Shown: in pieces, positions 1-64,000 of the stretch
Layout of the letters: every line of letters starts with the position of its first letter
Position numbering within the stretch: position 1 is the first letter of the stretch
From: Protula sp. h YS-2021
Taxonomy: Eukaryota > Annelida > Polychaeta > Sabellida > Serpulidae
NCBI GenBank assembly: GCA_949752745.1
Contig: OX457031.1
Location: forward strand, 4,197,915-4,261,914
Reading direction: 5' to 3'
DNA length: 64,000 nucleotides
Translations under genes and position numbers: made by a program
The notes under the pieces: generated by a model
What the model was told of the DNA's origin: nothing
Seen by the model: the letters and a program-made list of their open reading frames with translations, nothing else
Database searches by the model: none

Positions 1-2560
1 AGGAATCATGACAACTTGCAAACCCCCTAGGGATGTTGGTGTGAGGGATGCAGTCCTCTAATATCAAGTTAGAGTTGCATTATTGTTATGCGTGGGTGCC
101 AATAGATAGGGATTTCTGAGACACTATATGGGCACGTCGAATTATAATACTCCTGAGATTAAAAATTGTAATCAATAATTATAAACATGTATGCGCACAT
201 TGTACACCGGTTTGAGCAGGATGTCTGAGAAAGTGGTATATAAAAACTCGCTATAATTATTATTATTTCAGTTAACTGAAATTGATAAAAAAATATTGTT
301 CCTTTTTTCCTGCAAAATAGGTATTTATGGTTTGATAAAGCGCTCATATGACATAATAGTTTATTAATGATTTATACTTTCCTAGTAAGAGGGTTTTGTG
401 TGTTTTATACCTGTTTTATGATTTCCGAGTAATTCTATTTAGTTTATCCGTTAATCCGGCAGGAACAGTTTTTGTAGAATTTTTGCATCTATTCTTGTTC
501 ATATTTTCTTTATTTTAGCGATCCTGCGAGAACTGAAAAGCGAGGTGCTGTATTCTCTCGTGTTCCTTGCCTAATTGAATGTGTCTTTCAATTTGTTAGA
601 AATATTAAATTTTGAATCGCAAAAGGGTGTTGAAGGGAAATGTGTTACTACTATTTTTAGCAACACTGATATCTGCTGGCGGCACACTAGTGCCAGGTCG
701 CTTGTCAAGCAGAACAAAAAACAGGTGAAATACAGTGTGACGTCACTGCCTGTGCGAAATCGTTGCTATGCAACAGCTGAAATCTGGGGAGAATAATTTG
801 GAATTATAAAAACAAAACAGTTCAGTTTTCCTTTCTCAGTAACACCACGCATGATCCTCTGTGTATCGATAATGGTGGCTGTTATGGTGGTGGTGGTGGT
901 TTAGGTAACGGAAGTATAATATTGTGTTCACTCTTTAGTTATAAAAAACTGACTTCACAAAATGTGCGTTTTGCAAAAGACGGGAGGGGGTTGGTAATAG
1001 CATTTCCTTAGTACATACCCCATCTAATGTCTCTCATAAAAGGAAACTATGCGCAAACATACGTGGAAACAAATCCTACCCCATCCCACAAACCCACTGT
1101 CCCCCACAAACAAGCCCTTCCGTGATTATCCTTTCACTCCTGCAAATGTATATGACTATCATAAAACCTACGACATGCAAAACCACCCACTCACACCAAC
1201 GTAATCAACTGTCACCCACAACTCCCACTCACTTCCACAAACCCACTCGCTTCTACAAAACGCACTCGCACCAACACAACACAATCACTCAGTGTTTTCA
1301 CACTATTTCAGTATCGAATGCGTCACACTACGCACTAACGAAATGTGCACTTGACATCGCTTTAACAGTGCAACTTAGCGACGGTAAAAATAAAAAAGTT
1401 GTTTAAAATATTAAATGTATAAAAGAATGTACTTGCAGCAAGATCAGGAACTGAAACAAAACCAAAGTGCTGGTTGGATCTAAACCCTTCCCCCCTCCTC
1501 CCCATAGCCTTGCGCACTCTTCGCACTCGTCTTTCAGGTTCGTACTACCGCTGCTGCAGCCTGAAGGTATTTCTCGGATCAATCTGCCGCCTGTGATATT
1601 TTCATCATTCTAATTTATGGGACTCGATTATTTCTATTAAAAATGGCACTGAATGCTAGAAGCAGGAATATCTCGGACATGCGACGACCTCATTAATAAA
1701 AGTACCACCTTACAACACCCACAATTCCTGTTGTCCTGCACAATATCGTTAAAAATAATGTTCTAATGCCACAAACCTGACAACATGTTTTAATAATTTT
1801 AAAAATATTAAAATCATGACGATATTTCTCCTCAGGAAAACCTAGTTAAATATGCTCCAAGAACATCAAACTCTGATGAGGTCATTGATACTGGAGATGT
1901 ACAGGAGCCTCTTCCGGATCAGCCCATGATTGGCAGAGTGCCTCTGGATCAGGAAATTCCGGATTATTAATCCTAAGTCCTGTCGTTGGTGTTCTCTGTA
2001 GTTTACATACTCAAATATATTAGAATTTTGACCCCTCTTTCCCCCTCCCTGTTCCTTTCGTGTACCATAATCGCATAATAATCATAATAATGAGGCTAAA
2101 AAATTCTGACTTTTTACTGCTAGTTTTAGCGCCAAACCTACAATCGTCACACCCATATGATTCTTTACAATTTTGTATTTAGAAATACCTCATATTTGTA
2201 ATGCTTAATTAAGCAAGTAATATAATCTCTAGCTTGAATAATGCACGCTAAATTAATTGGGATTTTCTTAAGAAAAGTTTAAGCAATTTACAGTCAGACG
2301 AGATTACTAAATCTATAACTATTATGCAAGGTCATCGATAAAAAAGACGAATTTGGAGGAGGGTGTTAGTTTTTGGGATTGGGGAGGGAAGAGCAATAGA
2401 TTTGTGCTTACTTTTATCCCGTAATCGACGATTGCTATGTCAATACATAAAAAATTAACGTAAAATATTTTGCATATTGAATAAGACACAAACAGAGAAA
2501 CTTCAGTGTTAGGAAAATTTATGTTTAAAATTGTACATAAACTTTTCAGAGCCACTTGGC
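1..2560. other. Gene-poor AT-rich stretch
   Basis: No convincing exon, RNA gene or mobile element was seen on either strand. There is a short (GGT)n run near 887-902 and a C-rich patch at about 1,060-1,290 with degenerate CCCACA-type words. Open frames here are short, lack recognisable domains and look like chance. Confidence 0.5.
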
Positions 2561-2564
2561 TGCC

Positions 2565-2715
2565 TGGGGTACTTTTAGAAGGAGCATTTCTCAGCCGGGG
2601 CCAGTTTTCCAACAGCAGACCTCTCAGCATGTTAGGGGTGGCAGTTTTCTAAGGAGGCATTTACCTGCTTTTGCCACCTAGGGCCACTTTTCAAAGGCAC
2701 AGCTTGCTAGTAAAA
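2565..2715 (-). repeat. Degenerate copies of a 30-bp repeat (minus orientation)
   Basis: Read on the minus strand, this stretch repeats words such as CTCCTTnnAAAA and TGGCC at roughly 30-base spacing. It matches the minisatellite at 42.03-42.56 kb and its remnant at 58.54-58.70 kb. About four degenerate units can be recognised. The open frame across it on the minus strand is a by-product of the 30-base period. Confidence 0.55.
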
Positions 2716-3939
2716 AGCTTTTTCTGTATTTGTATATTTTATATTTTTTATACTTTTATATATTCGGAGAAGTCTAAATCTGTTTTTCCTGTATTTTAAA
2801 TTAAAGATATTTTCATCGAATGCGAAATTTTCATTCTTCACATCTTCAGCACTGCAATCTCTCTTTTTTCCTTTATTTATGCTTAATTTTTTTTGTTGAC
2901 CAAAATCACATGTAAATGGCTTCTTTAACTCATGGTCGTACACAGGCACTTGTTGCCACACCGCTTTTATCTCATACTCTGCTTAATACGGAATACTCGG
3001 AAGTCTTTAACTATGGGTCCTGATTTATCAGGGGAAAATTAATTCTCTCTCAGGATATTTTGTATATTTTAGCCTATGTTGGTATATTATGGGGCTGTTA
3101 ATTGTGCAAACAGATTGTTTCTAGCTCTTCTCACAAACAAGACACATCATTTGTTTATTAACGACAATACTTAACTTAATGTTACATTCCCGGAAAGCGG
3201 TTCCAATCAATGAATCAAGGAAGGTTTGTTCCGGCAAACAATGACAACCTTTTGCAGATGTTCAGTCTAATCATGACATCTTATTGCACGAGTTCAATAG
3301 AACTATGATATCTAATTGTACGAGCTTAATCAAATCTATTTGCATGAGTTTAATAGAATCATGAAATCTATGCCCATAATACTAAGCCAAATGCCCTTAG
3401 CCTAAAAATCATGATGTACCCAAGACCCGCTCGTCTGAGATGATGACAGCGATAGTTGTCTATGACTTACTAAAATAACCCTTTAACGTGGATAGCAATT
3501 TTGGAAAATATTAGCTTTTCAAGCAAACGCAGGTACACTAGAAAATATATCCCTTTCGAATACCCACCCAATTAAAGTCCTCATACGAATTTATATGTTT
3601 ATACGAAAGACGAATGAATACTGGAGAATACTGCAATCAGTGAACAAAAGCTATATAGATACCCATGTGGAAAAATGAAGGTGTACAAATTTTGGGTATT
3701 CCTGTTTTTGTTAAATCAATGTAAATTTATTCTGCGGCGACAGCTGCTAGTAATACGTTCCCTCTTTTCTCTGCTTTTTTCCTTTAACAGGAACTGCTAT
3801 GCTAGCTAATGGACCCTTTTGTCCCGGGGAGTAGCAGCCTGTGTGCCACCCAATTTTTTCAATGCATTTGCATCCATCAATATTTAAGGCGAAACAGAGC
3901 GCAAAGGTATTAATGAAACTTTGACGTATTTTCTCAATC

Positions 3940-5540
3940 TGTCGGCTCCACAACAATATTCAAATGTGTTTCTAGCACAAAATAGAACTCTATCTTGAAC
4001 TTTGTATAGAATATCTAACTCAAAGTAATTTTTAGGTTATCTCTATTTGTTTCTATGGAGACATGCTATTTGTGTATATTCCGTAGAGGGAACTGTGAAT
4101 TTTTATATGTGTAAATGGCATAACAATACGAACTTTTTCAACAAAAACAATTTTACGATTTCCCTGAAAACTGACTGGGTTTACGTTTGAGCATGTGCAC
4201 TGCGATATGGTTTATTGTGCTTCATACAAAGGAGCTCCACTCACCTTTTTTGCAAGGAACATACTTATGGTATCAGATCTAAGTTAATTCTCTAAATAGA
4301 AAGAAACCTAGCTACAGTCGTCTTTAAAACTGGTTAAAGTCTGCAGTTGTTCGATAATTTAAGACATAGTTATTTAAGTTAAAGCTGTCTGTAAGTCTTC
4401 ATTCAGTAAATATTTCCCTCAATGAATAAGGAGTATTATTTCTTATTACTTGTTATGTTCAACTGAGTAGCAATGCATCTGTCATTCATCTGTTTATAAC
4501 CCAAATTCAGTAACAGGAACTGCATTTCTAAAATATAACCAGAAATTGGTTATGATGGGTCAGCTAGAAGATTTGGTCTTCCAAAACTTAACCATCAGTA
4601 TTCTCCAAAGCAGTTCACTTGCTATCTTTAACTTCGCTTATAAACAACCCATATGCTAGAAAAAGAAACTTTTGAAATCTAAAATGTCCGTTTTTGTTGC
4701 CATTGCTTATATGAACTGAGAAAAAGAAATTTCTTACATTTCTCTTATCCCTTCTTTCATTTTCACCTGGTTGGTTTTCAGATAAGCCGCAAAATTATTG
4801 TACATTTTTTTCAACGCCAAAAGTCTGATGTAGTTAATCTAAACACATTTTGTACTAAAATTATATCAACTGCTGCTGGAGACAGAAAACATTAAGGATA
4901 CAAGTATTGAAGGTATTAGAACATCTCAGATACTGGTATTTGAAAGGCATGATCAATCTCGAATGTGGTGTCACAGGCCGATTATCATGCAAAAATATGT
5001 ATGACGCGAAGATGATTGGACAGATGCATCCGCATAAAAAAATAAACCTAAAAAAGTAATGAAAACACAATATGGTGCAATCATCGTGAAATAAAATAAA
5101 CATGGACAACTAACGGAAACACAATATGACGCAATCATCGTGAAATAAAATAAATATGGACAACTAACGGAAACGCAATAAGCCGCAATCATCGTAAAAT
5201 AAATCCCCAGGAGCACATTGGAAATTAGTGTAAATGCACTAAACCAGCTTCAACATTTATCTTCTCAAAATAGTCATCATTTATTTAACGTCTACTTTAG
5301 CTGTTTTTGTATTGATGCTGTTTTGTTTTTCATTTTTTATTTTTATCGATTTTCTAGAAATAATGCTCAACTGCCTTTTTATCCAGTGAATGCTTTATTG
5401 AATACTTTAATTTTGTCATATATATGCTGCGTTATATTTACTTGCAAAACCTGAAACGCTTGACAAAAACAACACATTAAATATTCAGTGACAGAGAATT
5501 ACATTCAACAAGCGATCTGTGTTGATGACAGAAAAAATAA
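3940..5540 (-). repeat. Inverted paralog of 61.5-62.65 kb
   Basis: Sequence from about 3,945 to 5,540 reads as the reverse complement of about 62,645 down to 61,500 with roughly 80% identity by eye. Shared words include GGAGCTCCACTC near 4,231, CATATGCTAGAAAAAGAAA near 4,650 and the TGGTGTCACAGG stretch near 4,967. About 330 bases at 4,241-4,580 are extra in this copy, or deleted from the other. No coding sequence is supported. Confidence 0.75.
5071..5205. repeat. 54-bp tandem repeat, about 2.5 copies
   Basis: The word GCAATCATCGT recurs at 5,077, 5,131 and 5,185, giving an exact 54-base period. The paralogous place near 61.87 kb has a single copy, so the array expanded after the duplication. 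The open frame read through it on the minus strand (repeated YFTMIA) is a consequence of the period being a multiple of three. Confidence 0.8.
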
Positions 5541-5554
5541 GAGATGCTCTAAAG

Positions 5555-6480
5555 ACAACGTATATCCTGTCCCCGCATGCACAATTGCTCATTGGTGCCT
5601 CAAAAGCAATAATTTCAAAAAGAAACAGACCACCACTGAATTTTGATTGCTTTTAATTGAGTCAGCTATCAGTAAACTGCACATATATTGTACATCCAGC
5701 TGCTGGGCGGCAAGGGTGGGGAGGTGCACATAAGCAGTAAGAAAAATAAATAAAAAAATAAATATCAACTAAAGGGAGGAGGGTGCGTTTGATTAAATTA
5801 GCAGTAATTAGTAGTAAATGTCATATTACAAGTACGAGCACTAGTAGCCCCGTTCTAGGCGCCTTCAGTTATGACGAACACCACCAACAACCCACACATT
5901 GGATAATTTAACATCATGTAGCTGCTTCCATTGATCTGTAATATGTAATTTTCCATTGTTTTAAAGATAGTTCAAAGGCTGGAAGGTTAAAAGCCAGAAG
6001 ACATGAAAAGAAACACTAGTTCTGCGTTGATCAGCACAGCTGTCCGAATCTACAAATAACTGGTAGTGTAACCAGGCTGTGTAGCAGCTGTGCTAACAAC
6101 CAGACTGTGCAGCAGCTGTGCTAGCAACCAGACTGTGTAGCAGCTGCGCTAACAAGCTTTATTCCCTGGTGATTAAATAACACTGTGCCATTTATCTACT
6201 TCTGTATTGCCAATAGTCTTTACCAACATATCGCTGAATTTATATAGTATAAAGCAGGCTTGACCGACCAAGACGTGTCTGCAATTAGGTTCCCTACTTA
6301 TTAAAACCCTACTTATTCAAGCCATGGGAGATTAAGAGCTTTAAATATTGCTTAAGAATTATATAGTTTCCCATATTATTCATGTTTGTTCGGTGAGGGT
6401 ATTTACTGTATAGCAAAATGAAAGCTGGTCTTCTGTGATTGGCTAACTTACTTTATAAGATGCAAAGTTGATGTACTATA
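5555..6480 (+). repeat. Third copy of the 59.6-64 kb palindrome arm
   Basis: This matches the right arm of the terminal palindrome (about 62,955-64,000 and beyond) in the same orientation. Shared stretches include the block around CAGACCACCAC, TGTACATCCAGC, TGACGAACACCACCAACAA and the end CATGGGAGATTAAGAG. It is clearly more diverged from either arm than the arms are from each other. It ends at about 6,480 in a promoter-like segment shared with the PAN-F5/8C genes. Confidence 0.75.
6019..6160. repeat. Copy-specific insert with 32-bp tandem repeats
   Basis: Three units of about 32 bases built on ACCAGACTGTGTAGCAGCTG lie between the flanks AAACACTAG and TTATTCCCTGGTG. The two palindrome arms join these flanks directly (near 60,150 and 63,430). 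About 140 bases were therefore inserted here or lost from the common ancestor of the arms. Confidence 0.75.
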
Positions 6481-6625
6481 AAATGAAAAAAAAAAACTTT
6501 TCTCATATTTCAGAACGGTGGTGTGATTATAAGAAAATCAACATAAAATAAAATCAACATCACGAGCAATGCATGTTAAAAGAGAACTAAGGAAAGTGAT
6601 GGAGTGATTTAGTAAGTGTTAAACG
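6395..6625 (+). promoter_or_regulatory. Orphan copy of PAN-F5/8C upstream region
   Basis: This stretch matches the DNA just upstream of the PAN exon of the 11.26-kb gene: GCAAAATGAA, a TGATTGGCTAA box, then GTTAAAAGA-AACT-AG-AAAGTGA and AAGTGTT. No PAN exon follows. The same segment lies reverse-complemented at 35.12-35.33 kb upstream of the minus-strand gene and as a fragment at 59.47-59.56 kb. The TGATTGG core is an inverted CCAAT box. Activity is inferred, not shown. Confidence 0.5.
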
Positions 6626-6769
6626 TTTATTTATTTCAATTAAAACGAACTAATTTATACATTTTGTACTACTCATTTCATGGGAAATCTTTTGACATTA
6701 AATTTGATTTTTTTTATTCACTGAAAAAATTGGGTAAAAGTTCGAATTTTCGACTGAACGTATTCGAGG

Positions 6770-7100
6770 TTAAGTTAAGAATATCTTTGACAAGCAGGAA
6801 AAGTTTCAATGAATGTCTGCGAAAGCATACTATTTTTGGGAGCGGTGGTGTGCGTTTGTTTCTTATTTATTTATTTAGTTATTTATTTAGTTATTTACGT
6901 GAAACGATTCTTTGATTTCTTCCTTACACACACGAAAGTAATGCGTTTAAAATCATTAACAAATATTTACTTAAAAGGATTTTTTGTTCTTACACACACG
7001 AAAGTAAAACGTTTAAACTATTAAAAATATGTTAATTATAAACCTGCTACCCACAAGCTCCAGTCACGCGATGCCACCCCTTCACGTACCCTGAAGAGAT
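6770..7100 (-). repeat. Inverted paralog of 57.42-57.70 kb
   Basis: A repeat containing TTTGACAAGCAGGAAAAG, a TTTATTTAGTTATT stretch and two CACACACGAAAGTAA words. The same unit is found reverse-complemented at 57.42-57.70 kb and, in part, at about 41.10-41.40 kb. Frames through the three copies give similar short peptides with unrelated stops, so it is treated as non-coding repeat DNA. Confidence 0.65.
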
Positions 7101-7199
7101 CATATTCCCAAAACATTAAAAGCTCGACAAAGACGATATATTAAATATTCAGTGGCAGAGAATCGCACTCAAATAATGGTTAATTATTGAACAGACGCA

Positions 7200-9300
7200 C
7201 TGAAATCAACATCGACGGCATCACAGACATTCCATATGTAGCAATAGAAGCCTTTTCCAAGAAGTTAAAGCTCTATTCACGTTGCTTAAGCCCAAAAGTC
7301 AAAAGTCATTATGCAAAGTCGTTTTCTTTTGGTCTTATCAATAAGTAAAATAGTTCCTGTTGCCCTAAAAAACGCCATTAGTCCTTAAGAAATATTCTAA
7401 GCATCGTGGAAAGTTACTGAAACATCGATTTTTCCTGCTCTGTATTGGGTGGAAAAATACTTGAATGCACAATATAAAAATTGCATTCGTTGCTGTATTT
7501 AAGAATTTAAGAATGTAATGTCAGAGCTATACGCTTACCTATTATAAGACGCTAGCCTTAGGGCATTTAGTCCATTTAATCCCTCAAGCAAAAGTTGCCC
7601 TTTAGACTGGTTGTCTTATACCTTTTGACTTTTGGCTCAAACAGTGTATTGAATTTGTACAAATATTTTAGCCGCAGTTGTGGCATTTTTTTTCTCGTTT
7701 TTTTTTAGTTTGTCCGTGGAACTAGTCAGAGGCTGTTAGGGCTAGAAAGATGAAATTTGTATATGATAAACTTCAGTAACTATGTCTAGATGATCCTCCT
7801 GTATTTTTTTAATTCACTTAATTTTTCAATTAAAAAACGAAAAAGCAAACTTGTGAAACAGGCGGAAAGAAGCTGAGAACAGTAGTTTAAACTGGCATGA
7901 TATCAGCCTTGGTGTATTGATCGCCCAACTCTCAATGAAAGCCATCACAGCCTACGTGTGCAAGTTTAAGCTTGGGTTTTCCCCAGTTTTTAAAGAGTGA
8001 TTTAATTTGGCTCGCTTACTCAAAGAGGTTGATTAGACGCCTTTTTTAACCATGACCTTAGGGAACGATTGACGTCCTTGGCCATGGTGAATGGTGATAT
8101 ATAAGAGATACCTCGGTGACTTTGACCTCGGCCATGGTGAAAGCCAAAAACCGGAAGTGGACTATTATCTTGAAAACGGTTAGAGGTGGAACGATTTTGA
8201 GCTTATTTTCAACCCGTTGGGCCTAAAAGACAATAAGTAAGAGGTTAAGAGTTCAGACTGGTATTTTTGTCACCACCAAGCGTAATTTTCGCTACTCGTT
8301 GCGAAAACTGTCTAGCTAGTATTTGTTTTTATATTATTTTTATTATTATATCATTATCATTGTCGTTGTGTTTTACAAAAAAACCTATTGCCCCCAAATA
8401 TGAACTTGAATCGTAGCTGTGTTTAATACCTTGAAGGATAGTAAATATATGCAAATTAACCATAAATATTATATCGTTGCTTGTGCCTTTTAAATTAGTA
8501 CTTAACAAAATATTTGTCCATCAGCATGTAGTTGAAAGTAAAGAGCGTGGCTAATTATACAAAATGAATCAATTCTGCTTCTGAATCCCAAATATGAACT
8601 TGAATCGTAGCTGTGTTTAATACCCTGAAGGGTAGTAAATATATGCCAATTAACTATAAATATTTTATCGTTCTTTATGCCTTTTAAATTAGTGCTTAGC
8701 AAAATATTTACCCAATAGCGTGAAGTTTGAAGTAAAGAGCGCGGCTAATTACGTAACATTAAGTAAAATAAGAAGCTATAACCCTTCTCATGCTTTGCAC
8801 CTAAGTAGTGAATAGCAAGAGAAGTAAAATAAGCTATAACCCATGGCAAAAAAATTCCAAGGTGACACACAGCCCGTTATTGTCATATTTTTCTGCTGCA
8901 GTTATCAAAGATGTACCTTTCATTACATATTAAAACTTTGTGGCCAACTTTTTTTTTAAATTTTGCGTAATTTTTGGAGAAATTATGTGTTACGTTTCTC
9001 ATCTCATAGAAAATCTGACGTGCTTCATCACTGAAAATGAAAATATCGCACACTATACACTTTTTAAAACGAACACTCTAAAGACTCGGTGGGTGAATAC
9101 TGGATAATTCTTCTGCCGCAACCATTTGGCGTGAACACACTTTCTTAAGACGTGGAAAACTAAAATCACTCCAAAAGGGCCCAGTGAGAATATTATGAAT
9201 AATTCCAAACGTTGCTGGACTATAACAGACTTTGTGCTTTAATTTTTATGGTCATCACAACATGACTTATACAGGCTTTTGAATGATAAATACAGGAGAC
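7200..9300 (-). repeat. Inverted paralog of 53.0-54.9 kb
   Basis: The stretch reads as the reverse complement of about 54.9 down to 53.0 kb. Clear landmarks are GGGCTAGAAAGATGAAATTT near 7,740, GGAGGATC-type sequence at 7,792, CCTTGGCCATGG near 8,079, TTTTCGCTACTCG near 8,289 and ACTCGGTGGGTGAATACTGG near 9,084. With 3.94-7.10 kb it completes an inverted duplication of the right end of the window, with 55.0-57.4 kb missing. Confidence 0.75.
8394..8760. repeat. 194-bp tandem duplication
   Basis: CCAAATATGAACTTGAATCG occurs at about 8,394 and again at about 8,588, followed by nearly the same 190 bases each time (TAGCTGTGTTTAATACC, GTAAATATATGC, TTAAATTAGT). The paralog at 53.4-53.62 kb has a single copy. 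The period is about 194 bases. Confidence 0.75.
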
Positions 9301-9794
9301 CTTGAAAGTTTGCTAATAAGCAGAACACATCTGTTTCCTAAAGTTAATAGCAAGCCATGTTCTTTCTCTATCAAAGCTTCATATTTACAAGACAAATCTC
9401 AGATTAAGCGAAAAGGAACAAAAGAAGTTCAACTATTTTAAGCAGCTGTTTGAATTTTTTAAAGTATTTTTATGAGAAGTATTTAATATCTCATATCCTA
9501 AAATAAATCGCAAATAAAAAGACAACAGATAAAATTGCAATGGGCATAGAACTTTCTATGTAGTTTGAAAAATAAATTACTACTAGTCTTATTGATGGCT
9601 ATCATTGACGGTATTCCACTACATCAACAACATTTCTAAGAACCACTTTTATGTGAGAAGCCGAGCGTTTAAGAGAAAAAGGCATAACGTCAAAATTTAT
9701 ATCAGTAATAATTTCAGTTCAAACAATATTTGTATCAATCAAATATTATGTTTTTTTCTTATTTTAATAGAATTAGCTTTTCATAGCTCTCCCT

Positions 9795-9797
<3 letters not shown>

Positions 9798-9881
<84 letters not shown>

Positions 9882-9966
9882 CCGTTTTCTATTTCGTTAT
9901 CTCTCTCTTCCCCACTCTTTCACTCTCTCTCTCTATTTCTCTACCCTCTCTCTCTCTCTCTCTCTG
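9798..9966. repeat. (TC)n microsatellite
   Basis: Pure TC dinucleotides run from 9,798 to about 9,866, then pass into TTTC and interrupted TC to about 9,966. A frame through it encodes only Leu-Ser runs. Confidence 0.95.
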
Positions 9967-9999
9967 TTCAATACAACGGTACATATTTTATCGTGCATT

Positions 10000-11050
10000 A
10001 TAGATCACGTACTTTGTCATCAGATAAAGTAAAATCTGGTTTATCTACATAGTTTAACAAGTTGTCCTGATAACTTTGGCTGTGAAATAAGAGCTTGATT
10101 TATTTACCAAATAAACCATACCCAGTAATATAATAGGCAATCTAATCCAAACATTAGGACCGTTTTCAGTTTTAACTAGCATGTAGAGGTAAAGCGAGCT
10201 GCTTCTCATGAAGATTTGTTCATTTATTTAAATATCATTTACAATGTCTTAGAACATGTATGAATATATATGCTAGTGAAATAATGTGTCTGTGGAAGTT
10301 CTGTGGAATGTGCACAGTTATGATTCAAGGATATTTATAACATTCAGTATATTATTTGGCATAGTATAGATTTTAACGTGACGTAAATAATTTAGAATTC
10401 ACAAATATAATAAATGGTTTTTTTTCGCCTTATAGATTCCGGTGCAGCATCGCAGTATTTTGTCATTTAATAAACATTAAATATTTTAAATTTACTTTTG
10501 TATTAATTATTAATGAAATATCCCGCTGTGAGTAGGAATGGCGTAATTCATAAGGAAAGAAACTGCTTTTCTAAACCGGCTAATTTTGAAGTGTCCATGA
10601 TATATACAAATTTCTTTTTAAACCGACTAATTTTGAAGTGTACATGATACCCAGGTGTCCAGAACCGAGACATAACTGTGTGTCATTCATTTTCACAAAC
10701 AGTTGAGATAAACTTTTCACAAACGTACATCCTAGTATGAGCGGATTTTACTAGCGAAAAATTTAAAAGAGATATTAATGTTGAACATATGTAGAACGAA
10801 TGTTTGGAGAAAAATCTTTTATTTTGTGGTGTTTTCGTTAATGTTTTCGTTAAAAGTAATGCATAATGCAGTATTACTTTTTAATTTGTTTCCAATTACA
10901 CAAATTCACATTGTACAATTATGGCTAAATTATACACTGAAATATTTATAGGTGAGTTGATTGATGAAGGTATTTCTTTTGACTTGTTTTATAGTAAGAG
11001 CTTGCTTTAATGGTATTATAGAGTGTAAATAAGTGCTTTGCTGTAGTGAA
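10000..11050. other. Intergenic DNA upstream of the PAN-F5/8C gene
   Basis: AT-rich with no supported gene. A two-copy local repeat of about 60 bases is visible at 10,573-10,655 (CTAATTTTGAAGTGT twice). Confidence 0.5.
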
Positions 11051-11054
11051 AGAG

Positions 11055-11256
11055 AAAGAGGGGTTTTACTTATGGCAAAATGAAGAATAGTCTTTGATGA
11101 TTGGTTAAATTAAATTGCTATGAAAGTCTTAATAACATAGAAGTCGGCATCACTAGCAACTAGCACTGTTAAAAGATAACTGAGAAAAGTGAGGCACTGA
11201 TTCATAAAGTGTTGACTTTTTTAATTTTACCAGGATCGTATACCGAAAATAAAACA
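11055..11256 (+). promoter_or_regulatory. Probable promoter and 5' UTR of the plus-strand PAN-F5/8C gene
   Basis: This segment precedes the start codon at 11,257 and matches the DNA upstream of the minus-strand paralog (about 35,330 down to 35,093) in order and spacing. Shared elements are the AAAATGAAG block, a GATTGGTTAA inverted CCAAT box near 11,099 and the GAGAAAAGTGA...TGATTCA stretch near 11,180-11,204. Conservation across diverged paralogs is the evidence; no strong TATA box was found. Confidence 0.45.
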
Positions 11257-11569
11257 ATGGATAAATTATTACCTTTGCTTGTGTTTTGCACGTTATTGTG
11301 TGGCTCTCTTGGTTCAGTGGAAGTACGCCAAAGCATGTTCCGGAAACGTAGTGGCGTTAAAGGCAATGGCGAAGTGTTTCAAAGAGCAACCGTGCGCTTG
11401 GAAATTGAATGCGCAATAAAGTGCAAAACTTCTTCTGAATGTAAAGCAGCTAATATAATTACTGTTGACAAAATGAGGTACATCTGTGAGATTTTTCGAG
11501 ATACTGAGGCTACAGAACTTTTTGATGACAGTCCCGATTGCATGTACATTTACTCAAACGTCCACCCTG
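11257..11569 (+). CDS. Secreted PAN/F5-8C protein, exon 1 (signal peptide + PAN/apple domain)
   Basis: First coding exon of a two-domain secreted protein. The ATG at 11,257 is chosen because residues 1-20 (MDKLLPLLVFCTLLCGSLGS) form a clear signal peptide, and an in-frame upstream ATG at 11,209 would put an unrelated leader before it. The start also matches the paralogs at 35,092 and 19,119 (both minus). Residues 21-104 form a PAN/apple-like module with cysteines at 52, 56, 62, 77 and 95. The exon ends in phase 1 at CCTG|GTAATT; the same donor is kept in the minus-strand paralog. Without splicing the frame stops at 11,604. PAN domains bind carbohydrate or protein; no ligand can be assigned here. 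Joined to exon 2 the predicted protein has 278 residues. Confidence 0.8.
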
Positions 11570-11779
11570 GTAATTATGCATTTCAAATAGTCCGAGTACC
11601 TTAAAGTGCTTTAATTTCTACACCGAAAACTAATTTGAAATATATATTTGGTGTTTGACAAAAATGCTAAGATGTAAGAAAATAGTTTTGCTCTACTTTA
11701 AAAGAAAATAACTTGTCAAGACATTTCTTTTGAATACTAAATTATTGCTTTACGCTTATGTTTTGTTTTGTTCATTTAG

Positions 11780-12303
11780 ATATAGAAGTTAAAGCATGTC
11801 CCTCTCAAATACCCTTGCTTGTAGCGCTTAATGACAGCGGCTTAGTAGGCCCTGGATGCCTTGGAAGCTTTCGTTGTGAAGATACAGTACTTAATTCATC
11901 ACGACACTATTATCGCGCCTGGATTAATCAAGTTGGTCAGTTTATTCAGGCAGACTTCATACATATGCAACAAATAGAAAAAGTGGCCATTCAAGGGAAA
12001 AGATATCATAAGTATGTTTCAAGCTTTCTCTTCGCCTACAGCCAGACACCGGTCGACTACCAGTTCGTGCGTCATGCTAATGGAAGTAACTTCATCTTCG
12101 TCGGAAACAGTGATTCTGACACCGTTGTTGAAAACACATTCGACACGCCTCTGACAGCTCGCTCTGTGCGGCTCTACCCACAAACTTGGCATGGCGGAAT
12201 TCATCTTAGATGGGAAGTGTGCGGATGTAAGGCAGGTGAATGTGCCCTTTCTGTATTTATCCGGTTTTGTGTAAGAAGAGGGTTTTATGAGAAAGCTTCC
12301 TGA
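11780..12303 (+). CDS. Secreted PAN/F5-8C protein, exon 2 (F5/8 type C domain)
   Basis: The acceptor TTCATTTAG|AT restores the frame from exon 1 (Gly/Asp codon split in phase 1). The exon encodes one F5/8 type C (discoidin) domain, about residues 109-256, recognisable by GQFIQADF, EKVAIQG, FLFAYS, FVGNSDSDTVV and the C-terminal SVRLYPQTWHGG...WEVCGC signature. A potential donor lies at 12,235 (GGCAG|GTGAAT), at the place where the paralogous exons have GGCAG|GTAAGT. The only candidate next exon (13,972) is truncated, so reading through to the stop at 12,303 adds about 22 residues and may be the real end. F5/8C domains usually act outside the cell in binding to glycans, lipids or collagen. Expression data would decide the 3' end. 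Confidence 0.78.
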
Positions 12304-13196
12304 TTAAGCCTAATCTCACTTTTCTAAATTTCAAACAAAATGCTTGACTATAGTTTTGCATTTGACTGCATGTCAATCATTCAAAGAAACGTGAAACAAT
12401 TGGTAATTGCTTTGAAGAGTAAATGTGTATCCTACTTAATTGGTGTAACTGTTTATTGGCAATAGATTATGACTCCAATGGACGTTCCTGATATATTTCT
12501 CCAATCAAAGTCTTATATCTTTCTCGTTGATTTGCACCTAAATTTAACTTTTTTAGGAATACTCTATCATGTGAATGAGACAAATGTTTGTAAAGTCAAC
12601 AGGATTCATAAAGCAATATTTGTGTATGTTCTTTTAGTTATTCATAAGTCGCACGTGGAACGTTTTATCCCCAGGAATGTTTCTGCAAATATATACATAT
12701 AAGCCAAGCCAGCTACATATAAGAAAACTTGTTCGTCTTCCACAGTGGGTATTCCTGCTGACTTCTTAAGACAATTTAAAGCGAAAAGCAATAGAGTTGT
12801 TAGACAACTGTAGCTTCTGGATAAAATTATATTAAGACAGACAATTTTCAAACACAGAGAGTTCCTTCAGTTTTACAACACGAGTGGCTATGACACGAGT
12901 TGGTTTCCTGCTCAGAAAATATTTTAGAGAAAAGTTTGTCACCTTTTAACAACAGATCTACTAACACATTTTGTGTAGTTAGCATTCCGCTGGCCAAAAG
13001 CCCATTCACATTGAATATTGCAAAATATAGCAAAAATGAGAAATCTCTACTGATGACGTTTAAAAGCATATGTACAACTATACAAATTTTTCGCTAAAAG
13101 AAGACAATAAAAGAATAAAAAGCATTAGACAAACCTTAAATAAACACTGCCGAAATCCCGACAATGGGACAAAGTGGGTAATTTATAATCTGACTC
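12304..13196. other. Downstream or intronic DNA
   Basis: No domain-bearing frame was found. AATAAA-type words near 13,108 and 13,115 on the plus strand could serve as a distal poly(A) signal for the gene at 11.26 kb. Confidence 0.4.
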
Positions 13197-13455
13197 GTAT
13201 TCCTGTGAAGACACTTAGATAGTGGCCAACTTTACTGGAAGTCCTGTGAAAACATCGAGATCCTTGGCAACGTCACTGTAATCCCTGTGAAAACATCGAG
13301 ATCCTCGGCAACTTTACTGAAATCCCTGCAAAAACATCGAGATGCTTGGCAACTTTACTGAAATCCCTGTGAAAACAAAGACATCATGGGCAATCTTACT
13401 GGAATAACTGTAAGAATATCGAGATCTTGGGCAATTTTACTTCAATCCTGGATTA
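13197..13455. repeat. About 41-bp minisatellite, six degenerate units
   Basis: Units follow the pattern GGCAACTTTACTGAAATCCC then TGTGAAAACATCGAGAT plus a few bases. Six copies can be recognised, each with a few changes. The array is specific to this locus in the window. Confidence 0.8.
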
Positions 13456-13971
13456 AGTTAAATTCGTACAATCCTATCAGAATGTTGTATTATCTGACTA
13501 AAATACTAATATACCGAGATTTCGGAGTGCTCCGGAATCCTGCCAGTACAGACTGATATTTCGCCTGAAGCCCTTACTTTTTGTCTTGCAAAATCACCTA
13601 ACTTGCAAAATGGATGTAGATTTCACGAATTGTTTGATGTCAACATTAGAGATGTGAGCAAAACGAGTAAACCCGTTAGGGCAGATTAATACAGAACTAA
13701 CTGCATAATTATATATGATAATTTGTAGAAGCAAAATGAATAATTGTACAAGTGTTGAGACATAATTGTGCAAGCATTGACAGATGTGCGTAGACGTGAA
13801 TACAGGTGGAGAGACAGGAGAGAGTGTTCAGATGCCTTTAATATTAGCAACAGACATAATTAGAAGGGATTTTATGGCTGAGAATCTTCCTGCAACCTAA
13901 TGACATAATAAAATTATGGCAGAGACAAAATTTCAAAGTGATGAAATGTTTGTTTTATTTTCCCTTGTTAG

Positions 13972-14171
13972 GTGGAGAAATGGTGGCTTGTATCTTACAA
14001 AAGCCATTGATTAAGGCAATTGATGACAGTGGGTTAACAGGCCCTGGATGTTTTAGAAAGTATCGTTGTGAACGAACACTGCTTTATTCATTACGTTTCT
14101 GGAATGCCCCCTGGACTGCTGAACTTTTGACTTTTGCAGCAAATTATTCTATTTGTTCTTGTTCAGAGTAA
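13972..14171 (+). pseudogene. Truncated second F5/8C exon
   Basis: A good acceptor (TTTTCCCTTGTTAG|GT) begins a phase-1 exon whose first 45 residues match the start of the second F5/8C exon of the minus-strand gene: GGEMVACILQKPLIKAIDDS then GLTGPGCF and CERTLLYS. After about 14,105 the similarity fades and the frame ends at 14,171. The core strands and the C-terminal RLYPxTWH...GC part of the domain are missing. It is best read as a decayed or truncated domain exon of the 11.26-kb gene, unless it acts as an alternative terminal exon. Confidence 0.7.
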
Positions 14172-14451
14172 CATTCAGAGTAACAATGCCCTTTTGTAAG
14201 CATTGTATTTCTAGTCATTCATAAAGTACTACGCACCAAAGAGATGAGGGGGTGCTGGAATGGAGTACGTCATCCGCGGGAGTACGTGCGAAACTAGAAC
14301 ATACAACATACGCACTTGGAGGGAGGGAGTATTGGGTGACTCTTTGGTTTTTACATACGCTTCAATTGTATATAACAGAATTGTTTCCTCTCATATTTTT
14401 TGTACTATCTGTTGTGAACTAAAATAACACAAGCATTTTTTGAATTTAATT

Positions 14452-14453
<2 letters not shown>
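14172..14453. other. Short intergenic stretch
   Basis: Mixed sequence between the truncated exon and the GA tract. Nothing recognisable. Confidence 0.4.
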
Positions 14454-14517
<64 letters not shown>

Positions 14518-14669
14518 AAGAGAGAGAAAGAAAGAAAGAAAGACCGACAGATACAGAGAAAGCCAAAAAAGACAGAGAGACAGAGAGAAAAAGATATAGA
14601 GCAATCAAGAAAGAAAGAAAGATAATTAGATAGATAATAAGATAGATAGAAAGAGAGAGACAGAGCGAT

Positions 14670-14702
<33 letters not shown>

Positions 14703-14868
14703 CAGAGAGACAGAGAGACAGAGAGAGAGAGAGGAGAAGTAAAGAAAGACAGAGGTAGAAATAAAGAAAGAGAGGCAGAGGCAGAGAGAGGCAGCGACAG
14801 AGACACACAGAGAGAAGGAGAGACAGAGAAAGAGGAGAGAGAGAGTGGGGGGAGAGAGAATAGAGCTA
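14454..14868. repeat. Compound (GA)n microsatellite
   Basis: Pure AG runs from 14,454 to about 14,513, followed by AAAG, GATA and GACA variants to about 14,868. All long frames on both strands here are repeat artefacts rich in Arg-Glu or Leu-Ser. Confidence 0.95.
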
Positions 14869-15700
14869 TCTGACCACAAAAAATCTAGAACTAATGAACA
14901 CTGTTTTATATAATAATATGTTATCTATTTGTCCTTTTACTAACAGTAATGTAATTCGTTTTCATACAAAGCTATTTGTTGTCCTCAAGAGACTGGCTAC
15001 TCTTTACTCAAAGCTGTCTAGCATTTTTACGCCCCCCCTCAGTAATAATCGCTATTACTTAAGAGAGAAAACTAAAACAACTGCTCTTGACATAGCTCCT
15101 ATATATGTTAACCCACTCGTCGGTTGATTCGTCTGTTCCAGCTATAGAAATTCGTTTGTACTCTCAATATGGAATCACATGAAATATACAGAAGATTTGA
15201 TTTCTTTCTACACACAGATACAGAGAGCTGCGGACTCCTGAAACGTGCTTTGAGTGTGTTCGCAATATTTAGGCTAAATGCGTAGCAGGGATCCTTAAAA
15301 CTCTGTTTGTCCCTTTGTCCGCTGGTTGGTCGATTCCCAGCTATAGCAAAGCAGCAATCATATCTCATGAAATTTTACTTAAAATAGTGTGGTAGTGTAT
15401 TACCAACGTTTGGAATTACCGTTCAGATCAGCGATAATGCGCGGCGGTTGGTGAGTGAGGGGTGTTTGAATTACTAAAGTCTACTGCCATGTTTGTAAGA
15501 GAAAATGCTAGTTTAGCTGGCTGTTTAACCATGAAAACATTTAATATTCTAGCTCGCGCCTCTTAGCAACCTCTTCAAATGCCCCAACCTAAAAAGTAGT
15601 AAGACGTAACAAACCAAAGCAACTTTAAGAAGTCGACCTCTGTATGGGTTAAGTTCGTTTCTGGTTGAGAGGCAATTTCTTCCTCACTAAAATTCAATTT
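14869..15700. other. Unassigned sequence
   Basis: No gene supported. A loose repeat of about 200 bases is visible: a TCGNTTGATTC...CCAGCTATAG motif at 15,118-15,145 recurs at 15,325-15,350. Confidence 0.4.
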
Positions 15701-17450
15701 GTATCTTCAAAGCCTCAAAGTTCAATCTGGCTAATTGAAGCATTTTCTGACCGAGTGGAGGATTTTCTTGTCTCATACAGAAAAAACATTATTTTGTGAT
15801 AAAATCGGGGAATTAGACATAAAAGTATGTCATGGTGGATTAAGTCTCAAACATGGTCCCATGGTGCCTATGTGTCTCTGTGGTGGCATATGCCCTTCTA
15901 GGACTATCTTTCATCCGCTATGTTTTTTGAAAGCTGCAAAGTTTTGGACAATACAAAAACGCCACTCTTCCTAGAAAGCTGGATTAAATGTGTTGAAATC
16001 TTGTGGGAATACTGTTTTGCGAATTTCATCAAAGCTGAGCAAAATTTCAGAAAAACCATAAAAAGCTACTGCTACTTGACGCTTCTTCAACAATTTCTAT
16101 TAGTATAGTGATAACCGTTGTCGCTTGTGGAACAAGAGGTCGTGAGTTCAAGTCCCACCAATTTTTAGTGCCTTGCTAGCAGAGATTTGCGATCCATATT
16201 TATAGTTCTGTCTCCCACAGAAGCAATCCATTTGAATAAGTAATGTTGTATTACATTATTTCATTTGTAGAAATTGGAAGATTTAGATGCTAAATTATAA
16301 TCACCCCGTGTTTGAAATAATCAATAATGTCAATATTCGGGCACATTATAAATCGACTTCGCACAGTTATTTTACTTATTGTAGTTATTTCTTTCTTTCT
16401 TTCCTTTCGTTCATATTGTAGTATTTCTGTTATCAGTTCAACCAAAACTTGCCAAATATTGACAACATCGGATAAAAAACACATACATTGATGTGTTTCC
16501 AACATACCCGGCCCCATTACTTGGTAGCAATGTTGCCCTTGAAGTCTTCTACTGAATATGCCCAAGTTTTACGAAAAAATAGCAAGTTTCCTCTTTCACT
16601 TATGCTGCTGTTTTCGCTTTCACGGATGAACACAATGTCAACTGACAGTCTTATTAAGATTTGATTTTAAGGACGAGAATATGAAGGCATCGGGTAGTGG
16701 GTATGGCTGACCAATATTCAGTTGTAAAACTTGAATTCATAAGCATAGTTTGCGAAAAATTAATGGACAATTTTCCCTACCCTTGTGTTTAATAAACTGT
16801 GAGATCATTTTTTATATTGATTTTTAAATAAATTTGCAGTTGGCTTCCTTTCTGCATATTCCTTTATCAAATGAAAATATTAACTGTAAGACAAAGCAAA
16901 GTGTAAAACCATTTTATTTTTATTAGCTAACAAACAAAGGCAGCCCATAAAGTATGTACGCTAGATTTCATTTTACTGCTCAACCTTAAGTACTCAAATA
17001 TTGTGATCATCCACACGCAAACACACGCATCAATATAGGCTATGAAATGCATAACACGCAAGCCCCTTTGCTTCCAACACCAACGTGCTGTGCTGTGCCA
17101 CATGCCGTAGCACGTTTGTACGTACCCCTCCCCGGCAAACCTACTCGGCATCCTCCGCTGCGTACGCACTTTATAAATGACTCAGAATATAATATTGAGA
17201 CAAAAAATTGCGATTCTCAATATTGAGAAGAATAAGTAGTATTATTTGTTGTGAAAGTTAAAAGTTTTAACATAACCAAGTACACCCTTAACAACACACA
17301 CTCTAGTCAAAATTTATCAGGAAATCGTTTAATTTCAAACGGCCAATCCATAATTAAAACTCATACTTTCACCACAAATCTGTAGACATGAATCGTTATT
17401 ATTGAGTCTTGATTCATTTGAAATCAAAAGCGTATAAAACGTCGACATAC
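15700..17450 (+). repeat. Duplicon copy matching 28.85-31.05 kb
   Basis: Landmarks shared in the same order with 28.85-31.05 kb include TTTGTGATAAAATC near 15,795, TATTTATAGTTCTG near 16,198, GAAGCAATCCATTTG near 16,219, the ACATTGATGTG/ACATTGGTGTG block near 16,485 and GAATATGAAGG near 16,677. It lies 3' of a PAN-F5/8C copy on the minus strand in both places, so gene and flank were duplicated together. Confidence 0.75.
16096..16160 (+). repeat. tRNA-like sequence (SINE head or tRNA pseudogene)
   Basis: TAGTATAGTGATAACCG at 16,101 resembles a tRNA D-arm/box A and GAGTTCAAGTCC at 16,144 resembles box B, with tRNA-like spacing. Acceptor-stem pairing is poor and the sequence continues without a clear 3' end, so a working tRNA gene is unlikely. 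The paralogous place at 29.70-29.80 kb lacks it. Confidence 0.45.
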
Positions 17451-17484
17451 AAAAAGTCCACCCCTCCAGAAAAATGCAATTCCT

Positions 17485-17845
17485 GCTTCCATCTTTCTTC
17501 GGATGCCTTCTCAACTGTGTTCGAATTGCTGTTGCCGACGAAGATGACGTCACTCTCGTGAGCATGACGCACGAACTGATAATTAAATCGTAGGCAAAGA
17601 GTAAACTCTTGATGTGATAAGAATATCCATTGCCTTGGATGGCCACTTTCCCTACATGTTGCATAAGTAAGATGTCGGCCTGGACAAAATCGCCGTGAAT
17701 CAAGGAAAACCGAAATGCAAACCAAACCAATAACGCGATGAATGAAGTAGTGTGTCTTCACAACGAAACCTTGAGGGACATCTTTGGCCTACCATTCTGC
17801 TATCAACAAGTGAGTGGATCAATGATCTATTCTTATTGCTTCTGT
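17485..17845 (-). pseudogene. Broken F5/8C exon (main part)
   Basis: Read on the minus strand this encodes pieces of the family domain: CEDTLLHSSRYW-like sequence, GDFVQADILLMQHVGKVAIQG, then after a frameshift FVRHAHESDVIFVGNSNSNTV. The C-terminal third (RLYPxTWH...GC) is replaced by unrelated sequence below about 17,490. Two overlapping frames carry the two halves, showing the shift near 17,590. It belongs with the exon fragments at 18,602-18,618 and 18,838-19,119. Confidence 0.85.
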
Positions 17846-18601
17846 GCATATTAGATTTTCGTCAGGTAGAAACCACTTTTAATACCAAAAACTCTTCCGA
17901 TACATATTCCTTTCTATCAAGTCAAATTTATCAAGTTATTTACTGCCTGATTTATGCAGATTCATATTTATTATTACGTAAAAAGCTTTTGTTTCAGTTT
18001 CGTTCATCAAATTCATCATACATCGCAGCTTCTAAGTCCTTTCGTGATAAATTCAAATAAATTAAATCTGCAATGAAATTTTATTCTCAGAATTATCCAT
18101 ATCAAAATATTTTTTTACTAAACCCCTGAATAGATTCACTCAATCTAGTTAAGTAACTCCGAAGAAAATCTGCTCGAAATGATTGCATTTAATATATTCC
18201 CAGAGCTAATCAATTCTGTCCCATTCACTGAGTAACTCTATAACATAAACTCAAGTAATGCAATTAACACTTGTAAGAAAAGTTACTCGGGATAATTGCA
18301 ATTACGGTGGGGCCACTTTACGGAATGGCCTCCAAAACTATCCTACAGGATATTGCAATTAATAAATCAACATGTTTTCACTGAAATGAAGGCCAGGTAG
18401 AGCAGGTGGTATTTAATGTGTTGTTTTAACTGAGTATTGCACGTATAAAAAGGTATAAAATGGTAAGGTACAAAGTGGCAGTAAAGGTACAAAACGTCTT
18501 TCGCGGAGGTACAAAGTGTCCCAAAATTTGAGGTACAAAGTGTCCAAAAAGGTACAAAATGGCGGAGGTACAAAGTGACAAAGGTACAAAATGTCCCAAC
18601 C
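17846..18601. mobile_element. Insertion splitting the pseudogene's second exon
   Basis: The first 15 or so bases of the F5/8C exon are at 18,602-18,618 and the rest resumes near 17,840. The roughly 755 bases between have no match in the paralogous exons. The part next to the exon start (18,440-18,600) is a tandem array of GGTACAAAGTG-type words. No clear terminal repeats or target duplication were found, so the type of insertion is unknown. Confidence 0.5.
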
Positions 18602-18618
18602 CCCTTTATCTCCTATAT
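18602..18618 (-). pseudogene. Stranded 5' end of the F5/8C exon with its acceptor
   Basis: On the minus strand TTTCATCCATTTAG|ATATAGGAGATAAAGG closely matches the exon 2 acceptor of the 11.26-kb gene (TTCATTTAG|ATATAGAAGTTAAAG). It shows precisely where the exon was interrupted. Confidence 0.75.
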
Positions 18619-18837
18619 CTAAATGGATGAAACGAAACATACCCTTAAATTAAACAGAAAAACAACATTTTACGCTTAACAGAAATGTCGTGATAAGTTA
18701 TTTTCTTTCCAAATATCGAGTATGAAAACCTACAGACATTAGCATTATTTTTGTCATATCACAAATACATGTTTCAACGAACTTTCAAGTTAGAAAGTAA
18801 AAACATTTAAAGTACTTCATTTGAAATGTATAATTAT

Positions 18838-19119
18838 CAGTGTAGATGTTGGAGTAAATGTAAGCGCACCGTGTGTATCAGCGATAAGTTCAGGATCTCC
18901 AGCATCTCGCAAGAACTCACAGGTATTATCTCTTATTGCCCACAGGAATTACAGCAGATGCCTTACATGCATTTTACAGCGCATTCAATTTCCGAGCAAG
19001 CGGTTGTTATTTCAAACACTTCACCGTTGGTTTATTGCCACTCAGTTTTCTAAACGTTTGTTGCCGTATTTCCGCTGAACCGAGCCAGCCACACAAAGGA
19101 AATGTAATAATTTAGCCAT
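18838..19119 (-). pseudogene. Pseudogene of the PAN exon
   Basis: The minus-strand ATG at 19,119 begins MAKLLHFLCV, like MGKLLHLLVF in the working paralog. A deletion of about 17 bases inside the signal-peptide region then shifts the frame, which soon meets a stop. The PAN cysteine region can be followed in other frames down to 18,838. The splice donor that is GGTAATT in both other copies reads GATAATT here, so GT is lost. The (GA)n tract begins only 9 bases upstream of the ATG. Confidence 0.88.
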
Positions 19120-19125
19120 AGTATA

Positions 19126-19127
<2 letters not shown>

Positions 19128-19199
<72 letters not shown>

Positions 19200-19225
19200 G
19201 GAGAGAGGGAGCGAGAAAGAGAGAT
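19128..19225. repeat. (GA)n microsatellite upstream of the PAN pseudogene
   Basis: Uninterrupted AG from 19,128 to about 19,187, then degenerate. The paralogous locus has a larger GA tract (35.79-36.11 kb), and the sequence beyond it, AGAGCTATGAAA, matches at both places. Confidence 0.95.
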
Positions 19226-20329
19226 GAGAGAGCTATGAAAAGTGCTCCCCATTCAAATAAGAAAAACGATTAATATTTGATTGAAATAACTATGTTTACC
19301 TGAATTCATTATTGATGTATTTTTGACGTCATGTCATCTTTCTTCAAAGTACAGCCCTGTTTATTTTACTGAAATACCTTCCATAATTGCTATCAGGAAG
19401 ACTAAGTCAATATTTTGGTCAATAACATGAAAGATGCAACATAAAAACAGGCATGAAGAGCGTAACTTAACGCGTAAAGAGACAGTGAAAGCAGAACATT
19501 AGGAGATATGTCAATATTCAATATTGTGTTGCTTAGTCACAGTCGCAACCAGAAAAGCCATAGTGTAGATACGGAGAAATTAATGTTCTAGAGATATCAT
19601 TGAAGTTTTTCGATCAAATGACCTCTGCCTTTGTTCATGTTTATTTTCTAAAAGGACCTGTTAAAAATAAAGCATCCTCAGATTCCTGTGTTGAAACCAT
19701 TGAAGTTTTAACCAATTTTCTGAAAGATATATCCTGCTTTAGTTAGTCGTGTACGCGACGTCAATACAACCTCGTCGGCAAGACTTTTTTCAATTTTTCT
19801 CAGCAATAAAATCGCGCGTCTGCCTATTGCTGCCAGAAAGACGTTGAGAACACATTTCGATCTGTTCCTGACAAAGCAAGAAAAATCAATTGAAACTTTT
19901 AGAAAAGTTGAAAAATGATCGATAGACTTTTCGGCCTCAAGTAACATTGAATAGGTGTCGTCATCTTTTTTGGACTAGCTGCAAAAAGTCTACTATCGTT
20001 CACTATTTTAGCACACTTACAAAGCCATCACATGCCTTTTCACTGATCTTGTTTTTAATGCAGAAAAACTTCTCATCAACTATTTCTTGTGATGTTGAAT
20101 AAATATACAGTTGAAACCTCGAATCTACAGGTATGTATCGAACCTACAGTTGAAACCTCAGAAATGGGACCTACTGTAGAACTGAACTTAAGTGGTCTAA
20201 TTTCGTTATAATTGAAAACACCTGAAACGAGACTATTGCAAAGTGTTCCTATTTTGAGGTGGTTTCCTTTTTAGGTTTTCTCTCTTTTTATTGACTTTAA
20301 TAAAACTGGATTATTTAATTCCACATCTA

Positions 20330-20460
20330 TTTGAGACGCCAGCGATTACGAGGAGAGTCACATTTGAATGAGAAGCAAATGATTACGAGGAGAGTCACAT
20401 CTGTTTGAGACGCCAGTGATTACGAGAAAAGTCACATCTGTTTGAGATGCCTGTGATTTC
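20330..20460. repeat. About 40-bp tandem repeat (GATTACGAGGAGAGTCACAT)
   Basis: Three to four units of TTTGAGACGCCAGTGATTAC followed by GAGGAGAGTCACATCTG. The same short array is present in the paralog at about 36,780-36,905, so it predates the duplication. Confidence 0.75.
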
Positions 20461-22844
20461 TATGTTCTTCATATTTATACGTTTCGTCTTAAAGCACCCA
20501 GAACGAAACTCTTGAAATGTGATCCAACTTCTGTGGTAGAAATTATTACTTGATGAGTTTTCCTTTACTTCCTTCTGAAGAACATGAACATTTTCATGAA
20601 AATTAAATGAGGAATATTTTCGGAGATACCGCCATATGCACTTAAGTGTTCGTTCGAAACTATCTTAGGAAGAAGAATATTTTCACAACACCGGATTGCT
20701 CCAGTGCAACTGATCCTTCTCCTTTGTTCACTTACCGGATATGCATTCTTTGTTATCATTTTTTCTTCAGAAGTATGTTGGAGGAACAACTCTCCCCTTC
20801 CTTCCCCCCACAACTGGATCGGCCCATATGTTTCGTTTTTATTAATTTATGTAAATTACAAAAGTACTAAGCAAAACACTTTGTGGCGGTCTCTCATTAA
20901 AATAGATTGAAATATCTTGTTTTTAAACAGAATAGCTTTTCCAAAGAAAGGAATATGAAAGGTTAAAAATAGTAATTCACTTTTTAAACCAAAGAATAAT
21001 ATTCTATGCAAATTGAAACTTCGTCAACATTTTTTTTAAATTCGCGGTATTAAGTACCTCTCCAAAATACTTGATAAATTTCAAGTAACGGCCTTAAGAG
21101 GCTGGACGTATTTGCTTTGCAGATAAATTTGACATTTGTTTGGAGATTCGAAGCTTTCAGAGAGGTCTTTACTATTACCTTTATGAAGCAACATCTCACT
21201 CTGAACCTGGTGCCATATGTATGGAGTTTTAATCAGTACAACACGTTATCAAATGAAATTTCCACTATATTGGAAGGTAGAATTGTATGCAACCCGTAGT
21301 TTGCTATTTACGTGCACATTATTTCAGTAGATTGAAGATGCTTTGTTCTTTTAAAATGAACTCAGCTATTCCACTCTGCTCTATCAAAACACTCGTATGC
21401 GTTTACTGCACAATGTGAATACATTCGAGTGTGGATGATGACGTAAGAGGTTTCATTGGCAAAGTTTCAAAGTCTGCCGTGTTTGTATTTAAAACAATAT
21501 ATGCTTTGACCGTGAAAGAAATACATTAGGTCTGTTATAATTCCTTTGCAACAACGTTTTGAATTACTCAAAATTTAATGACCAACTGTGGAAGCTTTGC
21601 ACGAAATTTAAGCTTTTTGTTTTACTTCTCTTATCATTCACTTCTTGGCTCATAAAATAAAACGGTTCAGAAGCGGACTTACTTTTTTCAAATATATGCG
21701 TTATGATTACTAATCTTATGCCGCACTCTTTATTTCCAACTACATATAACATGATAAATATTTTGTTATGCATACATTTAAAAGACTTAAATTTGCTTCT
21801 CTTCAACTGATTAAAACGCATATTAAAAATTCATATTTATATTTTGTAGCAATCGATTCTTGTGTAACACAGTAATAATGATATAATGCTATAAAAGTAA
21901 ACAAATAAATAATTATAATTATAGTATTAAAATAAAAAATTATATGACCTAATTCATACTTCTTTTGAAAGAGATAAAAAATATTTTGAATATCCACGTA
22001 TGGAAAATCAATTATATTACTTTGAAAGCATGTTTTTAAGAAGTCTTCTCAATAATGAAGTACAAAAAGTTAAGGACAAATTTTGCTTGAGATATTGCGT
22101 TTAAGGACATAAAACAAAATGCTTTGAGTCAGGCGTATTCTAATAAGCAAGCGTATAGTTATGTCATTGCGTTCGCAAACTCACCAACGGCTACAGTTTT
22201 TTAACTACTGCATTTAAGTATGTTCCATTCAATGTAATGTATATAAGAGAGATTTTTCTTTTATGGCACAACAATAATATCGTAAAGTAAAAATAAAAAA
22301 TTTGTATCTTATAAGTGACAATCGCCTATGCATAAGAACATCTCCTTTACGTCTTAGGGGCTTAATGCGTAAGTCAACAGGAATCGTTTTAATTGTTTGT
22401 AAGACCGAAAGAAAATGACTTTGCCTGATGACTTCTGACTTTGGGTTTAAGCAATGTGAAGAGAGCTTGTGAAAGGTCTCTATTGCTGATACTGAATATT
22501 TCAGATATAATCGGTAGTAACTTCAGTGCATCTGTTATTTTTGTTTCATCAATAAATACTGATTCTATGGGTGTGATTTCTGCCAATGAATATTTAATTC
22601 TTCTAAAGCTTTAATGAACAGGAAAGGAGTCATTAAATAAATGACGAACAAATTGAAAAAAGTAATTGCTGAAGCCAATTTGGTGTATTTTGTTCCAAGT
22701 GCGGCTCTCAGAATTTGATTGTTGATGACTTCGTCGTAATATTCGCATGCAAACCTGATCTGGGATGGATTTCCTGCTAAATATTATCAGGGAATTTTTA
22801 AATACCAGTATCTGCATTTTTTAAGGTCAGTTAGTTGGTCAAAT

Positions 22845-22885
22845 AATACCAAATTTCAGATTTCGAATCCCGCTTGGAGTAAGAA
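22845..22885 (+). repeat. tRNA box-B-like SINE fragment
   Basis: ATTTCGAATCC at 22,860-22,870 resembles a tRNA box B. The paralogous places carry AGTTCAAATCC (38,646-38,656) and GAGTTTCAATCC (about 55,438-55,449). A degenerate box A-like TTAGTTGGTC lies just upstream. It is interpreted as an old tRNA-derived SINE head shared by all three duplicon copies. Confidence 0.4.
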
Positions 22886-23754
22886 GCGGGGACTAACGTT
22901 TGCTACAATCGCCCAATCTAAGCGAATGCATTGGGTTAGATTAGCTCTCACGGAATACAAAATTAATGCCCACTGCATCTCACCCGTCTAAAGCCCATAT
23001 CCCTCACCCAACATAACCCACTCGCCCTCTTCACTGTCGCTAACTCATACTGTTTCTCATTTTCTGATATTCTGTTCAACAGGCACGGGTAGATTTTTAT
23101 TTGTCTCCCTGTGCCGAAATGCTCTCATCCCTACACTCTCCCATCCCCTTCATCTTTCGATATCTTGGATCGCACTATATAAAGAATGCAGAGCACAAAA
23201 ATTGATCATTTTCTAATCAGAGTCAATTTAGTGATTAATTAATAGTGCAGATTGCTACTGCTTTCGGTCTAAACTTCTAAAAACCTACAAAAATAGCGTT
23301 TTCTTTATTATTTTAATTTTTCAAACGGGTAAATGTCCATTTGACATCTTTGTTGGTATCTTTTTCAATGGCCTTTTACTTTTGATGGATCTGGTGTGAA
23401 GGTGGGATTTATAAAAAAAATCTGTAAAATGTCACCATAACCTTCCGTACCAGCCCTCTCCAAAGCAATTCATAGATACATGCTGAATAAGTTACTGTTT
23501 AAGTTACTTTTTGCTAGGCGTTACAGATACTAATCCAGTGGGTTTGGGGGGGACGGGGACGGGAGCGGGGGTGAATACTGTTGAGGGGGATAGTCTGCTA
23601 GCATATTGTTATAATTCGTGATAAAACAAAGGGGAAAAGGTGTAATTTTAGTGTCGGATGCTGTCATCGCGGCACAAAGCTAGTGCTTCTATATGAAATA
23701 TTCATCGTTTCCCATAAAAACGGTCTTCTTTCTTAGATAAACCCCATCTCTAAT

Positions 23755-23980
23755 TAAAAATGGGTAACTTTTCAAGGGTTATATCATGTATCACAAGGTT
23801 TATATCATCTATAACAGGGTTATATTCAAAGGTTATGTCATCTATCCCGGGTTTACATTATCTATCATAAGATTTTATCATTGGTCATATTTTTATGTTG
23901 TCTATCACAGGGCTCTATTATCTATCAGAAGGTTATATCATCTATGACAGGGTTATATCTTCTATCCAAAGGTTATATCC
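23755..23980. repeat. About 20-bp minisatellite (GGTTATATCATCTATCACA)
   Basis: About ten degenerate units with core GGTTATATCATCTATCACA in head-to-tail order. It ends where a different 30-bp array begins. Confidence 0.85.
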
Positions 23981-24034
23981 CAGGATTTGAGGAGTGTGCG
24001 GCACTTTGAAATAGACTGTTTATGCAGATTTTCT

Positions 24035-24245
24035 CTGCATGTGTGTACTGCGAGATGTTCCATATGTATTTATACAGCCAGATTTTTCTGTAAGCTTTTG
24101 TACCGCGAGATTCTTTACCTATGTGTGTACCGCGAGATTCTTTACCCATGTGTGTACCGCAAGATTCTTTACCCATGTGTGTACCGCGAGCTTCTTTACC
24201 CATGTGTGTAATGCGAGTGCCTTTACTCATGTGTGTGCTGCGAAA
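24035..24245. repeat. 30-bp minisatellite (CCGCGAGATTCTTTACCCATG)
   Basis: About seven units on the pattern TGTGTACCGCGAGATTCTTT then ACCCATG. The 30-base period leaves open frames on both strands (repeated HMGKES and CTARFFTHV), which are not taken as genes. Confidence 0.88.
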
Positions 24246-24469
24246 TTTCGTCAGCATACGGTACTTACCGACAGGTAATTACTGACAGCTACTTACTGAC
24301 AGGTACTTAACTATTCAAAAAGCACTGACATAAGTATCCAAAAGAGTTATTGATTAGATAAAACGGTATTTTATTAAGATTTCTATTGATCATTAAATCG
24401 TCTGGTAAAAGTGACTTTTTGTTATGAATCGAAGCAGGTTAAAATGTAGCGCTTTAAAATACAGATAGA

Positions 24470-25275
24470 AATCTCGGTGGGATCAAACCAAAGAAAACCA
24501 CAAAAAGCAAGTAACGCTATAGCGAAAAGTGTAACATCCAACGTTAAGCAATCAGCATGTCTGACTGAATCAAATTCCCCAGAGTGCCTCCACAATGAGG
24601 CAAAAAACAGCTTCAACACAGCTGTCAACGCAATGGAAGACATTGTCATCCATTGGGCTTGTTTCAGTGGCTATGTGTCAAGGACACTTCAAGTGACAAA
24701 ACTGCTCGAATATGATGATAGCAATTTGTGGAACATTGCAAACATAGACAATAATATATTGATAGTGCGGTGTGGTGGTTTCAAGTTGCGCTGACGTGGA
24801 TTCAATATGGAAGGAGAAGACTGTAACGATACAAAACAGGGGTGACATCTGAAGGAAAAATATAAGCATCGCAAGGAGATAAGACTAGTGGTCGTCACTG
24901 CTGATGGTGTTATTAACAATGTGATTGCTGTAGGTCTCTGCTGGGATGTCGCCTGTGATAGTCATTATGTGTACGGACTGAAGAGAGAGTCTGCGACGAT
25001 ACATCAACATGGCAGCCAGGGCTTGTCATGCGTGAAACAAGTACAACTACAGTCACAATATAACCATTATTCTATAAGTAATAATATCCTGACCTTATCT
25101 AGCAACAATGTTGTAGAGCGCTATGACATGAGCAACGACAAACCCTCATCCGTGGAAGTATGCGGGCGTGCCCCTGGTACAGGAAGATGTTGCGTGTATC
25201 TCATGGTAATGGTGAAAGGTCTCCGAGTTTACAAAGACATAGGAGTTTGGTTGGTTGGGGGGGGGGCGGGGACGG
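24470..25275 (+). pseudogene. Possible decayed coding sequence, unknown family
   Basis: Two neighbouring plus-strand frames (24,477-24,794 and 24,888-25,286) have composition unlike the AT-rich repeats around them. Read together with small frame changes they suggest alternating short hydrophobic strands: NIANIDNNILIVRCGGFKL, then TVTIQNRGDI and TADGVINNVIAVG, then YSISNNILTLSSNNVVERYD. That pattern is reminiscent of a beta-propeller or NHL-like repeat protein. Stops and a frameshift separate the pieces and no intron signals reconcile them well. It may be a retrocopy or an exon cluster missed by eye. A protein search of the three frames would decide. Confidence 0.3.
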
Positions 25276-25319
25276 GTGTCTGTTAGGAACGAGCAAAAGG
25301 TTTTACATTACATTAAGCC

Positions 25320-25412
25320 AGGAAGACAGGGTTTAATGTATATTATATTTAAATCTGATTTTATATTATATATATCTAATATATATAACCAGTTTAATAT
25401 ATATTATATCCT
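25320..25412. repeat. AT-rich imperfect palindrome
   Basis: TTTAATGTATATTATAT at 25,332 and TTTAATATATATTATAT at 25,393 flank TATATATA-rich sequence with several self-complementary stretches. Probably a simple-sequence or cruciform-prone tract. Confidence 0.5.
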
Positions 25413-26395
25413 TTTTCCCATTTAGTTTTTTCAACAATTAATTCTGGTTGGCGAAATAAAGTAAAAATACTAAAAAATTTGGAAAGCATTTTAAACCACA
25501 AGTCACCCGTATATAAAAATTTACCGTTCCACCAGAAAATTAAGGAACATTTGTCTTGTGTCATTATGTGCACGTACATGTATGTTAGCAAGATGGTAAT
25601 GGCTAAGCAAATCTATTTTAAGAACAGGTAAAACCAAAGAATATATATTTACACCACTTAAATAACACAAGGGATGTCTCCCAGTAGTTGCAATTAAATT
25701 AGCAAAGTTCAGAGGACAATTTTGAAAAAAATGTTTCGCTAGTTTTCGGAATTGTTTTCAAAGCGATATGGCTAATTATGAGAAAACATTGAAGGGATGT
25801 TGATAAAATGTAGGCAAACTTCAGAATTGTTCAAAACACGCAAGAAGTCATGACCACGGATTTTTGGCGACAACCGAGGACCCAAAGAAGTCGGCAACCC
25901 AAGAAATTCATCCAGAGACGTCCCTTAAGATACGGACTTAAAAGATATGCACCCAAGATACGGATGGCAGACAAATAGTGGTGAGATTCGGACATTATTG
26001 GAAATAAGACCGTCATGCGATTGCGTCCAGATGTCGTCAAATTACAATGTACAAATTAGTGTGGTACTTTTCTAAACAGTATGACGAAGAGTTGGCAGGG
26101 AAAAAATTTTAATTCTGTTATCAACTATTAATTTCGTTCTGGGCTGCGAAATGTAGCTTTTGTGCATTCCATTATTATTAACATCAATAAGTCATAATTT
26201 TGCTAAGATTATTCCATTTCAGTTCTTGTGCATAAGTGTCGTGGCTCCACAGGGACAGGGTCTCGGAGGGCCGCATCAAGATGTCCGGCCATTGGGAGAG
26301 CACCAGTCAAATACGTCTGTAGGCGGTGAAGAATACACCAAAAAGCCACAAATATACGACTGCGTCGTGCTATGCTTGCAGTGATGGCCTTCCTC
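25413..26395. other. Unassigned sequence
   Basis: No gene, RNA or repeat could be supported. Frames entering the minisatellite from 26,326 are not domain-bearing. Confidence 0.4.
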
Positions 26396-27545
26396 TCGCA
26401 GAACGACATCAGGAACAGGTTGGCCAAATCCGTATCAATGACACCAGGAACATGTTGGTCAAATCTATCAATGACATCAGGAACAGGTTGGCTAAATCTG
26501 TCAAAGACATCAGAAACAGGTTGGTCAAATCTGTCAATTACATCAGGAAAAGGCTGGTCACATCTGACCATGACATCAGGAACAGATTGGTCAAATCTAT
26601 CAATAACATCAGGAACATGTTTGCCAAATCTATCAATGACATCAGAAACAGGTTGGTCAAATCTGTCAATGACATCAGGAACAGGTTAGTCAAATCTATC
26701 AATGGCATCAGAAACAGGTTGGTCAAATCTGTCATTGACATATTAAAAGGTTGGTCAAATCTGTCAATGGCATCAGGAACAGATTGTTCAAATGTGACAC
26801 TGACATCAAGAAAAGGGTGTTCAAATCTGACCATGGCATCAGGAACAGATTGGTCAAATCTATCAATGACATCAGGAACATGCTTGTCAAATCTATTCAA
26901 TAACATCAGGAACAGGTTCGTAAAATCTGTCAATGACACCAGGAAAAGGCTGGTCGCATCTGACCTTGACACCAGGAACAGATTGGTCAAATCTATCAAT
27001 AACATCAGAAACAGGTTGGTCAAATCTATCAATGACATCAGGAACATGTTTGTCAAATCTATCAATAACATCAGGAACATGTTAGTCAGATCTGTCAGTG
27101 ACATCAGGAACAGAGTGGTGGTCAAATTTCTCAATTATTTCAGGAACAGGTTGGTCAAATCTATCAATGACATCAGGGACATGTTTGTCAAATCTATCAA
27201 TGACATCAGAAACAGGTTTGTCAAATCTATCAATGACACCAGGAAAAGGCTGGTCACATCTGACCATGACATCAGGAATAGATTGGTCAAATCTATCAAT
27301 AACATCAGGAACATGTTTTCAAATCTATCAATGACATCAGAAACAGGTTGGTCAAATCTGTCATTGACATATTAAAAGGTTGGTCAAATCTGTCAATGGC
27401 ATCAGGAACAGATTGTTCAAATGTGACACTGACATCAAGAAAAGGGTGTTCAAATCTGACCATGGCATCAGGAACAGATTGGTCAAATCTATCAATGACA
27501 CCAGGAACATGTTGGTCAAATCTGTCAATTACAAAATCGTGATAA
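26396..27545. repeat. 33-bp minisatellite with higher-order structure
   Basis: About 35 units of ACATCAGGAACAGGTTGGTC followed by AAATCTGTCAATG. The 33-base unit is a multiple of three and lacks stops in several frames, giving a 349-codon plus-strand frame (DIRNRLVKSVN repeats) and a 198-codon minus-strand frame (DLTNLFLMSLI repeats). A block of several units with diagnostic changes (GACATATTAAAAGG, GTGACACTGACATC) occurs at 26,737 and again at 27,366, 629 bases apart, so multi-unit blocks were duplicated. A few degenerate units continue near 27,740-27,840. Confidence 0.92.
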
Positions 27546-28440
27546 AATCTGCTGACATGTCAGTTACATGAGAAAAGCAGTGATTAAATCTGATGACATT
27601 TGTACGATATCAGGAACAAGCTAACTGTCAAACTAGGCAATTTATAAAGTACCTGAAAATTTCAGGCAGTTTGTAAACTGCGTGTTTCAGTCAGCCACTT
27701 TGTAAAATTAATAAGATCAGAACATGGTAATGACATGTGTCAATGAAATCATGAAGATGTTGGTCAAATCTGTCAATGACACCAGGAACATGATGATAAA
27801 ATCTGCCAGTGACATCAGGAACATGTTGTCAAACTTGTCAGCATGTCATCCACATCAGTCAATGGCATAACATTAATGCTAACAAAAGCATATCTGTTAC
27901 ACTTCAAATCTAGATGTTCATGATAGATCATTATAAATGTTCATGAACTTGATTCGCCGATGTAGTACCTTTTATAATCATGAAAGGGAGGGAGGGATGG
28001 AACAGCCTTGACCAACATAGCACTATACTGTATACACTATACTATACTGTGAAGCAAAGAGAATGAGAGTTGTTTGTTGGTCGACACAATCATTTCAAGG
28101 CATGGTTATGGATATTTTGGGGGGTTGGGTGGGGATTGGGTTAGAAGCGGAGTCAAACTGCCTGGTATCATCCCAGCTCTGTGCCACATTATTATCGACC
28201 CACTTATGGAAACTGAAAGTAATCTGGTCGCCTTGCAATTTTTTAAGCATTCTTTAAACAATCATTCAGTATTTTTATCCTTTGATTTGCACAGTTATAG
28301 GCATTTAAAATCTTTGTTTTATTTATTGATTTTCTTAAACGCCTATAAAAGTATATTAACTTCAACAACATCTAGAAAGGATCTAAAACCTATTCTGGAT
28401 TTTCTTGACGTCATCGGGTGTTGATTGTGTTATTTTGGAG
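27546..28440. other. Unassigned sequence with minisatellite debris
   Basis: Contains scattered decayed 33-bp units to about 27,850. No gene is supported between 27,850 and 28,440. Confidence 0.45.
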
Positions 28441-28446
28441 TTTTGG

Positions 28447-28456
28447 AGAGAGAGAC

Positions 28457-28530
<74 letters not shown>
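28447..28530. repeat. (GA)n microsatellite
   Basis: GA dinucleotides from 28,447, pure from about 28,461 to 28,529. Confidence 0.95.
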
Positions 28531-28533
<3 letters not shown>

Positions 28534-28849
28534 ATTGTACGTGGCGATGCAGGTACAAATGAACGCCAAGGATGCTGTTTCCATAAATCTTGTGACGTTA
28601 CTAAGAATGCTTATGTAACTTTGCACTATCTTCATGCCAGATAAACTTTTACACGTTTTCCCTGGGGTTGGGGATTAGTTATCTCACGTACTGTGTGGCA
28701 CCACCAACAATGCTTGTCATTAACAGCACTCTCACGGTAAGTAATATTAAACCTGTCTTGCCAAGCTCTCTTAAAATGCCCTCTACGCTCCCTAAGTTTC
28801 TAAAAAATGAACACAACAGCCTTTATTAAGTAAATTGTACTTTGTTAAT

Positions 28850-29081
28850 CTTTGTTAATTGACACAATTTCCACCCATTTCTACCCCTTATCTCATGCAA
28901 GAAAAAAAAACATGATTTGTGATAAAATCATCGATTTAGACCAAAAATTATGTCACAGTGAATTATATACGAAAAATAACAGATTTATCTTGGTGGTAAT
29001 AAATGTCTGTGATTGTATATGCCCTTTCCGGATTGTCCGTTTTCCGCTATGTGTATCTATATGTATGCATGTATGTATGTA

Positions 29082-29166
<85 letters not shown>

Positions 29167-31050
29167 GCAATGTGTCAAAATGCTACCCTTCCAAATATCT
29201 GGTCCAGTTGTTTAGACATTTGCCTCGAACCTTCCCTATGTAGTCTCTCGCACAGTTTGTTTTTCGATTTGGTGAAAATATTACCTGAAAATTGCTAAGT
29301 TTTAGAAAACACAAAATGTTACCTTTTGTGCAAATATGGGCTAACTGCGCTACAATTTTACAGGATTATTCCCGAAAAGATCATGTAGCAAGCCTGCATA
29401 GAATTTTGTGATTTACCCAGATTTATTCGAAATATTAGCCGAAAACGCCAAAATTGCTGAAAAATCACAAAATGATCCTGCTTGATATTGAAGGGCCCAT
29501 GCATAAACTTGATAACTCCACTAATCAGGAAAATGCACTATTACCACCACGGTATTTCTTGGCCTTTGTTCTATCACATATGTAAGTCTTATACCTCAAA
29601 ACCGATTAGAAATTGGCATTTTTTTAGGAAAATGCGGTGGGAAAATCCTATATTTGTTTCTAAAATTTTAAAATTTGAAAGCGTTTTTCTCCACTGCTGC
29701 TAAGTGTATTTATCCGGTTTATATATGGATCCCTCCAATTGTTATTACTGCAGATCTTTTAATATAATGATTACCAATTTTAAGTGGCTTTTTTGCAAAA
29801 GTTTGCAGGTCATATTTATAGTTCTGCCACCCATGGAAGCAATCCATTTGTATAAATAATCCTATACCATATTATTTCATCTGTAAGAATTGCAAGGCCT
29901 ATGTGCTTAAATGATCACTCCGTTTTTGTCATTTTCAGCAGTGTCGATATATTGGCACATTGTAAACCAGAGTTGTCTTGGTTATCTCATTTCTTTCTTG
30001 CTTTTCTTTTCCTTCTTTTATAGCTTAACTGATAAATAAAAAAATGTGTATTTTTGTATCAGTTTTGCCCAAAATATTCACACCAACGGAAGAAAAAACA
30101 CACACATTGGTGTGCGTCCGACAGATCCGGTCCTATTACTTTTAATAGCAATGTTGATCTTGAGGTCTTCCACTAAATCTGCCAAAGTTTACACTTTCAC
30201 GGATGGTTGCAATGTCAACTGATATTCTACTATGGTTGAGGATATGAAGGTAATGAGTTGGGGGGAGAGGTTGGTATGGCTGCCCAACATTCTGTTTTAG
30301 AGCTTTAATTCATTAGCGCAGTTCACAAGAAAGGAGTGGGTAATTTTCCTCACCCCATATTAGAATAAGCAATCTTTATAATTTTCACATTTGTTTTTTT
30401 TTCTTCTAAATTTACAGCTGACCTCTATTCTGCATATTCTTTTATTAAGGAGAACAAATGATAACATTAACTGAAAGACACATTAAAAGGAAAATTTCAT
30501 TTTTTATGCAGCTTACAAACACAAAATGCTGTTCATAGGGATGTAGGTGAAATTTCATTTTTACAACCCCGAATCCAACCCACCCCATCCCTTCAAATGC
30601 TCAACATTTGTGACCATCCACACGCTAAAGCACACACAAATACACGTTATGTAACGCATTAGACACAATCCGCCCCCCCCCCCAACGTCAGTATGTACTG
30701 CACCCCCTTGCGTACGTATTCCTTCCCGAACGAACCTACTCCACCCACCTCTGGTACATATTTTATTAATATCTGCGAATACAGTATTTAGAAAAGGAAA
30801 TTGTTAATCTGGATTTTTATAAGAGTAAATAGGGTAGTTTGTTACGAAAGTCAAAAGTTTTAACATAGCAAGTACACCCATAACAATGCACTCTTTATTT
30901 GAAAAAGTATGAGGAAGCCGAGTTAAATATTAAACTATCATTATATATTCAAATTCACAATATTTAACATCAATCTGTCCGCATGAATCGCCATTATTAA
31001 AACATAGTTCAGATGAAATCAAAAGCCTAGTAGATTTCAACTGGAAAAAT
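28850..31050 (+). repeat. Duplicon copy matching 15.7-17.45 kb
   Basis: Same order of landmarks as 15.7-17.45 kb (see that entry). It flanks the 3' side of the minus-strand PAN-F5/8C gene here. It contains a (GT)n tract absent from the other copy and lacks the tRNA-like piece found there. Confidence 0.75.
29060..29164. repeat. (ATGT)n-(GT)n microsatellite
   Basis: ATGT tetranucleotides from about 29,063 pass into pure GT from 29,087 to 29,164. Frames through it are Cys-Val runs. Confidence 0.95.
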
Positions 31051-31329
31051 GTTCATGGCTTTTAAAAATAGTTCCTTGTTGCACTTTTTTCGATGTTTTC
31101 GACATTTAGGCAAATGTATGAGTCCTTTCGTCATATATTTCTTTTAAAAGCATTTTTAGGGTGGATCTCCGGCAAATGTGGAAAAACTACTTTTCAAATT
31201 AATCTGAAATAAGAAAACAAAATTTTTTTAAGACTGTTAAAAATACCACGACTAAAACAGAGAAGGTTTTTACTTATGCTACGAATTTCGATGACGACAT
31301 TAATTTACAGAGCTCGTTTTCTATACGAC

Positions 31330-31436
31330 AAAGCCAAAGTAATAACATAAAACCTTGGTAATCTACTTCACACCCGTGCAGTTCCCATTGGAGATAAAGT
31401 TTGCTATGCCAAGCTTCTAAGCATCGAGCTCTGAGC
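31330..31436 (-). pseudogene. Second degenerate F5/8C domain end
   Basis: On the minus strand, directly 3' of the domain end at 31,446-31,580, a further shortened copy reads AWHSKLYLQWELHGCE, matching TWHGDIRFNWEVYGCE of the intact exon. About 20 bases corresponding to SVRLYPR are deleted. The frame continues past the cysteine for some 30 codons without the family's splice donor. It may be a remnant of a final domain exon. Confidence 0.55.
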
Positions 31437-31445
31437 CAGACTTAC

Positions 31446-31580
31446 CTGCCTCACACCCATAGACTTCCCATCTGAGTTCCATATAACCATGCCAAGTCCG
31501 TGGATAGAGACGCACAGATCGAGCTCTAAGAGGCGTGTCGAAAGCGATCTCAAAGGCGATCTCAAAAGCGAAAGCGATCT
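31446..31580 (-). pseudogene. Truncated third F5/8C exon with tripled FEIA
   Basis: Minus strand: only the C-terminal part of an F5/8C domain is present (DTPLRARSVRLYPRTWHGYM then LRWEVYGCEAG), ending at the conserved donor GGCAG|GTAAG. The bases before it repeat GAGATCGCTTTC-type words three times, giving FEIA units where the intact exon has one (VEIAFDTP). Nothing of the first two thirds of the domain was found upstream, so the exon is truncated. Confidence 0.8.
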
Positions 31581-31685
31581 CAAATTGCAATATAACACCT
31601 TACATAAAACTTTTTTGGTATAAACTCAAATAAATTGAAAAAATGTGTCATTGCACCATGCCAAGAGTGTGAATAGACACCTTTC

Positions 31686-32179
31686 TCACATCGGTATATT
31701 TAAAATAATTCCAGACTTACCTGCCTCACACCCGTACACTTCCCAGTTGAACCTGATATCACCGTGCCAAGTCTGTGGATAGAGACGCACAGAGCCAGCT
31801 CTAAGAGGCGTGTCGAAAGCGATCTCAACAACTGTGTCATCATCGCTGTTTCCAACGAAGATGACGTCACTCCCGTTCGCATGACGCACAAACTGGTAGT
31901 GAAAATCTCTCTGGCTGTAGGCGAACATGAAGGTTTTGGTGTACCGAAACCATCGGTCGCCTTGAATAGCCACTTTCTCTAATTGTTGTATATGTATGAA
32001 GTCGGCCTGGGCAAATTCGCCAACTCTGTTACTCGTGAAATACCAGTAATAGTAACGTGATGAATTAAGTAGTGTGTGTTCACAACGGAACCTTGAGGAA
32101 CATCCCGGGCCTGTCAACCCACTATCATTAAGTGACTTGATCAAAGGCCTTTGTGAGGTACAAGCCCCCATTTCTTCAC
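31686..32179 (-). CDS. Secreted PAN/F5-8C protein, exon 3 (second F5/8C domain)
   Basis: The minus-strand acceptor TTCCCTGTAG|GT at 32,180 begins a phase-1 exon coding GEEMGACTSQRPLIKSLNDS, then the full F5/8C domain with GEFAQADF, KVAIQGDRW, FMFAYSQ, FVGNSDDDTVV and SVRLYPQTWHGDIRFNWEVY-GC. A strong donor (GGCAG|GTAAGT) lies after 31,721. Downstream only truncated domain ends exist, so read-through to the stop at 31,686 (tail KSGIILNIPM) is a plausible protein end. Joined to exons 1 and 2 this gives 417 residues. Intron 2 is about 1.9 kb and contains a palindrome and a GA tract. Confidence 0.78.
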
Positions 32180-32552
32180 CTACAGGGAAAAATAAAACTT
32201 TAGTCACAAAAGTACTATTATCTCTGATATAATTTTATGTCATTAAATCATAGTTGTGACATCATGTATTGTCTTTGCATAAAAACTCTTAGTCAGAAAA
32301 TTTCGTTTGATGATGCCATTTGGCAAGATGAAGGGGTGACATTTCCATATTAGGTGTTCGTCACATGGAAGACACTTTTAATGGTAAAAGCTGCGCCAGT
32401 ACCTTCTTTCCTATAAACACTTATAAATATTTATTGATTCATACACACTCATACTGATGATCATGTAAGAAGCGTTTGCTTCAGTTTCATTCATCAAACT
32501 CATCAGACAGTTTAGGTTTTACAACCTTTCGTGATAAATTCCATTAAGATAG

Positions 32553-32646
32553 ATCTGCGATAAAATTTTATCATCAGAATCATCCATATTAAAAAGGATG
32601 ATTCTGATGATAAAATTTTATCATCAGAATCATCCATATTAAAATG
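32553..32646. repeat. Perfect 40-bp palindrome inside a local duplication
   Basis: GGATGATTCTGATGATAAAA at 32,596-32,615 is followed at once by its exact reverse complement to 32,635. The right half plus flank (TAAAATTTTATCATCAGAAT then CATCCATATTAAAA) is also present once more, at about 32,561-32,594. The paralog near 18,070-18,110 has only a single diverged copy. Confidence 0.95.
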
Positions 32647-33590
32647 TTTTATGAAACTTTTCATAAAGTCCGTCTTAATAATGCGCTTTTATATTGTCGT
32701 TTGAAACCGAGTTTGGCTAATCCCGACCAGCTTAGATGCAAATGGTATCATTAAAATTAGCTTAGATATTGTGCGTCAGAACATGGTGTTCCTCTTCAGC
32801 TTTACGCCATTACTCCTGTGAAAGTTCATACTAGGCTTTGCTAAATATTAACAAAGGACTTACAGGATTACTTAGTTCTGAGTGTGCGCATTTCATACTG
32901 CAGATTTGCTCATGATTAGATAAGCCAGTCCTCAGTAAATCCGCAGTATAAAAAATAAAGTCTCATTTTTAAGCATTTCGGATAAAATTCTTATGCATAT
33001 TGCAAACTAAGCATAATATCAAGAGACAAAAAATCATTACATCATTTAGCTAAAACATAATTCTATCCGACAGGAGTTCGGAACATCTCGGGATCTTAGC
33101 TGTTTGAAGCAAGATCCAGAAGATATCGCATATAATTTTCCGACAAGCTTTTTTCGGGATCCGAAGATTTCCATAAGGATTCTGGTAGAATTATAATTTG
33201 AATCGCAGAGTTAAGCACTTTAACCCGTTCTCAGGATTCCTATATTGTTTTCTCTGGAGTGTGTCCACTGTCTAACGAAAGATCTAGATACTTACGACTG
33301 GGTCTGTGCCATTCAAAAAGGGTATCTTTTTTTCGCAATTTTTGTTACATTTTTCAATATGCATGTTCTCTTGACGAATGCTGGTTACTGATGTGTCCCA
33401 ATTACAGTCGGCCAGTCTGAGCTTACTATATACAGATTCTATGGTTCTGTTCGTTTGAATGTATGCTTTAAATGTTATTCACTGAAGTTTGTAAAGTTTT
33501 GTCAAGGAACTTTTGATTGGATAATAGTATGTCAGCAGATCAAACAAACAAGCTCTATATTTTGGAGAAAAATGTTCCAAAGGAAAAAGA
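32647..33590. other. Intron 2 interior
   Basis: Part of the 1.9-kb intron between the two F5/8C exons of the minus-strand gene. No coding or RNA feature was seen. Confidence 0.5.
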
Positions 33591-33593
33591 AAA

Positions 33594-33661
33594 ACACAGG
33601 AGAGAGATTGCGAAAGAGAGAGAGAAAGAGAGAGAAAGTGAGAGGAATAGAAAGGGAGAGG

Positions 33662-33728
<67 letters not shown>

Positions 33729-33745
33729 CAGAGTTGGAGGGAGAC
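33594..33745. repeat. (GA)n microsatellite in intron 2
   Basis: Degenerate GA from 33,600, pure from about 33,666 to 33,722. Arg-Glu and Leu-Ser frames on both strands are artefacts. Confidence 0.95.
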
Positions 33746-34104
33746 AGAAAGACAGGGGTCATTTGCACAAGGATGCAGGTGGAGAAGTGCGCTGCGCATG
33801 GTAAATGAATAACAAAGATCACCCTAAAAGATTACATTTTATATAACATGAAATAATTTAAAAGAAGGCATGCTTTATGTATCATGCTGAATTTATACAC
33901 ATTTCAGTGGAAACTGAAAAGAAAAATATGTCTATTATTTAAAAAATGTCAACTACTTTATTGAGATTAAAACACCTTAACACTTTATATAAGACCTTTT
34001 TGGTATATCCTCAAATAAATTGAAAAAATGTGTCATTGCACACACCAAGTGTGTGGATAGAGACTTTTCTCACATCGGTATATTTAAAATAAAGCCAGAC
34101 ATAC

Positions 34105-34551
34105 CTGCCTCACACCCGTACACTTCCCATCTGAGCCTCATATCACCGTGCCAAGTCCGTGGATAGAGACGCACCGATTTAGCTCTAAGAGGCGTGTCAA
34201 AAACGTTCTCAACAACTGTGTCTTCATCGTTGTTTCCGACAAAGATGACGTCACTCCCGTTCGCATGACGCACAAACTGGTAGTGAAAATCTACCTGGCT
34301 GTAGGCGAACATAAAGCTTGTGGTGTACGAACTCCATCCGTCGCCTTGAATGGCCACTTTCTCTAATTGTTGCATATGTATGAATTCGGCCTGGAAAAAT
34401 GCGCCAACTTCCCTAAACCGGTTGGATTTCCAGTATCCTGAGGAATTAAGAAGTGTATGCTCACAAGGAAAACTTCCAATACATTTAGGCCCTGCTAAGC
34501 CGCTATCATTAAGCGTTTGGATCAAGGGTATTTGAGAGCTGCATGGTGTAT
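34105..34551 (-). CDS. Secreted PAN/F5-8C protein, exon 2 (first F5/8C domain)
   Basis: Minus-strand exon bounded by TTGTTTTAG|AT and GGCAG|GTATGT, 447 bases, phase 1 on both sides. It encodes DTPCSSQIPLIQTLNDSGLA then GPKCIGSFPCEHTLLNSS, and the domain core GAFFQAEF, EKVAIQGDGW, FMFAYSQVDFHYQFVRHA, FVGNNDEDTVV and SVRLYPRTWHGDMRLRWEVY-GC. The intron starts with the same bases as the intron after exon 3 (both read through to ILNIPM and a stop), so exon and adjoining intron were duplicated as a unit. Confidence 0.88.
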
Positions 34552-34779
34552 CTAAAACAATAAAGCAATTAATCTATAAAACACTAAAAGAAATATTTTA
34601 GAGTTTATAAAGATTGTTTTAACAAGTGAATTCTTTCATAATTTTGTGCGTAGGCAGACCAATTTTCATACATCTTAGCATATTTTTTATAATATCACAA
34701 GTATATATCTCAAACTAATTTTCAGTGAAGAAAATAAAACATTTTTACGGTACTCGAATTGTTTGAAATGCATAATTAC

Positions 34780-35092
34780 CAGAGTGGGTGTTGGCGTAAA
34801 TGTAAGTGCACCCGGGAGTATCAGCCAAGAGTTCAGGATCCTCAGTATCTCGCAAAAGCTCACAGGTATACCTATTATTGCCCATAGCAATTATATTAGC
34901 CGCCTTACAGTTAGAAGAGGTTCTCAATTTTATGGCGCATTCAGTTGCAGAGCGAACGGTTGTTATTTGAAAAACTTCACTGTTGCCTTTAACGCCACTG
35001 AGTTTGCTATAGGTTTCTTGACGTATTTCCGCTGAGCCGAACGACCCACACAAAAGAGTGCAAAACACAAGCAAATGTAATAATTTACCCAT
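34780..35092 (-). CDS. Secreted PAN/F5-8C protein, exon 1 (signal peptide + PAN domain)
   Basis: Minus-strand ATG at 35,092; the exon is exactly the length of its paralog at 11,257 (313 bases) and ends at the same phase-1 donor (CTCTG|GTAATT). Residues 1-20 (MGKLLHLLVFCTLLCGSFGS) are a signal peptide and residues 21-104 the PAN-like module. Cysteines 52, 62, 77 and 95 of the paralog are kept, but Cys56 is Leu here, leaving an odd number that could affect disulphide pairing. The coding order is exon 1, 34,105-34,551, then 31,686-32,179. The upstream DNA carries the family promoter-like block and a large GA tract. Confidence 0.85.
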
Positions 35093-35340
35093 AGTATTAT
35101 TTTCGCTAAATTATTCTGGATAAAGTTTATCAATTTAACATTTTCTGAATCAGTCTATCACTTTTCTTATTTTTTTCTTCAATCACTTATCACTTCTCAT
35201 GCCTTAGCATCTATCTCCAATATATTCTAATTTTCCCAGCAACTTGCCTTAGTTTTGCATAAGGAGAAAGGGTTTCACTATTTTATGTTGCCACACTCAA
35301 GCTTATTAAGTAGTCTAGCCAATCACAGAAGACCAGGCTT
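35093..35340 (-). promoter_or_regulatory. Probable promoter and 5' UTR of the minus-strand PAN-F5/8C gene
   Basis: On the minus strand this matches the upstream region of the 11.26-kb gene: GAAGCCTGGTCTTCTGTGAT, TGGCTAG (inverted CCAAT context) and GAAAAGTGATAGACTGATTC. It is also present as orphan copies at 6.40-6.63 kb and, partly, at 59.47-59.56 kb. Confidence 0.45.
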
Positions 35341-35780
35341 CATTTTCCCTTACAGTCAAACTTGTATAGTATGACCAGGTAAAGCCAAACAAGAATGTGC
35401 GGAAACAAATTACGGCTATGCACAAGCAAACCCTCAAGTATTACTTATCTTGAGGAGAAGGTAACTAGCCGAGAAATAAAAGTTAATTAGTTTTTTCATA
35501 TAGAGCCTATTGTGAAAAGTAAACATCATCAGGGGGTTTGTTTTGATTAGAGATTACCTATTCTTTTTGCTAGATATGGCTTATTTGGTAAAATAATCAA
35601 GCTTTTATTTCAAAGTCAAAGTTATCTGCACAGCTTGCTAATCCGGACAAATTTTGTTAGTACTGACGATATGCAGATAAACCAGGTTTAACTTTCTCCG
35701 ATGGCAAAGTGGATGATCTATAATGCATCATATAATATGTGCCGGTGTATTGAAAAAATGAATTGGCGCATTTCAAGGGA
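35341..35780. other. Unassigned sequence
   Basis: AT-rich sequence with no recognisable feature, between the promoter-like block and the GA tract. Confidence 0.4.
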
Positions 35781-35787
35781 GAAAGAA

Positions 35788-35890
35788 GGGGAGAGAAATA
35801 GAGATAGACTGACAGAGTGAGGGAGAGAGAGAAAGAGAAAGAAAACGCGAAAGAGAGAGAGAGAGAGAGAGGGAAGAGAAAGAGTGGGAG

Positions 35891-35968
<78 letters not shown>

Positions 35969-36032
35969 TGTGTGTGAGGATGTGTGTGTGGCTGAGAGAT
36001 AGAGAGAGGTTGTGTGTGAGGATGTGTGTGTG

Positions 36033-36109
<77 letters not shown>
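35788..36109. repeat. Compound (GA)n-(GATA)n microsatellite
   Basis: GA runs with a (GATA)n core at about 35,891-35,928. A 40-base unit containing GTTGTGTGTGAGGATGTGTG occurs twice (about 35,967 and 36,009) between GA runs. It is positionally equivalent to 19,128-19,225. Confidence 0.95.
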
Positions 36110-36114
<5 letters not shown>

Positions 36115-37283
36115 TATGAAAGCTAATTCTATTAAAATAAGAAAAACATAATATTTGATTGAAATAAATATTGTTTAAATTGAAATTATTGCTTATGTAA
36201 ATGAGTCATGTCTTTATATTTGCAAAAAAACTGTTTTGAAAACTGCTGTTGAGTTTACTGGAATGTTGTTTCAATTTTCCTTAGCAATAAAATTGGATCG
36301 TCTGCCCACTGCTGCCAGAAAGACTTTGGACATACGATTCGATTTGACCCTGACGAAAAAAATAACAAAAATAATTGCAACTTTTAGAAAGTTGGAAATT
36401 AATCAATAGACTTCGATACCTCAAGTAAAATTTGGAAAGACGTCCTCATATTTCTTGGGGTCTCTGCAAAAAAAAACAAAAAAACAATTTTTGTTCATAA
36501 TTGTAGCACAACATGCTCTTACAATGTTCTTGTTTGTAATGTAGAAAACTTTTCATGAACTATTTATTGTGGTGCTGAATAAATATATACATCTGAAACG
36601 AATCTACAATTCTGCAGTTGGAACCTCAGAATTGGGATCTGCTTTAAAACTGAGCATGAATGGTCTAATTTTCTTGTTCTTCCTGTGTACGGCTTTGGAG
36701 GCACTCCGAATGAGACTATTGAAAATTGTTCCTATTTATGGGGTGGTTCATTTTTAGGTTTGCCCTTTTCCTTCCACATCTGACTGAGACGCCAATGACT
36801 ACGAGAAAAATCAATCGGTTTGAGACCCCAGTGATTACGAGGAGAGTCACATTTGACTGACACGCCAATGATTACGAGGAGAGTCACATCTGCTTGTGAC
36901 TCCAGTGATTTCTATGTTCTTCATATTTATGGGATTCGTTATAATTGAAGGCACCCAGAACGAGACTCTTGACATATGATCCGACTTCTGTGGTGGCAAT
37001 TATTGCTAAATGATTTTTTTTTACTTCCTTGCTTTCTGAAGAAATAAACATTTCATGAGAATTAAGTCAGGAATATTTTCGGATATGATATTATCTTCGT
37101 AAATACATCAATGAACGCAAATTTTTTAATTTGCGTATTGAAGTTTCTTCTATTCAATGCAGTGCAGGCAAGAGGGTGTTTCTTTTATGGCACAGCAATA
37201 ATATAGTAAAACAAAAATAAATGACTGATATCTCACAAGTACTTTTTCACGATTGTTAAGGACATTGCCTTAAAGCCTAAAGC

Positions 37284-37904
37284 CCCAGCAAACATAAAGA
37301 TGTCAGAATAACGTCAGTTCGAAATGATGACCCGACGTTTCCAACGTCGGACTGACGTGCAGGTTTTGTTTGTATATGAAATTGAAACGACGTTCGGTTT
37401 TCAACGTCAGAATGCCTTCGGATTCCGGCCTAAATCAGACATCAGAATTAAGTCGGTTTTAGGTTGTATATGAAATTGGAACCGACGTCGGATTCCAACC
37501 TGAAACTGACGTCGGGTTCACCACCTTGAAACGACCAGTCTTAGACGCGTCTTACCAAAATAGAGTCTAGAGTTTTATAATTAATAGGTAATTAATCATT
37601 CAACATCAAAATTCAAAAATTTTCAGGTAAAAATTACTTTTTTCTTCCTCTTTTTCAAAATGACTTCCATTTCCGGTGAGCGATAATAAATGTTCATCGC
37701 TTTTTGGTCATTTTTGCAACGTCGAAATGACGTCCGAAAACCGACGTCGCTTCGACGTCGGAATGAAGTTGGGTTTTAGGGAAATAGGTCGTGACTTAAT
37801 TCTACCCATTTTACAACCTTATTTTATTCAGAATATGGTTGTAAAGTCGTTGCGACCAAAATCCAACCTTTTTCCAACCAAAAAGACGTCGGTTGTTTGC
37901 TGGG
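37284..37904. mobile_element. MITE-like element rich in CGACGTCG
   Basis: Perfect 11-bp terminal inverted repeats CCCAGCAAACA (37,284-37,294) and TGTTTGCTGGG (37,894-37,904) bound 621 bases. The inside repeats ACGTCGG/CCGACGT words many times, including near-palindromic CGACGTCGG and GACGTCGGATTCC. It is visibly richer in CpG than its surroundings. No coding capacity. A flanking target duplication could not be recognised. Non-autonomous DNA transposon is the best guess. Confidence 0.55.
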
Positions 37905-38997
37905 ATATTTTCCTGATGCCTTAAGGCGAAAGTCGACAAGACATTTCTTACTTTTCGAAGAGCAGAAAAAACGATTTTGCCTTAATATTTTTGAGATTAG
38001 GCTAAAGCAAAGTGAATAAAACTTGAAATCTTCTTGCAATTAAGGGACTATGTTGCTACATGTTGAATGTTTGTCATATCGCCAGTGCTGACTTCAGTGC
38101 GTCTGTTATTTTTGCATAATTAGTAAATACTCATTGTTGAATGATAACAAATTTCTGCCGATGAATATTTAACACGTCGTCTTTGTCAAGCTTTGGAATG
38201 AACAGGACATAAGAGAAGAAATAACAGCATTCATAAAATCATTCAGTGTTTTAACAAAATTACTGAATAATATTTATATGAAAATTATAAATACTTTGCA
38301 GACAATGAAGAGAGATAAATAAGGGAAATCGCCATAAGTTCTTGCAGTGCATTTCGTGTTAAATCACGTCCATATCAGAACAAAAGCCTGCAAATTGCAG
38401 TTATTGTAGAGAATTATTTTGCTTCAAAAGAGTATGTAAACTCGATAGAAACGACGATAAGGAAGAGCTTAAATAAATGACGAACAAATTGATAAGATAA
38501 TTACGGAAAGGAGTTGATCGTGTTTACATTAGTTTCCAATGTGCTTCTGAAAATTTAATTTACTATAATTTTTGCATGATTATGGACGCCATTTTAGACA
38601 TTAGTGACAGTTAGTTCAAGTTGGTCTGGTAATACTAAAGTTCAGAGTTCAAATCCAGCTAAGGGTAGTAAACTGTGAATTGATTTTCTCTATAATTGTC
38701 TAATTTAAGCGAATGCAGTGGATTAGATTAAATAAACTATCAAAATTAATGCCCACTTCATCTTTCTGCCATTTCTGAAGCCCACATCCCTCAACCAACA
38801 AAACCCTCCCCATTAGTTTCACTCTCGGTAACCCGTCTGAAGCCCCACACCCCTCACCCACCACAACCCTCCCCACCCCTTCACTCTCGCTTTCCTGTCT
38901 GAAGCACGCATAATTTACAGATATTTTCCACAATATCCATTTTCGGCAGAATGGATAGATTTAACCCCTCTCGCTGCTCCGATCCGCTCTCATATCT

Positions 38998-39095
38998 GCA
39001 CTCCCACACACTCCCACACACTTCCACACACTCCCACACACTCCCACACATTCCCACACACTCCCACACACCCCCACACACTCCAACACACTCCT
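38998..39095. repeat. 10-bp minisatellite (CTCCCACACA)
   Basis: Nine or ten units of CTCCCACACA with single-base variants. The 10-base unit gives open frames on both strands that are not genes. Confidence 0.93.
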
Positions 39096-39404
39096 CCCGG
39101 AATTCCACTGCTTCAAAACGATGGTACCTGTAAACGAAATATTCATCATTTTCCGCAAAAACTGGTCTTTTTTCTGAATCAAACACCGTGTGCAATAAGT
39201 AATATCTTTCCAACTCGGATTTATGGGTTGTTTTAAAAAGTCACGGACAACACTTACCAACATTAATAAATACGAAGAGGCCCCAAGCGTATCAGTAGTT
39301 TGAGGCCAGGTATATTGCCTGGATAATATTACATAGTGGTGTCAAAATAGGATTTCACTTATGGAAATGGTGTTCACTGCTTGACAGAAAAAATCTACGT
39401 AGGA

Positions 39405-39740
39405 AGCAGAAAAAAAAAGAAAAAAATGTGAAAAAGCTAACCCCACTCTCGGTGGGGGGGGGGGGGGCGAAGGCACTTTTTACCATATGTATTGTCGTGC
39501 TTGCTCCCCATTATCCCCCCCCCCCAAAAAAAAAAAAAAAAAAAAAACAAGGAAACCAAAAAAAAAAACCAAAAAAAAAAAAAAACAAGGAGAATGGGGG
39601 TGTTTAGGGGACCAGAAAAATCTAACCCTACTCACGGGGGTGGGGGAGGAGGAACTTGTTACTCTATGTGTTGTCATGCGTACTTTCTATCTCCCTCCAC
39701 CCTCCCCCCTCAAGAAAAAAAGCGCCCGGAGAAAGAGGGT
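39405..39740. repeat. Homopolymer-rich poly(C)/poly(A)/poly(G) tracts
   Basis: G10+ at 39,456, C10+A20 at 39,515-39,546, A-rich to 39,587, plus GGTGGGGGAGGAGG and CCTCCCCCCTC runs. Two similar blocks (ending GACCAGAAAAATCTAACCC and GACCAGACTAGATCC) suggest a local duplication of about 130-180 bases. Confidence 0.8.
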
Positions 39741-39759
39741 GTTTAGCGGACCAGACTAG

Positions 39760-40300
39760 ATCCGCTCGGAATGCCAATTTCATTAAATAGGGAGTTGATT
39801 TTCTTTTAATACATCAATAAAAACGGGTATAATTTACAAACTGCACTTCGCGTCCAATATAAAAGCAGGAAAATAATTGCGTGAACACCCTTTATTATGA
39901 CAATATCAATTTATTACAAACAAAACGGTTGAACGGGGCAGTCTGTTGTAATTTTTGTTTATGGTCACCAGGTGACCATGACGTCACTCAAATTCTTTTC
40001 TAAATGTTGCTGTTCCTATATATCTGTTGTTGGAAAGAGTGGAGTACCCTGTGCCAATGGATGGCAGTGTTTGTCACAAACAACTATACACCCTAATTGC
40101 TATGTTTCCTTTACAAGAGTCTGAGATACCATGGCATTTTGCCACCTATGACGCACTGTGGTATTTTTCGACCGGACCACTGCTCGTAGGGCAGACTGCA
40201 GTTGAAGTCAATGAAGTCTGGAAATATCTGTTAAGGCCAAAAACAAGTTTCTTGCTTTACACCCTCAATTGATAAAGCTTTGACGCCGGGGGAGGGGAGG
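39760..40300. other. Unassigned sequence
   Basis: Contains a 74-codon plus-strand frame from 40,051 (Met at position 10 of a longer frame) without recognisable domain. No stronger evidence for a gene. Confidence 0.4.
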
Positions 40301-41169
40301 AGAGGGGCAGTGGGGAGGATCGAAGACCAAGTGACCATTGGATGGTGTGTGAGAGGAGAAGGGAAAATTTAAACAATTTAAATTGATGCTTCCTTTGGAA
40401 GATTATTTTTGTCAACAAAAAAAAAAACAAAACAATGTTATAATACTCATATAAGGCGACTAGAGAAGGCAGCGTGGATGAGGATGGGTGTGTGTGGGGA
40501 GGGGGGGCGCAGGCTGCGACCTTAAGTGTACTTTCGAAACCGCATTATGTTATGATTAAGGTTGAATTGGAATCTCTATTTATATCCAATCTATCCCTGT
40601 ATTCATGTTTTCTTTTGGTGGGAGGGTTGGGGGATGGGCGGGTTGGGGGGGGGATGGGGGGTTGGTCTTTTCCAAGTGCAGAGAAATCGAATTTATACAC
40701 CGCCCTCATACCTATTTGTGACAGCAACAACCCATTTTCTTGGCCTACTGTCGTTAGGCCGTAGAATTGCCATCCGAGAGTGACTGTGAAGAAAGGCCGC
40801 AGCATTTATGAGATTTCAAGCATGGGGTTACGGGAGACATCCTCACTTCAAATACATGGGAGTTTTCGATCATTCCTTTTCCACATGCCGATATATATTC
40901 ATTAACATATGGCACTGGCTAATATACTCCAAGGGCCAGTTCCGAGCCTGCGTACAATTCTGGAACATCATGCTGTCCAAGAACCGATCTCCATCACCAG
41001 ACAATGTCGATACAATATAGGTGAATGGCGAACAGTTTTAAAGGCGTTTGGATTTTGCACTGTTTAATACTGAAGACATTGTAGGGTTAAAGGATTGCAG
41101 TGGAAACGCAAGGGTATCTTCAGGGGGAGGGATGACGTCTTATGAGGGGAGTAAAGAATCCCTTTCGTG

Positions 41170-41320
41170 TAAACCAAAAATTTACCTTGAACAAAAAAAA
41201 ATAAATAAATAAATAAATAAATAAATAAAAAAAAACAAAGAGAAAACAAAAAAACATATCAAAAGAGACAAACAAAAAAATAAAAAACAAACAAAGAAAA
41301 AAAATAAAACGCACGCCACA
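41170..41320. repeat. A-rich simple repeat (AAAT)n/(AAAC)n
   Basis: (AAAT)n from about 41,199 to 41,229, followed by AAAC/AAAAG-rich sequence to 41,310. The counterpart at 57.57-57.61 kb is shorter. Confidence 0.9.
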
Positions 41321-42029
41321 CCTCCCCAAAATCTTTCCCAAACATCCATTAAAACCTTTTCTGCTTGTCAAAGACACTCTTATGCACCTCTTCATATTTA
41401 GAGAAGTATTTTTGCACCTGCTGGCAGAGTATTCATGTTTAACGAGACCAGTTAAACAGTTCTGTTTGTAATACTAAGGACATCAGTCTAGTTTGGAAAC
41501 TGCTCCATTAGAGAAGATGCAACACTATTCCAACGGATTGGTGAGAATGTCACGAGAATCGAAAAAGCTTGGCTCTTTACTTACTGTGTATCATTAATTT
41601 GTTTACAAACCAATTAAGCAACTTCGGTTAACCTTTTGGCGTACTCTGCACCAATATCAGCCGATTTTAGCAATGATAATTAAAACAGATGTTTCAGTGT
41701 TGAATATAGAACGAAAGTATATAGAAAGTTTAAAGTTGGATGAAAAATCTGGAAAAGTACCAAATGCAGGAAGAGCTTTTCACAAATTGATTTTTGTCTT
41801 CTACGAACATTAAAATCCCTCACGCTTTAGTACCACGAATAATGATAATTCAAAGTTATTAATAATGTAGTATATAAACTTACGTGATTTAGTTATGATA
41901 CAATTATCTAATAAAATATTTCTAGGGGAGTTGAGTGATAAAGGAATTTCATACATTTCATTAAACGTTTAGTTTAATTGTATTATTTGATTGCAGACAG
42001 GTACCTTCTAGGAAAAGTGTATCCGGCCA

Positions 42030-42565
42030 ACAAGTGCTCCCTTGCAAACGTGCCCACGACGGTTCAAGTACCCCTTTTGAAAAGTGGCCACGATTGACAG
42101 ATGCCTCCTTGGTAAAGTGCCCTGGCTGGCTAAACCTCCTTGGAAAGCACCCAGAATGCAAAAAAGCTCCTTGCAAAGCACCTCGGCTAACAAAAGCTCC
42201 CTGGAAAGCACCCTGGTTGGCACAAACTCCTCGGAAAGCATCTCGCATGGCCAAAGCTCCTTGGAAAACGCTCCGGCAGGCAAAAGCTCCGTGGAAAGCA
42301 CTCCGGATGGAAAAAGCTCATTGGAAAGCACCTCGGCTGGAAAAAGCTCCTTGGAAAGCGCTTCGGCTGACAAAAGCTCCTACAAAGTACCCCGGATGGA
42401 AAAAGCTCCTTGGAAAGCACCGTAGCTGGCATATGTCCCCTTTGAAAAACGCCACCTATTGCGAAGTGCCCCTTTGCAAATTACTGCCCCCGGTGGGTTA
42501 GTGTTCCATTGAAAAAAAGATCCCAGGCTGATATGTGCCTCCTTGGAGAGTGTCCCCTTAGAAAG
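42030..42565 (+). repeat. 30-bp minisatellite (AAAGCTCCTTGGAAAGCACC)
   Basis: About 17 units of AAAGCTCCTTGGAAAGCACC followed by ten variable bases (TCGGCTGG-type). The 30-base period leaves three open frames, including a 155-codon plus-strand frame with KAPWKAPRLT repeats. The same repeat in decayed form lies at 58.54-58.70 kb and, inverted, at 2.57-2.71 kb, so the array expanded from an interspersed repeat. Confidence 0.88.
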
Positions 42566-43299
42566 TGCACCCATCGGGCAAGTGTCTCTAAACATTTTAT
42601 ATACAAAATATCCTAGCACAAAAGTTTCTCAGTATTGTATGGTTCAATATGTAGAATTCAGATGGAATTGTGTGATAGAACAAATTACAGAATTTTAACG
42701 CTTGGGCAGTACCTAAAAAAAACAAAATAAAAAACTACAAAAAAATAATAAAAAACAGAAAAAACAAAAGAATTGAGGCTGCGAAGAATCAAGAATCCAT
42801 GAGAGAAACATCAACAGGATCTGAATTCAGATAAATATCTACAAACAGTTGAAAGACTTAAAATTCGGTATAGGCCATGACGGAGTGTCATCTTGTAGAA
42901 TGCACCTGCGTCCACATAAAAAACCAAGAAACTTTGCAGTCTCATGGAATTCAAGTGGGCTCTATAAGAAAATACAAGCGTGTACGTTTCAGCTGAGAAT
43001 CACTCCTGTATGACAGAATTCAGGCCTTTTCTGAAAAGGGTTGTGTAACTCAGACGCATGCCAAAGAATGCATTCTTGAGTAATTCAGACAGTGTCTAAG
43101 AAAAGTTAAATTGAATAGAATTCATATAGGATCTATTATAAAAATGCAATTTATGCAAAAAAAAAGTTTTCAGAGGGTCACCGCAATGCTTTTCAACAGC
43201 TGTTTCGTTTGACTAAGCAGGCGGCGAGGCACGCGACTAAGCACTGGTACTCCACGATTTTCCTTCCTGACCTTAGATAGCCTTCAATATGCATTTTTT

Positions 43300-43710
43300 T
43301 AAAATCAAGAATAAAACATAACAGCACTCAAGTCTGTTATACACTTTTTAAATATCGCTAAAGAAAGTTATTGTTCCAGAAAATTTTAAAATTGGTGGAG
43401 TTGGATGAAAAATGCTATACCACAACGGCAACCATTAAATTAAAATTGAACTGAAGAAAACTAAATTTAACCACCCTTTTGACAGAGTAAAATGAAATAT
43501 ATTCCTTGGTCTCTTTTTAACAATCTGGTTTTAGGTTTACCTGTGTCATGATCACATTGGAGCTTTAAAACATGCAAAGTAAGAAAAGGAGAGTGAAACA
43601 CTTCCGAAAATATGCCACCACCATCCATACTTATAGAAGGAAGTCGTTATTGTAAAAAAATCTCTCAAAAGAAAATAAAAACAACCTAGGTTTTAAAACC
43701 ATTTTTTAAG
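43300..43710. other. Left flank of the 5-kb element
   Basis: AT-rich sequence with no recognisable gene, ending in the target site GATTGG. Confidence 0.5.
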
Positions 43711-43716
43711 GATTGG
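43711..43716 (+). repeat. Left target site duplication, GATTGG
   Basis: GATTGG directly precedes the element's first base and is repeated exactly after its last base. Confidence 0.93.
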
Positions 43717-45111
43717 AGTAGTAGGAAAACGACAGTTCTACCACAGCCCCCCGCCCCCTAGGGGTCGACTGTCGACGGTAAGAAAATCTGAGGCCCCCCC
43801 CCTAGGGGTCGACTGTCACCGGTAAGAAAATCTGAGGACCCCCTCAGGGGTCGACTGTCACCGGTAAGAAAATCTGAGGACCCCCCTCCCCCCAGGGTTA
43901 AGAAAATTTTGCGATTTCAGCATAGTTATATGTTTCAGACGATTCTGAACAACTTCGGTTTTGATGACCCCCCCCCCCCCCCCCTAGGGCTAAGAAAATT
44001 TTGCGATTTCAGCATAGTTATCCGTTTCAGATCATTCTGCGCAAATTTGGTTTTCATGACCCCCCTCTTACTTAAAATTGCGATAACTTTCGTTATACTT
44101 GACCGATTTGAATGAAAATTTCACCATTTGATTCAGTGTTATGTAAAGTTTTGTTATAAAATATTCATGGGCTTCTTGCGCAGCTGGCTGTATGCATATT
44201 TGTAGCATTCTGCCATTTCAACTTAAAACTGGGATAACTTTTGTTATACTTGACCGATTTACCTGGAAATTTCGCTGTTTGATTCAGTTTTCTATCTAGT
44301 TTTGACATAGTCATGGGCTATTTGCACAGGTGGCTGTATGCATATTTAGTACATGCCGCCATTTTAACTTAAAAGTGAGATAACTTTCGTTATACTTGAC
44401 CGATTTGAATGAAAATTTCACCATTTGATTCAGTTTACAGTGGTTCTGTGTTATTTGGCGGATGAATACCATATGGCGTATGAATACCATCGTCAAGCTT
44501 CACCGCTAGATGTCTCTGCTGTGCATCAATTTTGAACGAGCTTTGGTAAGTGACACATCATATACCATCAAAGTTGTATAAATGAGCAATAAATTCTGCT
44601 GAGTCAGCAATTTTAACGAGTTTGAATAAGTTACACGCCATATTTTGATTACATGTAAGTAGCATAAAAGCATGAGTGAAACATACATTTCAACTAGTGA
44701 TAAATTCTGCTGAGTCCACAAGTTACACACCATATACCATCAAAGTAGTATAAATGCATGTGTGACGAGAAAACTGCACAATGTCAACTTTAACAAATTT
44801 TGTTTTTTGACAACATATGATGTATAAAATAAGTTTGAACATTTTGTCATGTTGTACTAGGGTAAAAATCAGGGTTCTAAACCAACTTTAACAAATTTCG
44901 TTTTTCACGTTTCAAACGATTCTACCACTTGGTTGGTTGGTTGATTGTTGGAAAATGGGAAGTGAAAATGTGGATAGTTATGTAGGAAAACTGCGCCCAT
45001 TCAAACATGTGTTCGAATGGCAAGCCCATTTAAAAGACGTGTTCGAATGGCAAGCCAATTCAAAACACGTGTTCGAATAATTTTCGGAAGATATTAGGTC
45101 GTGGTATTGTT

Positions 45112-45222
45112 CAACAAATTGTTCAACATGTTCAACATGTTCAACATGTTCAACATGTTCAACATGTTCAACATGTTCAACATGTTCAACAAGTTGTTCA
45201 ACATGTTGTTGTTCAACAAGTT
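45112..45222. repeat. 9-bp repeat (TTCAACATG) in left arm
   Basis: Eight or more head-to-tail TTCAACATG units with AAGTTG variants, just upstream of the TATA box. The right arm has fewer units (about 47,300-47,385). GTTGAACATGTTCAAC is self-complementary. Confidence 0.9.
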
Positions 45223-45226
45223 GTTG

Positions 45227-45235
45227 TATATAAAG
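45227..45235 (+). promoter_or_regulatory. TATA box in the left arm, driving the PC4 gene
   Basis: TATATAAAG lies 53 bases before the ATG at 45,288 (start of the short leader frame) and 213 bases before the PC4 ATG. The same sequence is found in mirror position in the right arm. Confidence 0.6.
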
Positions 45236-45287
45236 CTATGTTTAAAGACTTTCTCATCATTTGAATAGTGTAGGTTGAACCGAAAGG

Positions 45288-45347
45288 ATGTATAAATGCA
45301 ACATTTGTTCAAAATCTTACAACTGGCCACAAAGGCAAACGTGGTAA
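45288..45347 (+). pseudogene. Truncated copy of the zinc-finger gene start in the left arm
   Basis: Because the arm extends into the zinc-finger gene, this arm also starts MYKCNICSKSYNWPQ; it then leaves the repeat, reads RQTW and stops. It would be a 19-codon leader frame on the PC4 transcript. A GTAAAG donor-like word at 45,346 and an AAG at 45,440 could be joined in frame with the PC4 protein, but the acceptor lacks a good pyrimidine tract. Confidence 0.6.
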
Positions 45348-45447
45348 AGTTATTTGTAAACATATTAAGTAAACTCACTATAAAGTATCAAAGGCAGCCG
45401 CCCTCAGACCTAACACACATTCTGTATCAAGATACTGAAGTGTGAAC

Positions 45448-45930
45448 ATGTCTGCAGTGAGCGAGCCTACAGCAAAGTCTAAGGCAATGCCCATGGTAAA
45501 GTCTAAGGCGAAGTCATGTCAGCAGCGTCAAAAGCGACCACATCCTAGAAAGATAAAAAGAGATGAGTTACCATCTATGACGCCGCCGTGTAAAAAGCGA
45601 AAAATTAAGACAGAGCCTAAAATGAAGCGAGAACCAGAGTATAAAGCTTCTACCACCATGAAGAATATGAGTGTAGACAATTTACCGGTTATGATACCTA
45701 TTAATGGAGAAATATATATTAAATTGGCGAAATATCAACAGAAAGTGATGGTTAACATTCGTGAATATATTACGGATCATACATCTGGGAGGTTACATCC
45801 TACCAAGAAGGGAATTTTGTTGTCATTGAACGATTGGCACATGCTGAAGAAGCAAATGACGTCAGTGGATCTCAGGCTTCAGCAAATGGATTTGTATAAA
45901 TGTAGTGACTGTCAGAAGATCGTTGAGTAG
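45448..45930 (+). CDS. PC4 (p15-like) coactivator-domain protein of the element
   Basis: Intronless gene for 160 residues; the ATG at 45,448 is the first in frame (a GTG at 45,442 precedes it). Residues 8-66 are basic and probably nuclear-targeting (QKRPHPRKIKR, PPCKKRKIK), with two SUMO-type sites (IKTE, MKRE). Residues 86-140 match the PC4 single-stranded-DNA-binding fold: IYIKLAKYQQKVMVNIREY, a short loop, GRLHPTKKGILLSLNDW, HMLKKQM. A C-terminal CSDC pair (152, 155) could bind metal. PC4 family members bind single-stranded DNA and act in transcription and repair. Here it faces the zinc-finger gene tail to tail inside a mobile element, with an AATAAA at 46,258. Function in transposition, silencing or expression is unknown. 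Confidence 0.85.
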   Translation: MSAVSEPTAKSKAMPMVKSKAKSCQQRQKRPHPRKIKRDELPSMTPPCKKRKIKTEPKMKREPEYKASTTMKNMSVDNLPVMIPINGEIYIKLAKYQQKVMVNIREYITDHTSGRLHPTKKGILLSLNDWHMLKKQMTSVDLRLQQMDLYKCSDCQKIVE

Positions 45931-46257
45931 ACAGCGAGATGACTGTATACATTTTAACTGCATGACGAGCTTAGTGAATGCTATGATTTCATCACCCTCA
46001 GTGTAGAAGATTTGAGCGAAGGTTTTGAAGCTTGACAAGAACTTGAAACTTACCTTTGACTCATATGGACATATACATTTGATATGTAGTTCAAATCAAA
46101 TTGTCTTCATATGTAGGCTATGAAATTAACATGATCTATGTTCATGTGAAGTCACTTGTTATAAATGTTAAGTTTTTGTGAATCTGCACATGTATTAACA
46201 TAATATGTATTTGAAATAGTTTTGTTTGTATCATAATTGTACATATTTGTGATATTC

Positions 46258-46263
46258 AATAAA
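46258..46263 (+). terminator. Poly(A) signal of the PC4 gene
   Basis: AATAAA 328 bases after the PC4 stop codon, facing the opposite-strand signal 30 bases further on. Confidence 0.7.
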
Positions 46264-46287
46264 AACACATATGATGCTTTTCAACTT

Positions 46288-46293
46288 TTTATT
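46288..46293 (-). terminator. Poly(A) signal of the zinc-finger gene
   Basis: AATAAA on the minus strand, 216 bases after the zinc-finger stop codon. With the signal at 46,258 it makes the two 3' ends meet or overlap. Confidence 0.65.
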
Positions 46294-46508
46294 TTTCTCA
46301 TAACATACTTGAATATAATACATAATAATACAAAATTAACTATAATACCTAATATATGATATATGGTTTACGGGTCAATTACAACCACGTCAGGAACCTT
46401 GCGACTTTATATGTTGCAAAGCAAGACATATACTAATACACAACGCTTAAGCGAATAAAATATTACAACATTTATAAAGTCTTTATCAGAAAGTTTAGTC
46501 AAATAAGT

Positions 46509-47240
46509 CTATTTTTCTTCATCTGTTTCACTCTGTTCACTCTCCATGTTACTTTCTTCATCACTGCTGTCATCCTCCTCTTCCTTATCTAGTAGCTCTT
46601 CAAAGAATGCATTGTTTTTCCTTATAGCCGCCTTTAGTGCCTTTGAATACTTGTAATGTTTTTCATCCACAAAGTAATTAAAGTCCTTTAAAATCTTTTG
46701 ATAATGTTGGCTTTGTTCTAGACGCTGGGTATATTTGAATAGTCTCATAAACAGTTGTTTAAGTCCATGTTTATAAATGGGTCGAAGGTCATAACTTGCT
46801 ATTTCACGCGGATCTTCATGTCCTTGTTCTTCATATTCTGAAACCTTTTCTTGAAATTTGTCATCATAGTCATCGTAGACTTCTTGAACCATATCATACC
46901 AAACAGAGTCTATTTCTGACTCACTTTCAGAGTCTGTTTCTGACTCACTTTCAGAACTCCTGTCATCAGCATCCTCACCACACTGCTCCATATGTTTGAG
47001 CAAAGCTTCTTCGCTGTTGTATAATGCACCACATTCTGTACAAGCATGTGCATTCTTTTCAGCCATCTTAACGCTTTCACTTTCCATAGAAGACTCATCG
47101 AAAGTTTCCGTGAAAGGTAGTTTTACAGGGTTTTCCATATCCGATTCTTCATCCACTTCTGACGTGTGAGCAACCTTTAAGTGTCTTTTAAGACTTTGTG
47201 GCCAATTGTAAGATTTTGAACAAATGTTGCATTTATACAT
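46509..47240 (-). CDS. C2H2/C2HC zinc-finger protein of the element with an unknown acidic-helical domain
   Basis: Intronless minus-strand gene, 243 residues, ATG at 47,240 preceded by the arm's TATA box. A C2H2 finger occupies residues 4-25 (C4, C7, H20, H25) and begins only three residues after the start. A second finger is of C2HC type (C67, C70, H83, C87). Residues 88-113 are an acidic serine-rich linker (SESETDSESESEID). Residues 114-222 form a charged, probably helical domain with aromatic positions (VWYDMVQEVYDDYDDKF, LKQLFMRLFKYTQRLEQSQH, FNYFVDEKHYKYSKALKAAI) that I do not recognise. The C-terminal tail is strongly acidic. The two fingers suggest DNA or RNA binding; the element ends are an obvious candidate target, but that is inference. 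Confidence 0.88.
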   Translation of the reverse strand: MYKCNICSKSYNWPQSLKRHLKVAHTSEVDEESDMENPVKLPFTETFDESSMESESVKMAEKNAHACTECGALYNSEEALLKHMEQCGEDADDRSSESESETDSESESEIDSVWYDMVQEVYDDYDDKFQEKVSEYEEQGHEDPREIASYDLRPIYKHGLKQLFMRLFKYTQRLEQSQHYQKILKDFNYFVDEKHYKYSKALKAAIRKNNAFFEELLDKEEEDDSSDEESNMESEQSETDEEK

Positions 47241-48726
47241 CCTTTCGGTTCAACCTACACTATTCAAATGATGAGAAAGTCTTTAAACATAGCTTTATAT
47301 ACAACAACTTGTTGAACAACAACATGTTGAACATGTTGAACATGTTGAACATGTTGAACATGTTGAACAATTTGTTGAACAATACCACGACCTAATATCT
47401 TCCAAAAATTATTCGAACACGTGTTTTGAATGGGCTTGCCATTCGAACACATGTTTGAATGGGCGCAGTTTTCCTACATAACTATCCACATTTTCACTTC
47501 CCATTTTCCAACAATCAACCAACCAACCAAGTGGTAGAATCGTTTGAAACGTGAAAAACGAAATTTGTTAAAGTTGGTTTAGAACCCTGATTTTTACCCT
47601 AGTACAACATGACAAAATGTTCAAACTTATTTTATACATCATATGTTGTCAAAAAACAAAATTTGTTAAAGTTGACATTGTGCAGTTTTCTCGTCACACA
47701 TGCATTTATACTACACTGATGGTATATGGTGTGTAACTTGTGGACTCAGCAGAATTTATCACTGGTTGAAATGTATGTTTCACTCATGCTTTTATGCTAC
47801 TTACATGTAATCAAAATATGGTGTGTAACTTATTCAAACTCGTTAAAATTGCTGACTCAGCAGAATTTATTGCTCATTTATACAACTTTGATGGTATATG
47901 ATGTGTCACTTACCAAAGCTCGTTCAAAATTGATGCACAGCAGAGACATCTAGCGGTGAAGCTTGACGATGGTATTCATACGCCAAATGGTATTCATCCG
48001 CCAAATAACACAGAACCACTGTAAACTGAATCAAATGGTGAAATTTTCATTCAAATCGGTCAAGTATAACGAAAGTTATCTCACTTTTAAGTTAAAATGG
48101 CGGCATGTACTAAATATGCATACAACCACCTGTGCAAATAGCCCATGACTATGTCAAAACTAGATAGAAAACTGAATCAAACAGCGAAATTTCCAGGTAA
48201 ATCGGTCAAGTATAACAAAAGTTATCCCAGTTTTAAGTTGAAATGGCAGAATGCTACAAATATGCATACAACCAGCTAGGCAAGTAGCCCATGAATATTT
48301 TATAACAAAACTGAATCAAATGGTGAAATTTTCATTCAAATCGGTCAAGTATAACGAAAGTTATCGCAATTTTAAGTAAGGGGGGGGGGTCATGAAAACC
48401 AAATTTGCGCAGAATGATCTGAAACGGATAACTATGCTGAAATCGCAAAATTTTCTTAGCCCTAGGGGGGGGGGGGGTCATCAAAACCGAAGTTGTTCAG
48501 AAACGTCTGAAACATATAACTATGCTGAAATCGCAAAATTTCCTTAGCCCTGGGGGGGGGGTGGGGGTCCTCAGATTTTTTTACCGGTGACAGTCGACCC
48601 CTGGGGGGGTCCTCAGATTTTCTTATCGGTGACAGTCGACCCCTAGGGGGGGGGCTCAGATTTTCTTACCGTCGACAGTCGACCCCTAGGGTGGGGCTGT
48701 GGTAGATCTGTCGTTTTCCTACTACT
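47194..48726 (-). repeat. Right inverted arm
   Basis: Reverse complement of 43,717-45,334, shorter by about 85 bases owing mainly to fewer TTCAACATG units and shorter homopolymer runs. Its inner end lies inside codons 15-16 of the zinc-finger gene, so that gene's start and promoter are part of the arm. Confidence 0.9.
47293..47301 (-). promoter_or_regulatory. TATA box in the right arm, driving the zinc-finger gene
   Basis: TATATAAAG on the minus strand, 53 bases before the zinc-finger ATG, mirror image of 45,227-45,235. Confidence 0.65.
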
Positions 48727-48732
48727 GATTGG
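48727..48732 (+). repeat. Right target site duplication, GATTGG
   Basis: Exact copy of 43,711-43,716, directly after the element's terminal ACTACT. Confidence 0.93.
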
Positions 48733-48884
48733 GGTCATAGAAAAACCTTTTTCAACCAACATTGAGGAAATTCACTGTCAATATGCTTGGAGAATCAAGT
48801 TTTATAAATTTAATGGCGACTATTATAAAAACAGGAAATTCACGAAAAAAATCATGAGCTTGAAAGTAAAAACAATTAAGAGTG

Positions 48885-50950
48885 CCAGAGATGGTCATGG
48901 TCAGGGATGGTCATGGTCAGAGATGGTCATGGTCAGGAATGGTCATGTCAGGGATGGTCATGGTTTGGGATCGTCATGGCCAGGGATGGTCATGGATAGG
49001 GGCGTGCATGGTCAGGGATGGTGATGGCTAGGGATGGTCATGGTCAGTGATGGTCATGGTCCGTTATGGTCATGGTCTGGGATGGTCATTGTCAGGAATG
49101 CTTATGGTCAAGGATGGTCATGGTCAGGGATGGTCATGGTTTTGGATTGTCATTGTTAGAGATGGTCATGGTCAGAGATGCTCAATTTCTGGCATGGACA
49201 TGGTCCGAAATGGTCATCGTCACGGATGTTCATTTTTTTGGGATGGTCATGGTCCGGGAGGGTCATGTTGTCGGATGGCCATGGCTAGGAATGGTCATGG
49301 TCAGGAATGCTCAAGGTCAGGTATGGTCTTTGTCAGGTACTGTCATGGTCATGGTCTGGGATGGTCATGGTCAGGGATGGTCATGGCCAGGGATGTTTTA
49401 GGTCAGGGATGGTCACGGTCATGGATGATCATGGGCAGGGATGGTCATGGTGAGGGATACTCATGGTCCTATATGGTCATGGTCAGGAATGGTCAAGGTC
49501 AGGAATGTTCATGGTCAGGGATGGTCGAGGTCAGGTATGGTCATGCTCAGGTATGGTTATGGTCAGGCATGGTCATTGCCAAGGATGGGATAGTCAATAT
49601 CAAGGGACGGTCATGATCCGGGATGGTAGTGGTCAGTAATGATCATGGTCAGGGATGGTCATGGTCAGAGTTGGTCATGATTAGCGATGGTCATGATCAT
49701 GGATGGTTACGGTCAGGGATGGACATTGACAGAGATGGTCATGGTCAGGTGTGGTCATGATTAGCGATGGTCATGATCATGGATGGTTACGATCAGGGAT
49801 GGACATTGCCAGAGATGGTCATGGTCAGGTGTGGTCACGTCAATGATGGTCATATCCATGGGAGGTTATGGTCAAGGATGGTCATGGTCAGAGATGGTGA
49901 GGGTCAGGGATGGTCATGGTCAGGTATGGTCGGGTCAGGGATAGTCATGGCCATGGGTGGTTATGGTCAGGGATGGTCATGCTCAAAAATGGTGAGGGTC
50001 AGGGATGGTCACGGCCAGGGATGGTGATGGTCAGGGATGGTCATTGTCAGGGTGATCGTTGTTAGGGATGTTCATGGACAGGGATGGTCATGGTCAGGGA
50101 TGGTGAGGTTAAGGGATGGTCATGGTCATGGGTGGTTATGGTAAGGGATGGTCATACACAAAAATGGTGAGGTCAGGGTTGGTCACGGTCAGGGATGGTG
50201 ATGGTCAGGGATGGTCATGGTCAGGGTGATCATAGTTAGGGATGTTCATGGACAGGGATGGTCATGGTCAGGGATGGTGAGGGTAAGGGATGGCCATGGT
50301 CAGGTATGGTCAGGTCACGGATGGTAAGGGCCATGGGTGGTTATGGTCAGGGATGGTCATGGTCAGGGATGATCATGGTCAGGGATGGTCATGGTCAGGG
50401 ATGGTCATGGTCAGGGATGGTCATGGTCAGGGATGATCATGGTCAGGGATGGTCATGGTCAGGGATGGTGAGGGTCAGGGTTGGTCATGATCAGGTATGG
50501 TCAGTTCAGGGATGGTCATGGCCATGGGTGGTTATGGTCAGAGATGGTCATGGTCATTGATGGTGAATGTCGGGGATGGTCATGGTCAGGGAGGGTCAAT
50601 ATCATGGGACGGTCATGATCCGGGATGGCCGTGGTCAGTAATGATCATGGTCAGTTATGTCATGGTCATCGATTTTCATGGTTAGGGAAGGTCGTGGTCT
50701 GAGATGGTCATGGTCGGGGATGGTCATGGTCAGGGATGGTCATGGTCAGGGATGGTCATGGTGAGGGATGGTTATGGTCAGGGATGGTCATTGCCTCGGA
50801 TGGTCATGGTCAGGTATTTTCAGGTCAGGGATGGTCATAACCATGGGTGGTTATTGTCAGGAGTGGTCATGGTCAAGGATGGTGAGGGTCAGGGATGGTC
50901 ATGGCCAGGGATGATCATGGTCAGGGATGGTCGCATCGAGCATAGAGACC
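48885..50950. repeat. 16-bp minisatellite (ATGGTCATGGTCAGGG)
   Basis: More than 120 units of ATGGTCATGGTCAGGG with many point variants. Since 16 is not a multiple of three, all three plus frames cycle through the same 16-residue peptide (MVMVRDGHGQGWSWSG) and remain open in places for up to 189 codons. Multi-unit blocks recur, for instance the stretch with GATCATGGATGGTTACG at 49,693 and 49,773, and the CCATGGGTGGTTATGG blocks. The array begins about 160 bases after the 5-kb element. Confidence 0.93.
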
Positions 50951-52690
50951 ATGACCATCCCTGACTTCTGATTTCTCTAATTACTTGCGATTTTAATTGA
51001 TTGCTTCTAACTTTATATGACTAATTGTGAATTTACATGACTAGTTGCAATTTTACATTACTCTGTTTCACTTTACATGGCAAATTGTTATTTTTCGATT
51101 TCACATGATTGCTTGTAAAAATGTGCAATTCTCTGCAATCTCTTTTGAATTTACGTGGCTAGTTTTGAATTTAATTAGTAACGTGTCATTTTGAAATCAT
51201 GTTTGATGCAAAAGATGCTGTACAGTTCTTGTATTTTCTTCTGTCTCTTAATTTCTTTTGTAATTAGTGCCCAATTCTAAAACCTATTTTTTCATTATTA
51301 CATATTCATTTGTAATATTTTAATACCTTTTTCTGTTCGAAGTTTGGTAACTTAGCAACGAGCAAAGACGTATATTTTAATGGCCGGTATGCGTCAGTAA
51401 AAAATCTCCAGACCAACATTTAGATTATAAGAGCCACGTGGTGTATGGATGAGGTCTGTTTTGTTATCTGGAGTCCATTCAGGGGTTGTTGAGATCAGCT
51501 GTATTGAGCTATCTATTGACTAATATTTCACCTCTAAAAAGTGAACTTCCATCATATCTTTTGCTGCAATGTTTACATAGTGTGGAGTTAAACGGGTGTG
51601 ACGTTCCCTTGTTAACTTACGACTTATTAAATTGATCAGGCAAAAATAGACGCGGACCTTCCACATGGATAAGTGAATAGTTTTGAATAAGTCCAATAAT
51701 TATTTCAATGAGACTTTGAAAGTTCACTGATATCTACTAGCAAGAATGGCCTTGAGCTCGTGATAGGTAGATGAAGCAACAAAATAATTACTGTTTTATC
51801 CGTTCCTGAACAATAGCTAGGGAACATACAAAAAAATTCTCATAAACGGCCAGTCTTGTCATTTGTCACTTGCTATAAATATACAATAAATGTATCTTAA
51901 TTTAGGTCCCATTGTATGACATGGGCGTTTAATGATTATTTTAATGTGATTACCTGGAAGTAAATGACCTATTGTACCCAGTCAAATCGTCTAATCTTCA
52001 ATATAACGGTGAGACTATGATTCCGCGTTTCGTTTATCAATAACCAATAATTTATACTTCATGGTAGATAGCGAGCGTACAAAGGAAACATTGGAGTTTT
52101 TATAGTACATACGATGGGAAATACGCAAAACTGTACTGTCCGATCTTCCATCATCACAGCGCGAGGCTAGACACAGCTGACTGCGTGTACTTAATGTGCA
52201 ACTGGGCGCAAATAACTGAAGAATATATCTAATTTATCAGAGGTTCCGTATACGAAAAATCATGAAATAATACCACATTCGCTTTTACACTTATTCGATC
52301 CCCCTCTTAGCCTCGCAGTCGCCTTAAGTGTTAGAACTGCCACAGATTGGGGATGGATTTTAGACCATTCCACCCTCTCGCTTGGTTTGATCGCTGTATA
52401 AGACGCCTCTGTAAAGATATTAAAAAAGCAATCATAATTGATTTGGCAATCCTTGCATAATGTCAAATATTCTCTGAGGATATTAAATTATTACGTGTGG
52501 GACTCCAGTTGCATCGGCCAATTAAGCGCGGTTGGTTATGCAATCTATCAATCATTAAACGTTAACTCCGAAGGATTTTTTTACCTTCCCTTTAAGTAAT
52601 ATAACGCTCTGTAGACAATGTATGTGACAAACCGTTCAATACATACAATTAAAGCAAATAAACTGGCCCCGATCAACTAGTATATCTCAT
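50951..52690. other. Unassigned sequence
   Basis: No gene, RNA gene or element recognised. It starts with a short inverse of the minisatellite unit (GACCATGACCATCCCTGAC at 50,948). Confidence 0.45.
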
Positions 52691-53641
52691 ATGTATTGCA
52701 TGCCCTTTTAACATTTAATGTTAATTATCATTTGGAAACAGACTTGTGCGGCCTTATTAGCAAAGTTTCAAGGTCTGCTGTATTTATTATTAAAAAGTCA
52801 TATCCTGATCATCAAAATGAAAACACAAGGTGCGTTATAGCTCAACAAAATTTTCTCGCTGGACTCTTTTGGAGTGATTTTTACTTTTTCGCGACTTTAA
52901 AAATTGTGTTCAAGCCAGATGCAAGCTTTTGGTCATCTGAGGGTTGGTGTAGGTTGGGATTGAGGTTGAATAGTGAGAATATAGGATCAGTTTGTGACTG
53001 TCGTGAAAGCCACGTTAAATCACGTTGAAAATCAACTCATGCCACAAGGGTCACTCTTTATCCAGTATTCAAAATGAACACCCACCGGATGTTGGTTTTA
53101 AGAAGTGAGTATGGCGTGCGATATTCTTTCGTTTTCAGTGATGAAGCACGTCAGACTTTCCAGAATTTTGTAATTAGCATTAGTGTGAAACATAACACAT
53201 TTTTTCAAAACTACGCAAAATTAAAAAAATACAATTGGCCTGAACTTTTAAATATGTAATGTCTTGAATAATTGTAACAGGGAAATATGACAATAACGAA
53301 CTGCCTGTCACCTTGGAATTTTTTGCCATGGGTTAAAGCTTCTTATTTTACTTAACTTACTATTCACTCCTTGGGTGCACAACATGAGTAGATTCAGAAG
53401 CAGAATTAGTTTTTCAAAAATATATCTTTATGATTGCTCATTTTGTGTAATTAACCAAGCTCTTTACTTCCAACTACATGCTATTGGATAAATATTTTGT
53501 TAAGCACTAATTTAAAAGACATAAACAACGATGTAATATTTATAGTTAATTTGCATATATTTACTACAATTCAAGGTATTAAACACAGCTACGATTCAAG
53601 TTCATATTTGAGGGGCAATAGGTTTTTGTTTAAAACGCAAC

Positions 53642-53651
53642 GATAATAATA

Positions 53652-53691
<40 letters not shown>

Positions 53692-53712
53692 CAATAATAA
53701 TAATAATATTAA
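53642..53712. repeat. (AAT)n microsatellite
   Basis: AAT trinucleotides with a few AAC and AGT variants. The inverted paralog near 8,325-8,350 has only a short TTATTA stretch. Confidence 0.93.
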
Positions 53713-53734
53713 TATAAAAACAAATACTTACTAG

Positions 53735-54445
53735 ACCGTTTCGCTACCGAGTAGCGAAAATTACGCTTGGGAGTGACAAAAATACGAGTCTGAACTCTTA
53801 ACCTCTTACTATAATCTCTTACTGAGATAATGGCCGACTTCCTGTTTTTGACTTTGATCATGACCGAGGAGGTCAAGGTAACCGAGGTACTTCTTACATA
53901 TCGCCTTTTAAGCCCATAGGGTCGATGCTAAGCTCAAAATTGCTCTAACCGTCTTCCAGATAATGACCCACTTCCGGTTTTTGACATTGACCATGGCCAA
54001 GGATGCCAATCGTTCTCTAAGGTCATGGTTAAAAAAGAAGGATTGTACGGCGTCTAATCACCCTTTTATGAGTGAGTGAGTCAAATTTCATCACTCTTGA
54101 AAAAGCTGAAAAAACCAAACGCTGCAGCCAACTTAAACTTGCACAATCATGCTGTGATGGCTTTCATTGAGAGTTAGGCGATCAATACATAAAGGCTGAT
54201 ATCATGCCAGTTTAAATTATTGCTCTCAGCTTCTTTATGACTGTTTCGCAAGTTTGTTTTTCGATTTTTAATTGAAAAATTTAGGGAATTTTATAAAAAA
54301 TACAGGAGGATCAACTAGACATACTGAAGTTTATCATATCCAAATTTCATCTTTCTAGCCCTAACAGCCTCTGACTAGTTTCACGGACAAACTCAAAAAA
54401 AAAACGGAAATAACATGCCACAACTGTGGCTAAAATTTTCGTACA
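53735..54445 (-). repeat. Interspersed repeat with conserved GGGCTAGAAAGATG core
   Basis: This 0.7-kb block is the best conserved part of the 7.6-8.3 / 53.7-54.4 kb pair (GTAGCGAAAATTACGC edge, GCCATGG/CCATGGCC words, TGATGGCTTTCATTGAGAGT, CTAGCCCTAACAGCCTCTGA). Its sharper conservation suggests a dispersed repeat within the duplicon. No coding frame and no clear termini. Confidence 0.5.
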
Positions 54446-57400
54446 AATTCAATTACTAGGATTTGGGCAAATCCTCAAGTGTTATAATATAGAGATAATA
54501 TAACCTGATTCATGGTTCTATTGAAAGCTGCAGTGAATATTTAACCATTGTTATTGAGCATGAATTATATTACCTGGAAAACTACTTGAATTTTAGAAGC
54601 GTTCTTAAACGCAAAGTCCTTTATCAAAATGCTAAGGACTAGTCACATTGTTTGGGCCTAAAGTCAAAAGGTATGAGACAACCAGTCTTTAGGGCAAATA
54701 TTACTTGTGGGATTGCCCTTGAGGACATAAGACAAAATGCCTTGAGGGGTTACACTCATAAATAATCAACGAATGCAATTTTTTATATTGTGCACTTACG
54801 TATTTTCCAACACAATGCAGGGCAGGCAAAAGAGATGTTTCTTTTGTGGTTCAATAATTTGGTAAAATAACAATAAGTAACTTTCCTCGATGCTTAAGAA
54901 CATTTCTTAAGGACAAAAGGCGCTTTTGTAGGGCAACATGAATATTTAGCACGTCGTCTTTTGTCGAGCTTTTAATGTTTGCAATATATCGTCTTTGTCG
55001 AGCGTTAATGATGCCAATCGCACAAATCACAACATTCATTTACTCATTCAATCAATGCACCGAATCATAAATACTTTGTAGATAATGCTTAAAGATAAAT
55101 AAGTGAAATCGGCATAAGTTTTTGCTGTACAATTCGTGTCAAATCGACGCAAAGCAGGTTGTATGGCGTCTATACCGGAACAAAATCCTGCAAATAACAA
55201 TAGTTGCTGCATTGTCAAAAGACTACGCGCGGCGATGAAGAGACCTTAAATAAATGTTAGTTTCCAATGCACTTCTGCTGAGGGTTTAATTTTCGATGAC
55301 TGCGTTGTATATTTTCGCAGGATAACTTGATTCGTGACAGGCGTCGTGATAGATAATATCATGCCTTTTCAAAATAACACTATCTGCAAGTTTTTGACGG
55401 TTAGCTCCGTTAGTTGTTCTTGCAATGCCAAAGGTCAGAGTTTCAATCCAGCTCTGGTTAATTAGCTACAGCTCCCTAATCTGAGCGAATGGGTTAGATC
55501 AGCTATCACAAAATTCATAATCATTGCTAACTGCATCTTTCGACCATCCTTTAAATCACATCCTTCACGCAACACAACCGCCCATCCCCTTCACTCTCGC
55601 AGGCACCGGGTGATTGAATCTCCGTCTCCCTACCATGATATGCTCTCATCCCTATACTGCTCCACCCCCTCCACTCTCATGAACTCCTCTACAGAACACA
55701 TATTTTTCTAGTATGCCTAACCCAAAGCAATTTTGTTCGGCAGGCACGGATAGATTTAAACTCTCTCCCTGTACAAATGTGCTCTCATCTTTGCACTCAT
55801 CACCCCTTCGCTCTCGAAACTGCCTCAATCACATGTACCATTTTCTATTCATGGTGATCGTAGTGAATAATTGATAGTGCAGAAAATACTACTCTTCCTA
55901 TCTCAGCCTCTAAATACCCCATATACAACGACGTTTTCCGATTATTTTATCTTTTTAGGACGGTAAATATCCATTTGATACCTTTGTTTGCCTCTTTTTC
56001 TATGACTGTTTTACTTTTGATGGATCTGGTGTGACGGTAGGAGTCGGGTGATTTATGGATTTAGAAAATATAGAAAAAATATATGTCATCGTGTCGCTGA
56101 CAACACTCTTCTACATAGTAATTCATAGATACATGCTGAAACAGTTGCTGCTCAAATAGCTTGGCATAAAAGAGAACTGATAACCCGGGGGTTGGGGAGA
56201 TCTGCTATCATATTTTAATCAAACGTGACAAAACAAAGAGGGAGAAAATGGGGTTATTTTAGTGTCAGACGTTGTCCTCGGGGAATGCAATTGTGTAAAA
56301 AATCTGGTACTTGCAAATGAAATGTTACTCGTTTCCTAGAAAGACTGGCTTCTTCCTGAGTTAAACTTAACAGGGAAGTACTATAAACTGTAGACGCACA
56401 TTGTACGATACAAATATCTGTGTAGCTTCCCTTCTATGTTTGCAGTCACGAGCATTCCATTCTAGCTGCGTCTTTCTCATCAATGTATAATTTCATAAAA
56501 AGAAAACCTCTTCTGTCGGCATTTAAAGGCTAAAATTTATAGCTGTGTCTTCGTTTGGTTAAAAATGATATTTCCAGCTTTGCTGTTAGGCTTATGAAAA
56601 CATAGATTGCACTTATTTGCATAACCAAACAAAAACAGGCCAAATATCTGTTAATGTCGAGAAACGTTTCTTGTTTTGCACTCTTTACTGGTGAACTTTT
56701 ACGCCATTAAACGGCTAATTGATTTTTAATTTGTGGGTTTATTTAAATCGATAATATATGCACTTGCAACTTCCTTTTATAGTTGAGAGAAAGGAAGTCT
56801 ACTAGTATTCCAAATAAGTAGTTTTTTTTCTAAATCTGGTTCAGGTAAAAATTATAGATGTACAAATAACAAGTCAACATTTTCTCCTGCTCTTCTGTCA
56901 GTAATCTGTATCTTTGAAAAGTTATGTGCTACCTGCCACCCTGCGGCTGGGGAGTCGCAGTCTTGAGGATTGAAGGCCATACAACCATGAGATGATACAG
57001 GAGGAAGTCCTTAAATGCTAAATATTTCAAATCGATGTTTCCCCTGGAAGTCTTTTTTGAAAACAATAATGTTATAATATTATAATAATACTAATATAAC
57101 ACAATAAAATTCGGGCAGGGAGAGAAGATGAAGGGGACCCTCATACCTGTATGTGACAACAAAAACCCGTTTTCTTGGCCGACTGCCATTAGGACATATA
57201 ATGTGCAAAAGAGGGTGACTTTCAAGAAGGGCAGGAGCATTTATGCATGGAGTGGTTGTGTTCTATTGTTGGGATACTGTATACCATACTGCCTAAAAAC
57301 GTTCCGCCTGATGGGACAATGTCGGTTCAATGCAAGCGAATGTCGTCAGGTTCTTAAACATTTGGATTTTGCAATACTAAGTGTCACAATGCTGAGGAAA

Positions 57401-58540
57401 CGGTGGGGTTGAAGGATTACGATGACTTGATCTCTTCAGGGTGGGTGAAGGGGTGGTATTTCGTGACTGGAGCTTCGGGGGCAGCAGGCTTGCAATGAAT
57501 GTATTTGTTAATAATTTTAAAAGCATTACTTTTGTGTGTGTGTGTAAGAAAGAAATCAAAGAATGGTTTAAAATAAATAACTAGATAAACAAATAAATAA
57601 GAAAAAAAACGCACGCCATCCCTCCCCAAAAATAGCCCTCTTTCGCAAGCATCCATTGAAATTTCATCTGTTTGTCAACGATATTCTTATAGACATCTTA
57701 ACACTGAGACAGTTTTGAGGACTGGGTCACACTTGACATGAAACAAGCTGAATTTTTCACTTAGAGGGCCATTTCATACTGTAGGCGAACAATCACCCAG
57801 AAATACCGGGGACATTAGTCTGGTTTGGTAAAATGTAAGCGAATGTCGACCAGTTCCATTAGAGAAGATCACACACGAATTCGACGAGAGTAGTGTAAAT
57901 TTGCTAGTTAATAGATAAGGTTTCACTCTTCATTTTTCTCATAAGTGAGGTTAAGTGGGTAATTGGCCATTGTTTAGAAACATTGGTATACACAGTTGAG
58001 ACGTTTGATTGGCAAGGTAGGAAATGACATTTTACTGTATATGATTTATTTCTCGTTAACCAATGAAGCGACTTTGGTCAAACTTGTAGATCTTTTGTTG
58101 CACGTTTTAGACCATTTGTTACATGTTACATTTGTTACACCTTTTGTTTTACATCAATACATATTAGAGTATCAGACGATTTTAACAATGAAAATCAAAA
58201 CAGTCACTTCAGTTTTGAACGTATACGGAAATAAAGTGGCTACACATTTTAAAATGCAATAAAAATTCTGTACAGTGTCTTGAAAATGCAGGAACAGCTT
58301 TTCGCCAATGTACTTTTGTCTTTTACCATTATTAAAATCTCTTACGATGCAGTGCAATGAATAATGATAATTTAAGGCTGCTGCTAATGCAGACTTCAAA
58401 ATGACGTGGCACGCTTATCTGATGAAGCATCTTCTGATCTGTGTTATGCAGTTCATTAAGAGTTTTCTTTAATTGTAGTATACGACTGTAGACAAATGGC
58501 TTCTTACAAATTGTCCACGGCTTACAAGTTCTCCCTTACC

Positions 58541-58700
58541 GAAAATGCTCCCGATAAGCAAGTACCACTCTTGAAAAGTGCGGAAGACTGACAAATGCCT
58601 CCTTGGAAAATGACCTCGAGCTGGCATATGTTCCCGTGGAAAAATGCCTCCGGTGGACGAGTGTTCCCTTGAACAAGTGTCCTAAGCTAGCATTTGCCTC
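58541..58700 (+). repeat. Decayed 30-bp repeat units
   Basis: About five units with GCCTCCTTGGAAAATG, GTTCCCGTGGAAAAATG and GTTCCCTTGAAC, matching the expanded array at 42.03-42.56 kb. Confidence 0.65.
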
Positions 58701-59573
58701 GATTTACATGCACTTATTACATTCACGTGGAATCCCTAGGAATAGAATCAATGAAATCTAAATTCAGATAATATATAAGAAAAATAACAATTATCATTTT
58801 GTTGAATTCAGGTTACATCCAGAAAGAAACAAAGAAATCTCACAGAATGCAAGTAAGAAAATATAAACTTGTGCGATGTTGACAGGATCTGTGAGAATAA
58901 CTTATATATAGTAGAATTCAGACAGTTTTTGCAAAGGATCGTGCAACTGAGACAGATGCTTAAAGAATGCAGTTTTGAGGAATTCAGACGGTATCTAAGA
59001 CAAGTTTAGTTGGCAAGAAGTCATATAAGATCTATTATAACAAAATAAAAATTATGCATCAAATAGTTTTGTAGATTTCAGAGGGAATCTAAACGATTTC
59101 TTGTAAAATTAAAGGCAATTTTTCAGGAGGTATTTTATAATGTGGAGTCTTTGTTTCTGTAAAACAATCTTTTATACATTTGAACGAAACGCGAAAATGC
59201 AGTTTTTCAAGACGAGGCTAATTTTAGATGATAATTTTTGAATTTGCATAACAATTTGCAATTTTGTATGATTGCTTTCAATTTCATATAGAACTGTATA
59301 AAATTAGTTGATGTTTAATTGAAATACATAAACGTTTAAAAATATAACAGTTACTAAATCACTGCATTACTTCTCTTAGTTATCGTTTAACAGGCATTGC
59401 TCGTGATATTGATTTTGTTTTGTACTGATTTTCTTATAATCACACCTATGTTCTAAAACATGAGATAAGTTTATTTTTTCATTATATAGTACATCAAATC
59501 TGCATGTTATAAAGTAAGTTAGCCAGTCACAGAAAAAAGGCTTCATTTTGGTATACAGTAAATACCCTCACCC

Positions 59574-60918
59574 AACAAGCATATATAATATGGGTAACTT
59601 CCTAATTCTTAAGCAATATTCAAATCTCTTAATCTCCCATGGCTTTTCACTAGAGTCTGAATAAGTAGGGAACCTAATTGCAGACATCGGCCACAAATGG
59701 TACATAGTTCCTGACATTTTATTGCTGTTTGTGTATGCCTCAAAGGTTATGTCAATAAGAATATGCAGCAACAATTATCACTGTTCTGCTTGCTAAAATT
59801 AAGCAATGCTTGGAATGCGAGATGGAGATGAGATGGTAGTGGTTGGATATTATCTGAAATTAAATGTTTTAAAACCAGTGTTGTTGCGAGCGAAACTAGC
59901 TAAGCAACGGCCAAAGAAGTCCAGCTATTGTGGATGCGCGTTTTGAAAAATGTCCAAACCCCCAATAATGATACTCCAAGTGGGGACAAGGGATTTTTAT
60001 TGACCAACGGAAGGTTATCGACACTGGCTTGGCCTGTTAAGCCTGCTTTATACGATTTAAATTCAGCGATATGTTGGTAAAGTCTATTGACAATACAGAA
60101 ATAAATAAAAGCCACCATATTATTAAACCACCAGGGAATAACGCTAGTGTTTCTTTTCACGGTTTCTGCCTTTTAACCTTTCAGCCTTTGAACTACACTT
60201 AAAACAATGGAAAATTACATATTGCGGATCAATGGAAGCAGCTACAGGGAGTTACAGGGAATTATCTAATGTGTGGGTTGTTGGTGGTGTTCGTCATAAC
60301 TAAAGCCGCGAAGAACGGGGCTTCTAGTGCTCTTACTTGTAATATGACATTTACTACTGAATAAAGCGTCCTATGCTAATTTATATCAAACGCACCTTCC
60401 TCCCTGTTTTTGATATTTACTTTTTAATTTTTTTTTCATACTTATGTGCCACCTCTCCATCCTCGCCGCCCAGCGGCTGGATGTACAATACATGTATATT
60501 TTGTTGATGGCTGACTCAATTAAAAGCAATCAAAATTCGGTGGTGGTCTGTTTGTTTTTGAAATTTTGTTGAAGTACCAATGAGCAATTGTATATAAGGA
60601 AACAGAATATACGTTGTCAAAACTCCATTGAGGACTATATCATATTTGACAATTTAGTTGAAAAGGTGATTATTTTCAATCGGAACTGCACTTGGTTAAC
60701 TTGGTTAACAATGACGTATCCTTTCAAAATGAACATCCAGAGTTTAATTTTAAAGTGTTATGGACAAGTAACCCTCCCCAAGGTGAACAACGAAGGTTTA
60801 CTTTAAAACTACAGAACTATTAAACTTTTTTGAGGTCGTAGAGGCGCAACGCAAACAGTTTGTACGTGAGTTCCCCAGATTTGACAAAATGTCGGCCCTA
60901 TTGGGAACTTCATACTGG
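59574..60918 (+). repeat. Left arm of terminal palindrome
   Basis: Reverse complement of 62,657-64,000 with only scattered single-base differences. The inner end is CATACTGG at 60,911-60,918. The outer end may lie further out, since the right arm is cut by the window end. A 72-codon frame at 60,588 starts with TTG rather than ATG and is not called. Confidence 0.9.
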
Positions 60919-62656
60919 GAAGCTTAAGCTCCCCATTAAGTACCCCATTAAGCTTGCCATTGGGCTCCCTATTTACTGCTTGTGGGCATCAAATGAGATG
61001 ATTCATAAGTAAACATAATTTCTCATAAATCTTGTCTTAAGACGTTTTTGTTTAAAAAGGTATACAGTTTAAGGTTTACACACATCTATTTAGTCCAATA
61101 TGTTGCCTTTTTATAATTTTTAGAGAGTTGAAAAAATTTGATTAAAGTGTTTATTGCATTGCTATGATGTAGCTGAGGCTGAGCGTAATGCGTAATAATA
61201 ACAACTGTAAAATCTGTTTTACGATTGTACATTTATTGAATTGGTGTAATTAGTCAAAATGTTAATTTCATATGATATATTATAGATTAATTATTTATTG
61301 CAGTTAAATTAAAACGAAACATACGATACAAGTCGTTAATTTACATGGATTTACTGCCTTTGAACTGATTAAAATATTGCTCCAATTCATTTTCATCTGG
61401 GATATCTATGCTAGTTTTACAAGAAGAAATAATATAATCTAATATATTTCTTTTGAAGGAGAGACAGTGAGACAGGTTTTACTTTTCATTCAAAAAGTCT
61501 ATTCAGGCGTAACATTTGAAAAGTTAACTTATTTTTTGTCATCAGCACAGATCGCTTCTTTAGTGCTATTCTCTGTCAATGCATATTTAATGTGTTGTTT
61601 TATCAAGCTTTTCAGCTTTTGAAAATAAACAGGATATATATGACAAAATTAAAGCATCTAATAAAGCATCCACTGAATGAACAAAGTAATTGAGTATTAT
61701 TTCTAGAAAATGGATAAAAATCAAGTAAAACAACATCATTTTATTTCAAATCAATACAAAACAGCTAAAGTAAAGTAAATAATGATAAATAATTTGAGAA
61801 GATAATTGTTGAAGCTGGTTTGGTGCATTTACATTAATTTTCAATGTGCTTCTTGGGATTTATTTTACAATGATTTCTTCATATTGTGTTTTCATTACTT
61901 TCCCATGTTAATCGAATCATCTTCGCATCATGCATTTTTTCTCATGATAATCCACCTGTGACACCACATAGAAGATTAACCATGCTTTTCAAATACCAGT
62001 ATCTGCAATGTTCTAATACCTTTAATACCTGTATCATTATTGTTCTGTTTCTGTAGCTGCAGTTTATGAAATATCAATACCAAACAGTTTAGATTCGCTA
62101 AATCAGACTTTTGGAGTTGGAAAAAAGTGCAATAATTATGCGGTTTATCTGAAAACCAACCAGTTGAAAATGAAAGGAATAGGAGAAATGTAAAAAAAAT
62201 CTTTTTCTCAGCACATATAAGCAAAGGCAACAAAAATCTGCATTTTAAATTTCAAAAATTTCTTTTTCTAGCATATGGGTTGTTTGTAAGAGAAGTTAAA
62301 GCCATTGACAAATGAACTGTATTGGAAAATACTGATGATTAAGTTCGGGAAGAGTGGAGCTCCTTGTATGAAGCACAATAAATCCTATCGCAGTACACAT
62401 GCTCAAACGTAAACCCAGTCAGTTTTCAGGGAAGTCGTGAAATTGTTTTTGTTGAAAAATTTCGTTGTTATGCCATTTACACATATACCAATTCACAGTT
62501 TCATCTACGGGATATACATAAATAGCATGTCTCCATAGAAACAAATAGAGAAAACATAAAAATCACTTTGAGTTAGATATTCTATACAGAGGTCAAGATA
62601 GAGTTCTATTTTGTGCCAGAAACACATTTGAATATTGTTGTGGATAATTTTTGCCA
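60919..62656. repeat. Palindrome spacer
   Basis: 1.74 kb of AT-rich DNA; its right two thirds match 3.94-5.54 kb in reverse orientation. A run of CCCCATTAAG and CTCCCCATTAAG words is present at 60,930-60,972. No gene supported. Confidence 0.7.
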
Positions 62657-64000
62657 CCAGTATGAAGTTCCCAATAGGGCCGACATTTTGTCAAATCTGG
62701 GGAATTCACGTACAAACTGTTTGCGTTGCGCCTCTACGACCTCAAAAAAGTTTAATAGTTCTGTAGTTTTAAAGTAAACCTTCGTTGTTCACCTTGGGGA
62801 GGGTTACTTGTCCATAACACTTTAAAACTAAACTCTGGATGTTCATTTTGAAAGGATACGTCATTGTTAACCAAGTTAACCAAGTGCAGTTCCGATTGAA
62901 AATAATCACCTTTTCAACTAAATTGTCAAATATAATATAGTCCTCAATGGAGTTTTGACAACGTATATTCTGTTTCCTTATATACAATTGCTCATTGGTA
63001 CTTCAACAAAATTTCAAAAACAAACAGACCACCACCGAATTTTGATTGCTTTTAATTGAGTCAGCCATCAACAAAATATACATGTATTGTACATCCAGCC
63101 GCTGGGCGGCGAGGATGGAGAGGTGGCACATAAGTATGAAAAAAAAATTAAAAAGTAAATATCAAAAACAGGGAGAAGGTGCGTTTGATATAAATTAGCA
63201 TAGGACGCTTTATTCAGTAGTAAATGTCATATTACAAGTAAGAGCACTAGAAGCCCCGTTCTTCGCGGCTTTAGTTATGACGAACACCACCAACAACCCA
63301 CACATTAGATAATTCCCTGTAACTCCCTGTAGCTGCTTCCATTGATCCGCAATATGTAATTTTCCATTGTTTTAAGTGTAGTTCAAAGGCTGAAAGGTTA
63401 AAAGGCAGAAACCGTGAAAAGAAACACTAGCGTTATTCCCTGGTGGTTTAATAATATGGTGGCTTTTATTTATTTCTGTATTGTCAATAGACTTTACCAA
63501 CATATCGCTGATTTTAAATCGTATAAAGCAGGCTTAACTGGCCAAGCCAGTGTCGATAACCTTCCGTTGGTCAATAAAAATCCCTAGTCCCCACTTGGAG
63601 TATCATTATTGGGGGTTTGGACATTTTTCAAAACGCGCATCCACAATAGCTGGACTTCTTTGGCCGTTGCTTAGCTAGTTTCGCTCGCAACAACACTGGT
63701 TTTAAAACAATTAATTTCAGATAATATCCAACCACTACCATCTCATCTCCATCTCGCATTCCAAGCATTGCTTAATTTTAGCAAGCAGAACAGTGATAAT
63801 TGTTGCTGCATATTCTTATTGACATTACCTTTGAGGCATACATAAACAGCAATAAAATGACAGGAACTATGTACCATTTGTGGCCGATGTCTGCAATTAG
63901 GTTCCCTACTTATTCAGACTCTAGTGAAAAGCCATGGGAGATTAAGAGATTTGAATATTGCTTAAGAATTAGGAAGTTACCCATATTATATATGCTTGTT
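62657..64000 (-). repeat. Right arm of terminal palindrome (continues past window)
   Basis: Mirror image of 59,574-60,918, starting CCAGTATG and running to the last base. A third, more diverged copy lies at 5,555-6,480. Confidence 0.9.

What the first reader, a model, noticed from the sequence alone, without database searches (positions are those of the whole stretch)
43711..48732. Young 5-kb Polinton-type element that carries only a PC4 gene and a zinc-finger gene
Seen: exact GATTGG duplication, AGT...ACT termini, inverted arms of about 1.6 kb nearly identical, two convergent genes and nothing else. Known: Polinton/Maverick elements have 6-bp target duplications, long inverted repeats and 5'-AG ends, but carry polymerase B, integrase, ATPase, protease and capsid genes. 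Inferred: this is either a non-autonomous derivative that keeps two nucleic-acid-binding genes, or a separate family using Polinton-like integration. Non-autonomous elements usually lose all genes, so two intact open frames suggest that the proteins matter to the element or its host.
Basis: partly seen in the sequence, partly recalled or inferred. Interest (0 to 1): 0.92.

Follow-up and report, generated by a model that had tools for sequence, protein, structure and literature searches.

The report
Gene-carrying satellite Polinton family in animal
A 5-kb jumping element with no movement genes of its own is one of many copies in this animal genome, shares its ends with a 15-kb virus-like Polinton that has such genes, and carries two DNA-binding genes, at least one of which natural selection has preserved.

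Summary
In detail: a 5,010-bp insertion (43717-48726) with an exact 6-bp duplication, (AGT)2...(ACT)2 ends, arms 98.6% alike, and convergent PC4-fold and C2H2 zinc-finger genes. In the window's own 863-Mb genome it is one of a family. Of 25 loci examined, 18 have exact 6-bp duplications (17 independent). Full-length PC4 frames stand in 14, zinc-finger frames in 11, both in 8. The zinc finger is under purifying selection (pN/pS 0.39, 95% 0.27-0.60); for PC4 this is only suggested (0.60, 0.33-1.11). The tip pattern occurs 1,595 times (reversed control 0); on contig C1 facing pairs cluster at 5-6.6 and 14.6-17.3 kb. One 15.3-kb pair, read in part, has identical tips, an exact 6-bp duplication, related arms, and Polinton polymerase, RVE integrase and PC4 genes. 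So this is a non-autonomous, gene-bearing Polinton, most likely moved in trans by full-length Polintons: satellite-like, not a gene-less relic. Its PC4 is only 41-45% identical to that partner's, and no zinc-finger counterpart was seen in the pieces read, so it is no recent deletion of that copy. Mobilisation in trans and gene functions are inferred.

The parts
43711..43716 (.). left target-site duplication GATTGG
48727..48732 (.). right target-site duplication GATTGG
43717..48726 (.). whole element, 5,010 bp, AGTAGT...ACTACT
43717..45334 (+). left inverted arm, 1,618 bp; ends with a copy of the first 15 codons of the zinc-finger gene (from 45288)
   Evidence: start codon read
47194..48726 (-). 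right inverted arm, 1,533 bp; contains the start of the zinc-finger gene
43717..43735 (+). left tip AGTAGTAGGAAAACGACAG
   Evidence: motif type described in PMC8097293 section 7
48708..48726 (-). right tip, same sequence inverted
43750..43886 (.). subterminal tandem array, 42-44-bp unit, about 3 copies (left)
48563..48697 (.). subterminal tandem array, 42-43-bp unit, about 3 copies (right)
44070..44437 (.). tandem array, 146-bp unit, 2.5 copies (left); mirror at 48023-48377
45120..45207 (.). array of 9-bp units (TGTTCAACA) just upstream of the left TATA motif; mirror at 47321-47369
45227..45235 (+). TATATAAAG, putative core promoter in left arm
   Evidence: motif only
47293..47301 (-). TATATAAAG, putative core promoter of the zinc-finger gene in right arm
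   Evidence: motif only
45448..45930 (+). PC4-fold gene, 160 aa (11 of 14 full-length frames have 188 aa; this one lacks 28 residues near the N terminus)
46509..47240 (-). C2H2 zinc-finger gene, 243 aa, two finger matches, acidic stretches (by eye) and a predicted helical C-terminal domain
46258..46263 (+). AATAAA, putative poly(A) signal of PC4
   Evidence: motif only
46288..46293 (-). AATAAA on the minus strand, putative poly(A) signal of the zinc-finger gene
   Evidence: motif only

Best explanation
This is one copy of a non-autonomous but gene-bearing Polinton/Maverick family, a 'satellite Polinton'. Shown: its 20-bp tip, the 6-bp duplication and arm sequence are shared with a 15.3-kb element of the same genome that has Polinton-type polymerase and RVE integrase genes. 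Inferred: integrase and protein-primed polymerase of full-length Polintons act on its ends in trans; the AGT-AGT end fits a trinucleotide jump-back during protein priming as in adenovirus (recalled, not tested); the long arms let the displaced strand anneal into a panhandle, and copying keeps the two arms alike. Also inferred: each arm carries a TATA motif, so the same signal drives the zinc-finger gene from the right and PC4 from the left, both running inward to convergent poly(A) sites. The PC4 protein most likely coats displaced single strands or aids transcription; the zinc-finger protein most likely binds repeats of the arms (the 9-bp array beside the promoters, or the subterminal array) to mark the element's DNA for replication or to regulate both promoters.
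For: Arm search of the own genome: 155 matches at many loci, 40 of 7,590 candidates scored. 25 loci examined: exact 6-bp duplication in 18 (two share one flank, so 17 independent), 5 of 6 bases in 2 more. Tip pattern 802 forward and 793 reverse, reversed control 0 and 0. The listing shows only the first 100 of these 1,595, all on contig C1: 32 facing pairs under 30 kb, 12 of them 5.0-6.6 kb and 13 of 14.6-17.3 kb, against 2 adjacent back-to-back pairs. The 15,302-bp pair C1:4455898-4471199: same 20-bp tips, duplication AACAGG/AACAGG, right arm 80% identical to the window's arm over 857 bp; DNA_pol_B_2 1.1e-7 and rve 4.4e-11; a PC4 gene after the polymerase (Pfam PC4 6.7e-9, over the cut-off; 45% identical over 67 residues to the window's). 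Selection: zinc finger pN/pS 0.389 (0.269-0.595), 51 of 51 pairs with dS > 0.02 below 1; PC4 0.604 (0.334-1.110), 68 of 79. Outer 800 bp of the arms more alike within a copy than to the best other copy in 13 of 17 assessable copies.
Against: Only one 15-kb pair was read, in pieces (about 10.4 of 15.3 kb; 4461701-4466599 unread); its polymerase is in two frames separated by a stop, so this copy may itself be inactive. Its own two arms are far less alike (80% over the outer 206 bp, patchy matches further in), and its left arm matches the window's only over the outer 0.4 kb; this goes against arms always being kept alike. Its PC4 is only 41-45% identical to the window's and no zinc-finger counterpart was seen in those pieces, so the ancestor of the small family is not identified. 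The 8 polymerase matches on C1 (4 loci) lie in none of the 32 C1 tip pairs; matches on other contigs could not be compared. L036 and L031 lack matching duplications. PC4 selection is not significant. 5 of 25 loci have neither gene (L013, L020, L028, L029, L037), two of them with exact duplications, so the genes are not needed in cis. No expression, replication or excision data.
Confidence: 0.82

Rival explanations
1. Plain internal-deletion derivative: a full Polinton lost its core and the two leftover genes are passengers.
For: Vertebrate Mavericks have accessory regions flanking the core and modules that point inward (PMC8097293 section 7), so a central deletion could leave such a layout; a PC4 gene exists in the 15.3-kb element; loci with neither gene exist, four of them resolved at 2.1-3.5 kb.
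Against: Zinc-finger pN/pS 0.39 with upper bound 0.60 over 11 copies; PC4 far from that partner's PC4 while one arm is 80% alike; both genes recur in many copies with different duplications; zinc-finger relatives in 31 protein clusters, 22 of them 196 aa or longer.
Confidence: 0.2
2. Separate small autonomous transposon family whose own proteins do the transposition.
For: Two conserved genes and many copies.
Against: Neither protein matched a transposase or integrase family or structure; tips and duplication length are those of a 15.3-kb element with RVE integrase; 5 of 25 loci have neither gene, two of them with exact duplications.
Confidence: 0.04
3. Other 6-bp-duplication DNA transposon (IS3EU/GingerRoot).
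For: 6-bp duplication (PMC10045372 passages).
Against: Those end TA..TA, or occasionally TG..CA; here AGT..ACT.
Confidence: 0.02
4. Genes kept for the host (antiviral or genome-defence use of the element, virophage-like), not for the element.
For: PC4 relatives with a weak CARD-like N terminus (P0003, 0.0022, below the Pfam cut-off); a BIR-PC4 protein type reported in hard clam and mussels (PMC7831173 passages).
Against: Constraint is seen across mobile copies, which fits element-level selection better; no host-level evidence was obtained.
Confidence: 0.08

Closest known systems
Polinton/Maverick (vertebrate Mavericks, PMC8097293)
   Same: 6-bp duplication, (AGT)2//(ACT)2 ends, inverted arms, genes on both strands pointing inward (passages and section 7)
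   Different: 5.0 kb instead of 12.7-24.6 kb; arms of 1.5-1.6 kb (reported 46-1,447 bp); no polymerase, integrase, ATPase, protease or capsid gene found
15.3-kb Polinton of the same genome (C1:4455898-4471199)
   Same: identical 20-bp tips, 6-bp duplication, related arms, a PC4 gene
   Different: carries pPolB and RVE integrase; its arms are less alike; PC4 41-45% identical; no zinc-finger counterpart in the pieces read
MITEs and other deletion derivatives
   Same: mobilised in trans (inferred)
   Different: those usually carry no gene (recalled); here two genes persist, one shown to be constrained
Virophages / satellite viruses
   Same: smaller genome that relies on a larger relative's machinery (by analogy)
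   Different: no capsid gene; no helper interaction tested

Membership tests
Polinton/Maverick | 6-bp target-site duplication | tested here: met
   18 of 25 loci exact, 2 more 5 of 6; L036 and L031 disagree; L033, L034, L037 have only one end resolved
Polinton/Maverick | AG/AGT-type termini | tested here: met
   AGTAGT at both ends in 19 of 22 loci with both ends located; L016 and L028 have one changed tip, L030 a single AGT unit altered on one side
Polinton/Maverick | protein-primed DNA polymerase B encoded by the element | tested here: not met
   no match in the two genes or 15 other frames; present in the 15.3-kb partner
Polinton/Maverick | RVE integrase encoded by the element | tested here: not met
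   none in the element; present in the partner
Polinton/Maverick | capsid, ATPase, protease genes | tested here: not met
   none in the element; not found or not looked for in the partner, whose middle was not read
Non-autonomous Polinton | tips and arms shared with a full-length Polinton of the same genome | tested here: met
   (one partner, read in pieces, polymerase frame interrupted)
Non-autonomous Polinton | mobilised in trans by that Polinton | not testable with these tools
   needs an assay
IS3EU/GingerRoot | TA..TA (or TG..CA) termini | tested here: not met
   AGT..ACT
PC4 family | PC4 fold match over Pfam's cut-off | tested here: met
   44.6 bits against 25; solved PC4/p15 chain 4usg_A 6.3e-7
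C2H2 zinc finger | C2H2 match over Pfam's cut-off | tested here: met
   zf-C2H2 31.6 bits against 25.2, zf-C2H2_6 33.1 against 25; solved structures match the finger part only

The most novel reading that the evidence does not exclude
A long-lived satellite lineage of Polintons that lives off full-length Polintons yet keeps its own two-gene kit: a PC4-type single-strand binder and a dedicated zinc-finger protein of an undescribed helical family that recognises the arm repeats. Together they let the satellite compete for, or restrain, the helper's replication, the animal-genome counterpart of a virophage-helper relation.
Probability: 0.35. Interest if true: 0.85.

Novelty: new variant of a known kind. 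Interest (0 to 1): 0.66.

Why it matters
Non-autonomous DNA transposons are usually gene-less (recalled). A multi-copy Polinton derivative with a gene under purifying selection points to satellites that contribute functions of their own. It makes testable whether Polintons, which are virus-like, have parasites or regulators of their own inside animal genomes. It also links PC4-type proteins to Polintons: a PC4 gene also follows the polymerase in the 15.3-kb partner.

Tried and rejected
Viral contigs: the exact tip, window proteins and profiles, P0044 and a degenerate pattern from P0044 gave no relative except L001, a phage-like contig with a PC4-like stretch, set aside as unrelated. Prokaryote contigs gave no zinc-finger relative. 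Fold search of the zinc-finger model listed finger structures, none with E <= 0.001. A fold of PC4 was not run. Splicing of a zinc-finger start onto PC4 in the left arm was considered by eye and dropped for lack of transcripts. In one search the between-copy figure is spurious where it names L030 as best match (L013, L015, L032: end-gap artefact); these three were left out, giving 17 of 20. L030's right end was off by one there (corrected). The truncated start of the partner's PC4 frame gave no Pfam match; the longer frame did. The host species was not determined; 'animal' is inferred from the sequence.

Zinc-finger and PC4 searches of the own genome could not be run: the tool was busy (PC4 asked at 76 and 105 only). 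So whether 15-kb elements carry the zinc finger is open.
Full report
OBSERVATION. The element is real and exact: 5,010 bp (43717-48726), duplication GATTGG, ends AGTAGT...ACTACT, arms of 1,618 and 1,533 bp with 1,506 matches, 22 mismatches and 8 indels, the indels all lying in tandem arrays. It encodes a PC4-fold protein (9.9e-12; solved PC4/p15 chain 6.3e-7) and a C2H2 protein with two finger matches. None of 15 other frames of at least 55 aa in the left arm and middle matched a Pfam family over its cut-off. The zinc-finger start codon lies 47 bp inside the right arm, so the left arm holds the same TATATAAAG motif and the first 15 codons (from 45288). This 15-codon piece is seen as a separate match in 10 of the 20 loci.

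ENDS. A study of vertebrate Mavericks reports (AGT)2//(ACT)2 as the commonest end motif, with 6-bp duplications, two modules that generally point inward and accessory regions flanking the core (PMC8097293, passages and section 7). A paper on IS481EU gives 6 bp for Polinton and TA..TA termini for IS3EU (PMC10045372, passages).

COPIES. The window lies in an 863-Mb genome (C8:4197915-4261914). The left arm matches 155 places; only 40 of 7,590 candidates were scored, so this is a lower bound. I examined 25 loci (window plus 24). Exact 6-bp duplications: 18 of 25. Two of them (L012, L014) share the same 60-bp flank and count as one insertion, so 17 are independent. 5 of 6 bases: L013, L020. Not matching: L036 (3 of 6, unlike tips, perhaps a recombinant) and L031 (host flank itself inverted). 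One end only or unresolved: L033, L034, L037. Sizes of the copies with both ends: 2.1-8.9 kb.

GENES IN COPIES. Full-length ATG frames (length limits 140-200 aa for PC4, 220-275 aa for the zinc finger): PC4 in 14 of 25, zinc finger in 11 of 25, both in 8 of 25. Neither gene matched in 5 of 25. L025 has two inward zinc-finger frames and no PC4; in the other loci one or both genes are partial or interrupted. Pooled pN/pS over full-length frames: zinc finger 0.389 (bootstrap over codons 0.269-0.595; 51 of 51 pairs with dS > 0.02 below 1, of 55 pairs); PC4 0.604 (0.334-1.110; 68 of 79, of 91 pairs). Pairs are not independent and the duplicate pair L012/L014 was kept. Thus constraint on the zinc finger is shown, on PC4 only suggested.

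PARTNER. The tip pattern AGTAGTAGGRAAAYGRSMGT with up to one mismatch occurs 802 + 793 times, its reversed control never. The listing stops at 100 places, all on contig C1. They give 32 facing pairs under 30 kb: 4 under 4 kb, 12 of 5.0-6.6 kb, 1 of 9.7 kb, 13 of 14.6-17.3 kb, 2 of 21-22.5 kb. Only 2 adjacent pairs under 30 kb stand back to back. One 15,302-bp pair with the window's exact 20-bp tip was read in pieces. It has duplication AACAGG on both sides. Its right arm is 80% identical to the window's arm over 857 bp, its left arm matches only over the outer 0.4 kb, and its own two arms are 80% alike over the outer 206 bp with patchy matches further in. It has a polymerase in two frames separated by a stop (first part DNA_pol_B_2 1.1e-7, second part no family at 0.01) and an RVE integrase (4.4e-11). 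A PC4 gene follows the polymerase (Pfam PC4 35.6 bits against 25; 45% identical over 67 residues to the window's). No zinc finger like the window's was found in those pieces (best E 7.0); 4461701-4466599 was not read. The genome also has pPolB matches at many further loci, 12 of them in open frames of 1,351 aa. The 4 loci on C1 lie in none of the listed C1 tip pairs, so at least those have other tips or none.

ORIGIN. The window's PC4 domain is 41% identical to the partner's by multiple alignment, but 45-62% to each of 15 metagenome PC4 proteins. It is therefore no recent deletion product of that partner. The zinc-finger family has 31 clusters, partial ones included, in a 5.8-billion-protein set. 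Residues 111-210 are predicted helical with block means of pLDDT 81-97, overall pTM 0.39, and no solved counterpart of that part was found.

MECHANISM. Shown: shared tips, duplication length and arm sequence with a Polinton that has polymerase and integrase genes; a constrained zinc finger. Inferred: integration and protein-primed replication in trans; jump-back on AGT-AGT as in adenovirus (recalled); homogenised arms, supported by greater likeness of the outer 800 bp within a copy than to any other copy in 13 of 17 assessable copies, but not by the partner's unlike arms; PC4 as single-strand binder; zinc finger as arm-repeat binder.

KNOWN OR NEW. Searches of the open-licence library for Polinton + PC4 + zinc finger (0 papers) and PC4 + Maverick (3 papers, unrelated by their titles) gave nothing; in the partial listings of wider searches I saw no description of such an element. 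Repbase and subscription papers were not searched, so an existing entry is possible. I file it as a new variant of a known kind: a non-autonomous Polinton that keeps genes.

Noticed in passing
L031 (G000:C5:85545000-85554900), 816-4577 and 6163-9901: Both tips have the same outward host flank: the host sequence itself is inverted-repeated at 98.5% beyond the element. Inverted duplication or assembly hairpin.
   Followed up: partly
L025 (G000:C1:6494000-6501300): A copy with two inward-facing zinc-finger frames (244 and 300 aa) and no PC4; its outer arms are identical over 800 bp.
   Followed up: partly
L030 and L032: Longer members (7,694 and 8,930 bp) with different outer tips but exact 6-bp duplications.
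   Followed up: partly
own genome, e.g. C11:15395373, C3:71943239: A pPolB group with open frames of 1,351 aa at 12 listed loci, possibly recently active Polintons.
   Followed up: no
P0003, P0010 (protein search hits): PC4 proteins with a weak CARD-like N-terminal region (0.0022 and 0.0058, below Pfam's cut-off).
   Followed up: no
window 48880-50932: Long degenerate tandem array of a GGTCATGGTCAGGGAT-like unit just right of the insertion.
   Followed up: no
window 11734-12300, 34073-34573: F5/8 type C (discoidin) domain frames, apparently a repeated host gene family.
   Followed up: no
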